A stretch of DNA of 64,000 bases from Rhododendron vialii. Lineage: Eukaryota; Streptophyta; Magnoliopsida; Ericales; Ericaceae. A program made the position numbers and the translations under genes. Location of the stretch: the NCBI RefSeq assembly GCF_030253575.1, contig NC_080563.1, positions 29,675,001 to 29,739,000 of the forward strand. The letters run 5' to 3'. The stretch's first letter is position 1; the number at the start of each line of letters is the position of its first letter. The notes under the pieces were generated by a model, which saw nothing but the letters and a program-made list of their open reading frames with translations, did not search any database and had not been told where the DNA came from. Positions 1 to 64,000 of this stretch are shown piece after piece.

Positions 1-1
1 T

Positions 2-995
2 CCTCCTGGATTTTCTCTAGAAGAAATTGAAGCCATCCACAGAGAAAAACGTCAACGGGTGGAGGAATCCCAAGAAAGACCCCCACCATCCTCCTCATCT
101 CCTGCTCCTGCTTGGGCTCCCTCTTTCTCTCATGGGAACCGAGCTATCACTGCTCGGGACACTGTTGAGACTGATGGGACTGCACTTGCATTATCCCAGG
201 CCTTCTTATTGCCTGGAGATATGCAGAAAGAAGTTGCAATGTCTCCAGACAATCTCCTGAGTACTTTTATGTCCCATAATGCCAAGGTAAATTATTCCTT
301 TAAAAACCACATCGTGCCATATCGTCTGGTATTTATGTTTATCACAGCTGTTTTGACCATTCCAGGTGATGCAAAAGATGGTGGCCATGGCTCAAAAGCT
401 CAGTCAGTCTGAGCCCCAACGTGCCAAACTTGTTAGTGAGAACACCAAGCTACAACGTACCATTATCAGGCTTGAGAAAGAAAGAAACCAAGCCCTGGGG
501 GTAGCTGAAGGATTCAAGGGTCAACTGAAGGGGGCTGAGGACAGTCTGAATCAGACGCTGAAAGAACTTGAAGCTAGCCAGAATGAAGCCAAAGCTGCAT
601 TGGAAAAAGGATACAACGAAGGAATCAAAGTTGCTACTGAAAGCTACACAAGCCAGACTGGAATTCAGGACCAAGTTTGGGTGGCTTCCTGGATAGCCTG
701 CCTTACAAAAGCGGAGATTTCTGAATCATCCCCCCTTTGGACCAACATTGAATTACCAAGTGCTGCTGTTAGCTGTGAGGAAGATATTTCAGAGGAGAGA
801 GATGAAGAACAGGCAGTGAACATGTCTGAGCAACCTGTTTCTGAAGTGGAGCTTCATAATGATATGACCAACCCTGGCCAAAAGGAAGTCAGTGGTGGTC
901 AACTTGGAGATGAAAATACCACAGAAGACGTAATTGCACCAGTAGCTCCTTCAATTGCTCCTACAACTGTTCAAGATCTCACAGAAGGCGAATAA
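2..995 (+). CDS. antisense retrotransposon ORF, coiled-coil C-terminal part (5' end outside window)
   Basis: Two exons are visible: from the window edge to 286, and 366-995. A 79-bp GT-AG intron (287-365) joins them in phase 0. The frame is open to position 2, so the start lies upstream. Exon 1 encodes a charged segment and a Pro/Ser-rich linker. Exon 2 begins with about 90 residues of heptad-like, Glu/Lys/Leu-rich coiled coil and ends in an acidic tail. It is antisense to the Tat element, between pol and the missing 3' LTR, where Tat elements often carry an extra ORF, sometimes related to plant mobile domain proteins. The diagnostic N-terminal domain is outside the window, so that identity is inferred. 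The intron shows that it would be expressed from its own strand. Function unknown. Confidence 0.6.
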
Positions 996-1695
996 ATTCA
1001 ATCGTTTTTGTATTTGACAATCTGTTTTGCCATCTGTGGGTTTGTGATGTCAGAATTCTGTGGTGAAAACTCTTTTAGTATTTCGTACTTGTCTTTGATT
1101 TGTAAGTTTCCCGTACTTTTCATCGTTTGAAGTTTCACGTACTTATGCATATATTCGTATGCTCGTATGCTTTGAACTGTTTGTGCATATTCTCGTATGC
1201 TCTATGCATGTATTCGTATGCATCTCAAGGGTTTAAGTTTCTCGTACTTGAATATTTCGTGGCTAACATATACTCGTTAAAGTTTATGCATGTCTGTCCA
1301 AGTTTCTCGTACTTAAATTTCATACAAGTGTTTTCATACTCGTATTCGTTAAGTTTCACGTACTTAGAACATCACACAAGTGTGTACTTAAAAGTTTCAA
1401 AATCACAAAGTTTCAAATTTCAAAATCACACAAGTGTTTCATACGTTGTGTTGCACATACTTTAAATGTATACCCTGCTCCCCAATACGAATGAGGGAAA
1501 CTAATCTCATAGTTCGTATTTAGTACAACTACCAAGAACACAACAGTTATACTAAAAAAGTAACTTTATTCATAATCTGCAAAACTCAAGAGGGCGTTAT
1601 TCGTACCCCTTGCAACTAGAATAACAAAACTAGAACACAAGAGAGTTTTATTCGTAACTCTCACACAATCACGATATGCATAAAGAAAAGTTTAT
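996..1695. other. spacer between antisense ORF and pol
   Basis: No coding frame is convincing. From about 1100 to 1460 there are many imperfect copies of short words around TCGTATGC and TTTCTCGTACTT, a low-complexity dispersed repeat. From 1560 to 1690 the words TTATTCGTA and AACTCAAGAG/ACAAGAG recur. No LTR end matching the 7416-8267 LTR is present. Confidence 0.5.
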
Positions 1696-3384
1696 TCATA
1701 TAAAAAACTTTCTCAGATTATGGACATTCCAAGGTCTGGGGACTGGGTTCCCGTCCAAGTCTGCCAATCGATAAGCCCCAATGCCCGCGATTTCTGTAAC
1801 TCGATATGAGCCTTCCCAATTTGCCCCTAACTTTCCCTCATTAGCCACTTTAGTATTGCCGAGCACCTTCCATAGCACAAGGTCTCCAACACCAAACTCT
1901 CGTGGGTGTACATTCTTGTTGTAACTTTTGATGAGCTGCTCTTGGTATGAGGCCAAGTGCACCAGGGCCCGCTCTCGTCGTTCCTCGGCAAGGTCTAATT
2001 CAATCTCCAAGGCTCTATCATTTCTTCCACTTTCAACCAAAGTGGTCCTGTTGGTCGGCAAACCTATTTCCAATGGAATAACAGCCTCTGTTCCATATGC
2101 TAATGAATAGGGGGTCTCTCCCGTAGACCTCCTAGGCGTTGTTCGGTATGCCCAAAGTACCAATGGCAATTCATCAGGCCATTTCCCCTTTGCTTTATCC
2201 AACCTCTTCTTAATTCCATCAAGAATTGTTTTGTTAGAAGCTTCTGCCTGTCCATTACTTTGAGGGTAGGCCGGAGTTGAGTAGTAATTTCTTATCCCAT
2301 ACTGGGCACAGAAAGTTTTGAACTTCTTCTGAAACTGGGATCCATTGTCTGTAATCAATGAGTATGGGACCCTAAAACGAGTAATGATGCTCTTCCACAC
2401 GAACCTTTCTATCATAGGTTCAGTGATCTTGGCCAATGGTTCTGCCTCAATCCACTTAGTGAAATAGTCTGTTGCAACTAGCAGGAATTTTCGGTTCCCA
2501 GTTGCTTTGTGCAATGGACCCACTATGTCCATTCCCCATTGAGCAAATGGCCAAGGACTCGTCAAAGGCACCAGATCCTCGGCTGGTGTTCGAATCATTG
2601 GTGAAAACTTCTGACACTTCTCACAAATTTTAACGTACACCTTAGCGTCTTCTTGCATGTACGGCCACCAGTATCCTTGGGTGATTGCTCGGTGGGCGAT
2701 GGACCGGCCCCCAGCATGGCTTCCACAAGTTCCCTCATGAATTTCGTGGAGGAATTTTTGCACCATTTCAGGATGCACACAAAGCAAGTAAGGCCCTGTA
2801 AAAGATTTTCTATACAATTTTCCCTCTGGGGATAACCAGAATCGAGCAGATTTGGTCCTGATTTTATGAGCCTCCTTTTTGTCCAAAGGGAGTGTTTCAT
2901 CTCGTAAAAACTCCACTATTGGGTCCATCCAACTTGGTCCTTGGTTCACGTCCAAGACCATCTCCACGCTTCTCCCAATGCTCGGCTCAGTCAGATATTC
3001 CATGGCTATTTTTCTTTTAAACTCAGATGGTACAGCTGCGGCTAACCATGCCAATGAATCTGCACGAGCATTCTTTCCAGAACTTATCTGCTCAATATAC
3101 ACCCTTTCGAAGGCATCGAGCAGATCTCTGGTCACTTGTACATAGGCCGCCATCTTCTCGCTCCGGGTTTCATATTGCCCGGACAGTTGATGGACTACGA
3201 GTTCTGAATCAGAATACACCCTAATACGTTCAGCTTTTAGGGTTTTTGCACTTCTCAAACCAGCTAAGAGTGCCTCGTACTCTGCCACGTTATTTGATGC
3301 ACTGAACCCTAGCCGAACAGATAGTTCCAACATTGACCTTTCAGGGGTAAAAGCACAACTCCAGTTCCTGAACCGGTGTTGCAA
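1696..3384 (-). pseudogene. pol fragment: second RNase H and integrase (Tat gypsy)
   Basis: The first part is the rest of the extra RNase H domain, with [14 protein letters not shown] and NARADS carrying acidic active-site residues. Integrase follows: an HHCC zinc finger (H..H..C..C ending in CEKCQKF) and a D,D-35-E core with the Asp residues in GMDIVGP and ITDNGSQF and the Glu in [11 protein letters not shown]-terminal region containing NWEGSYRV precedes the stop at 1696-1698. This segment has no internal stop. It is out of frame with the upstream pol segment by a shift near 3340-3352, within the extra RNase H. Acts in cDNA integration in intact relatives; here part of a dead copy. Confidence 0.92.
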
Positions 3385-3986
3385 GCTGACCCATCAACAA
3401 ACAGCTTCCATTCCAGAGGATCTTGTTCGGCTGATTCCTGTTTCTTCGTTACAGGTGGCGTTGCTTCATGCTCCTTTCTCGTAGGAGGCAAAGGTGCTAC
3501 TGTGGGTGAGAATTCTGCCACAAAATCAGCCAGCACTTGACTTTTGATTGCTGTGCGCGACTGATAATCAATGTTGTATTGGCTTAACTCTACGGACCAA
3601 GTTGAGATCCTTCCCGAGAAGTCTGCCTTTCGTAGCAGTGATTTTAACAGGAACTCAGTGTAAACCACAACTTTATGACTCTGGAAATAATGTGGCAATT
3701 TTTTGGTTGCTGTCCTTAATGCCAGGACTAATTTCTCGAGGGGCAAATACCTTGTTTCGGCATCTAACAAAGTTTTGCTCACATAATAAACTGGGATTTG
3801 CTCGGATCCCTTATTTCTCAAAAGTACTGCACTCACAGCATGCTCAGAAACAGCTAAGTATAAAACTAGAGACTCACCTGGTTCTGGAGTCGAAAGAAGG
3901 GGAGGTGAGGCCAAATATCCCTTCAGATCCTGGAAGGCCTGTTCACATTCTGCTCCCCATTTGAACCCTTCCATTTTCTTTAACAG
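3309..3986 (-). pseudogene. pol fragment: RNase H and start of second RNase H
   Basis: This continues the reverse-transcriptase frame after the TAG stop at 3987-3989. It holds the thumb/connection region starting near GFKWG, the usual gypsy RNase H (QIPVYYVSKTL, LPLEKLVLAL, VVVYTEF) and, after a charged linker, the FVDGSA start of the extra RNase H. About 15 codons later the frame runs into a stop, and the continuation is in another frame (1696-3384). A one-base change in the CTTTTACCCC run on the minus strand (about 3343-3352) would explain this. The stop before it fits a CAG to TAG change, because relatives usually have Gln there. Confidence 0.88.
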
Positions 3987-3989
3987 CTA

Positions 3990-5636
3990 AAAGAAAGGTC
4001 TGCACTTGTCACTTGATCGGCTAATAAATCGATTAAGAGCTGTTGCCATCCCAGTCAACTGTTGGACTTCTTTCGTTGTCCGAGGACTCTGCAGATTCTG
4101 TAAGGCCTTTATTTGGTTGAGATTCGCCTCTATCCCCCTTAGAGTTACAAGATGGCCCAAAAACTTTCCAGAACCGACTCCAAACGCACACTTCGAGGCG
4201 TTGAGTTTCAACTTGTATTTCCTCAAAATCTCAAATGCCTCTCTCAAATCTGCAATATGGCCTTGCCCAGCTTTACTTTTCACCACCATGTCATCTATGT
4301 AAACCTCCATAGTTTTGCCGAGTAATTTTCTGAACATGATGGTTGCCAATCTCTGATATGTTGCCCCTGCATTCTTCAATCCAAAGGGCATGACATTGTA
4401 GCAGTACAACCCTCGTGGTGTAATAAAAGAAGTTTTCTCCTGATCTGGCCCAAACACGGCAATTTGATGATATCCTCGATATGCATCGAGAAAACTCATT
4501 CGCTCATATCCAGCAGTGGCATCTATGAGTTGGTTTATCCTTGGAAGTGGAAAGCTATCCTTTGGGCAGGCTTTGTTCAGGTCTGTGAAGTCTACGCAGA
4601 CTCGCCACTTTCCATTCTTTTTCTTTACTACAACAGTGTTGGATAACCATTCTGGGTAGTAGACTTCACGTATTGCTTTGGCCTCCAACAAACGATCGAC
4701 TTCCTCGATAACTGCATCCACATGCTGCACGGCTGTCCTCCGTTTTTTCTGAACGATTGGCTTATGCTCAGGATCAACGTTTAAATGGTGGCAAATTACG
4801 TCTGCACTTACCCCAGGCATTTCTTCTGGTGTCCAGGCAAATACGTCGACATAAGTCTTTAGGAAACTTATCAATTCAGCCTCTTCGTCTGCTGGCAATG
4901 ATTCCCCAATTAAAAAATACCTGTCAGGATCAATCTCGTTGATCTGTATTTTCTTTAAACCCTCAACTACCCTCTCGGCTGGGTCCCTTCCGATATCCTC
5001 GATGGTCGGCTGATCGGGGATTTCTACTGAATTGATATGGTGGGCATTTTGGATGCGTTTTACGATGGATACTAAACATTGTTGAGCTACCTTTTGGTTA
5101 CCTTTGATGTGCTCAATCCCATTAGACCCTGGGAACTTTACCATCTGATGGAAAGTTGAAGAGACTGCCCTCATCTTGTGTAACCATGTTCTCCCTATAA
5201 TCACGTTATAGGAAGACGGTACATCCACCACTAGGAAGTCGGTTCGTAGCACCACTGTCCCAGCCCGAACAGGCAGAGTTACCTTGCCTAACGGCCAAAC
5301 TGCTCCTGCTCCAAATCCGACCAAAGGACTTACTGATTGTACCAAATCTTCTTGAGTGAGCCCCAGTTTCTTGAATGCATCGTAGTATAGCACTTCGGTG
5401 CAACTCCCTGAATCCACCAGGATTCTTTCCATATCATATTCCCCAACTCGTAGGGTTATGACCAAAGCATCATTGTGAGGTACCTGGACTCCTCCCATAT
5501 CTTCATCCGTAAAAACTATGCCCTCGTTGCCTGCCCCTTCGTTACGCCCTCTTTTCTTCCCCAACTGCATCACATGTTGGTCATGTTTCACTTGTCTCTG
5601 AAGCAATCTCACCTCATTTCTCGTATAAGGTTCGGC
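3990..5636 (-). pseudogene. pol fragment: aspartic protease and reverse transcriptase
   Basis: The frame is open from just after the gag stop (5637-5639) to the TAG at 3987-3989. About 65 residues in is the retropepsin motif [11 protein letters not shown], with its catalytic Asp. The reverse transcriptase follows, with [17 protein letters not shown], the palm-fold segment [13 protein letters not shown], and the active site YIDDMVVKS. Gag and pol share one frame, as in Tat relatives, which usually have a single gag-pol ORF, so the stop that separates them looks like a later nonsense change (GGA to TGA in an expected Gly pair). Confidence 0.92.
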
Positions 5637-7367
5637 TCATCCATGTATCATATGGATTACCCCTTTTGAATTTTGTTCGTAATCCAACTCCATTGCTTTG
5701 TCTTTATCCTTAGGATCTTCTTGGATAAATTCTTTGAGATAACCTCGCGAAACCAAATCATCAAGATGCTGTTTAAACATCTCACAGTCCTCAGTCATAT
5801 GGCCCCAATCCTTATGGTAACTGCAGTGCTGATTCGTAGCACGTTTTGCATCTTTATTCCCACCAAGAGTTGGGGGCCATTTGAAATAAGGATGATTCTT
5901 TATTCGATAAAGAATCCTGTAGATGGGCTCTTTCCAAACCGTGTTTATTGAAAAGAAAGACTTGGGATCCGGGGCTTGTTTATCCTTGTACTGCTCTTTC
6001 TTCGCCTGTCCATAATATTTTCTTTCACGATAAGTTTTGGGCTCTGGCTTGTCTGCTTTCTTTATAGGCCCCTTTACTTGCTCGGCGGCCAGCTTACCAT
6101 CCTCCCGTAGAATGTCATCCTCGTTCCTGGCGTGCTGCTCAATTCTCTCCATCAGTTTTGCCAATGTCTGCACGGGACTCATGTTTAGGGACTTACGCAG
6201 TTCCCCCCGAACAGGTAAGCCTGTTTTGAACGTGGCTATTGCGTATTCTTCGCTACAACCTTCAATCTCGTTGAAGGTTTCCCAGTACTTCTTTGCATAT
6301 GTCCTGATCGGCTCGTCCTCTCCTTGCTTCATAAAAGAAAGACTCTCAAAGGTTTTGGGAGCTTTCTTGCTCGTCAAAAATCGTGCAGTGAATTCCTCGG
6401 CCAACTGCACCCATGTTCGGATGGAGCGTGAGCCCAATCTGTGAAACCAAGACAAAGCAACCTTCCCTAAACTCGACGGGAACATCTTGCACATGATTGC
6501 ATCATCTCCTTCATGCATAAACATTGCCTGCTGGTATTGCTGTATATGGGCCACGGGATCAGCATCTGTCTCGTAGAGGATGAACGTTCCGTGTTTTACC
6601 CTGGTCGGCAATCTAGCCTCCTGTAACTTTTTTGCAAAAGGGGAGGATGCTATATTCTGAAGTGCTTTCTGTGCTGCTTCCCGTGCAGTCATGGTTTCAT
6701 CCTCTGGTCCTTTCTTGGATCTAGTTCTTTCCCAGTCGGAATCAGGTCTCTCGTACCTGTCCCTATGCTGTTTCCTACTCCCTTCCTCCTCTGGGGTAGA
6801 GCTTCGACCTCTGCTTCTCCTCTTTCTCGGAGAAACCCTCCTTCGCTCAGGTGTTCGGGTCTTGTTCTTTCCCTTTCGTGGGGAAGCTTTATGTCGCCTC
6901 GGGGTCAGACTTCTGCTTCTGCTCCTTCTTTCTCGTGAAGGAGCCTTTTTGTATTGTACCAAAGCATATTCACTGCCTCTTGAATTTCTTCGAGATAGTT
7001 CGGAATCCTCCGGATGTTCCCTAATCCTCTCTAGTTCTCTGATCTCATATTCTCATTTTTTGATCAAACGAGCATACTCCTCGATCTCTTGCCTCTTTTT
7101 GTTAAGAATGTCTTCGCTACGATACACACTCCTGGAGTGTGCAATCGATTCGTCCCCTCGATGGGATTTAGTCCTTCTCGTGGATTTCGATGCCGTCTCT
7201 CCATCTCTATTTTTGGAGTTGCCGTGGATGGCAAGGGGGCGGCCCTTACTCGTGGTCCTCTTGTGTCCTCCCTCGGGCTTTCTCGGAGCCCCGGGTGGAG
7301 ATTTATCCCCTCCTCCAACTAACACATCTTTTGGGTCGTGTGGTGTTGCTGGATCTACTTCCACCAT
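5637..7367 (-). pseudogene. gag (Tat-type gypsy) with premature stop
   Basis: The frame starts at ATG 7365-7367, in a good context about 30 bases after the primer-binding site. It has a basic Arg/Ser-rich N-terminus, a TGA at 7053-7055, then stays open from 7052 to the stop at 5637-5639. The retrotransposon gag domain is recognisable from the stretch around DADPVAHIQQYQ, LSWFHRLGSRSI and QLAEEFTARF. A single zinc-knuckle-like CSYHKDWGHMTEDC (C-X2-H-X4-H-X4-C spacing) lies near the C-terminus. Gag forms the cytoplasmic particle in active relatives. The internal TGA separates the first 104 codons, so the full-length protein cannot be made without readthrough. Confidence 0.88.
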
Positions 7368-7395
7368 GGTTGTATTTCAAAGGGAACTCTTTCGT

Positions 7396-7413
7396 TTCCC
7401 ACAGACGGCGCCA
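7396..7413 (-). other. primer-binding site of the Tat element
   Basis: On the minus strand, two bases after the LTR end, TGGCGCCGTCTGTGGGAA begins. The first nine bases complement a tRNA ending in GGCGCCA (tRNA-Asp in plants); the later part matches less well. The same word recurs in Tat elements in general. Confidence 0.75.
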
Positions 7414-7415
7414 AT

Positions 7416-8267
7416 TGTAGGTGGACAAATTCAAGTAGTGCTCTGAACAGCACTGGAATGCAACGGCTTCACGTGCCTCTTGACCGGAACCCTAGTTTGT
7501 CAACGAAACCCTTATCCTGCAAAACAAACAAGCAGTGAGTGCACCTTTGCCTCTCGTGGCAAAGGCCCTCCGATGCCTTTGTTAGTATTTCGTACTAAAG
7601 AAAACCCTAATTATCAGTAGGTGAATATCGAATAATGCAATGTATTGCGTACCTTTTACCTCTAGGTTTACCTCTTATTTATAGATTTATGGATGCTTGC
7701 TGCCCAAGTATCCATATTGCCCTAGGTTTCCTATCTTGTATAGGAAAACTAGGATCTCTTGGATTCTCGTTCCCTTATCAGTTTATTTCCTTAATCCTTG
7801 TAGGACTCTTTCCATAACAAGCCGAACATCCCATACTCGTTGGGTATCTTTCTTAGATCCTATATTCTTGGGATCTCATCCCTTAACAGAATACCAGTGA
7901 TTCTGGACCCTTCTAGAATGTTCCCTCTAATAGGACTTCTCTCTTTGTTCGGCCATCTCATGGCCGAACAGACGGCCTGGACCAGTTACTTCACATGTAA
8001 CTGGTCCTAAGGAAGCAATTTGGACCATTTCCTTTCTAAGGAGCTCTCCTCCTGTTCGGCTCTTTCTTGCCGAACAAGTTTCTTGAACAGTGGCATCTCA
8101 TGTCATTTTTCTTGTATTTGGTCCAATAACGTCTCGTGTTATTGCACCGAGAATCGTACAACCTCTCTGGACCATTGACTTCTCATGTCACTGGTCCATA
8201 GCGCGTTGACCTTTTCTTTGACTGTGCTCGGGCTCGTTTTGTACCTGTTCGGAAATACCTCCCTACA
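7416..8267 (-). repeat. 5' LTR of the Tat element
   Basis: An 852-bp sequence with matching ends TGTAGG...CCTACA. It abuts the primer-binding site on the left and non-element DNA on the right. The interior holds several copies of CTGTTCGGC/GCCGAACA words and of a palindromic-looking TTACTTCACATGTAACTGGTCC type block. The partner LTR lies outside the window, so LTR divergence cannot be judged. Confidence 0.85.
7676..7683 (-). promoter_or_regulatory. probable TATA box of the LTR promoter
   Basis: The minus strand reads TATAAATA here, in the expected middle of the LTR. A start would be expected about 30 bases downstream, near 7645-7650. Supported by sequence and position only. Confidence 0.5.
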
Positions 8268-8600
8268 CCATATAGTCCGCCGGAGTGGGAGATTTGGGTA
8301 AGTGGATGAAGTCTGCTTCGGTTTCATTACCAGTTTTTCTCTTCTTCTTTTTTCTAGTTCTCTGTGTGGGATTTCTCCCCGTTTGTGGGGTTTCTATCAC
8401 CTTTGTGTGGGTGTTTCTGGTTTTTTTTTTGCAGTGCTCTGTCTACTTGGAGCAGTGGGTTTAGGTGGAGTAGGGTGTCTTTGGATTGAGAGTCCTCTCC
8501 TATTTGGTTTCTTGATCTCTTGTTTAGGGATGAAGTTTCCTTCTGATGTTCTGGTTCTTAGATCTATAATATCATCTGTTATCGTTTTGGCAAAAAAAAA
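8268..8600 (+). repeat. possible LINE 3'-end fragment with A tail
   Basis: T/G-rich sequence with no coding frame of note, ending in CGTTTTGGC followed by a 12-base A run near 8591. The layout resembles 3' ends of plant LINEs, and a similar T/G-rich block is at 27087-27370. No target duplication was found. Confidence 0.3.
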
Positions 8601-8787
8601 AAAGAAGGTCAATTTCTAATATCGCCTTTGAGGAAAATTGAAATAGAAGTTATCCTCAGAAAATAGATTTTGACACAACAATTTAGAATAATGAGGAGAT
8701 TATTCTGGTCAAAGGGTCGGGTCTTCTCTGGTGGCGTTTTCGTCGGTGTGCTCGTGATCTGTTAAATCTTTGTAATCTTTTTTAATA

Positions 8788-9141
8788 GGGCAGTTTCAGA
8801 GACACCTATATATAAAAACATCTTAAAAAACACCCCAAATCTCAATCTCATAGTTCCTGATTAAATTTTTATGATCCGAACTGTTCAATGTGTGTAGAAT
8901 GTGATTTTAGGAGTGCTTGGCGGAAATTACCAAAAAATATGACCAGAAAGTACTTTTTTTGAGCATTTTTTATGTAAACCGTTCAATAAAAAAACTGTTT
9001 GGAATTGTTCAGATGAAGCCTTTTTCGATTATTTTTTTTACCGATTTATCATGGACGTTCTGATCACATTGAGCGGCTTGGATCATTAAAATTTGATCGG
9101 AAATTATGAGATATTTTTTTAAATGTTCCCGAAACCGCCCC
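8788..9141. repeat. foldback MITE, family 1, copy 1
   Basis: A 354-bp inverted repeat. The left end GGGCAGTTTC pairs with the right end GAAACCGCCC, and the arms stay related for over 100 bases each, around the core GATCCGAAC-GTTCAATGTG. The core recurs in the elements at 24905-25230 and 59720-60084. Confidence 0.65.
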
Positions 9142-11639
9142 GCTTTTTTAAAGGTTCATAAAAAAATTTGCTAATAAAAAAAAGGGCCGGGTCTTACAAG
9201 ATGAACTCTTGAGACCAAGAGGCCATGTGGTAGACTTTAAAATTGTAAACTAGATGATCCAGTCCGACGGGTAAGTAGGAAGATTACAGGCCCAATGGTT
9301 AGTTTGGTTGGTTGATGAATTTTTTTGGGTAAGTATTGGTAAATTTGCTCCTATACAATTTATCAAGGTTTCAATTTTTGGAATCACGCAAGAAAGAAAT
9401 TTTTTATAGTATGAATTTTCTAGTTTCGGCATTGATGACTTACCTTTGACCGAATTAAAAAGGGAATTAGTTGAGTTATATGATTGTTGGTAAACCGGCC
9501 TGAACAACCGGGGCAGAAATTAAAAGGAAAATAACAATCTTCTCAATTGTACATGGAACTAGTATTAATGCCACGTCAGGATTTGGGTCAAGTCAACCCC
9601 TGTTCCCTCCGAGAAAAAGACCACTCAGCATTTGGTTCGCATTGTTCATTTGTTTATTACTTATTGCTTAAAAAACTAACGAAAATTACTGGAGTACAGC
9701 AATAACTGCTTTTTGAACGAGTCTAATATTGCTTATTACTACTTTTTAAAATATTTTTCCCTTTGGTGAGTTATTATTTTATACTCCGTATTATTATATA
9801 CTAGAAAAAGAACAAGTCCTTAAGGAGGAAAAACTGGGACATACTTCGGGAATACTGAAAATCCACCAAAATGTTCGAAAGTTATTGATTCGTTTCGACG
9901 GGAGAAATATAAAAAGTAAAATTTTGTTCGATTTTTTTTAATATAAAGACAAAAAAAATTCAAAATAGAACGACCTTCAGATTATATTTTTCTTTATTTA
10001 AAAAATATTTTGAACACAATTTTTTACTTTTTAAATTTCTCTCATCGAGAAGAATCAATAGTTCATACAACTTTAACAAAAAACTGACAAATGTGAAAAA
10101 AAATTGAATGAAAACTAAAAAATAATCCTCCCTAGTCATTTAGCCAAAACAAAACCGCATTATGGCTTATTTTTAAGCAACAAATAAAGCAAAAACAAAA
10201 CGGGCCTATGTATTTTCCTTCAATTTGTGAAAAAGAAATCAACAAACGAAATACTCCACCTAAAGGTAGCAATCCCAACTCAAATTTTCTAACCCGCCCA
10301 AATCTGTCGACTTATAACCTAACCCAACCCGCCCATATTATATGAGTTGAAGCTATATCAACCCATATTTATATGAGTTCAGGTGAGTTAAAAAATGAAT
10401 TCAATATGAACTACTAGCTAGAATTAAAAGACCAAAATTTGCTTGTTTAGCTTCTGTCGTCCAACTCCTTCGGCTTTCTACCTCACTGTGTCTTGTTATT
10501 CTTTTTACATTTCCTGCTACTCGTATACCTTTTTTCTTTTCTTCTACTCCTACTTTTTATGTTTCTTAGGGATCCTAGATTTGTCGATCGAGGAAACGCA
10601 AAAGAAAAGGGAAGTTCAAAGTTTTATTTAATTTTTTAGCTTCTGCATGTCATCTAACTCCTTTCTACCTCACTGTGACATTTTTATTTTATTTTTGCAT
10701 TTGTCATTTTTGTGTGAAACTTCTATCACCTATTGATTCAACTCAACCAGAGGAACCGAAAAAATGTAATTTTTTTTTTATCAAAACTCATAATTTTTTG
10801 AAAAAGACAAAAAATAAGTAAAAAGTTGTGTTTTAGTTTTTCTCTTTTTCAAAAAAAATTATGAGTTTTGATCAATTTTTTTTTTATCTTTTCAGTTTCT
10901 CTCATCAAGATAAATCAATAAGTCACAAAATTAACAAATGCGAAAAAAAATTTAAATGAAGACAAAAAAAAGGGTCACTTTACTACTTTTTAATCAAAAC
11001 CCCCCCTCAATCAAAATTAAAAATTTGAGCTTCGAATAATCTCATTTTTGTGGTCAAATAAGTTAAAAAATTTAAGAAAGTGATTATTGGTAATTGATAC
11101 TAAATATGCCATTCATCAATTTTTTAATTGTGACCGTTCAAAAGCATTTTGGACAGTCGGCTATGATTGGTTAATGCTGTAAATAACACATCCTCCATAA
11201 ATAAGTATATCTATAGAGAGAGAGAGAGATTATGAGTGTTAGCTAGCAACAGGAGCTAGCGATACATAAATTTTATATTGTAAAATGCATTCTAACCTAG
11301 CTAGTGCTCCTAAAATCTGTGTGTCGGCATGCATTCTTCATTTTAAACTCATAACAACACGGGAGATTCCTCGGAGCATGATCACTTAAACAACTTCTAT
11401 ATACTAATACTATTATTTAGACACAATTAACTTTTTATATTCGAAGCAATTAATTACCGATCGAAAACTAAACTAAACTAAAGAAATGCACCAGCACTGT
11501 TTTTAACTTTGCTTAATTTCCATCTATAAATCTACCTCAATTCCAAGAAAGTCAACACCCGGCCACACCCTCGATCTCCATCAAATATTCAACATCTCAT
11601 TCCACAACTTGTAAATCTGATATATCGAGAGTCTTAAAC
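9142..11639. other. intergenic region upstream of the transporter gene, with two foldback repeats
   Basis: No gene is supported. Two related inverted-repeat units are present. The first, 9826-10134, has arms around GTTATTGATTCG / GAATCAATAGTTC. The second holds a near-perfect hairpin at 10780-10872 (arms ATCAAAACTCATAATTTTTT), followed by a right arm like that of the first. 10280-10390 holds AACCCGCCC words. Bases 11212-11226 are a short (GA)n. The 300 bases before the ATG at 11640 should hold the transporter promoter; no box is clear enough to call. Confidence 0.5.
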
Positions 11640-12528
11640 ATGCGCAGGCCGGATGCACAAGACTCCTCCGACACAGAGCCTCTCGCAGCCGACCACGAAT
11701 CCCCGGCCACCACACAGCCGGATCGGAAAAGCCTCCTCCACCCTCACAAGGACTACGAGAAAACCACCCCTTTGTCTCTCCTCCTCCAACCGTTCCAATG
11801 GCTCCAAATGCTCTCACACCAACTCAACACCAGCTTCGTCGTCGGTATTTTCCTCGTTTATGGCCTCAGCCAGGGCTTTTCGGGATCTTTCTTTAGAGTC
11901 GTCACCGATTACTACTGGAAGGACGTTCAAAAGGTACTACTACATAGTATATATTAAGCTGTTGCCTACCGATTAATCGATCTAAAATCTCAAGCTATTA
12001 TAACGAGAATTAATTTAACGGTTCAAACATGAACCAACTATTGCATATTCTGATACCATATTGCTAATCGCAAATTCGCCTCAAATCTTGAGCTGAGAAA
12101 CAAGTAACAATTTTTTTCTTTTTGCAACAGGTGCAACCATCGGAAGTACAACTTTATATGGGCCTTTACTATATTCCATGGGTGATGAAGCCCGTGTGGG
12201 GCCTCTTGACAGATGTTTTCCCGGTGAGGGGTTACCACCGGCGGCCCTACTTTGTGTTGGCCGGGGTTCTGGGGACTGTGGCAGCCTTGGTTGTGGCGCT
12301 AAGCGGTAAGCTGGCGGTGGGGGTGGCGTTGGTTTGCTTGGTGGGTATAACTGCGGCGATGGCGATCGCTGATGTGACGATTGATGCTTGTATTGCTAGG
12401 AATAGTATTGAGTTCCGGTCATTGGCGCCGGACATGCAAAGCCTTTGTGGGTTTTGTACTTCTGTTGGTGCTCTTGTTGGGTATTCTACTAGCGGATTGT
12501 TTATTCATCATCTTGGAGCTCAGGTCTG

Positions 12529-12570
<42 letters not shown>

Positions 12571-15500
12571 AACGCGTTGACAATTGATAGGAAATAGTGA
12601 TGCTACCATTAATGTGTGGACCCACCATGGGCCTAATCTCAACTCTCCATAAACTATGGTTTTACTTGTAAATACGTAATCGATTCTCAAATTATTCTCC
12701 AAAATTTTTAAAATTAAACCCAAATTAGTACTATTATCAAATTACTGTAATTAATAACTCAGCGAACGATCCCTGAAATTAAATGTTGGTAATTAAATGT
12801 GGGTGCAGGGAGCATTAGGACTTTTGGCGATCCCACCAGCATCAGTGATAGGGCTGGGTTTAGTGATCTATGAACTCAAAACAAATGCTGTTGTTAGTTC
12901 GGACAAGAATATTAAGGTAACAACTTTCCTACGTACGTACTTCTCCTTCCAATTGAAGTTAATTTGCGTTGTTTTTGTGACATTGCTTTATGATAGTTAT
13001 TATTAAATACAAGAAAAGTAGTTTTGAAGATCCTAAATTAGTCGAGGTGCACGCAAACTGGTCCCAGACATATTAGTTATGAATAAAAATCAAATAACGT
13101 GAAACTTGTCCCTACTACTCATGAGTGGATGTATGTAATTTCTAGCGTGTCTATTGTCTAAGGAATAGACAAATTGGAACAAGTCGATTTTTAGTATACT
13201 TGATGTTCTCAATGAGCTAAACAAAATGAACAGTTCCGATCATTGAAGTGAGTCTGGAATAAATCATTTCTAGGTTGGATTTGAGAGCACAATTTTAGCC
13301 CGAAGAAGGTTATTTTTTTTAGCTCATTTCAATGATCATGAGACTGTTCCGGAAAAAAAAAATGATGAGACTGTTCATATTTTTAAGATGCCAAAAATCC
13401 AGTTGATTGCAAATCTTTTGATTCAATTTCGAAACACATTTGTATTGCAAAATTGGATGAAGTAGGTTTTGATCAAGTGATGCAATCTTATTTTTGCTAG
13501 ATAAATGTGTTTCCAAAATGAATATATCAAATTATATATATCTAATTAACTTGAATTTTGATTTGCTTGATATATACTCTCAATTACGAGTTAAACACAA
13601 CGAAGGGCCCCAGAGGCGAGTCTGGAAGGAATAATTTCTGGGCTGAAATTGTATTCTCCAATCCATTTGAAGGATGGGCTCCTCCACTAGCTCCCATTTT
13701 ATTCTTAAATTAGTCAAGGTTTAGTTAGACTTCATTCTTCTATAATCGGATTTTATTTATTTATTTTTGTTCGAGACTCGAGAGGATACTCTGTAGCCGT
13801 CTGAGGAGACAAATGAGCTCGCAGATAGAAGTTTAATTTGAATACGCATATAGAAATTAAGTCTCTTTTTTGTCTTTATGATTAACTTTCCAACTAAATT
13901 AGAATAAAATTTGTCACTATAAAACTTGAGAGCGTAAGCAATGACGTGACAAACGAACAAATTTATATCACTGCGTGTAAATTGTTTCGAACACCTAAGT
14001 TATCATCAAAAAATAAAAATGGAGATATTTGGATGGCCTCTTTTGGAATTAGGTTTTCTCCACAAGGCTAGCTCTAGACTACCACGTCCAAATGTGCTGT
14101 TAATTCAACCACCGCTGCCTTTTTTAATAGTTTGCTTATACTATCATATATATATATAGGATCTGAATCCTCTGTGAGGATCATGTGAGAGTTTTCATCC
14201 AAATCGTTCATCCCGACAATTAATGTTCCGGATTGAAAACGAACTTTTTTAAAAATTAATGAGTTAGAGAACAGTTAACTTTTTCTTAGAAGAGTTCGTT
14301 TTTAATTTGGATCATTGATTGCCTCCTTGGATGGTGCGGATTGTATGAAAATCCTCATAGGGAGGAATCCTCATAGAGGAGGGTAAAAGAACAAAATAGA
14401 GTGATGTCTATTGTGCTATGCAAACAAGAAGAAAGTTGTGAAAATATTCATTTCTATTTTAGCTACCAACAAAAACAATAGTATTATATTTTCCAGCTGG
14501 CCCTGTAAACCCAAAAATCAACAACCACGTGCTACGTACCTTTTGAGACAGCTCCACTTGATTAAGGTTATAGCTGTTCAAACCCTGTCTGCACATAAAG
14601 TTACAGAAACAGAATAGTATTATCAGTGGTGGAGTACTCTTGAGTAATAAAGTATAGGAAATTATTATTATTTTCTACACTTTATAATTGGTTTAACTTT
14701 TAAGTTCTCGCCGCATTGCATATATATATAGTTGACAATCTTTTTGAAATGGGGAAGATAAATTTAAAGTTTGTTGGACAAGGTTTCTATCTGATCAGTC
14801 TTGGATTCGAAGCAATATTTTTCTAGTTAACAGGGTTTTGCTACATAGTTGAATTTTTAAAAAATTTGTCCATAATTCCACAAGCTAAACAAACAAATAA
14901 ATTTAATGCAGTTAATTTATGAATACGAAATTAATACATTTAGCCCATCGGCAATAGACATGGATCACAATACCCACACCAATAATTTTTTTCTTTTGCT
15001 CGCATTTTTACGAATCTCTTTCAATATTAGCGTGACATTTGCTCAAGATAATGTGTTAGGTGTTCGTTTGTGGATTACCTATATTTACGGGTTTTCATAA
15101 TGTATTGGTTGAGTGTTCAAATAAAATGTAAACTAATTAAAATTACTACTAGTAAAATTCAAACAAAAAACACCCCGTTCGTTTTGGGGTTTTGGATTTT
15201 GGATTCTAATAATTATCTTATTTCTCTTCAATTATTACTTTTATTTTTCTCTCTATCTCTCGCCAATTATTACTTTATTTTCCATCATTACTCTATTTAT
15301 TTCTACACTCATTATCTATAAATCCAAATCCAAATCCCAAAACAATCGGGGCCAGGCCTTGGTGTACAGCCGCCAGTGGCTTAATCCATTCGGACAGGCG
15401 AGTTTGTTCTGCGGGCCAATATCAAAGAGAGCAGAAGTTGATTCCTAAGCCTAGTTGGTTGGGATTGTAATGGGGCAGTTCCTTTGGCGAACGTTCAATC

Positions 15501-18097
15501 CCCACCCTCCACTCGTCTTTCCTTTAGGATAGGATAGATTAAAATTACATTTTGGGGGGCCTTGTGAAAATTGAGGGCCCTGGACAAGTGTCTTGGTTTT
15601 TTTTCCCCACCCTCCACTCGTCTTTCCTCTAGGATAGAATAGATTAAGAAGATTATTGCATTTGGGACCTTTGTGAAAATTGAGGGCCCTGGTCAAGTGT
15701 CTCGTTTTTTTTTAGGTTAATAGTTGGGCTGCCTTGATTTCCTATCACCATTCTCATGCTAGCACAAGGCATGGAACTACATTGGACTTATTTATCGGTG
15801 GGCATCTCGAAAACACAAATCTAAAGGCACCATATTTTACGGGCTAGAATGTATTGAGAAAACTAAAAAATAGCTATTTGTCATATGAACTTGTATCTGG
15901 ATAAGATTATATGCAACGTAACTCATCTAATTTCTAAAGGACTAATTCCATCGACTACTAGCGGAGACCCATTTAAAGTCGACATAAAAGTAGTCCATAT
16001 GATTAGACTTTACAAATAGATAGCGCCTAACATATTTCGAACATGAGACTTAGAGAACTCTCGGGCCTCAACTCCTTTCAGGTTCAGAATAGAGGTTTTG
16101 AAAAAGCAACAGGAACATTCACCGTACGTGGGTATTAAATTTTCAACTAAAATAAAAATAGAGAAACATATTTACTCTTCTATTTTGGCGGCTTTCCCAA
16201 GCACAAGTTTGAACTTTGAGGTTGTCGTAGTGGAGCTTATGCAAGAAATTTTCGGGTGTATTTTCGTTAAACTAAATGGACTAAAATACCATTCTCCTCG
16301 TATATATTGACTAAAATACTCTCATTTAGCGGAAACAATTTGACTATAACCACTAGCTTGCGGTCCATTTAGTTTAGCGGAATCGCACCCGGACCTTCAT
16401 GGGTCGATCTGTTTTCAATAAAATATTGACGTATACCTAGGGTGCAATTTTCTTGGTTTTGTCTTGTGTAGGTGCAGGCAGTGCAGAAACTTGGGGGAGC
16501 AATAAAGGGGATGTACCAAACCATCCAAATCCCGCAGGTGTGGAAGCCATCACTCTACATGTACTTGTCGTTGGCACTCAGTATAAGCACTCATGAAGGA
16601 CAGTTCTATTGGTACACTAATCCTAAATTAGCTGATGGTCCCGCATTCTCCCAGGTAATCTGTCTCTCGGCTCTCTTTCTTTATATAATCCTTCAAAAAA
16701 ACACCAAATATTAAACCATGTCCTTTCCGAGAAAAAGTGTCCAAGTTTCTGACAAAATATAATACAAAGTTGTAAAAAATTTTGTGGATTTTTTCGCACA
16801 ATTCAAAAGAAATTATTTTTAGGAAATTGATATTCGCGCTCTATTATTTACTGATGGCGCTCCATTTTGTTCATAAAGTTATTAGTAACTTCACGTTAAA
16901 AGTGGACACTAAAAAGTGGAGCGCGAATATCAATTTCCTTATTTTTAAAAGTTGGACAAATTATTTTCAACAATATGGTATTTTGTAGTTGACTGTTGAC
17001 TCAAATCTCTAAAAAGGACCAACAATAAGAGACGGAAGGAATACAAGTTAGATCAAATACAACCCAAACAACTTGTCGCAATTTAAAACATCACGGACAC
17101 TTCTTGACACTTGAAATTCGTAGATATGATGAATTTCTGTCGATTTCAAACAAAGCAGTGTTGATTATTGGCTTGGTTTGCTAATTGAGGATGAAATTAT
17201 GATAAATTGCTGTTGGGTGTGAACTTACTGACAGTTTAATAACTTCAAGAAGGAAGTGGATTCTCTCCGGTCCAAGTTTTGGACTGGACTGGAGCGGATA
17301 GTCAAAATCTTCAATCAATCGTTCGGATTTGTTCAAAGTTTTAGAATTTGTGAGTAAATCTGAACCATTAATTTTTTCAATGTACAGCCCAGATTAGGAC
17401 TGTTTCCTCCGGTCCAAATTTTGGACCGGGGTGGATCTGAACCCAAGAAACTTATAATTTTGTCTACATCGATTATATATTCTTCTCTTTAATGCAGGAA
17501 TTCGTTGGAATGATCTATGCAATAGGTGCATTGGCTTCTATAGTTGGAGTGCTAATCTACCACAAACTTCTAAAAGACTACCCATTCAGAAAGCTACTTT
17601 TCTTTGCCCAGCTCCTCTTTGGCCTCACCGGAATGCTCGATCTCATTTTCATTTTACGGTTGAACAAAAGAGTGGGAGTTCCAGATTCCTTCTTTGTTAT
17701 CACGGAGGAATGCATTTCCAGAATCGTGACCAGAATCCGATGGATTCCCATGATTGTGTTGAGCACACGGCTTTGTCCTCTGGGAATCGAGGGCACATTT
17801 TTCGCGCTTTTAATGTGCATAGACAGTTTTGGTTCACTCACCAACAAGTGGGGCGGAGGAATGGTTCTTCACATATTCCATGTCACAAGAACTGATTTCA
17901 GCAACCTATGGCTGGTGGTGCTCATAAGAAACATTTTGAGACTTGCAACTCTGTCTTTCATTTTCCTTATCCCCAATGTTGATCCATCAGAAACCATAAT
18001 CCCTGCTGATCTTTTGGGGAACACAATAAAATCCGGTGAGGATGAGGATGCTGATAACTTGCAACTTGTTCCCTTCAATGAGGAAGATGAAGTTTAG
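11640..18097 (+). CDS. folate-biopterin transporter family protein (MFS-type)
   Basis: Five exons, 11640-11933, 12131-12523, 12809-12916, 16472-16654 and 17498-18097, with GT-AG introns all in phase 0, give 525 residues, a usual size for plant members. The protein has about a dozen hydrophobic segments. Exon 1 contains FVVGIFLVYGLSQGFSGSFF. Exon 2 opens with the family-typical LYYIPWVMKPVWG followed by a loop motif TDVFPVRGYHRRPY and ADVTIDACIARNS. The N- and C-termini are hydrophilic and acidic. Plant members are membrane proteins related to folate and pterin carriers; some act at plastids, but substrate and location of this one cannot be read from the sequence. No disruption was seen. Intron 3 is 3.6 kb because of repeats. 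Neighbour gene A is convergent. Confidence 0.9.
12527..12569 (+). repeat. (TC)n microsatellite at start of intron 2
   Basis: About 20 TC units directly follow the donor site of transporter intron 2, so length variation here could affect splicing. Confidence 0.85.
12917..16471. other. large repeat-laden intron 3 of the transporter gene
   Basis: 3555 bp without a coding frame of note. Contents: a foldback unit at 14160-14385 with arms GAATCCTC(T)GTGAGGAT / ATCCTCATAG; an inverted-repeat MITE at 15174-15352 (CCCCGTTCGTTTTGGG... / ...CCCAAAACAATCGGGG); a direct repeat of about 105 bp at 15497-15602 and 15605-15707 (CCCCACCCTCCACTCGTCTTTCC...). The remainder is AT-rich. Confidence 0.6.
16821..16939. 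mobile_element. small MITE in transporter intron 4
   Basis: A 119-bp element with perfect 21-bp inverted ends, AGGAAATTGATATTCGCGCTC. It is flanked by the direct repeat TATTTTT (16814-16820 and 16940-16946), or 8 bp if one shared T is counted, which would fit a hAT-type insertion. Confidence 0.7.
17257..17445. repeat. foldback repeat in transporter intron 4
   Basis: Ends are inverted copies around TCTCCGGTCCAAGTTTTGGAC and CCGGTCCAAATTTTGGACCGG. The inner arms share AAATCTGAACC / GTTCGGATTTG words. No clean target duplication. Confidence 0.5.
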
Positions 18098-21057
18098 TTC
18101 AATTGGTTGTATAAATACATATATTGTAACGAAGTTTCGTTACAAATTTTCATTTATTTGTTTTTTTTTTGCCACGTAAATGGTCATTTATACTGGTTCA
18201 TTTTATCTTGGGAAGTATGGATAAGTGTTTGGGAAGGCCTATGGTACTGTTGGTACACACCCCTTAACAGAACCCAATACCCAAATTCAAGTATATATGA
18301 TCAACAGAAATGAGAAAAAATTATTCGTATTGGTGAAAAGATGAATAAACATGATTTTAAAAGTTACCATATCTGAAAGCCGGCAACTCTAAAGTCGAAC
18401 AGGATTTCATCCAGACAGAATCATAGAACGCTATGTTATTGTTAGATATTTTTGTGGATGAAATTATTTATCAGCTTACTGTATTTTCACTCCTCCTAAT
18501 TTTGTAGCAGGTTTTTCCGCAGCTATGATTCGAAACATTGCAGAACATATATAAATATTCCAATAGACACTACTACCTCATCTTTTGTCCTTGAACATGG
18601 CGGGATTCCATTCTTTTTTGGGTTCTTCGAAACGAAACGAGGCGCTCCTTTCGCAATCTCTCAATTGAGTATTTCATGCTCACCATATTCTTGACAAACA
18701 TTTGGTTTTCGAGGCCAATAGAAGAGCTTTCTTTTGGCCCCAACTTATGCCGGCCGTTGCTCTGCCTTTTTTCTCTTTTTTTTGTCCTTGTTTCTTGGAC
18801 ATAGGCCTTCCCAAACACTTATTTGTAGGCCTATACACATATTTGTAGTGGTAAGAGAATTTTGGCACTCAGACGTTTATCCATTTGCACTCCTTTTTTG
18901 ATCCATGACGTGAAGTTACAAAAATACTATTCTCTCTTTAAACTTCGTTCTGGTACCTTAACAACCCTCACAATTAATCACAATAAACTAACGAAGAGAC
19001 GAGCCATTTGATGTTTGAAATTTGCATTGAAGTCCCAAAAACACTACACCTATGTCTAATGCCAATATAACTATGCCTAATATTGCCACTCTGAAAACAA
19101 AAGAGAAATCCAAGAATATGAAGAATGTCAATTTGAAGCATGGTAGTACAGAAGTAATTAAGAAAGGATCAAAGAAGTTCAAAATTATTCGAAACTGCAG
19201 ATTTGGGATATATCAATCTCCTCGGGTGATGTCCATTATTCACAATCAAAACAGGATCATCGTGAAGGATGCAGAAGGAGCCTATGAAGTTGGAAAGTAA
19301 ATGGATGTGGTTTTTGATTGGGAAGAGGATGACATTATTAGTCATTTTTCCAAATTCACAAATAGAGATTCTTGTGGGAAATCCGTACGTATTGTCTCAA
19401 TCTTGACAGGGCAGTTCTTAGTGGGGTGGTGATTGTACTGTTTATCGGTAGGGAGTATTAGGAAATCAATCAAGAGGGTGATAATAGAAGAAAGGTCAAT
19501 TTTTAATGCTTGGGTTTTGAGAGTTGCAGTCTGGACTTTTGGCGAAAACTGAAGGTTTTTCCTGGCAGTTTGGCTTGTATATGGAATAACTAAATTTTTT
19601 TAAGGTCAAGGATTTGGAATTTCTAGGTCTGTGGTGACGTGGTGTCTATGGGGCCGGGTTACCAAAGCAATTAGGATCGAGTACTATTGGGTTGAGAAAT
19701 GAATTGAATCTGTCGCAGCAGAGCACATATGGTAGCTAGTATATATGCACGCCAGCGTTCAATGCGTTCCTAGCTAGAAATCATGGAAGTAATCTTACGC
19801 TATGGCTTTCAAGTGCAGCGAGCTAGCTAGGCATTTGAGTTTTGCAAATTCAGCATTGGATGCCTATTTATCAATTTTGCCAGATGCGCTAGAGGGGTAC
19901 GTTCGTATATCCATAAACATAGAATAGGTGGAAGCTAGCAAAAGAAAACTGGTATGTAGGTGTGAAGAATTGGGTGTGACCGCATGTATCTATCCCGATC
20001 TCGCTGGCTGGATCTCGCTGGCTGGTCCATAAGTACTCTACTAGTGACAAGTCTGATTTGGTGTGGGTGCCCAGTTGGATGCTTATGTTGGGCTTCTCGT
20101 GAGTTTCCAGTAGTACTCAAATATGTGCACTAAATGGATGGTCAAGCGTATATATGCTAGCAGCGATTTTTGAAGCTGTCGTCGTATCTGTATTTTTTTG
20201 TTGCATTTTAGATTGGTAGTTTGTATTTTGGTTTCTTCTTCTGGTCGGTTGGGATTTAGAGTATGTGGCCGGCAACCTACTTCTTGTTATTTTTACTGAT
20301 CAGGTTTTCAACATTCCTTTTTTCTTAATTACAAAATTAAGTAGACTAGGAATGCAAAAACTCATGTGGAGATATCATCGAAGACAATGAAGATGCATGA
20401 GAAATAGGTAACGTAACAATTGAATTGGAGCACCTCTTAACAAACGGTGTAGAACTCAACAATGTAGCATGACAACATATTGCAATAAAACACCAAAATA
20501 CCCCGGCCAACAAAGAGATTACGTCAACGAAAAGGAATTAAAGTATATCAATGAAATGTGCAACTGCGCGTATAATATGATGATCAAGTCTTGACGACAA
20601 GAATAAAATAGATAGCCGAAGTAGCTAGTGCCGTAGAAATACATTCCCGTGTTTCAGCAATTCCATACAGAGGAAAGAGAGAAGATCAGGGAGTTCTCTT
20701 CATTTATTTGTTCGTAATCTTTTGGCAATTTCTCAGGCGAGAATATTGTTACTTTTGGTTTTTTGAATGCTGAAGACACCAACGTCTATCGATATCCACA
20801 TCGATATATCCATCCTTCAAGAGTCATCGATCTTCTGTTTACTTTGATGCGAGAGAATTAGTATAAATTGCACCGCGCTACCAAGTATGGACTTATCTTC
20901 CCCATTATACATGTATTTTAGTCTAATACATTGGCGGCAACACAATCATGCATGCCTTGAGATTTGCGAGTTTTGTGATCCTTTTCATATCGTGCAACTG
21001 TCGGTTCAAAAGGATATGGATATTTGGTGGCAGGATCGATCCCTAGCTAGCCTGCAA
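18098..21057. other. intergenic region between the convergent transporter and RING gene A
   Basis: No gene is supported. A 23-bp perfect inverted repeat, ATAAGTGTTTGGGAAGGCCTATG, occurs at 18221-18243 and in reverse at 18800-18822, 556 bases apart. A frame at 19052-19300 (82 codons, basic) has no recognisable domain and no exon context. The remainder shows no structure. Confidence 0.45.
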
Positions 21058-24000
21058 TTAAGGCCCAGGAACAGGAGGTAGTGGCTCAACGACGGGAGGG
21101 AGTACTCTTCGACTTCGACGATGAGGTTGAAGACGATTATTGGTGATTCTGCGAAAGAGACCAACTGCAGCGAGGACGAGTACAAGACCCACTGTACAAC
21201 ATTCAAAGATTGTACTGACCCCCCAGAACCCTGTCGATATAATAGTTTGTTGTTTATTAGGTAGAAGATGAGTACTCAATACATCACAAGAGCATTTTCA
21301 AAGGCATGCCCTAACAGTTGTTGCAAAAAAAAAAAGAAGGTAAATTGTAGAAACAGGAAATAAAGAAAGAGAAAAACTCTAGTTTAGCTCCAAGGGAATG
21401 ATATAATTTACTAGTGGAAAAACTTGGTGCTAGATGCAGTCTAGTCTAGAGGAAGGATCCGGGATCCGGCCAAGTCAAATTTTACGAAGAGAGAGTTCGC
21501 CAAGAATAAATAAATTAGGTTTCTTCACGAGTTCATGGTCTAAATACAATTTTAGGGAGTTCGATCGTAGTCATAAAGTACGAAAATGCTTTCATATATC
21601 GAATACGAATCGGATGCATGATTTAACTTACACATATATCGAAAATGCTTTGATAGATTCTTATTTTCGTGTATCTCATAATTCGGAAATCATAATTTAT
21701 GAGCCAGAATCTATAATCCACCAACTAAATTCTTTCGCAAATTAATACTCCCTCACTATACCCAATGAGATTTTTGGTTTAGGTTAATACTTTCTTATCC
21801 AAAACAAAAACAAAAAGCATGAAAATGAAGATATACCCAATGCCAAACAGAATTTTACAGCTTCCAAAAGAAAAATGAAGTTATAAGTCTAATAGCAATT
21901 AAATTTATTCTGTATAAGTTTATATATATATAGTACAAAATACCTCCAGGAAGAAATCCAAAGCCATAGTAGTTGTAGGAAAGTGACAAAGCTAACTGCA
22001 AAAAGTAGAGAAACAAAGTTAATTAAGAGCATCTCTAATGGTATGAACTAATTGATTTGATTAGAGAAACAAAGTTAATTATATTGTATCTACATTTAAT
22101 AAACCTGAGAGCAAAGCCAAGTGGATATAAGATAACAATCAAATTAAATGGTTTGCCTTCTAAGAGGTCACAAGGTAGAATCTCATGGTGGCCGAACACT
22201 CCAAATCTTGGGCCGGCCGGCAACTAGAGGTTTGTTTGGTTGAGATGCGTAAAGCTGACCTAGATACCCCAATTATCAAACTAAAATGATGGTCAGTGTA
22301 GGAGGACCCTTTTTTTTTTTATCGGCAAAAGAAATATATTGGGAACTCGATAAAGGGCATGTACATTAAGGAGAGGAAGATCATAAGCATCATATATGCA
22401 CTAGAGAATTAGCATCCTAACAAAATTAGAATCCCATCCTAGCTAGCTAGCCATCATGCATGCATGTCCTCAATGATGGAATTAACAAGAAGAGTTGGAG
22501 GACTACTTACAGCAACGATGCGGGCAATGGCAAAGTTGAGTATAAGTTTATCAGGATCCAAGAGTCCTCTAGAATATCTCTTCAACATCAGGAACATAAT
22601 AACTCCAATCACAATTAGCACCACCAAAATCGCAGGTAACAGATAGGGAAGGAGTCTCTTCAAGTACATTGGTGCCAGACGCGATAGCAGCCGCATTTTC
22701 TGTAGAAAATTAGTATAAGGCAGAAAGTTCATGTCAGTTATTAGAGAGGTCATATTTAAATGGCAACACGCATGCATAGTTGCAATGCTAAATAGTAGTA
22801 GTAGTAATATTTTGCCTACTCTATCTGGTTCGTTGTTCGACGAGTAAATGAACACTTTGCCCGAAAGCCTCTATCTGGTTATGAGAGGTATATATGCACC
22901 CATTGAATGCACCTTAAATAGTAGTAATATTTTGCATAAAAATTCAGCACTATTAATATGTATGCATTAATATAATTAATGGATTTGTGTTGCAATGGGA
23001 AATCAGATAAAAATAAATAAAACTAGGTAATACTCAAAAATAAATTCTGGAATTATATTTTTATATTGCTTATATCATATCTACACACACAGTCATACAT
23101 GGGTAAAAAAAAAAAAAAAAAACTTACCAAGATGAGGCTGTGGACTCCACCTCCAGAAAGACGATTATAGGCCTGAATTATAAACAAGGCCTCAACAACT
23201 TCATTCTCAGTACGAAGGGATAGAGATGGATCAGGCGTCATTATTTTGATGGGTTGATTGCACAATGGGCATTTGCAACGTAGAAAAAGGCTTTTATAGA
23301 GCCAGAACGTAATAATACAATTCGCTGCACAGAAAAATAATACACTGTTTTGATTTTTATTTTTTAAAGCCAACAAGCTAGTACTATTAATATTTGCAAT
23401 GAAATTGGGAAAATTGAATAATGAATGGTTTGTGAAAATTTACGAGAATTTTTTTAACCTAATGGCGCCTTTTCTTTACTTTCTCCATTGATATGGAAAT
23501 GTAGAACGCAAGAAAGTTGTTACATCTCTAAGAAGAGAGGAAACGCGTTTTCTGTCTTTCTGTTTTCTCATTTCCATGCTTATTTTTTGGATACATGTAA
23601 GTAACCTTAATTGTTCAGAAAGGTATTTATAAATTATTTTTTTAACAGTTTTCTTTGTGAAACTACCAATTAAAAGATGTTATCAAAATTTCTGAAATTT
23701 CATTTTTTTTTGTTAAGTTGCATTTGCAAGCATGGAAAATGAAAGTGGAAAAACCAAAACAGTTTTTTTTTTTTTTTTTAATACAAAATTTGTTGTGTAT
23801 TTTTCCCGTCTCCCACATTTTCCTTGAACCAAGTTCCGGGTTAGCTAGGGCTTCAAATTGGTCCCACATCAACCAAAGAAAATTGAAAATCAAACAAGTA
23901 GATTCACATAACAGAAACTCACCGCAATACCAATGTCCACAATTCGTCTTGCATGGAATGTTGTAGTTTTCAAAGCAAATGGGGCAGATATCATCATTAG

Positions 24001-24541
24001 GAGGTGCATCGTTCTCCATCTCGGCACCAGGAGAGGTTTTTTTTTCTTTCTCTCTCTCACTCGGACGGATATCTTTCTTTCTCTCACAATGATTTTCCCT
24101 TTCCTCGCCCTTTTTCTTACTCCCTCTAACCTCATTGTCCGCAAGGGCCTCCATTTCCGTTTCTCTCTCTCTAATAAAATCAAGAGGGCTGTTTTTCTCT
24201 GTCTCAACGTTAGGAAGGGCTTCTATTTCCCTCTCCTCGCCTTTTGTCTCGCTCTCTCTTATAACCTCAACATTAGCATGGGCCTCCGTTTTTGTGGTTC
24301 TCTCACCAAGGAAACCAGGAGGGGTTTCTTTTTCCTTGTCTTTGCTCTTTCTCTCTTGCTGCCTAACCTCAACGTTCTCCATTTCTGTGTTTCCGTCTCT
24401 GAGGAGTAAATCAGAGAGGATTTCTTTCTCTCTCTCAGCATCAAAAGGAATAGGAATTTCTTTCTCCTTCTCACAAGGACTTTCTCTCTCTTTATTTTTT
24501 TTCTTTCCCTGTTTAACCTCATTTGTAGCAGAACCCTCCAT
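21058..24541 (-). CDS. RING-HC membrane protein, RNF170-like E3 ubiquitin ligase (gene A)
   Basis: Five exons, 24541-23923, 23324-23128, 22699-22511, 21995-21944 and 21230-21058, with GT-AG introns, give 409 residues. Residues 1-180 are very charged (Lys/Glu/Arg) with imperfect repeats of blocks ending NVEV or NEV. A C3HC4 RING follows: C186, C189, C201, H203, C206, C209, C225, C228, split by intron 1. Then come a transmembrane helix (about 288-312), the segment DPDKLILNFAIARIV, a short hydrophobic exon 4 and a last hydrophobic segment (about 358-378) before an Arg/Pro-rich tail. The layout matches plant proteins annotated RNF170-like: a RING E3 anchored in a membrane, probably the ER. Substrate unknown. 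Gene B at 48959-58292 is its paralogue. No break was seen. Confidence 0.8.
22308..22400 (-). repeat. LINE 3'-end fragment in intron 3 of gene A
   Basis: The minus strand reads ...TTTCTTTTGCCGAT followed by an A run, the same tail style as the LINE ends at 25957 and 57164. The inner limit is uncertain and no target duplication was found. Confidence 0.35.
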
Positions 24542-24812
24542 TGCTACGTTTGTCTCTTTTCCAATTCTCTCTTTCTGGATTACCGAGCACCTTCATTCCC
24601 TCCTTCATCTCTTTATATACACAACCAAGGTTTTGAAAGTCATCGTCGGTCCTCCCTCCAACCAGAAACTCAAGCTTCCCCATTTGGTTGTTCTTTATCA
24701 AAATAGTATTAGGGCTTTGACTCTTGTTTCAATTGGATTCAATCTTGACCTTGCCAGGTATTTCTATCTATATATGTATATGCATAGATAATATCCATAA
24801 AAAAATTTGTGG

Positions 24813-24816
<4 letters not shown>

Positions 24817-24881
<65 letters not shown>
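24817..24881. repeat. compound (CT)n(AT)n microsatellite upstream of gene A
   Basis: About 39 bases of CT repeat run directly into about 26 bases of AT repeat, roughly 280 bases upstream of the gene A start codon. Confidence 0.9.
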
Positions 24882-24904
24882 GTTTCCTTCTTCTATGGAC
24901 CACT

Positions 24905-25230
24905 TTATTTTAATAAAATAAGGATATTTCTTTTCCGATCCAATTTTGATGATCCAAGCCGCTCAATGTGTTCAGAACGTGATTTTAAGGGTATTCATTA
25001 AAAATCAGCAAAAAAAAAAACTGGGAAGGGCTTCATCCAAACAGTTTTTGTTATTTTTTATCAAACGGTTCAAATAAAAACTGCTCAAATCAAAGCCATT
25101 CCTGGTCATTTTTTTTGCCGATTTCTCGCGAGTACCATTAAAATCACGTTCTGAACACATTGAGCGGCTCGGATCATCGAAATTCGATCGAAAAATGGAA
25201 AAAATAGGAAGGTCCTTATTTTGACCTCCT
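24905..25230. repeat. foldback MITE, family 1, copy 2
   Basis: The left arm has GATCCAAGCCGCTCAATGTG then TTCAGAACGTGATTTTAAGGGTA. The right arm carries the inverse, ending CACATTGAGCGGCTCGGATC. Arms are over 90 bases and highly similar, so a transcript would form a long hairpin. The outer ends (AAAATAAGGA / TCCTTATTTT) also pair. Limits are approximate. Confidence 0.65.
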
Positions 25231-25243
25231 CATTTGAAAATAA

Positions 25244-25245
<2 letters not shown>

Positions 25246-25301
<56 letters not shown>
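25246..25301. repeat. (TA)n microsatellite
   Basis: About 28 TA units followed by a short (TG)n stretch to about 25334. Confidence 0.9.
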
Positions 25302-25303
<2 letters not shown>

Positions 25304-25956
25304 ACACATGTTTGTGTGTGTGTACATGTGTGTGCCCGTGCAAGTGCTTGACAAATTCACCTCGGAGATATTGATAAGGTCTTGCTCTAAACGTTGGTCG
25401 TCATCTGAGTTCATTTACCTTATAATCACAGAAAAATACTTTATATTTTTTTAACAAAACCAATAGATCTCAACTAGTTCTTATACCGTTATACGCAAGG
25501 TTTGCAAAATCAGTTGATAAAGAAATAAAAATCATCCATGATGTTTTGAGAAGTTCGAATTACTGGAAAAAAAAAATACAGGATAGAGGGAGCATGAATA
25601 AAGTTAGTAATTCCGGCTGTACCAAACATTTTTTTTTAATATGTATATATTCCTATCAGTTATAATATAAAGAAAATCAAATAAAATCGAAATTTGATAC
25701 ACTACCACAATAAACGATAATGATCATAGTTATTAACCGTGATTATATATTTTTAATCACAGTTTTAAAACCGTGATCTTTCGTGTGTGATTAAAAGTTC
25801 AAAATGATCACACTTGTTAAGTGTGATCGTATGTCATTAATCACAGTCGTAAAACGTGATCTTTATAGGTGAAATCATAAGTCTTCTACATTTAGATCAT
25901 GGTTATAAATCATGATTGAAAGTTCAAAATAATCACACCATAAACGTGATTGTATG

Positions 25957-27070
25957 TTTTTTTTTTTGCTCGGCAAACGAAACTTTTATAAAAAACTCGA
26001 AAGGATACATCGAGGAGGCTCGAGCAAGGTAAGATGACACTTACTCGAGCAACATAGAAGAAAAAAGAAAAGCTAATCAGAACCTTCCAACAAAAAATTG
26101 GAAGACAAACACTTCAAAATAATCAGACTAATTTACAGCTTCAACAACTTGACTCCATCCAAAAAAATCCTAAAATCCTCCACCGAATACATCTTGATGT
26201 CGAATTTCGCCTTTATCCACATTGCAACTCTAGTTTTGATCAAATCGCCCACTTCTCCAAAACTTGTTGTCGCATTGTTGAAAACATAAGCATTTCTTAC
26301 CAACCATAAGGACCACACTGTTGCGTAAAAGGTAGCTTCCCACAAGTGTTTCTCCCATCTCCTGAATCTACTATCGCCCCACCAAATGAACTGGTCCTCC
26401 AAAGATGCAGGGCATACCCAACTTATATGCCACCAATCCAATATCCTCGACCAAACATCCCAAGAAAAATGGCAATGCATGAATAGATGTTAAGGTGTTT
26501 CCAAGTGCAGTGAACAAAACGGGCAGAGGACAAATTGTCCCTCAATAATCATATTTCTTTCCAAGAGCACGAATCTAGTAGCCACCTTGGATTGAATAGC
26601 TATCCACACAAAAATTTCCACCTTTGGGGGGCAGAGATTCTTCCATAGAGCTTCCATCACCGGACTTCTTGAGAGGCCTCCGTTTTCCCACTGGATATAC
26701 ACTGATTTTACCGAGAAACGTAGATCAAAGGACCATTTCCAAATGACCATTTCCAAATCGCAGAATCTGGTCTGGCCGAATCCAAAGATACAAGTTGCAA
26801 CCTCTGTTGTAATTCCTCCACTTGACCGATTTCCCACTCACGTAAGTCTGCTAAAATTTAGATTCCACCTGCCCCCCTCAGTTCTACCCCTCATCGCATT
26901 GACCACTGCTTCTTTTTTAGAAGATATTAAGTACAACTGATGGTAATCCTCTCTAAGAGTTGTATCCCCTAGCCAAACATGATTCTAGAATGAAATCTCC
27001 AAACCGAAGTGGATCTGTAAGCTAAACCCTTCTTGGATGATTGTGCCAATACATGAAGATACATCCCCTA
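25957..27070 (-). mobile_element. 5'-truncated LINE in the CACTA element
   Basis: The minus-strand 3' end reads TTTCGTTTGCCGAGC then an A tail. The 16-bp target duplication GTGATTGTATGTTTTT is at 25946-25961 and 27071-27086, partly shared with the tail. The duplicated word belongs to the CACTA subterminal repeat, which shows the LINE came later. Length about 1.1 kb, so only the last part of ORF2 and the 3' UTR are present. Confidence 0.8.
26133..26837 (-). pseudogene. LINE ORF2 C-terminus with zinc-binding (zf-RVT) region
   Basis: Two in-frame segments, 26837-26490 and 26480-26133, are separated by a TAA at 26490-26492 where relatives would keep reading. The first contains FSVKSVYIQWENG and LWKNLCPPKVEIFVWIA, then CPFCSLHLET. 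The second has HLFMHC-FSWDVWSRILDWW. This Trp/Cys/His-rich pattern is the zinc-binding region found after the reverse transcriptase in plant LINEs. It is truncated at the N-terminus and has a nonsense codon, so it is inactive. Confidence 0.8.
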
Positions 27071-27086
27071 GTGATTGTATGTTTTT

Positions 27087-27370
27087 GCTGCTTTGTTTTG
27101 GTTGTGGTTTGCCAGGTTTGGTGTTTCCTAGTTGGGTTTTGCTTTGAGTCTTAGGTGTTAGATGTCTATTTGGGAGTGGTACCTTTGATGGTTTCTTGCC
27201 AACCTTGGGCTGTTATTCTCTCCCCTTGGGTCCGGATTGGCTTATAATTGCTAGAGTTGTTGTTTCCCTTTGTGGGTTTTCTCGTCTCTAGCTTGAAGCT
27301 ATCTTGGATTCTTTTAATTTTTGTAATCTGTTTCCAAAGATTAACAAATTTTTCACCTTTCAAAATAAAT
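27087..27370 (+). repeat. LINE-like 3' UTR block
   Basis: T/G-rich, non-coding, ending TTTTTGTAATCTGTTTCC...CAAAATAAATAAAAAAA. It resembles plant LINE 3' UTRs and directly abuts the right copy of the LINE target duplication. It may be an older retroposon that occupied the CACTA element. No duplication of its own was found. Confidence 0.35.
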
Positions 27371-28131
27371 AAAAAAATCTAAGATGAAAAACATTGCATC
27401 TGATCTTTTCTTTCCATCTACTAAGCTAGCCAACAACTTCTGTTACATTAGAAAAACAAAAATATTTATACTTACTTCCTAAAGTGAGAACCCTTTTTTT
27501 TTCCTTAAAATTTTTTGAAATGCAATTAACATGATATTAAAATATATAAAAAATACATATATAAACATTGTTTAAAAAATTTTAAAAATATGACAACATA
27601 TCTTTTGCCAATCAAAATTAGTTGTTGGTCACCAAATGATTTTCTTGGGAAGAAAAATTTAATTTTAGCCAGTAAATTTATTAGATAATAGTGTTTTTTA
27701 TTGTAGTGTATGCTTTGTATTTTTATGAAAATTATCACAACCTACAGATTGTAACATTATGGACAAACTTTAGATTTTTTTTTTTATAAACTAACCATTT
27801 CACATGGATTTTGTGTTTATATTGAATTTCAATTTCAATTTCAATGGTGGCTTCCCAATTGGATTTTAATCCTTTTCAGGCAAGGCTAAACCATAATAAT
27901 ATAATTGATTTTTTACCGAATGTGTCAAACACTTGGAAGATATCCGAAATAACTTAGTTTCTAGCATACACAAGAACAATTTCTATCATCTAAACACAGA
28001 ATTCAATATCTAAAAGTTAGGTTTCAACTTAATTAACCCTCGATTTCCGACAAGTGTAATTTGTGTACTATTATTCAAATAGCACACCCAACCAAATGGG
28101 GACACACGTAAGTTTCCCCAAGAAACTTAAA

Positions 28132-28686
28132 GAGAAAATTTCAAAATGGCACCTGAACTTTGCACCAAATGTCACAGAGACACCTGAACTTAAATTTATT
28201 TCAATTAGACACCTGTACTAACAAAATCCCCAAATTTAGACACCTGAACTTAAAATTTTTTCAATTAAACATATGTACTAACAAAATCCCCAAATTTAAA
28301 CCTCCGCCGATATATTTCGTCCCAAAAATTGCTGACATGGCATCTCCAACCTGTTTAAGTTGCCCCATTGCACTGTTTTCAACAGGGGGCGATGAAGTTT
28401 GCCTATGGGTTTCGCTTGGGTGCATCGTTCCTTGTTAGAAACATGTGCAATGGGGCAACTTAAACGGGTTGGAGATGCCATGTCAGTAATTTTTGGGACG
28501 AAATATAACGGCAGGGGTCTAACTTTGAGGATTTTGTTAGTATAGGTGTTTAATTGAAATAAACTTAAGTTCAGGTGTCTAAATTTAGGAATTTTGTTAG
28601 TACAGGTGTTTAATTGAAATAAATTTAAGTTCAGATGTCTCTGTGACATTTGGTGCAAAGTTCAGGTGCCATTTTGAAAATTTCCC
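28132..28686. mobile_element. MULE-type MITE with long terminal inverted repeats
   Basis: A 555-bp element whose arms of about 230 bases are inverted copies of each other, both containing AAAATGGCACCTGAACTTTG near the ends. The 9-bp direct repeat AAACTTAAA flanks it (28123-28131 and 28687-28695), the length typical of Mutator-like transposition. No coding capacity. Confidence 0.85.
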
Positions 28687-28805
28687 AAACTTAAAAGGTG
28701 AGTAAAACAATAGACCCGTGAAAAGAGAGAGTAAAGCAATTGACATATAAGTTCATCACAGTTTTATATCTCTCTTAGACTAGCTGTTAACAAAAATTAG
28801 AAACT

Positions 28806-28849
28806 TCAAAGTATCTAATATTTTTTTTTGCTAAGCTCAAAGTATCTAA
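28806..28849 (-). repeat. ultra-short retroposed A-tail insertion
   Basis: The 13-bp word TCAAAGTATCTAA is present at 28806-28818 and 28837-28849. Between them are only 18 bases: on the minus strand GCTTAGC-like sequence plus an A run. This is the footprint expected of a LINE copy truncated almost to its tail. Confidence 0.55.
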
Positions 28850-29540
28850 AATTTAGGCTTCAATCTTTTATCTCGCCGCAAGGTTCAATCTTTATCACGC
28901 CGTAAGAGTGAGGTCATTTTTAGGCTTAGTCTTTTATCTTGCCGCAAGAGTCAATCTCTTGAAATGCCGTCGTTTTGTGCCACATAACCTTTCAATTACT
29001 TTTCAAAGCGCGCCTAAATGAGAAGTAGCTTGCCCGCGCAAAAATTCAGATGCTTCCATTTTTTATCATTGTCTTTTATCTCGGTTCAAGAGTGAGATCT
29101 TTTATCTCCGCTCAAGAACGAGATCTTTTATCTCACTATTTTTCGTGCTAAAGTCTTTTGTCACATCGCAAGAGTGGGGTTTTTTTTTTCTCACCGCACG
29201 AGCGAGGTCTTTTGCCTTGCTCTATTCCGCGGTAAAGTCTTCTATCTTATCGCACGAGCGAGGTCTTTTGTCTTGCTCTATTCCGCGCTAAAGTCTTCTA
29301 TCACATTGTAAGAGTGAGCTCTTTTTTCTTTTATCTCGTCGTAAGAATGAGATCTTTTATCTCTCTCTTTTCCATGGCTAAAACCAAGATAAAAAATATT
29401 AAGCACTATTTTTTATCTCAGCTTTGGACTTAAATTGAGATAGAAAATATTAAGCACCACTTTTTATCACGCTTTCACTAAGACCGTGGTCTTTGTGAAC
29501 CTCCTTAGTGTGCCTTTTATTTATTATTGTAGTAGTGATA

Positions 29541-29618
29541 TCTATGTTGGATCACATTGGCGAAGTTTTTGGTTTCATTTGGTTCCTTGCGTATTGGTTT
29601 CTTGATACTTATTTATAT
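29541..29618. repeat. left part of the 86-bp tandem-array unit, up to the MULE
   Basis: Bases 29583-29618 match 36 bases at 45384-45419 and 45470-45505. This is one unit of the array at 45323-45560, cut by the MULE insertion. The last nine bases, TATTTATAT (29610-29618), are the left copy of the MULE target duplication. Confidence 0.75.
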
Positions 29619-29907
29619 GGGCTCCTTGTTTATAAGGACATACTATAGGGTTTAACAGGCAATTAGTCCATCTAAAGAATTTATAGCGGCTCCAGTCCTT
29701 TTTATCACACGCGTTCTAAAATTACCCATATTACACGCGTTTTCAAAAACATTTCAGAGACAAAAAAACCTAATCGCGGTCTTTCTCGTCGATCCTTTCA
29801 CGGTCGTCATCGTCGATCTTTTCATCGTCGCTGCCATCATCGTTATTGTAGGCGTTCCTTTCACCATCGCTGTCATCATCTTCGCTGGTTTTCGACCATT
29901 TCAACAG

Positions 29908-30790
29908 GTAATTTAACTTTTGTATTCGTTGCTATCGTCATCGTGAACAGCGTCATTCCGATCGTCGTCACTTTCCTAGGGTTTTAGCGTCATTTACTGG
30001 TTTTGTCACTTTCTTTATGTTAGGGCTCATCAATATGTTAAATATTGTGTAATGGAGTATTTGCATGTGTTTACATTGTGATATTCGTATCTCCTACTTT
30101 ATCCCTTGTTGTAAAATACAACCAGAAAAAGTTTTCGATGAAATAACATTATCTCTTTATTAAGTTTGTGAGATACCAACACTATTTATCTGAGATACTG
30201 TTATCTCTTGCTCATTTTTGCCAATACACTATATTTCTGGCAGATAGAGTTATTTGTGATATTAATATCTCCTACTTTATTCCTTGTTGTAAAATACAAC
30301 CAGAAAACGTTTTCGATGAGATATATAACATAATCTCTTTATTAAGTTTATGAGATACCAACACTATTTATCTGACATACTGTTATCTCTTGCTCATTTT
30401 TGCCAATACACTATATTTCTGGCAGATAGAGTTATTTGTGATATTAATATCTCCTACTTTATCCCTTGTTGTAAAATACAACCAGAAAATATTTTCGATG
30501 AGATAACATTATCTCTTTATTAAGTTTGTGAGATACCAACACTATTTATCTGAGATACTATTATCTCTTGCTCATTTTTGTCAATACACTATATTTCTGG
30601 CAGATAGAGTTATTTGTGATATTAATATCTCCTACTTTATCCCTTGTTGTAAAATACAACCAGAAAACGTTTTCGATGAGATAACATAATCTCTTTATTA
30701 AGTTTATGAGATACCAACACTATTTATCTGAAATACTGTTATCTCTTGCTCATTTTTGCTAAGATACTGTTTTCTCATCTGTTTTAACAG
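29908..30790 (+). repeat. leader intron of the protease gene made of four 178-182-bp tandem repeats
   Basis: Units start at 30078, 30256, 30438 and 30616, each opening with GTGATATT-ATATCTCC and containing two or three copies of the GAGATA-N4-TATCTC palindrome. The splice sites CAACAG/GTAATT (29907/29908) and TTTTAACAG (to 30790) suggest that the block is an intron in the 5' leader. Confidence 0.65.
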
Positions 30791-30804
30791 GAAAAAGATT
30801 CAAA

Positions 30805-33800
30805 ATGATACAAAACCCTGAAAACCCTCCTGAAAATTCTGAAAAACCTAGAACATATAAAAGATTCAAAATGATAGCCCGGAAGAAGACTACAAAGAAA
30901 CCACAACATCAAGAAGAAAAAAGCATAAAAACAAGGAGTCAAACAACAAAGAAAAGGAAAGAGGAAGAGACAGAACCACAAATTGAAGAGGAAGAGAGAG
31001 AAGATAAACTCAAGAGCAAAACAAAAAGACAAAAAAGACAAGAAAAAAAGGAGGAACCAGACATAGAAGAGGTGAAGGAAGAAGAGGTTAAACCAAAACG
31101 TTTGCAATACAGGTAACTACTTGGCGTGCCATTCTATACAATAACCTGAAGGTGTTATTTTTTTGAGATACTATTATCTCTTGCCTCATTTTTGCTGATA
31201 TGCTGCTATTGTCTTGTAACTTTTATTGTAGGTCGAATCTTTACAGCATTGTAAGCCTTCTACATGATGTAAAGTTCAATGAAGTACAATCCGAACAAAT
31301 TCAGAAATCACCTTTTGCGAACATGTTGTTTGCAATTACTCAAGGCAGTATTGATGAGCAAATGGTGAAGAAATCTGATCCTGTCCTTATCAAGTTGATA
31401 GAGACATATAAGAGAGGTCAAGCAAAGTTTTCCCTAGCAGGAAAAGATATTCCTCTGACTGATCATGACATTGGTGTCATTTTTGGAATAACATCTGGAC
31501 CGGTGAAGATCCACATCGCAACCCACGGGCGAAGGCCAGACACAGAATTTGCCAATCGAGTCTTTGCTGGGGCAAGCACCATGCACTTTCCAACAATGAG
31601 GGTGACAATTGAAAATATTTTGAAACCTCCCGTCAAGAAAAAGCAGAAGAAGAAGCAAAAGCAAGTATCAGAGATAGAAGCTGCAAAAGATTTGGCACGT
31701 CTTCTGACATTGTACACCATTGGAACACTGTTTTTCCCAACAACAGGTCCAAACCTGAATTGGTCCTACCTGAAGCTTGTTGAGGATTTGGAAAATAGTG
31801 CAAATTACAATTGGTCAATGTTCATCACCAATAATCTTGTTAACGAACTCAACTCCAAGAATCCGGCGATTGTTGGTGGTTGCACCACTGCACTCCTGGT
31901 AAAAATCTTCTACCCTTTCTTGTAGTAAAATATCAACAACATCTGACACATATTTTCATTGAAAACAGTACTGGCTCTGTGAACATACCCACATTATGAA
32001 ACCAGCTCAACAAACTTTTTCAAGATTTATGAAATGAAAAATGAATGAGCTTGCTGCTAAACTGTTGGAGGCACCACTGAGCAGCCTTCCAGAGGGAATG
32101 GTAAGCATCATTACCTATTGGATTTTATTATGTATTATGGTCAAAACTAGAAAACGGTATCTTATCAAAAATAGTGTATCTACCAGAATAAATCAAGAGA
32201 TAATGCTATCTCAAACAATAAACTCTATATAAACACACAAAAAGAAAAAGATACTAGTATCTCAGTCAAATACAGTTTGCAAATAAAATGAGACATAACT
32301 CTATCTTAGTTGAAACATTATATCTCATGAATCTATAATCTGAATTTACCTCTTAACTTCATTGTTCCCTTCTACTCTCAAAGGTCAAACAGGAAGAATT
32401 GGAGCTAACTGAACAGGAGAGAGGGTTGTTTGCAGCTCTAGTCTTGCATGAACAAAAAGGTACACACAAAGAACCCGAAGTCAAAGAGAAAAACCTTACG
32501 GACCAAGAGCCTTTAACCCAAGAAGAAAACCCTCAAGAAGAGAACCAGGATGTTAAGAATTTGATTTTAGAGCTTGAACAACGAATTAAGGTGCTTGAAG
32601 AAGAGAACAATGTCATGAAAGTTGAAATTGAAGATAGGGACAAGAAGATCCAAGAAAGGGATCTGTTGATTGTTGAGTTACGCCAGAATGTAGAATCCCT
32701 TCAACATGAGCTTTCAGGTTATAGAAAACAAAATGCAGATTATACAGATATTGAAAAAGAAACTTGTAGTCTGCATGTTGAGGTGGAGATGTTGAAGGAA
32801 GACATAATCGAAAATGAGGTTGAAATAGGCGGGTTGTATGTTGAGAAGGACATAGCGGAAGAAAAAATTGAAAAGGTGACAGAAGAGTTGCATGACATTG
32901 CAGCACATTGTGTTTCCCAACATTACAAAGATCAGAAGATAATTGAAGAGTTGCAGAAACAAAAAAACAGCTTGTCTGAACAAAAACAAAGCGAGAATGT
33001 GCATCATCATGAATCTCCAATTCATGATGAAGAAGTGACTAAGGAAGAAATAGACCAAATGATCAAGTCCACAATCTCAAGCATTCAAGCAGAACCACAA
33101 CAAACAACGAAGAAGAGATTGAGGAAAGGTCATACTGTGGACCCATCGTCGTTGACAAAGAGAGTGAGTAAGAGGGAAGATAGGAAAGAGAAGAACATGG
33201 AGGATTTTCAAGTCTATTGGAGGAAGAAAAGCACAGAGAAACAAGCAGAGAAAGCAGCTCCAGAACTACTATATATGGATGTTGAAACAACAAAGCTGGC
33301 ACATCTCGTCCCAGAAAATGACAAGATCTTCTTAAATCACATATTTGAGTATGAGAAAGACATCAGGTTAGTAAAAATGCACCAATTTGCTTGCTCAAAT
33401 AGATGTTATTTGTCTGAAATACTGTTATCTCTTGATTCATATTCATTGCTGATGTACTGCTGTTGTCTTATAACTTTGCAGAATTCCTATCTGGGATAAC
33501 GACCTCTTTGATGGTATAGTAAGCTTGCAAGAAGTCATAGAAATCTTGAATAAAAAAGATGTACAAAACACGGTAAGAAAGGCTCCTTGTCTTTCTCAAA
33601 CCGTACCCCTCCGGTACTCTTTATCAATCCCTCGCTTTCCATTAATTCTTAGCTCTTAGTTTATTCGGTTTATTTGGGAATTGAATTGGCTGACATTTAC
33701 ATTGTGATATTACTCTCTTGCTTTATCCACATTTGCATGTGTATACATTATACTACCAGTAAATTCTTTGGATGAGATAACATTATCTCTTTATTAAGTT

Positions 33801-35132
33801 TGTGAGATACTAACACTTTTTATCTGAGATACTGTTTTCTCTCGCTTCATTTTTGTCAATACTCTATATTTCTTCAGGACTGTTACCAATCTTTTGTGCA
33901 TTTAAGTCTCACATGAAATAATGTGTGCAGCTCATCGATTCGTTTACATTCATATTGGAAAGAGAGCAAGGAGATGAAAGTAAAATACTATTTTTCAAAT
34001 CCATATTGTGGGTAAGTAAAGCACTAGTCTCGCATGACTACTTGATCTCTGTATCTATTGCTTAAATACATGTTATTTTTCTGTAATACTGTTATCTCTT
34101 GTTCACATGCACTGTTTTTTTCTCACAAAGAACAACAGATAAGAATATCAAAAACATATTATGTGTCTGAGATACTATTATCTCTTACTTCTCATATACT
34201 GTTTTTGCGCACAAAGAACAAGAGATAAGAATATCTCACGAATTCTATGTTCTGAATTATCCATTAGAAACCATGAGATATGGTTATCTCAACTGGTATA
34301 TGGTATGTATTTTGTTGCATGTAATTTGTAAAACACTTCCTTCTGACAGAGCCTTTTGAAGGACCAGAAAAATGAGATTAGAAAGATGTTCCTTGATGAC
34401 AAGCTGCTAGAACTCATTCAAAAACAGCATGCCTATCGCTACTTGGTTTTCCCCATGAATTCCTCAGGAGGTAATAAAGAGAATGACAACGATCCATACC
34501 ATTGGACTGTCCTGGTTTATGACATTGAGGATGGGCAATGGAGGCATTACAACTCCATCAGACCAACTGGAAGAAAGGCAGATGCATACCTTAAAAATGC
34601 TCGTTTAATGGTAAAAATACTGAGACTTCTTGTAATCCATACTTAAATGACGCAAAAATAATAATAAACAAATATTTAACCTTGCAAATGCAAAAAAGGT
34701 ATGTTGAAGGATTCGTGAAGAAAAATCATACCCCAACATTCATCCTCTCATCACAAAACGAAACAATCTTTGAAAAGCAAAAGTTTGATGCTCTAATAAT
34801 CTCACCTGCATCTCCGCAACAAAGACCTGGAACGTAAGCCAATTAATCTTGTTCAGCATCTTATTTCGATACTACTATGCACTGTGTTATTTCCTGTGCA
34901 CTCTATTTCTATCCTTCTAAACTCTGATTATGACAACTTTTGTAGTGTTGACTGTGGAATTATAGTTTGCTACATCATTGACAAGCTTGCACACGAAGAA
35001 AGCATCCCTGAGTCATTGACAACTGATGAAATCAGAGAATACAGAGTGTTATTGTTGATGAGGTTCCTGTATGATGAACCAAGAACATGGACAGAAGCTC
35101 TTTGGAAAGACCGAAACTTGAAGACTGACTAG
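30805..35132 (+). pseudogene. MULE-borne coiled-coil protein with Ulp1/C48 cysteine protease domain, decayed
   Basis: Nine exons are inferred: 30805-31112, 31232-31898, 31969-32100, 32384-33366, 33482-33572, 33931-34011, 34350-34610, about 34699-34833 and 34946-35132. In order: a Lys/Glu-rich N-terminus, a helical domain resembling DUF1985/PMD (FSLAGKDIPLTDHDIGVIFG), a long coiled coil with TKKRLRKGH-type basic segment, and a C48 protease with His in YHWTVLVYD, Gln and Cys in QQRPGTVDCGIIVC. The usual catalytic Asp position reads Asn (HYNS). Decay: TGA at 32035-32037 in exon 3, and exon 8 is one base out of phase at its only AG acceptor. In Arabidopsis, related MULE genes include Ulp1-like proteases and the VANC anti-silencing proteins; which role applies here is unknown. 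Confidence 0.75.
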
Positions 35133-35307
35133 GTGTTGGAAAGTTGAATAGGACTAGGTGTTGGAAAGTTGAATAGGTATTCTTTTGCTGAATAGGTGTT
35201 CTTTTGTTAAAAATTGACACATATGAATGGTCGACTCCGAACAATTGGAATTCGCCATACCAGGGTTGTACATGAAATGTCTTGGCTGCTCTGTTAGAAG
35301 TACGATA

Positions 35308-36119
35308 GGTATTCTCTTTTGTTAAAACTGACACATATGAATGGTCGGCTCAAAACAATTGGAATTCGCCGTACCAAGGCTTGTATATGAAATGTCTTAC
35401 CTGCTCTGTTTTGAATTACAGTAATTGTTCTTTTGTTTAAAACGATACATATGCATAGTCGGCTCCGAACAATGGGAATAGCAGGTCATCGTTTTGTTAT
35501 GATAACAATTCTGAATCTTTTCATTTGATATATAACTGATGCTGCGAAATAGTCTATCTACCAGAATACAGCTAGAGATAATGCTATCTCAGAGAGAAAA
35601 ATCTGTATCAACACAAAATTTAAAAGAGATAAAAGTATCTCAGCCAATACATTTCGCAAAATAGAATGACAGATAAAGCTATCTCATACAAAACATTCTT
35701 TGTGAACCTTTCATTCAATAGTTGTTCTTTTGTTAAAATTGACACATATGAATGGTCGGCTCAGAACAATTGGAATTCGCCGTACCAAGGCTTGTATATG
35801 AAATGTCTTGCCTGCTCTGTTTTGAATTACAGTAATTGTTCTTTTGTTTAAAACGATACATATGCATAGTCGGCTCCGAACAATGGGAATAGCAGGTCAT
35901 CGTTTTGTTATGATAACAACTCTATATCTTTTCACTTGACACACAATTGATGCTGCGAAATAGTCTATCTACCAGAATAAAGTTAGAGATAATGATATCT
36001 CAGCCAATAAAATCTGTATCAACACAAAAATTAAAAGAGATAACAGTATCTCGGCCAATACATTTCGCAAAATAGAATGACAGATAAAGCTATCTTATAC
36101 AAAACATTCTTTGTGAACC
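35308..36119. repeat. 411-bp tandem duplication between the two MULE genes
   Basis: Positions 35330 (GACACATATGAATGG) and 35741, and 35691 and 36102 (AAACATTCTT), match at a constant 411-base offset. A third, shorter relative of the first part lies at about 35190-35290. Each unit contains two to three GAGATA-N4-TATCTC-like palindromes. Confidence 0.75.
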
Positions 36120-36250
36120 CTAAACCCATAAACTGTAAAACCTAAACATGCTCTGTAAAAACAAAATAAAAGATATATCAATATCTCAGCCAACGTTCAA
36201 CCTTTCATTCAATGTCCAATGAATATGAATCAACAATAGAACACAATGAA

Positions 36251-38676
36251 TCAATCACAAGCTTCCTTACATCTCTTCCTATTATGATTTCCTAACTTCT
36301 TGCACCTGCCACACCTTATTTGCCTCACCTTCTCACCCCTTGATCGGATTCTTGCAACATTGGGTCTACCACGTGGCCTCCTAGTCTTAGGAGGAAGAAT
36401 AAAAGGAAGAATAATAGCAGAATTTTCAGACACTGGTGCAACTCCAAGAGTAGAAATAGGAACAGGATGTATAGGACAATCGTAGCAGAATCGAAAAGCA
36501 TCAGCAGTGTATAATGGATCAATATAATTGGATACATCTATGCCATTCTTCTGAAGAGCTGTGAATGCATGCACACAAGGGAAACCATAGAGCTGCCAAC
36601 GACAACATGTGCATGTCCTGTTTCTTATGTCAACCACAACAGCTGGTAATGAAGACACTTCAAAAACCTCATCACTTGATCCAAACACAGTCCATGTCCG
36701 TCCTTTATTAAAGAACTCTCTCAATTTCGCATCATATTCAGGACACAAAACACTGTTCAATTTTCTTGATAACTGTTTCCTTTCACACATTTGAGTCATG
36801 ATTTGAACCCTGATCGTATCAACACATTTAAGGACTGGCAACTTACGAGCTTCAACAATCCAGTTGTTGAAAGACTCCACAGCATTTGAGGTCATTTCCC
36901 CATATCGTTTACTTGGGAAATATGCATTTGCCCAATTATACACCGGAATGGAAGCAACAAACTCCTTCGCTCTGTCTCCACCGACCTCAAACAATTCGTT
37001 TACACAGTTTTTAAAATCTAATACTGTAGGTGCAAGAGCATAATCATTGAAGAGACTCACTACTCGTTCCCGGAAACCATTAGGTGCTCTTCCTGACATC
37101 CTATCCCTCAAGTTATTCTTCAAATGCTGCAGACAATAAGAATGATATCCGTTTGAGAAAACCTCTGGCACATGCTTCACAAGACCAGTATGGCGATCTG
37201 TTATGAAAGTAAGTTCACGAGCTGACAGAATAGATCTCAACTTCAACAAAAACCAAAGCCAATTATCGTCGGTCTCGGAATCAACAACACCATAAGCAAC
37301 CGGAAACAAGCCTGCCCAAAAAAACAACAGATAACAGTGTCTCAGCTATAACAGTCTCTGTAGCTACCAGAATAAAGCAAGAGATAATGACATCTCAATA
37401 AAAACAGTCTCTACAAACCAAAATAAAGCAAGAGATAACGGTATCTCAGGAAAAATAGTCTCTGTATCTACCATAATAAAGCAATAGATAATGCTATCTC
37501 AGCTAATAATCACAAAACTAGAAAGAGAGATAACCCTATCTCAGTATAAGCATTCTCTGAATTTGAAAAAAAAGAAAAAAACTAACCGTTATCAGCATCC
37601 TTCCCAACGGCTGCGAGCACAGTTCCCTTATATCTCCCTGTCAAAAAAGTACCATCAAGACACAAAAAAGGCCGACAGTAGTTGAATCCTTTGATGCATG
37701 CATCGAATGCCACAAATAACCTTCGAAACCGATTATCTTCACAGCATTCAACGTCCACAACACTACCGGGATTTTTCTCCTTCGCTACCTCCGCATACAA
37801 TCGAAGTTTGTTAAATGACAATGCATAATCACCTTGAGTATCATTGTTCGCCATCTCAACACCTAACCATGCATGGTGATAACCGATTGTAGTACCGTAT
37901 CGTTGTCTGAAGAATCTAACAGCATCTATAGGCTTATACGACGCCTTTGAACGAACTTCATCAAGAACTTCTTCTGCAACAAGCTTTGAAGACATCCGAG
38001 AATTTTTTGAATTACAAATTGTAGCACCACATCTGTGTTCTTTTTCAAGCTCCTTAATGCAAAAAAATTGATTTGATTTGTCTAGAATTGTATGAACAAA
38101 CCATTTACACCCATCTACCTTAAAAGCACACTCAGCTGTCACTCTTGATTGGTCATTCTTCAAATACTTGAACCTAAATCCAACTTCAATTGCATACTTA
38201 CACAAAGATAACCTAAAATCCTTAACACCACCTCTAAATTCTTGACCAACATGACTAATCAAATACGCCCAATCAGCAGAAAGTCTTTTTGTCTTATGAT
38301 GAGGACAAAACTTTTCAAGAGGATCCTCAACAATTTCAGAATGTGAACTACTAGTTACTCCACCATTTCCATTGCTACTACTGCTTTCACCGATTTCAAA
38401 ACGGCTACTAACTCTACAATTACCATCTTCAACTGATACCTCGACACAACGAGCACCATATGCAGCAGCTAAATCCATCATATTACAAAAATCATCATCA
38501 TTCTCAAGGAGTATATTACGATGATCACAAACAGAATACAACAACCTCATTGATACCAAACCATTCCACTTGTTAGAAATACTTCCAATAAGATCCTCAA
38601 ATTGATAACCTTCTGTCACCTTAACAACAAGACTATAGGATCCATATTTGCACAATAGAAGAATAGAAGAATACAT
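36251..38676 (-). CDS. mudrA-like MULE transposase
   Basis: Two exons, 38676-37587 and 37311-36251, joined by a GT-AG intron in phase 1, give 716 residues. I start at ATG 38676; the frame is open a little further, but a likely acceptor (TGTTTGCAG) lies just upstream, suggesting a leader intron. Order: PB1-like N-terminal region, Ser-rich linker, MuDR DNA-binding zinc region (about 170-230), and an RNase H-like DDE core with D341 in CLDGTF, D402 in ITDRHTG, the C423-X2-H426 motif and E509 in SNAVESF. A SWIM finger (CTC...CVH) and a C-terminal zinc knuckle in a basic tail follow. No stop or frameshift was seen, so it may be functional. The intron holds five GAGATA palindrome copies. Confidence 0.9.
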
Positions 38677-39312
38677 TTCAACTTCAAAAACCAGTTCAGT
38701 CTGCAAACAGATAACATTATATCAGAATAAACAAATCAGATACACATATCTCAAAAAAGTAGTCTATCTATGAGAACAAAGCAATAGATAATGTTATCTC
38801 AACAAAAACAGTCTCAGTATCTACCAGAACAAAGAAATAGATATAATGCTATCTCAGCAAATAAACAAAAATAGAAAGAGATAACAGTATCTCAGAAAAT
38901 ACAGTTCACTGTGATACACATATCTCAGCAACAATAATTTCTGTATCTACCAGAATAAATCAATAGATAATGTTATCTCAACAAAAAAACAATCTCAGTA
39001 TCTACCAGAATAGAACAATAGATAACGCTATCTCAGCAAATAAATTCTATAAAACACAAAATAGAAGAACACGACAAAAATCAAAACAAATACTGAGATA
39101 GAGAAGAACATAGCGACAGAGAAACATCAGCACAGAGATCGCGAACAGAAAACACTCCGAAGACAAAAGATCGTGATCCTGTTCGAGAGAGATCGTCACA
39201 AAGCGAAACGAGATCGTGATCGCAATACAGAAACGAAATTGTGAAAGTGATCGTGATCCAGAAAAGAGCTGTGATCGTAGGAAGAGAAAGAGAGAACTGA
39301 GCTGTGATTGCG

Positions 39313-39358
<46 letters not shown>

Positions 39359-39413
39359 CACCAAAAACGAGCTCGATCTCGTGATTATTCTGCTCGAGAT
39401 CCAGAAATGGTGC
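38677..39413 (-). other. leader region of the mudrA gene
   Basis: Seven or so GAGATA palindrome copies lie at 38704-39034, probably in a leader intron. Beyond that are purine/pyrimidine-rich leader sequence and an (AG)n microsatellite at 39314-39355. The MULE is then interrupted by the LTR retrotransposon; its right end resumes at 45106. Confidence 0.55.
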
Positions 39414-39906
39414 TGTGACATCCTACTTTTTTTCCGGTAAAAAAAAAACTTTTGACCCAAATAATTAAATCTTTCATTTCTCTTTTTCAAACTTCTTAAT
39501 AAAATAAAATACTTCTATTTTAAATTTCATAATATCAGGGCTATTTTTCTAATATGTGTTTTTATACTAAATGTCAGTTTATAAGATGTGTATAGTTATT
39601 TATCCGTGTGAGAGAGTTTTAAGGGTTGTGGGAGAGTGGGTCATTATCTGCATATATAAGTGTTGAGAGACCTAGGTTATTTTAGTTTCTCTAGAGAATT
39701 GTGAGAGCTAAATAGTGCGGTGGCGTGGGAAGGTTTTCACCGGAGCTGTGATTTTTAGGTAAGTCTTCTAATTAATTTCTCTTAGATATTATATTATGTA
39801 ACTTACCCTTTAGGCTTTTACGATCATATATTGGAATACGGGTTTTTGTTGTTTGAGAAGTGAATCGGTGGTACGGGTTTTTGTTGTTTGAGAAGTGAAT
39901 TGGTGG

Positions 39907-39945
<39 letters not shown>

Positions 39946-41509
39946 GTGCGTGCATGTGCCAGCCGTGTGTGCATGCCGTGTGTGAAGGTGAGAAGTAATG
40001 GTGGTATTCAATTGCAAAATAAGTTTCTGGTGATTTGCACGTTGGAGTATTGTTGATTGGTGGCACTTGATTTTAGGTTTAGGAATTAATTATTAGTAGT
40101 CGTATAAGTTTAGGCATTGACTAGTTACAGTACAGTAGATCATTCACACACTTTTAAATTTATTTGTTTCTTCTGTTTGCAATACAGACTAGTGGATTGT
40201 TATCAACATTGCAATTGGTTGCATTCTCTCAGACTTAAAGTGAGTAGTTAAGCATGTGATCCCTTCTTTTGGAATCCTCTTGAGCCTATCGATTCTTTAC
40301 AGTTCGTTATTGGTTGTGATTCGATGATAATTATTCCTATTCGTTGCTCTCATAATTATTGGCAATTGTCGTACCCTTTGGCATACAAGGTTCATTGATT
40401 AAAATTAATAGGATTGTTGGATTGCCCATATTTTTCTTGTTGCTCCATAATATTATTGTGACTCTGCAACGGCACGGAGAATAATCCTGGTGCAGGTGCC
40501 TCCGGCTCGCCGTTGTTCTATTTGTGTTTGGGACCATAGACTGTGTTGATATTTATTAAAGTCCAAGGAAAAGACCCGTGAGATATCGTGGTGACTTTGG
40601 CCACTAGGGAAAAGACTTGTGAAATACCCTGTGACTCTAGTGCTCAACGGATAGGGAAAAGACTTGTGAAATACCCTGTGACCCTATTCCGGATCGGCTT
40701 ATGGAAAAGGTCCCAGGCGCCATCCTGTGGTGACTTTAAGTACGATGTTGGATCCAACAGGCAAAGCCCTGAGAAAATATTTGGCATTTGGAAATTAGTA
40801 ATTATGGTTCTCACTTTGGTTCATACTTCTGTTATTGTTGTTCGTCGTTCGGATATTATTGGATTCATTGTTTGATATAATTATTGTGGTGATTCGATTA
40901 TTGTTGTTGCTATTCGTTAATCCGTTATTCATCTTGTGGATACTATTTGTTGAGTTGTTGATCTCTTTGTTCAATATTCGGTTTGTTGATAGTATTCGTT
41001 GAACCATCGATCTCTATTATTAATTTGAAACCATTTCTTTGAAGCCCACAATAATCTTTCGTTGAAAGTATGCCACTTTGTATTACCCTTAGCATGCTTA
41101 ACTACTCACTGAGCTCGTCAGCTGACGGATTTATTCCACATTATTTTTCAGGTTAGTTCATGGAGCATTATAGTGGACTCTGTGGCATTGTTGGGATCTT
41201 CTGTTTGGACCTCTAGGACGTCTGCATTCTTATTTCTTTTCTATTGTCAAAAGCTTCCGCACTTTTATTTATTAGCTTCCGCACTTTTATTTATTAGCAG
41301 TTCATTAGGAAATTTGGGATTGGAAAATATGAGATATCGTGTCATTTGCTATGAAAAATATTGGTTTCGTGTCGCACATTTATTGTAATAAAATATCCAG
41401 TTTTTTTTTATTTGTTTCAAGTTGCTAAAAATATTTTTAATTAGGCTTCGTGTCCCATGATTGCTTCATGGTACACGGCCGGTCATGCGCCCGGATTTGG
41501 GGTGTGACA
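39414..41509 (+). repeat. 5' LTR of the gag-only element
   Basis: 2096 bp, TG...CA ends. Contains a (GA)n run at 39907-39942 and a duplicated block GGGAAAAGACTTGTGAAATA-CCCTGTGAC at about 40608-40683. Identical in length to the 3' LTR. Confidence 0.9.
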
Positions 41510-41513
41510 AAAG

Positions 41514-41530
41514 TGGTATCAGAGCTTAAG
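41514..41530 (+). other. primer-binding site, initiator-Met tRNA type
   Basis: TGGTATCAGAGCTTAAG, four bases after the LTR end, is the usual plant complement of the initiator-methionine tRNA 3' end (TGGTATCAGAGC). Confidence 0.88.
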
Positions 41531-41680
41531 TTTCGATTTTTATACTTGCATTCATCATCGCATCTTGTCTTAGATGAGGTCTAGGTCCCCAGAGTCCCAT
41601 AGGCTTGTGAGTTCATCTTTTGTTTGTATAATTCTGCATTTAGCTTATTGACTGTAATATTATATTTTCAAGGTTAGGAA

Positions 41681-42928
41681 ATGGTTCGTCCACGTCATAA
41701 TACTAGGTCGACAAATGAGGGTACATCAGTTCGTGGCCGAGGTCGGGCAACTCCTATAGTTCGTGGTCAGGGCACTCCTTTAGCACGTGGTCGTGGCCGC
41801 ACCAACCCAATAGGTCGTGGCCGAGTTAATGATGAGGCTGAAGTTTTTGATGATGCAGTTGAAACAGAAAATGATGCTAATCTAGCCGACCCCACTGCGA
41901 ATCCAACTGATCCAATTACCGAAATTATTGCAAATTCTAGTACACCCACAGGTTTTGTTGACCCAGTAGCTGCTGTTCAAGCCTTTCAGACTTTTATGGG
42001 ATTATTTGTTGGGCATCAAGCCCAAGTGGCACCAGCAACTGCATCAAGGTCTCTGACATTGGATAAAGGCAATACTTTTGATAGATTTCTGAAGACTAAT
42101 CCACCGTCTTTTATGGGGACTGATAAGCCATCGGATGCTGAGGCTTGGCTATTGCAAATGGAAAAGATCTTTGATGTGTTGGGTTGTTCTGAGGCCCAAA
42201 AGGTGTCTTTTGCGGCATATAAGCTACAGGGGGGAGCTGAGCATTGGTGGCGGTCAGCAAAGCAACATTACAAAGACAAACAAGATGAATTGGTTTGGAG
42301 CAGTTTCAAAAAGGATTTTGAGGAGAAGTACATTCCACCCGCAGTTAAAGACCAAATGCGGACTGAGTTTTTAGCTTTAAGGCAGGGAAATATGTCAGTG
42401 GCGGAGTATCAGCAGAAGTTCGATGAATTGTCTAGGTATGCAGGAGTTTTGGTGGAAAAGGAAACAGATAAGGTGTGGCATTTTCAAAGGGGGCTTCGGT
42501 TCGATATTCATGGGAGAGTTTCTTTACTTGACGTTAAGACACTACCTAAACTTGTGACTAAAGCATTGACAGCAGAGAATGATTTGAAAGAGGAGAAGAT
42601 GAGTGAGGAGCGCCAGTTTAAGAGATCTAGAGAATGGTGGCAATTAGGACAGAGCAGTGAGGGTAGTAACTCTAACAAGAGGACTTGTACGCCAGCGCAG
42701 TCAAGTGGTGATAGGAGTGAGCAGATTGAGTGGTTATGCAATCGTTGTGGGAAATCTCATTATGGTTATAGTTGTGATGGCTCGCCTAAGTTATGTTACA
42801 ATTGTGGACAACCTGGACATGTAGCTGCTCGTTGTAAGGGAAAGGAAGATGCAGGTAATGATATTGATGCGTCTGAGGGGCAAGGTGCAATTCATTTTAT
42901 CGTATCTAGTAGAAATATCATGGTTTAA
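41681..42928 (+). CDS. Gag protein of the non-autonomous retrotransposon
   Basis: 415 residues from ATG 41681. Order: Arg/Gly-rich N-terminus (repeats of RGRGR), a retrotransposon-gag helical domain (PPSFMGTDKPSDAEAWLLQ ... GGAEHWWRSAK ... EKYIPP ... QGNMSVAEYQQKFDELSRYA), a basic Ser-rich hinge, then a CCHC knuckle CYNCGQPGHVAARC (about residues 372-385). The ORF is intact and ends before any protease motif. It would package element RNA, with enzymes supplied in trans. The type resembles Tekay/Del chromovirus gag. Confidence 0.92.
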   Translation: MVRPRHNTRSTNEGTSVRGRGRATPIVRGQGTPLARGRGRTNPIGRGRVNDEAEVFDDAVETENDANLADPTANPTDPITEIIANSSTPTGFVDPVAAVQAFQTFMGLFVGHQAQVAPATASRSLTLDKGNTFDRFLKTNPPSFMGTDKPSDAEAWLLQMEKIFDVLGCSEAQKVSFAAYKLQGGAEHWWRSAKQHYKDKQDELVWSSFKKDFEEKYIPPAVKDQMRTEFLALRQGNMSVAEYQQKFDELSRYAGVLVEKETDKVWHFQRGLRFDIHGRVSLLDVKTLPKLVTKALTAENDLKEEKMSEERQFKRSREWWQLGQSSEGSNSNKRTCTPAQSSGDRSEQIEWLCNRCGKSHYGYSCDGSPKLCYNCGQPGHVAARCKGKEDAGNDIDASEGQGAIHFIVSSRNIMV

Positions 42929-42996
42929 TTCATTAGTAGGCCGTGTTAAATTGTGGTTTAGCTATTTTTCTGAATTTCGAGGACGAAATTCTTTTT

Positions 42997-43009
42997 AAGA
43001 GGGGAATGA
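42997..43009 (+). other. polypurine tract
   Basis: AAGAGGGGAATGA sits directly before the 3' LTR. The preceding TTTCGAGGACGAAATTC is a word often seen before the 3' LTR in Tekay/Del chromoviruses, supporting the lineage. Confidence 0.85.
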
Positions 43010-43502
43010 TGTGACATCCTACTTTTTTTCCGGTAAAAAAAAAACTTTTGACCCAAATAATTAAATCTTTCATTTCTCTTTTTCAAACTTCTTAATAAAA
43101 TAAAATACTTCTATTTTAAATTTCATAATATCAGGGCTATTTTTCTAATATGTGTTTTTATACTAAATGTCAGTTTATAAGATGTGTATAGTTATTTATC
43201 CGTGTGAGAGAGTTTTAAGGGTTGTGGGAGAGTGGGTCATTATCTGCATATATAAGTGTTGAGAGACCTAGGTTATTTTAGTTTCTCTAGAGAATTGTGA
43301 GAGCTAAATAGTGCGGTGGCGTGGGAAGGTTTTCACCGGAGCTGTGATTTTTAGGTAAGTCTTCTAATTAATTTCTCTTAGATATTATATTATGTAACTT
43401 ACCCTTTAGGCTTTTACGATCATATATTGGAATACGGGTTTTTGTTGTTTGAGAAGTGAATCGGTGGTACGGGTTTTTGTTGTTTGAGAAGTGAATTGGT
43501 GG

Positions 43503-43541
<39 letters not shown>

Positions 43542-45105
43542 GTGCGTGCATGTGCCAGCCGTGTGTGCATGCCGTGTGTGAAGGTGAGAAGTAATGGTGG
43601 TATTCAATTGCAAAATAAGTTTCTGGTGATTTGCACGTTGGAGTATTGTTGATTGGTGGCACTTGATTTTAGGTTTAGGAATTAATTATTAGTAGTCGTA
43701 TAAGTTTAGGCATTGACTAGTTACAGTACAGTAGATCATTCACACACTTTTAAATTTATTTGTTTCTTCTGTTTGCAATACAGACTAGTGGATTGTTATC
43801 AACATTGCAATTGGTTGCATTCTCTCAGACTTAAAGTGAGTAGTTAAGCATGTGATCCCTTCTTTTGGAATCCTCTTGAGCCTATCGATTCTTTACAGTT
43901 CGTTATTGGTTGTGATTCGATGATAATTATTCCTATTCGTTGCTCTCATAATTATTGGCAATTGTCGTACCCTTTGGCATACAAGGTTCATTGATTAAAA
44001 TTAATAGGATTGTTGGATTGCCCATATTTTTCTTGTTGCTCCATAATATTATTGTGACTCTGCAACGGCACGGAGAATAATCCTGGTGCAGGTGCCTCCG
44101 GCTCGCCGTTGTTCTATTTGTGTTTGGGACCATAGACTGTGTTGATATTTATTAAAGTCCAAGGAAAAGACCCGTGAGATATCGTGGTGACTTTGGCCAC
44201 TAGGGAAAAGACTTGTGAAATACCCTGTGACTCTAGTGCTCAACGGATAGGGAAAAGACTTGTGAAATACCCTGTGACCCTATTCCGGATCGGCTTATGG
44301 AAAAGGTCCCAGGCGCCATCCTGTGGTGACTTTAAGTACGATGTTGGATCCAACAGGCAAAGCCCTGAGAAAATATTTGGCATTTGGAAATTAGTAATTA
44401 TGGTTCTCACTTTGGTTCATACTTCTGTTATTGTTGTTCGTCGTTCGGATATTATTGGATTCATTGTTTGATATAATTATTGTGGTGATTCGATTATTGT
44501 TGTTGCTATTCGTTAATCCGTTATTCATCTTGTGGATACTATTTGTTGAGTTGTTGATCTCTTTGTTCAATATTCGGTTTGTTGATAGTATTCGTTGAAC
44601 CATCGATCTCTATTATTAATTTGAAACCATTTCTTTGAAGCCCACAATAATCTTTCGTTGAAAGTATGCCACTTTGTATTACCCTTAGCATGCTTAACTA
44701 CTCACTGAGCTCGTCAGCTGACGGATTTATTCCACATTATTTTTCAGGTTAGTTCATGGAGCATTATAGTGGACTCTGTGGCATTGTTGGGATCTTCTGT
44801 TTGGACCTCTAGGACGTCTGCATTCTTATTTCTTTTCTATTGTCAAAAGCTTCCGCACTTTTATTTATTAGCTTCCGCACTTTTATTTATTAGCAGTTCA
44901 TTAGGAAATTTGGGATTGGAAAATATGAGATATCGTGTCATTTGCTATGAAAAATATTGGTTTCGTGTCGCACATTTATTGTAATAAAATATCCAGTTTT
45001 TTTTTATTTGTTTCAAGTTGCTAAAAATATTTTTAATTAGGCTTCGTGTCCCATGATTGCTTCATGGTACACGGCCGGTCATGCGCCCGGATTTGGGGTG
45101 TGACA
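43010..45105 (+). repeat. 3' LTR of the gag-only element
   Basis: Partner of 39414-41509. It is followed by AAAG, the same four bases that follow the 5' LTR inside the element, then by non-element sequence. Confidence 0.9.
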
Positions 45106-45322
45106 AAAGCCCTATCCAGTAATGGCGCGTTGGGTTGAAAGCAGCAGGGAACAAAATTTAAAAATAACACATTATATATACACACCAGTCAGGGCATTTT
45201 GGTCTAGAAACGGACTGTAGACCTAATAAATGTTACAGTAATGGACCTTCACAACTCTTACACATTGGGCTGGACTAAACACCCAAAAACACCTTTAAAA
45301 CGGACTCTAGCCCAATTTACCG
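45106..45322. other. right terminal segment of the MULE
   Basis: 217 bases between the retrotransposon and the right copy of the MULE target duplication. Non-coding; contains GGTCTAGAAACGGACTG and CAAAACGGACTCTAGCCC-like words. By position it is the outer part of the MULE separated from 39413 by the nested insertion. Confidence 0.55.
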
Positions 45323-45560
45323 TATTTATATAAGGAAAAAAAAAAGCAATAGATTCTTGAAGAGGTACATCCTTGAATGAAATTTCCTTGCGTATTGGTT
45401 TCTTGATACTTATTTATATCAGGAAAAAAAAGCAATAGATTCTTGAAGAGGTACATCCTTGGATAAAATTTCCTTGCGTATTGGTTTCTTGATACTTATT
45501 TATATCAAGAAAAAAAGCAATAGATTCTTGAAGAGGTACATCCTTGAATAAAATTAAAAA
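45323..45560. repeat. 86-bp tandem array that received the MULE
   Basis: About two and a half units of sequence like TTCCTTGCGTATTGGTTTCT...TATATCAGGAAAAAAAAGC...TAGATTCTTGAAGAGGTACA. Units start at 45384 and 45470. The first, partial unit begins at the right copy of the target duplication; its missing half is at 29583-29618. Confidence 0.8.
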
Positions 45561-45792
45561 TGAGGGTTCTGCTAAAAAATTGACAGTTTATTTGGAAGGT
45601 TGCCCCTAAATTATCCTTGAAAGAATGATGTTAAGCCAGTGTAAGATGGATATATATAGATGGAACATGCCCTCTATTTGGTGAATAGCCTAGCCTAAGT
45701 ACTCTCCAATATCTATTCACATGTATGGTGTACTTATGCTCGACATATATGTATATTTTCGATTGGGAATTGTAGCGGTCATGCTATGTGGG

Positions 45793-45854
<62 letters not shown>

Positions 45855-46738
45855 AAGTGAAGCAAACCACTGCGGCGTGTGTGCTATGGCATTTGTGGAA
45901 AAGTCTCAACAAGCTAGGCCCATTTTGATGGATATGATCTAAGACTTGATGAGGCTGTTCCGCAAGTGTTTGGTCAAGGATGCAACAGGTTATATCCGTG
46001 CTAATGATTTAGGGTATCGCCAAATACCTTGCTTACCAATATTGTGCGGGTGGAAGAGTGGTTTAATTCACAAGTTCAATGTTGATGAAGCATTAATTAA
46101 TGAAGGAGAAGGTTAATTGCTTGTGACGTCGGGATTAATTAATGTTGCTAGAGACGTACGGTTATGATCATGTCTTCGTAATGCCAAAAATCAGGCCGTA
46201 CATATATTGAGATGCTCAAGTGCATGCATTGATAGCAAAAGCGCGTATGCAGCTATGGAATGGTATTTGGATGGTTGTGGATGTGGACATGCATGGCAGA
46301 GGTTATAACACAGGGAGATTTGCTAGCTAGAGGTGATCAACATGCCAACTGCCAAGATTGTTGAGAAGCAGGGTCTTCTCTTTGTAAAGACAACCTACTT
46401 ATTTCGATTATCGACACTCTTTTGTGTGTGATGATAGCCTTTTTTTGATGTCATGTCGTTTCGTATTGTTATTTAGGAAACCTATCATTATCTTTGGGAA
46501 AAGAAACGACACAGTAGTATCTTTTTATATCAACACTCCTCTTTCAAGGATTTAAATCAAACGAGTTCAACATGTTATCATAATTTGCTTTCTTGTTTTA
46601 TTCTTTCGAAAAAGTAAGAATAACATGATCAAGAATAGCATTCTCGATCCCACAAAGTTTTGTCATCAAAACTAAGTTCAAAAATCTAAAAACGAAGTAC
46701 AGTAAAAGTCAAATGATTCACGGAGAATGATTTAGCTC
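45561..46738. other. intergenic; (TA)n microsatellite, otherwise nothing recognised
   Basis: A (TA)n run lies at 45794-45852. 45853-46738 holds no supported gene, splice pattern or repeat. Confidence 0.5.
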
Positions 46739-46788
46739 AAGATCTGCCCATCAGATGTTTATGCTAGGATGCCCTTTCTCAATGTACC

Positions 46789-48281
46789 TGATATGTGCTA
46801 AAAAGCACCCATTTACTCCCTCTAATTTACGCATTGTTTATCCGTTTACCTTATTACTTGATTCGTTTTAGTGTTTTATGGTGTTTGCAGGCCTCAAAGA
46901 CTGATGAGTGCGAAAACGTGCAAATTGGATTAAGTAATAAGAAGATTAAAAGAAGCTTGGGGTCATAGTGCAGATTGTCTAAAAGTTGCATAATTAATCC
47001 ATTATTTCCCAGAGTCCAAAAGAGCTTAATGTAATTTAGGGCTTAAAAGTTAAAACCCTACACTATAAAGTATAGGGCGGCGCTATTCGCAACCCTCTAT
47101 TTACTCCCGTAGCCCACTAAATTTCGGTAAATGATTGTTGAAAATCATAAATAACATTTCGGTAAATTGCTATTGAAAACAAGATTATATTTCGGTAACT
47201 ACATGTCGAAAATATGTTCAACTTTCGGTAAACAACTGCCAAACATGCATTTTCGGTAAACATCTGTTGAAAAAAATATTATATTTCGGTAATTGGACGC
47301 TGAAAATATATCTCAATTTCGGTAACTAACTGTCGAGTATAATTGGAAATTTTTAACGGGCTATGGGAGTAAATAGAGGGCTGCGAATAGCAGCGCCCTA
47401 AAGTATATACAGGATGCTACTGATCGGGGGGGATATTTTTTTCCTCTGACGTAATCAGGCGGAATTTATTCTTCGACGTAATCAGGCGGTAGCTCAAGGA
47501 CGTGGGACTTTCGACTGGATCATTGGATTTTCTAGCATTCCGACCATGACTTCTTCAATCCATATCTTTATGGTTCTCATTCCCATGGCTGGCTAAACCC
47601 CTTGTCCAGGGGGAAGATGAAACTTCGTGCCAAGTAACCTCTTTTATGCATAAGTTTTGGTTTGTTTTTCGGATCGATTGTAAAACTCAGAATTCTTTTC
47701 GTTTCAATTGAATGAATTGATTTTAATTCTTTCTATCGATTGAGTATTTGTATTCTAGATTTCAAATACCTAGTTTTGCAATGGTTTTCACTTATTGTGG
47801 TTGGAGTTCTGAGATAGATTATGCTCGTAAGACGGATCGTGCCGTTAGGTGGCCAGATCGTGCTATTGAGAGACGGTCTGTGCTATGGGATAGTCTATGC
47901 CTTTTAACAACCTGATTATTTTCTTGATGATTATCGTTAGGATTTGCAAGCCCTAGCGATAATTTCTTTTGATTCGAATAAATAAACCTAGCCTATGCAT
48001 ATTGTTGTTACGCGGTCGGGGTGGATTCGAAACCCTAGATATTTTCCTCCATCGTTTCTAAATCTTTTAATTCAATTGTTCTTTAGTTTAATTAGCTCTT
48101 CAAAACAAATCAACCAATCAATCTTTACTTTTTCGAATTAATCTAAAAATCAATCGAATTTGTCGTAACTTAGCCATTCAGTTCCCGTTGGAACGATACT
48201 CGGTCTTAACCACTATTCTACGGAGTAGTAGTTAATTCTTGATTTTTATAAATTTATTTTTGACACGAAACGACGCGGTCA
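46789..48281 (+). mobile_element. solo LTR, Athila/Tat-like gypsy type
   Basis: Starts TGATATGTGCTAAAAAGCACC and ends TTTTTGACACGAAACGACGCGGTCA. It is flanked by GTACC on the left and GTTACC on the right, an imperfect 5-bp duplication. The end, with GGAACGATACTCGGTCTTAACC before it, resembles Athila/Tat LTRs. No internal retroviral coding region remains, so it is a solo LTR by intra-element recombination or a truncated copy. It contains the MITE at 47075-47398. Confidence 0.55.
47075..47398. mobile_element. MULE-type MITE with internal tandem repeats
   Basis: 324 bp. The inverted ends of about 43 bases (GGGCGGCGCTATTCGCAACC... and its inverse) are flanked by the 9-bp direct repeat TAAAGTATA (47066-47074, 47399-47407). 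The interior is about seven imperfect copies of a 33-bp unit built on ATTTCGGTAA...TGTTGAAAA. Confidence 0.85.
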
Positions 48282-48347
48282 GTTACCTTTGGAGCAATAT
48301 AAAATGTTTCGTTTGCTGAGCCAAAAAAAAAAGATCTGCCCATCAGA

Positions 48348-48958
48348 GACAATACTACACCAAAAGTCATAGTACTTATCCAGTGACATGGGCAGAATTC
48401 ATTGATTTTAGGCATGCATAGGTAACACAATTGTACCTTCCCTTGAATGAACCATGTGTATAATTTGTAGGACCTAAATATTGGAGCAACATACCAAACC
48501 ACTTTCGCAGAAAATATATCATCGTGTTTCAGATACTTTCCGCTGTTTAAACTAGGAAACACTTTGCCACGGAGCTAGACACAGAGTTTCTAATAATATG
48601 CAAACAAACAACATTTATGCGACTCAGCAAAAAAAATCTACGAGAATATCTTTTTTCCAGTTATTTCAGTACGAAAGAAAGTTGTGTTCATAAATATATA
48701 TCCAACTCCTACGAGTCCCGTGCAGTTTATTTTGGTTCAAAAGCTAAGATAATAAGCATAGATTACATTATGTCACCAGGTAAAGCAACTCGATCTTCTC
48801 CAATATATCTGCCCTCTATCTAAATGAATTAGCATCACCACCGGAATGCCTTCAGATCCGTGTGTTTTGAAAATTTCCTAGATATAATAGAATAGTCAAT
48901 TTAATGCATCGGGGCAAAAAGAGAAACATATTTGGTGACAGAGGACCCTAGCTTGCAA
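48348..48958. other. region 3' of RING gene B
   Basis: No gene is supported. It should include the 3' UTR of gene B, but no polyadenylation signal is distinctive. Confidence 0.4.
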
Positions 48959-51900
48959 TTAAGGTCCAAAAACGGGAGGTACATGCCCCTCAACGGGAGG
49001 GGAACTCGACCCCTGGATGGGATGGGTTATTGGCCCTGGAACAGGATTGGGTCTTCGTCTTCGACGGCGAGGAGGGCGGCGGCGATTATCGACAAATCTG
49101 CGATAGACACCAATAGCGCATAGAAGGACTACAGGACCAAGAGTGCAGCGTTCGAAGATGCAATTTACCCGCAAGATCCCTGTAGATAAAGAAGGTAGAT
49201 GAATAGAAAATAGTAAGAGCTAGCATCTTTAATTAGTGGCATGCCAAAGATGGTATCGTTGCTAGAAATTAAAGATCGATCAGAAGATATATAGGACCCG
49301 TACGTTTCGGCTCTGTTCTGATCATGGAAATGTCATATATATAGGATTTGGTATGAGATCGATACTCTTAATAATTTAAATAAGTAACTTAAACATTTCG
49401 ATCACTTCTTCGTTAATTATATACTGTAATTTCTTCCTTGGGCTTATATATACACGTACGTTTGTTATGATTATACCATAACATGCATACACATGTTGAA
49501 ACAAAATACCTCCATGAATGAAGTCCAAATCCCAGGAGACATAAATTTCTGTCATAACCAACTGGAAGAAGAAAAACAAGCAAAATTCACCTCATCAATA
49601 AATTACTTCATGAATAGGAGAAATTAATACAGTAGTTTTAGAAATTAACTCAATCTACACATACATACAAGTGCTAGGTAGCTAGCTTGGTTGCATATGC
49701 ATGCAAGTGCTATATATGTATCTTGATGAATATTGGAGTAGCAAAAAACGTACACTTGCTTGTTCAGATGCATAATTAATATATGTTAATTCCTAATAGG
49801 AGGAGGGAATTAAAGGGTAGGATTTCCGTAAAATCTGTCTCTCCAACCCGGCCACTTGAAAAATCCCCCTAATTAAGGTGTACGTTCTAATTATTCGTTT
49901 AATAGTAATATGCAATTAATCCTGAAACTTAATGCCGTACTTAACCATATAATTTACCATTCATTTCGCCTGAATATATCTACTAGCCATTATTCATCCA
50001 AAGAACATTTATGCTATGGGATAAATATTGGAGTACAAGAGGAAGATCGAAAGAATATACTATACTTTATACTTTACTATCTGTTTCTCATCCCTTAATG
50101 AATTACGTACTATTTCACTACTTTATTATCATGACATCACAATCTTTGAGAAATCATAAAATCAAAATTGAAAGGAAATAGCGATGTCAAAGTGAAAGCG
50201 GTGCATGAGTACTGCTACGTACGCATGTGCTAGCTAGTTTGTCATTTGATGTGGTAAAAAATTTCAACCCAACGTGGTATAGCCAAAATACTACATATAT
50301 ACAACTACTTGCAATTACAAAATAGCATTCGTAAACAAAGTGTTTGTGCAGTTGGCATGCATGTCTTTATATTTCGCCCTTTCTCTCAGCTAGTTTCATC
50401 TTCGTCAACTTTTTAAGCTTATCATCAAGATTTTAAAAATTATCAACTTGTCTCAATGGGGCCGGGGATCGACCGACAAAGTAAGTTGAAAAAAGAATTC
50501 AGAAAGGACAAAAAAGATTGAAATTGGTGATTGTCCTTTCATTGCTCCTTTTTCTTCACATTTGGTTCATGTTTTCTAGTTTTCCTACTCCTCTTGTTAC
50601 AAAACAAAAAAGAAAAAACTTTTGTTCCAAACTTTAGACAAAATCTAATGGAGACAAAAAATAACCAAAAAATTAGAGGAACTTTTGGAAGAACCAAAAA
50701 ATTGACATGATTAAGAGTAATATAAAGAAGATTAGATATGGTGAAATGCAATGCTAAATTACTGTAGAGTGAACTTACCGCTATGGTCCTTGCAATGGTA
50801 TAGTTGAATATAAGCTTATCAGGATCGTACAATCCTATATAAAACATCTTCCACAACCACAATATGCGATGATAGATCAACTTAGAAAGCTGAATAGCAT
50901 CCATAGGTGGGTTGTTATGCAAAAGGGCATTCGTTTCAGCCCAAATGACTCGCAAGTAAAACAGCAGTTGATGTAGAAACTGTATGTTGAAAAAGAAAAA
51001 TAGTTAGCTCATACGGGAGCAAATTAAACAACAAATAAAAAAAGAATGAAATTTAACTAGTAATATATTTATATTTTTGGGTAATTAAAATTATCTGACC
51101 AATCCCAATTGTGTTAAGTCGCGTGGCGACATTGTAGAGCGGAGCCTAGCTCCTTCGATCCACATGCACCCAGTTTGCACAAGTTTTTGCAAGCGGCCGG
51201 GGAAGATATGACCCAAGTTAAAGTAGTATTTTACTTGTACGAGTCGGATTAGCTATACGGTCTTGGGCTTGTCACGCAATTTAATTACCTCGATCTGCCC
51301 CCTTTCCACTTAATTAAGGTAACCCTTTCGATAAAGTTTTAGTTATTTGGTTCCATGCAATTAGTACTAGAAAGAAGAAACTGCTGCAATCCTTTCTTAC
51401 TCTCAAGAAAGTAATTAAACTAGCTCATTCAATGCCAAATAATTGGTACACAGCCCTACGTACGCTAGGGAAAAACTACTGGGAGTTTGCAAAAGTATAC
51501 AAGCATATATACTCTTTTCTAGCTAGCTCTTAATGCTTTTTGCTTTTTTATTGCTCTTGATTTACGTTTTACATCTTTTAATAATTAAATTTTCTCTTTC
51601 TCTTTCCCAACAACTTACTCTAAGGAAGTTCCTTTACTTGGAATGTATGAAATACTGCTATATATTGGTAAGCAAATAAAATTTTCTTGGACTCAAATTA
51701 CATGGTTCTAATTTTCAATCCGTTACTGCAAATTTTACATGCTAGCTAGGTCAACTACATACAAGACCATAAGTCTCTCGTCTTAATTTTCCTTATTCTA
51801 CTTCATGCTCTCAATTTTTATTTTCCATCATTTCTGTTAATGTTATTGGCGATTTCCGGATGCGACAAACCGTTGGAGTCTGTATTTATTCTTTTTCCAT

Positions 51901-54900
51901 TTGGGTTGGGAGGTGATTTTATTTTGTCTAGATTAGATACTCCGCCCGTTGGTTCAAGAGTTGATCACGAAGGCCATGCCGTGCATTTTGCTTGGAAACG
52001 TATATGCATCTCATGTGCATTTAGCTTAATATTTTTCCATGCATCATTAAAGCTATTCGGTGTCTTAATCTTTTATGAAATATCATTTATGCACTAACCT
52101 TATATTATTGGCCTTGTTTTATTTGAAGGAAAATTTTGTCTAAGGCCTTTTTAAGTGCTTGCGCTTTAGTAGCGCCTTACCAGACTAAGGCCCTTGCACG
52201 CGTGTTAAGAGAGCCTTAGTAGTGCCTTAGCCGTGTAAGGCCCTTGTACGCATGCTAAGAGCGCCTTTAGAGGGCTCTCCAGAATTTTTCTTGCTTGGCC
52301 ATATATAAGCTTGTTTTTCATTTTTCTAGGGCAACAAGAGATACAAGAGCCCACTTTAGAGAGAGAAAGCATTGTCTTCTTCACTCTTGTGCCTTCATTT
52401 GCTTTTGGATGATTTGAATCTAGCATTCAATCATCTTTGTTCAATCTAGAGAAATACTTTCTTGATCCATGTATTTTATCTAGGTTGATTCTTTTGCATA
52501 AAAATCTTCACTTTACAAAATCCATACTTTCATGCCTATGAATCTACATGGCCGGATGATACCGGAGCCTTTTTAGAGCGGAGATCGAGATGGTGTTGCT
52601 CGAGGAGTCCATGGAATCAAGAAGGGGCACGGGGTGCTAGGCAAGAAGCGGAGTTAGGTGTAACTTGGGGTAAAAGTTGGTAATTCCTAACTTGTTGTAT
52701 TTTGCCTAACCTTTTGATTTATGGAAATTTGAGTAGATTAGGCCGTGGTTTTATGCTTAGAGTGTTTTTGACCCTAAGTAGTTTCCACGTATATCTCGGT
52801 GTTTGTGTTCTTTAGTTTTATTGCTCTTTACTTATATTGTTGAATTGAATTGCATGGCATGGGGATTGGATAGTTGTTTAAGTTGGTGGCTGAATTAATT
52901 TTAAATCAGTCGTCCCATTCAACCCCCCCTCTGGGACTTTGTAGTGCATTAGATAATTTCAATTTCCTCCTTCGTAACCACACAAGAAGTTAACAAGCGA
53001 TAATTCCCTTAGCTTACATTATTGCGAGAGCTTATGCTAGCTAGAGATCAAGGGAAGAATGAAGGGTGGCTACCGGTGGTCAACGAACATTGATGGTCAA
53101 TCCCACATCAATAGGAGGTCGTTACAAATGTGTTTGTGCATTGTCTTCCGGAAGATGTAGGAGTCATCTGGTTTTTAATTTTTTTTTTTTTCCATATATA
53201 GACAAGTTGGATATGTTTTAATCTCTAGCGAAAGAAGCAAAAAGACTGCATGCATGTTCAAATTTGTGAGATATGAGAGTAGGGAGGCAGCCAATATGGC
53301 CACTGGAAAGACAAATGAACCGTGGATTGAAGGTTAACTTCGCAAGTCATGAAAAGACCCATACTCAGCAGGAGGGACATCAACAGAAGAGTACTTACAA
53401 AGAAGGAGTTTCCTATATATCTGGATTTGAGGCAGTTTCATGAGGCTATATGCTGGTGCTTGAATTGTGAGGTCATGCAAGGTCTAGTTCTGGAAGTGTT
53501 GGGGTTTTATAGTTTTTTTTTGGTTGGATTGCCCACTCCCTCTTTCGTTCCAGTCCAGCATATGATTGTCCAAGCGTAAGATGCCAAACTCGTTGAGATT
53601 ATTTTTTTATTGTGACGCCATTTTTTCATGTTCTTTCTAATCTTTGTATGTTAACTCATTCATTGACTAATAAAGTCTTTTTTTGCCGAGATATGAAAAA
53701 TCTAAACACTAAAGTCATTTGTTGAGGAGAATTAAGATAGAAACAAGATCCTTGGAAAATTTGAGCAATTGTAGGAAGTAATAAGGATGTGGATTGTAGA
53801 GTGACAATCAAAGTTCGACCTTGGGGGATCACCTGGCTTACTAGGAGTGCCATTGTAAAGCTACACGACATGGCCACTACAAGATTGGTAATGGAAGCTC
53901 TGAGAAATGACGTGAGGGAAGATTTTAGTGTTAAATACATGGGTGTCTAGACATGAAGTACCTTTCAAAATAAGGAGATCAGGAATGCTATGGTGATAAA
54001 GTTTAGGGGGAAAAATAGGTTCTCTCTAATTGAAACCTTGGAACAGATAAGCGAAAAGTTTATCAAGATTAGTGTGGATCCAATGTAGAGGAAATGCCTC
54101 TCAATGTATGAGTGATGAACACTTTTAGAATGAAGGGGAAGAATGGGGAACTGTGTGTTCCTAATCCGCTATTTGATTCTGGTTTGGAGCTAAGAAAAAA
54201 AAAAGAGATGGTTTGAGTTATGTTTCCTATAATGGTGAGGATGTTTCTTATTTGCATGTGATGATGCCCAGTAGTGGGTATGTAATTGTTGCTGCTGTTT
54301 TCGGATTTGTATTATTTAAGATGCAGTTTATGCAAGTGAAGATGCTATTGTAGCTGCTTGGAGTTGTTTCTTATGGCAACAATGAGGCAGCTAAGGGGAT
54401 GATAATGCACGATGGTGATTTTGGCCAGCTCTCTTTTTGGCTATGTTTTCAGACAACACTGAGGCAACTGAGAGGTAAAACAACAGATGGCTAGATGAGT
54501 TATACTACATTTTGGATGACTTTGAAATTTGCAGCAGCAGAATCTAGGAGGGGGGTTGGATGCAGAAATGCATGAGTCAGGGGAATAGTCTGTAAAGTGC
54601 CGGGATGCTTAAGGGCCTCATTAGTTTGGATTAGGCCAACTTTGTTGCCATTCTCGTTAAGCGTGTGATGTCATCGTGCCTCTTGATCTAATTTAATCTT
54701 CATAACTATCAAAGATCCATATTTTTCTTTAGTTGAGCAAAAAAAAGAAAAGAAATATATTAATCTTATGGACGAAGTCTTTATAATGATTAAAGGAAAC
54801 ATGGACACAACGACATCAAAATGAAGGACAAACATTCACACAAGGTTAATTGGCAACTAAGCATCAAACAGGATTGGCAAGGAGCCAACATTGACGAAGA

Positions 54901-57900
54901 AAAAATTACAGCAAAGTAGATGAAAAGGAGAGATTAGCATGAAACATTTGTAAATAGAACAAAGAGATTAGCCAAATACTAGAAAAACAAATATTGAGGG
55001 GAAAAAAATACATCTTGCCTAGTTTTTTTTTTTTTTGTGATCACTGAATAAATGTCTAGCCTACTCTTAAGGTTAAGGGTATGAAAGAGGAGCACTGCTA
55101 GGTGGTAAATGGATGGGGCAAGCTAAAAGACATTAACCACCACACCAAGCACTCGTACTTATGGCAAAAATTGAACCATCACCTTTCATGCAAAAGAGGT
55201 GAGGAAGTGCGCTTATTAGCCCGTTGGCTGCCTATTGGTTGCCTAGGTTATGCCTGTGTTATTTCTACGGGTAGCACTAGCATGTTAGATTACTAGGAAG
55301 ATTGTCAATAAAATAATGCTATGTCTACTTGACCCCGAAACTTCTCTAATATCTCTATTGGATTCGAAAGACTACTGGAAATGCCATTGGCTGGATATTT
55401 AAAAATCAAAATTCTGTTATACAAATGTGTAAAATACATACTTACCAAAATGAAGCAACGAACACCGCCTTCAAAATGACGATTGTACCCCTGAACTTTC
55501 TCCAAGGCCTCAACAACTTCATCATCTAAACTAAGGGTCAGAGATGCCTCGGGAGTCAAATTGCTGATGCTTTGAGAGCAAATGGGGCACTTGCAACGCA
55601 GAAGTTTGCTACCATGGGACCAAAACGTGATAACACAATTCGCTGTGCCAAATAAATAAATAAACTTACTTTTAAATTAACTACATGCCCAAACACAAAA
55701 TTTAATAAGTTTCTGAAATTTTCGGGAGAGGTACTCTGAATTTTAACAAATGATTGAGAAACTATGAAAAATGCCTGAAGATAAGTACTACACACGGTAA
55801 TCTATCTATCTATACTTCTATACTATATACTGTAGAAATGTAGTTACCTAAAATAAAAAAAAAACTCTCTCCTTAATTCTCTCTCTTATATGGATTTTTC
55901 TAATTTTTTTCATCGTTTTATTCATTATTCTATACTTTTTGCAAAACATAAAATCTATACTTTAATTTCGGTTGAAAAGGAAACTAAGTTCAATCAACAA
56001 CATAACAAATGCTACTTTATTTTGCTTAAAACCTATCACACACACACACACACACACGCACACATGGGAAGTGCTACAATACACACCCCTTATTTGGGTG
56101 TGTATCATATGCACCCTCATTGAAATACACTAAAATGTTATGATTTCCAAAATGTTATGAATGTATTAATCAAAAGTTACGAATCATATGATGAAAAGTT
56201 ATGAATTTTTAGTATAAAAGTTACGATACGAAATAAAATGTTATGAATGATTGGTCTTCCAAGTAATTTTTTTATGAGGTGGCACAATATGAGTCATACA
56301 ATAGGTGCATATGGTACACACCTTAAAAGGGTGTGTATTGAAGACTTTCCCCACACACATATATATATGTATGTATATAAAATATCAAGAAAACTAATTC
56401 TTTCAAGAATGGGAGGGGAGTAAATATAAGAGGGAGTAAATTCCAATTAAGAGTCATACATGCTGACCCACTTATGCATATAAAGCAATAGGGGAAAAAT
56501 TCACACTAATACTTTTTTTTGGCCCTGTGTATCGAATGGGCATAGTACTAGTTAGATTAGATACAAATGAAAACAACTGGGGTTAAATCAATCAGCCACC
56601 CATGTACATTTCCATAGGAAAGGATAGTGATCAATCCTTGCCAAAGCAAGATTGATAATTTCTTCTCCTAAATTGGGGTTCATTTTTCAGCTATTTGTAA
56701 ATATGGGGTAGTCTGGCTTTGTATGATTGTGGTTGTGCCCCGTTTCATGTAATTTATATATTTGTGTTCTTCTACTGCTTGAATAAATAAACAAAAATTA
56801 ATAAAAAAATAGTGGGAAATTTTAAGACTAATATCTTCGCTTTTCACTTCAACCCGGGTATTGAAGATCTCAAATAAAAATATGGAGTATACGAAGATTC
56901 TTAACATTTTGCATAAAAAATAGGGGAAATGACGGCCAATGACGTGTTTGATAATTAATACCCACCAATGACGTTTTCATTATTAACAAATGTTTTCAGC
57001 ATGTCCTTGACGGGTATTAATTATCAAAACAAGTCATGGGCGGTCATTTTCCCTAAAAAATATGTAGTAATATTTTGCATAAAAATTTAAAACATTCACA
57101 TTGATTTCATAACTTTTGGACACCAATTAAAAACCTTTGGAGATCAATTCTCATAGCATTTGGGTTTTTTATCGGCAAACAAAATTTCATTAATCATTGA
57201 AATAAGTTACAACGATTAAAAGAATCTAAAGAATAATGGCATCACAACGAGGTAAAACTGACATTCCAACAAAGTTGATACCTTAGCTCTCAACAATTAT
57301 ATGCCTCAAGGACCCGAGACAAGGCAAGAAACTAGCAAAATAAAACAAAGCTAACTAAACAGGGTAGAAATAATAAAGCAAGCAGTCAGTGCATCATCCA
57401 TCTAGAAAATCCAGTTGATCCAATTCCCAATCCTCCATCCCATTATAATCGCAGTCCTCATAGCATTTGGTATAAGTTTTTTCTCCTTCATGTTTCTTTA
57501 CTTAATTTTTGAATTATCACAATAAACATCTTTGCAAATTAAATACAAAAACTTGATTCAACATGTTTCAAAAAATGTTTCTGTTCGCATCTTAGATTTT
57601 AAAAAATATCCAAAATAATGTTTCCAGCATTTTCCAACAATATTTAATTTTCTCATAAAAATGATATCGATATAAGACAACGAGTATTTTCGAATTTCAA
57701 CGTACTTGTCTTTTTTTAAAAATAAGGATAAGACAATACCAGTCAAATAATTTAGAATCTTGATTTAACGAACCATTTTCTTCTTGTTTTCCACATTTTC
57801 TCATCAGCCAATTAGAGGAGGGTTAGCCTTTGAGAATGTATGTTGCATACACAAATTAAAAAAAAAATTAAAAATAACAAAATCAAAATCAAAATAAAAA

Positions 57901-58292
57901 AGTAATACTAATTTGCACAAATTAAAATACAAACCGCAAAACCAGTGTCCACAATTTGTCTGGCATGGAATTTTGAAGTCTTCAAAACAGATAGGGCAGA
58001 TATCATCATCAGGAGGTTTATCTTTCCCCCTCTTATCATTGGGAGAGATTTCCTTTTCTCTCTCATTCGAATCGATTTCTTTATCTCTCTCAACATCGGG
58101 AGGAGTTTCTTTGGCTCTTACACCACAAGGGATTTCTTTCTCTCTCTCAGAATCAGAAAGGGTTTCTTTCTGATATTCTCTATCATTAAAAGAGATTTCT
58201 TTCTCTTTCTCAAAAGAATTTTCCTTCTCGTCCTTTTGCTTCCTCTGTCGAAGCTCATTGATAGCAGGGGCCTCCATCTTTTTACCCTCCAT
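48959..58292 (-). CDS. RING-HC membrane protein, RNF170-like E3 ubiquitin ligase (gene B)
   Basis: Five exons, 58292-57935, 55642-55446, 50979-50779, 49561-49510 and 49179-48959, with GT-AG introns, give 342 residues. Exon phases match gene A, and exons 2 and 4 have identical lengths (197, 52). The N-terminus is charged, Lys/Glu/Asp-rich, about 80 residues shorter than in gene A. RING: C99, C102, C114, H116, C119, C122, C138, C141. Then hydrophobic segments around LWLWKMFYIG, the shared DPDKLIFNYTIARTIA, exon 4 LVMTEIYVSWDLDFIHGG and a last hydrophobic stretch (CTLGPVVLLCAIGV) before an Arg-rich, Pro-rich tail. A membrane E3 ligase is inferred; substrate unknown. Introns 1 and 2 are 2.3 and 4.5 kb through repeat insertions. 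No break was seen. Confidence 0.78.
52130..52960 (+). repeat. possible LTR-retrotransposon fragment in intron 2 of gene B
   Basis: Contains two copies of a GCGCCTTA...CTAAGGCCCTTG block at 52170-52260, then sequence ending GTCGTCCCATTCAACCCCCCCTC. Similar C-run wording occurs near the LTR/leader junction of some plant Copia elements. No LTR pair or coding region was found. Confidence 0.3.
53580..53695 (+). repeat. LINE 3'-end fragment in intron 2 of gene B
   Basis: Reads CTTTCTAATCTTTGTATGTTAAC...CTAATAAAGTCTTTTTTTGCCGAG, the tail style of plant LINEs. Upstream limit uncertain; no target duplication found. A second similar tail (CTTTAGTTGAGC plus A run) is at about 54640-54752. Confidence 0.4.
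56066..56352. mobile_element. MITE in intron 1 of gene B flanked by (CA)n
   Basis: Ends are inverted copies: GGGAAGTGCTACAATACACACCC on the left, and the inverse of the right end GGGGAAAGTCTTCAATACACACCC. Inner arms share GGTGTGTA and CATATGCACC. It sits in CACACA-rich sequence, which hides any target duplication. A related single end is at 58345-58395. Confidence 0.6.
56921..57055. repeat. 135-bp hairpin MITE in intron 1 of gene B
   Basis: Arms TAGGGGAAATGACGGCCAAT...GATAATTAATACCC and its inverse ...GGTCATTTTCCCTA pair over about 45 bases. It is flanked by A runs, consistent with insertion at an A-rich target. Confidence 0.6.
57164..57456 (-). mobile_element. 5'-truncated LINE tail in intron 1 of gene B
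   Basis: The 14-bp direct repeat CTCATAGCATTTGG is at 57150-57163 and 57457-57470. The minus-strand 3' end reads GAAATTTTGTTTGCCGAT then an A run. About 290 bases, all 3' UTR; no coding part. Confidence 0.8.
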
Positions 58293-59270
58293 TAAAATAA
58301 ATGGGCACCTAGCCTATTCTCTCATTCCTTCATCTAAATAGACATGGAAAATGCTAGGATACACCCACTATTTGGGTTTCTATGACACGCACTTTTTAAA
58401 ATCTCCCGAATTCATAATTTTTGTATAATAAAACATACTGTATTATTTTCACAAAAACTCATAACATGCATTTACTTAAATTTTCATATCGCTCGTAAAC
58501 TTTGATAACTTTGGCTTATTTTTTCAAAATATCATGAAAACTCATAGTACAAATTCAAAAAGTTGAATTCAAAGTTGATATTTTGGATTTATGCTCAACT
58601 GTTATTAAACCATAATTCCTCATAGGTAAGGACGGATTTAGGTGGGGGCATATGTGGGACACGTGCCCCTACTTGAGACTAAAATAATTGTTATATTTTT
58701 GTATATATTAGCATAATTATGAAAAAGTGCTTATATATAAACATCTCGAAAATACACATATAGAATTAGTTTTATGCTTAAATTTTATCGTATGGTGCAT
58801 TTATACGTGTTGTTATACGAGCTAGATATTTGTCTAGTTAGAGCTATTCTGTCTTGATTTTTTTTTTTTAACCGTCTGGGGAGAAATATCTTAAAATAAA
58901 GTCATTGACAGAACTAGCTTGATCATTCAAAAATTTGTCGATGTTCATTTAAAACTAACTTAAAAATTTTTGTTTGAGATTTTGTACTTATTTTTACCTT
59001 ATTTAACTGAAAGTACGCGTTATAAACTTTTGTAATTAGTAATGCATGCCTTAAAAACTTTTGTAGTTAGTAATACATACCTTAATTTTGTACGAATCTT
59101 ATACAATGGTTGACTAAGAAATAAACTTTCATCATTTTATAATTAACAAGATGCCCCCAATCCTCTCTCTGTCTAGGATCCACAATTTTCTCATCTTCGT
59201 TTTTCTCTATCACAACTTAACTTCCAGATGTTGAGAAGGTCTACATAACTCAAAACCACCGTCATTATCC

Positions 59271-59304
<34 letters not shown>

Positions 59305-59683
59305 CACACACACATAATGGTTTTCCCCTAAGGACCCCCGCAACTTAAGGTAAAATGCGAACTTAGTTGTTGGCCGTTGCATCGTATTTTGAATGATCTC
59401 GATTCGCAGATGGTTAATGACCAGTCACAATTAAAGAGGTGTTCCGGTTTCTTGGAAAAAGAACTTTTAGAAAAAGCATGGTAATTTCAAACTCAAAAAT
59501 TATATGTTTACGCAAATAATTTTTCTACTAATATGGATTTTGTTTGATAGATCTCATTAAGATCTTTCAGAAAAAGTTTAATTAAAATCCGAACCATTCA
59601 AAACATGATCCAACGACAGCTGAGTGGTCCGCATTTTAGGCTAAAATGCAAGTGTCCTTACCTAAAACGCATTGTGTGTATAC

Positions 59684-59715
<32 letters not shown>

Positions 59716-60473
59716 TACACAGTCTGATCAAGTCCACACCCCTTCTCGTCTGCACCTCCACTTATCTGATCGAATTTCGATGATCCGAACCGCTCAATGT
59801 GATCAGAACATTATTTTAAGAGTACCAGCGTGAAATCGGAAAAAAAAAATGATCGGAAAATGCTTCATCTGAACAATTTTTGTTTGTATTTTATTGAACG
59901 GTTCAATAAAAAGCTGCTCAAATCAAGTCCTTCCTGGTGTTTTTTTTTTTTTTGCCGATTTCTTGCGAGTACCCTTAAAATCACGTTCTGAACACATTGA
60001 GTGGTTCAGATCATCGAAAATCGATAGGGAAAGGGGAGGACGGACGGGTGCGGACCGGAAGAGGTGTGGATAGGAACCGAACTGATATATATATATATAT
60101 ATAAGCTTACCCGCTCCTCGACTAATGTTGTTATCTTAAATGTACCTAGATTTAATGATAAGTACCAAAATATATAAATTGTGTTTTTATATTTCATTCT
60201 AGATGGTGCTAGAAGATTCCTTGTTTATGATAAATATTCTCTATGCAGTGAAAAGGACTTCATATTATAAGTATATCATTACTGGCCCAGAAAATCTTAT
60301 TTGCGGACTATTCAATAAAGGAGGTTTTATGGAGGTTAATTTGCGCACGTTCAAAGTATTTTTGGATGATCCGGATTGAAAATCAATTGTGACCGATAAT
60401 AATTTATTGTGATCTGTCAAAATTGACAACGAATCTCAGCCATTAATTACGCGAATAGACGACTGAGATTGCC
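58293..60473. other. upstream region of gene B with MITEs and microsatellites
   Basis: Should contain the gene B promoter; no box is distinctive. A foldback unit at 59328-59661 pairs TAAGGACCCCCGCAACTTAAGG with the inverse of AAGTGTCCTTACC, and inner arms share TTTTGAATGATC / GATCATGTTTTGAATGG. (AT)n(AC)n runs lie at 59270-59310 and 59682-59718. Confidence 0.5.
59720..60084. repeat. foldback MITE, family 1, copy 3
   Basis: Ends CAGTCTGATC...TCCACACCCCTTC and the inverse CAGTTCGGTTCC...TCCACACCTCTTC pair. The core GATCCGAACCGCTCAATGTG and its inverse are shared with the copies at 8788 and 24905. Flanked by AT/AC microsatellites. Confidence 0.65.
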
Positions 60474-62257
60474 TGTAAAGACCCGATTTTAACTATTATT
60501 ATTCTAATTGGTTGTCAATTGACACGTGTGCATGTGTCGGAGTGACGTGGGACCGAGGTGTGTATCCTAAGACCTTTTTTTTTTTGGTATAATTAGATGT
60601 ATGTTTGAGGCAAAATTTGAGTTTTGGGGATCGAACCATTAATTCACGAACCTAGGAGATTAATTAGAGTAGCTATGTAACTAGAAGGACCTATAGTGTA
60701 ATTTTTTTAAAAAAAATGAGATACTTTACCTGGAGATATCGGCACCCAGATTTCCCAACTTTGGGTTTTCTTTTTTTGTCATCTCCTTCTTCTATCTCTT
60801 GATCCCTTCACTCTCCCTCATTCTATACACAATCAAACTCATAAATCAAGTAGATTTTGGAGGATCTAAATTGGGGAAAGCCTAATTTCTTACGTAGAAA
60901 TCAAGAGTTTTGGAGCTAGGAGTGGGTTTGTTGGAGATTGAAAGCTAGGGCTTGGTATTTGCATTATTGAGGTAGGATACATGACTAATCTTCTTAATAT
61001 GTTCATTTTTAGTGTAAATATTGTGGATTGTTTGTAGAGCATGAGTAATTTTTTTAGATTATGTGAAATTTGTGTTAGGGTTTTAATGTCTCAAATGGAG
61101 AATATGAGTTTTTGTTGATCTTTGTTAAATTCTTGAGATTTATGTGTTATTGAGGTGTAAAGATGCTAAATGTGTAGGAGTTGCATGTAATATTGAAGTG
61201 GGTCATGTGTGTTTGAAGTCTAGTGAATACTTGGGGATAGGATGCTTGATGGGAATTATGCGAATGAGATTTGTGTATGAATTATCTCGTTCGATGAGAA
61301 AGGTTGAAATGATTGTGCTCGGATTATGTTAGTTTAGACATAGGTGGTGCACTTAAGAAAAATAAGCTAGGCTTGGCGAGCTCCTCGGTGAAAGACCGAA
61401 AATTGATGGGGTGGTACATCGTACCCAATTACCCCGGTGCAAGGGTGGTGCTTGTACCCGATTACCCCGGCTCATGGGCTGGTACTTGTACCCGACTACC
61501 CTTGGTTTTGTGAAGGTGGTACTTGTACCTGATTACCCCGGTTCAAGGGGTGGTGCTTGTACCCGGTTACCCTCGGTTAGATTTTAGAGCTAGCGCTTGG
61601 TTATGGTTTTGGGCAAGAGTGATCGGATGGAGAAACCATACGAAGTCATTATTAAGTGATACTTATTGACGCATGATAATTATATGTGGACTTTTAACTT
61701 GTATGTGTTTTACGGCATTTACGTTAAATTTGAACACATTATTTGGTATTGTCTTGTTTCCTACGGGTTTCGGCTCATGTTGTTCAACCATTTCAGGTGA
61801 CAATGAGGTACCGCGGACTAAGTGAAATGTAGCAACATAGAGTCTCTTTTGTACTATTGTTTGTTCAGCTTATGGAATAGAACATGTACGGCCATAAGGC
61901 CAGATTTGCTATAACGTCTTTTGTAGCACGATCATGGAACCAAAAAAAAAAACTTATGTTATTATTTTGGGACTGTAAAACTAGAGGTTATGTAATTATT
62001 TTTTGGGAAGCCCATGATATAGTTTGTGGAACTTAATTTGGCACTATGGAATATGTTCTTGTGACTTATAAGAATGAAGCTATATGGTTTAATAATATGG
62101 AGTTATGATCGATGAAATATCTTTACGACATAAGCAACTTTTTATTTTATTTTATTTTATTTGGTCAACTCTTTCAATGTTTGACGAGAACTTGACTTTT
62201 CAATGCGATATTTGTGCATTGGTGATACGTGTTAGGATTAAACCTTGGGGCGTTACA
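60474..62257 (+). repeat. 5' LTR of a Ty3/gypsy retrotransposon (3' part outside window)
   Basis: 1784 bp with ends TGTAAAGAC...GGGGCGTTACA, directly followed (3 bases) by a primer-binding site. The left flank is TTGCC. It contains five imperfect copies of a roughly 36-bp unit (GGTGGTACTTGTACCCGATTACCCCGG-like) at 61408-61585. The partner LTR is beyond the window. Confidence 0.85.
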
Positions 62258-62260
62258 GAA

Positions 62261-62278
62261 TGGTATCAAAGCTCTAGG
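62261..62278 (+). other. primer-binding site, Met tRNA-like
   Basis: TGGTATCAAAGCTCTAGG begins three bases after the LTR. It differs from the usual plant TGGTATCAGAGC by one base in the first twelve. Confidence 0.8.
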
Positions 62279-62716
62279 TTCGAACACCTAGTGACTGTGG
62301 GACATGGTTTTGCCTTCGTTATTGGATGCGATAAGTAGCTGATGTAGTTTGATAGCAACATGTCTATATCTCATATATTTGTATGATTTTACATGATGTG
62401 CAAAGTGTGCTATCGTAAATTGTGTTGCGGGATAATATCCAACTTTTGGACACCGAGTGAGTACCTTTGAGATCCAATTCAAAGAACGCCTGATCAACGT
62501 TTCTTTTTATTGGAATTCTTTGGTAACTTTTGAATTGTTCGCTTGCCAGTGTTTGTTAATCCCATATGTGAAAATTTTCTTGTGTGAGGTGCTGTAATGG
62601 TTATGTATAATATATACTTTGTGTGCTAGATATTTTTGCTGCTAAGAGAGTTTTGGTTATTGTAAATTAGTTAATTTTATTGTTAATTGCTCATCGTTAT
62701 TCGTTTATATAGATTG

Positions 62717-63995
62717 ATGGCTCGAAGGCGTAGGGGCCAAGGCCGAGGCCGAGGCCGAGGTCGGGGTCAAGACCAAGGCAGGGGCCGTGGTCGAGGTCGA
62801 GTTACCGGTAGGGGGGGCCGATGTTGAGTCCCAAAATGAGGTTGGAAATAATTCATTGGGAGTCCAAGCGGAAGCGGAGGGTGAAGACCAAGAGGTAAAT
62901 GGACGGGCTGCTAATGCATCCCAAGTGGGAGTTGCTAATGCGCATCCCAAGATTGTACTTGGACCCGACTTCATGAAAGAGATGTTAAGTGCGATGCAAA
63001 GGATAGCTCAAAACCAAGTGTCGGCGGAGGATACTAAGGCTTCAATAGCAATGAGGGAGTTTCAACGGCTTGGCCCACCAACTTATAGTGGTGAACCAGA
63101 TCCGATTGCTGCAAACGAATGGTTAGAGCAAGTTACTCGATTCCTTGATACTCTTCATGTCAAGGATGATGACTTGAGGGTAGACCTTGCAACTTTTCAA
63201 CTTCGAGAAAACGCTCACCAGTGGTGGAAGTATGCGAAGGCTACGGTTGAGGAAAAATGGGATGACTTCAAGAAAGCGTTTTTAGCAAAATATATTCCAG
63301 AGACGGCAAATGATGCTTTGAGGAGGGAGTTTCAAAACTTAATTCAGGGCAATATGTCAGTATCACAATACGAGGCTAGGTTCACAACTTTATCCGGCTA
63401 TGCACCAGAGTTAGTGAGCACCGAGGAACTTAAGGCCAAAAGGTTTGAGAATGGGCTTCGATTAGGCATTAAAGAAAGGGTTGTGGGAATGAGACTACAA
63501 CAGTATTCAACATTGGTAGAGGCAGCCATGGCAATTGAGGATACGTTGTTAGAGTCAAAGAGGATTAGGGAATCTCGGTCTCAACATGGTGGTTCAAGCA
63601 CTCAGTTTGAAGGGCATCAAGCAAAGAAACATAAAATATCTGGTGGTAGTTCTTCTTTTCAAGGACCACCTCAGCAGTCTCGCTCAGTTCCAGCACAGTT
63701 TATGGTTACTTCAAATCGGTCTTCTGGAGGAGGCATTATATGTTATCAGTGTGGACAACGTAGGCATCGCAAGTCAGAGTGTCCTCAAAAAGGGAGGTTT
63801 CAAGGACAATTACAGACTCAAGAGTCACGCCATGTTCAAGATAGAAGCATGATCATTTGCCATCAATGTGGGGAGGCCGGACACATCCAACGATTTTGCC
63901 TTTGGAGGGGTAGTGGTCAAAGTGGAGTGAGGTCACAACAAACTCAGTCAGTTCAGGCAGCTCCAGGACAGCTACCATATAGGCCACCTCAGTAG
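62717..63995 (+). pseudogene. gypsy gag, frameshifted near its start
   Basis: ATG 62717 opens a Gly/Arg-rich frame that leaves the gag frame at a run of seven G (62811-62817) and stops about 10 bases later. The main frame then runs from about 62787 to a TAG at 63993-63995. One G too many explains this. The main frame has the gag domain (PTYSGEPDPIAANEWLEQ, ENAHQWWKYAK, FLAKYIPE, QGNMSVSQYEARFTTLSGYA) and two CCHC knuckles, CYQCGQRRHRKSEC and CHQCGEAGHIQRFC. Likely a Tekay/Del-like chromovirus. Whether the TAG is a second lesion cannot be told, as the window ends there. Confidence 0.85.
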
Positions 63996-64000
63996 ACCCA

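Follow-up and report, generated by a model that had tools for sequence, protein, structure and literature searches.

VANC systems reportedly arose in eudicots and diversified through the gain and loss of DUF1985, DUF287, Ulp1, and motifs, an account attributed to Sasaki 2022 in EMBO J, in which motif sequence, density, and helical periodicity are said to matter, non-autonomous copies are said to share motifs, and the motif data are said to be for Arabidopsis only. According to excerpts of Hosaka 2017 (PMC5735166), VANC contains DUF1985 and targets non-coding motifs, often tandemly repeated, that differ by family. For the Kaonashi (KIU) Mutator-like elements (MULEs), sections of a 2026 review (PMC13317346) describe VANC genes with an Ulp1 domain, with such elements recognizing each other's motifs and the domain being conserved in eudicots. 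In a grapevine paper, the excerpted account of KI-MULEs has the Ulp1-domain gene running in reverse to the transposase (PMC2528002). Queries of the open-license literature, which named neither Rhododendron nor the motif, returned no account of an Ericales case, which is weak evidence of absence.

A gapped dyad in the non-coding DNA of a two-gene MULE

Within the window, the 64-kb stretch of Rhododendron vialii DNA that was analyzed, one copy of a MULE family (family I; this copy is W) spans 29619-45322 and is flanked by an exact 9-bp target-site duplication (TSD), TATTTATAT, at 29610-29618 and 45323-45331. Judged by eye, its ends, GGGCTCCTTG (5') and AATTTACCG (3'), lack long TIRs. The limits of the left and main part of the body (29619-39413) come from a comparison with sister copies, while the right end (45109-45322) was placed by the TSD and by the 97% identity between W 45109-45332 and 12536-12760 of the long copy R3. 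Between the two parts lies a nested LTR retrotransposon on the forward strand (approximately 39411-45109), with a gag ORF at 41678-42925 and LTRs of ~2.1 kb; the insertion is young. MULE ends near 29637 and 39575 were favored at first and were ruled out by the true ends in the sister copies, which also put the element well beyond the 30078-39034 assigned to it when the window was read from sequence alone.

Two converging genes occupy the body. Gene U (30805-35132, forward strand) has nine exons in our gene model, and gene A (36251-38680, reverse strand) has two exons and encodes an intact 716-aa MULE transposase with the Pfam domains PB1, DBD_Tnp_Mut, MULE, and SWIM. No third gene (VANB) was evident among window ORFs of at least 100 aa.

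The non-coding DNA around these exons is densely populated by the dyad GAGATA-N4-TATCTC. The window scan found 16 exact sites at 30192-38893, where 0 were expected in 100 shuffles, and with up to two mismatches the window holds 45 sites (shuffle mean, 2.95), 43 of which are inside the MULE (16, 21, and 6 with zero, one, and two mismatches, respectively). All 43 lie within the 4780 non-coding bases of 29641-39420, and none overlaps the 5000 coding bases of the gene models. At 0-2 mismatches, there is likewise no site in the left 459 bp (29619-30077) of the MULE or in its part right of 39034. On these points, the sequence-only reading, which had reported at least 16 exact copies and about as many near ones, all outside the exons and outer ends, held up well: the near copies in the MULE number 27.

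The sites (0-2 mismatches throughout) are spread over leaders, introns, and spacer. Twelve fall in the U leader, which contains a forward-strand tandem array of 3.8 178-bp units with up to three sites per unit (30076-30759). Among the forward-strand U introns, intron 1 (31113-31231) has one site, at 31165; intron 3 (32101-32383) has three, in opposite orientation; intron 4 (33367-33481) has one, with one mismatch; intron 5 (33573-33930) has two, at 33774 and 33826; and intron 6 (34012-34349) has four, at 34083, 34169, 34222, and 34275. The short introns 2, 7, and 8 have none. The spacer between the converging genes (35133-36250) holds seven sites and a 411-bp direct repeat, and on the reverse strand the A intron (37312-37586) holds five, at 37328-37542, and the A leader (38708-39034) eight.

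The spacing of the dyad is strict. In W, 53 of 64 GAGATA half-sites have a partner (up to one mismatch) at a gap of exactly 4, as do 36 of 43 in the long family I copy L034, while the same count in four other families, with one element each, gave 0 of 29. The 4-bp center, described earlier as variable, is not free: in oriented sites, it starts with A in 34/43, and the base after the second arm is A in 42/43.

Sister families carry different words

The motif had been ascribed to one MULE, which was mistaken, as a multicopy family carries it. Across the host genome, the dyad occurs at 492 sites and its reversed pattern at 24, and the oriented motif GAGATAAYRNTATCTC gives 399 strand matches against 3 for its reversed control, an enrichment of the kind that the sequence-only reading had named as support. 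Among the matches listed, 84 of 87 oriented sites are clustered and 13 of 17 site groups are tied to family I; every group that was fetched (11/11) has family I ends. The three other long copies examined, R3, L026, and L034, all carry the motif, with 18, 18, and 13 exact sites, in line with its expected presence in related copies. Further, three short non-autonomous elements of 1603-1799 bp (R2, R4, and R5) hold 16, 13, and 17 sites at 0-2 mismatches, and their 9-bp TSDs are exact in R4 and R5 and differ by one mismatch in R2.

Related MULE families have other private words, specifically ACAGATAYA (III), ATAACGTTATA (IV), and TGGT-N6-ACCA (V, from one copy). A dispersed word was also sought in family II, a U-bearing family, and no clear one was found. 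The family-by-word matrix is near diagonal. The family I motif has 13-18 sites in four family I copies and 0 in seven others, word III has 49 and 49 sites in family III copies and 0 in nine others, and word IV has 12 and 15 in family IV copies and 0-1 in nine others. Families I-IV encode both A and U, in family V, A is accompanied by at least an N-terminal portion of U, and U is homologous across the families.

The putative reader and its rivals

The U protein has a charged N-terminus, a DUF1985-like domain (exons 2-3), a coiled coil, and an Ulp1-like C48 domain. In W, a premature TGA interrupts exon 3 of the U gene, the junction of exons 7 and 8 is unclear, and this copy looks broken. The description of U as a DUF1985/Ulp1-like gene stands for Ulp1, as the Rhododendron homologue P0001 scores 22.3 bits against a cut-off of 20.7 (C48 matched in 2/4 U homologues scanned). 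For DUF1985, it is reached by way of homologues: the PF09331 profile gave no direct match in U of family I or IV, and its matches in families II and III (2e-6 and 1.2e-4) are below the curated cut-off, with the family I domain 35% identical to that of family II (242 aligned positions) and 41% to that of family III (229). In the Ulp1-like domain, H, N, and C residues are present, with Asn in families I-IV at the position where canonical Ulp1 has Asp. AlphaFold gave no usable model for the DUF1985-like exon (pLDDT, 36.7), and a PDB sequence search with P0001 returned coiled-coil matches only (E, 0.04-0.94). One further homologue, P0005, from a second homologue search with an alignment, was left out of the analyses.

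We consider it likely that family I belongs to the VANC/Kaonashi kind as a representative from Ericales, that its target has dyad symmetry, and that U drives anti-silencing. From the motif layout and the homologies of U, we infer the following course. In a two-gene MULE family that lacks long TIRs and whose non-coding DNA is studded with a private 16-17-bp dyad, GAGATAAYRNTATCTCA, the element-encoded U would most likely bind the dyad, probably as a dimer, densely over leaders, introns, and spacer. Bound U would then remove host silencing from its own element, as VANC does for VANDALs, and the effect would extend to short non-autonomous relatives with retained motif arrays. The arrays would have spread through tandem duplication, with the code diverging between families along with U.

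Alternatively, the A transposase, rather than U, could bind the sites for transposition or autoregulation, which we regard as improbable. A is encoded in every family sampled and is intact in W, and excerpts on maize MuDR say that MURA lowers TIR methylation of non-autonomous copies (PMC10398659). However, the leftmost 459 bp and the MULE right of 39034, where transposase sites would be expected, have none, and the motif changes completely between families while A stays 57-64% identical (I vs II and III) and U falls to 27-47%, depending on the segment.

About equally improbable is that no protein reads the arrays and that they are neutral repeats of a minisatellite-like kind, spread by slippage and excluded from exons through coding constraint. 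Tandem arrays are plain in the non-coding DNA of W: besides the 178-bp array, the 411-bp repeat is present twice (35315-36119), and there are units of ~51 and 55 bp. With so many sites in tandem or direct repeats, the argument that their surroundings speak against copying was at most partly right. Between copies, the arms show no clear excess of conservation over the flanks, and no sign of selection on the motif at the copy level was found. In the comparison of W with L034, 247/262 arm positions match against 832/907 flank positions at 23 well-aligned sites, all aligned positions give 0.841 against 0.822, and an excess was not consistent among nine non-autonomous left ends. Against neutrality, units from different introns and both orientations have a 16-17-bp core in common while their flanks have drifted, a comparison partly biased by the choice of sites with good arms; the half-sites keep a constant gap of 4; and in each of families I, III, and IV, a distinct core word recurs over many separate non-coding segments. 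Helical phasing of family I sites is suggestive only. Over all pairs in W and L034, the best period is 10.5 bp (0 of 2000 jitters were as strong), phasing on distinct neighbor spacings is not significant (p, 0.13 and 0.36), and it is absent in families III and IV.

Far less plausible is that host factors, such as GATA-type proteins recognizing the inverted GATA pair, drive element transcription through these sites. AGATA does lie inside the family I arms and the family III word, but words IV and V have no GATA, and, among the matches listed, the oriented motif is nearly always clustered, with 13 of 17 site groups tied to family I. That the sites function as hairpins in the RNA of leaders and introns is hardly credible, for although words I and V form hairpins of 6 and 5 bp (-5.7 to -4.3 kcal/mol, from one or two examples each), word III does not fold, word IV barely does (-0.2 kcal/mol), the spacer has its seven sites, and 21 of 27 imperfect sites carry one mismatch that, being single, is uncompensated.

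A bolder extension of the U-driven reading, which we hold to be doubtful, is that Rhododendron MULEs have at least three, and probably four, mutually exclusive codes, that several of these are dyads recognized by dimers of a DUF1985-coiled-coil-Ulp1 protein, and that the Ulp1 domain, with its conserved Cys-His-Asn, works as a SUMO protease targeted by sequence, removing from the element a silencing mark that depends on SUMO.

Significance and relation to described systems

If U does act in this way, sequence-specific transposon anti-silencing would be carried from Arabidopsis into asterids, with several private codes in a single genome. The family codes would provide natural protein-target pairs with which to test DNA reading by DUF1985 proteins, how codes change without loss of function, and whether it is the Ulp1 domain that does the work. 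How VANC undoes silencing after binding is named as an open question in the excerpted text of Hosaka 2017 (PMC5735166), and the SUMO-protease reading, if true, would answer it. The same excerpts suggest VANC for targeted epigenome editing (PMC5735166), for which short orthogonal tags paired with their readers could likewise serve.

As far as the excerpts of Hosaka 2017 (PMC5735166) describe VANDAL21 and VANDAL6 with VANC21 and VANC6, family I resembles them in being a MULE with a transposase and a DUF1985 protein (DUF1985-like in family I), and in having a short motif that is dense in non-coding DNA, often tandem, rare elsewhere, and different in a related family. Three aspects deviate. First, the VANDAL motifs given there, YAGTATTAY and AGTTGTCC/AC, are non-palindromic, whereas the family I target is a gapped dyad. 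Second, U of family I has a C-terminal Ulp1-like domain, unlike the VANC of VANDAL21 and VANDAL6. Third, the host is an asterid (Ericales) rather than Arabidopsis. Compared by description only, and from partial accounts, Kaonashi (KIU) elements share with family I a TIR-less MULE structure and an Ulp1-domain gene in reverse to the transposase; unlike Kaonashi as so described, family I has a dyad as its target word.

A directed dyad in the non-coding DNA of the element

Comparison with sister copies shows that the MULE runs from 29619 to 45322 and is flanked by an exact duplication of 9 bp (TATTTATAT). Two converging genes lie within it: A (38680-36251, minus strand), whose two exons encode an intact MULE transposase of 716 aa (domains: PB1, MuDR DNA-binding, MULE, and SWIM), and U (30805-35132, plus strand), with nine exons by gene model. 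The right end is interrupted by a nested LTR retrotransposon of ~5.7 kb (about 39411-45109), whose insertion was very recent, given that its LTRs agree in 2102 of the 2103 bases aligned. To the left of the MULE lies a MITE-like 247-bp inverted repeat (28134-28684), its arms 91% complementary and separated by 57 nt.

The sequence-only reading described at least 16 exact copies of the palindrome GAGATA-N4-TATCTC, along with near copies, and none in exons, and our counts agree on each point. The window holds 16 exact copies, all within 30192-38893, where 100 shuffles gave an expectation of 0. At up to two mismatches there are 45 sites, 43 of them inside the MULE (16, 21, and 6 with zero, one, and two mismatches, i.e., 27 beyond the exact copies); the two strays outside it both carry two mismatches, and the whole-window shuffle mean at this threshold is 2.95. 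None of the 43 overlaps the 5000 coding bases of the gene models, all falling in the other 4780 bases of 29641-39420.

The motif is a directed dyad. Counting GAGATA half-sites on both strands, 53 of 64 in the MULE have a partner (at most one mismatch) at a gap of exactly 4, as do 36 of 43 in L034, a diverged copy of the same family (family I), versus 0 of 29 in the related families II-V, each represented by one element. Orienting the sites with a score that took in motif and flanks and was iterated from our own guess yielded the consensus GAGATAAYRNTATCTCA; so oriented, A is the first centre base in 34 of 43 sites, and A follows the second arm in 42 of 43, a position not used in choosing sites. 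From 34222 onwards, all 22 sites point in one direction, and 18 of the 21 earlier ones point in the other, the three exceptions all being in U intron 3. All 13 sites in the A intron and leader are antisense to A, and in L028, a family III element, 48 of 49 sites run antisense to whichever gene lies on their side. This bias is probably a by-product, in that A-rich words so placed would give the U-rich introns of plants. An extra half-site, GTATCT, begins 21 bp (two helical turns) before several dyads (32176-32212, 38943-38979, and similar places), in the context GTATCTACCAGAATAAATCAA followed by GAGATA or TAGATA.

Spread by copying, and distribution across the genome

The earlier argument that the varied surroundings speak against block copying is only partly right. 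Copying is evident from the repeats: a 178-bp array of 3.8 units, a 411-bp direct repeat, and units of ~51 and 55 bp. Arms were not clearly more conserved than flanks between the window copy and L034, either at 23 well-aligned sites (arms 247/262, flanks 832/907) or over all aligned positions (0.841 versus 0.822, with other non-coding DNA at 0.769), and arms and flanks were conserved alike among nine non-autonomous left ends; several window sites have no counterpart in L034. The argument consequently rests on unit-to-unit comparison, which is partly biased by the choice of sites, on dyad spacing, and on family-specific words. Over all site pairs, 10.5 bp is the best spacing period in both the window copy and L034; after repeated spacings are merged, it is no longer significant in either, and families III and IV show no such phasing.

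Genome-wide, the motif shows the enrichment predicted for a self-recognition code: 492 sites versus 24 for the reversed pattern in the 13 contigs (532.6 Mb) of the host genome, and, for the oriented form, 214+185 strand matches versus 2+1, with some sites matching both strands. Among the oriented matches listed (87 distinct sites, reaching only into contig 5), 84 are in clusters of at least two within 10 kb, and there are 17 groups, including three singletons. Each of the eleven groups fetched (R1-R5 and six short stretches) contains at least one family I end. R3 is a full-length sister (98%), while R1, R2, R4, and R5, though shortened or interrupted, have both ends and target site duplications (TSDs) of 9 bp; the TSD is exact in R1, R3, R4, and R5 and has one mismatch in R2. 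Within only 1603-1799 bp, R2, R4, and R5 carry 16, 13, and 17 sites at zero to two mismatches. The six further stretches have a left end in five cases and a right-end match in two, one of them having both, and in none were both ends accompanied by a TSD. Transposase matches fall at two more groups (C2:29.16M, C5:30.51M). Among the matches listed for the unrestricted centre, a larger share of sites is isolated (10 of the first 50), mostly with A/T-only centres, as judged by reading.

Different words in sister families

A transposase search of the genome returned at least 96 matches, with 62 of 1222 candidates scored, which were sorted into families by identity. We compared 10-kb stretches from two more family I copies (L026, L034), two each of families II, III, and IV, and one of V. 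By tblastn, A and U were found in all nine, U being represented in family V by its N-terminal part and a small C48-like trace. Exact motif I numbers 16, 18, 18, and 13 in the window, R3, L026, and L034, so that the three other long copies do carry it, and 0 in the seven elements of other families. The other words were counted in the same elements in which they were found, with second III and IV copies and genome counts as partial checks: ACAGATAYA occurs 49 and 49 times in the family III copies (nearly alike in words, hence not independent) and 0 times in nine others; ATAACGTTATA occurs 12 and 15 times in family IV, once in each family II copy, and 0 times in the other seven; and TGGT-N6-ACCA occurs 7 times in the single family V copy and 0-2 times elsewhere (Markov means 0.14-0.35). 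The genome counts were 181 v 22 for ACAGATATACCAA and 402 v 18 strand matches for ATAACGTTATATAA. In family II, which has U, tandem arrays are present and no word stands out in the two copies.

These words, too, largely avoid protein-aligned bases: 0/16, 0/18, and 0/18 in three family I copies, 1/13 in L034 (whose alignment extends through introns), 0/12 and 0/15 in family IV, and 0/7 in family V. Family III has 6/49 and 8/49, five of each in one cluster that we judge to be an intron through which the alignment ran. L034 (G000:C8:24740801-24750800) also contains an extra word around CGTATCGATA, with 7 copies of this 10-mer, possibly a second code emerging.

The U protein and comparison with VANC systems

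The closest named relative of U is P0001 of Rhododendron vialii, which is 96% identical across 91% of the part searched. The window copy of U is probably broken, since exon 3 has a TGA at about 32035, where P0001 has Trp, and the exon 7/8 junction (34611-34699) is unclear. U had been described as DUF1985/Ulp1-like, of which the second half stands, with C48 above the cut-off in P0001, while DUF1985 gave no match in family I U, which matches PMD weakly (0.0023-0.006). The homologous domain matches DUF1985 in families II (2e-6) and III (1.2e-4), under the curated bit cut-off, and gave no match in family IV. Across the genome, a DUF1985 search gave 23 matches with E-values of 0.001 or less, with no score exceeding the cut-off; matches adjoin six family II transposase loci, and one family IV-like locus is about 10 kb away. 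The window Ulp1-like domain spans 34350-34610 and 34699-35132. Read piecewise, families I-IV retain the His and Asn (HW...HYNS) and Cys (DCG) that we take to be the catalytic places of Ulp1; the HYNS Asn, also present in the sister-family elements L027, L028, and L029, presumably replaces the Asp of canonical Ulp1.

Judged from sequence, U is probably the reader of the motif and would thereby lift silencing. In most of the respects tested, the arrangement agrees with VANC/VANDAL systems; the link to DUF1985 is indirect, and helical phasing is at most suggestive. According to Hosaka 2017 (PMC5735166), Arabidopsis VANC has DUF1985, and its targets are described in terms of repeats, much like the Rhododendron motif arrays; however, the motifs given there, YAGTATTAY and AGTTGTCC/AC, are non-palindromic, whereas the family I target is a dyad. 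VANC genes with Ulp1 also exist, and their elements recognise one another's motifs, according to a 2026 review (PMC13317346, citing Sasaki 2022). Given these motifs, DUF1985, and Ulp1-bearing VANC genes, the kind of system is already known; the elements studied here add a probable member from Ericales, one whose target is a dyad and which coexists with several other codes.
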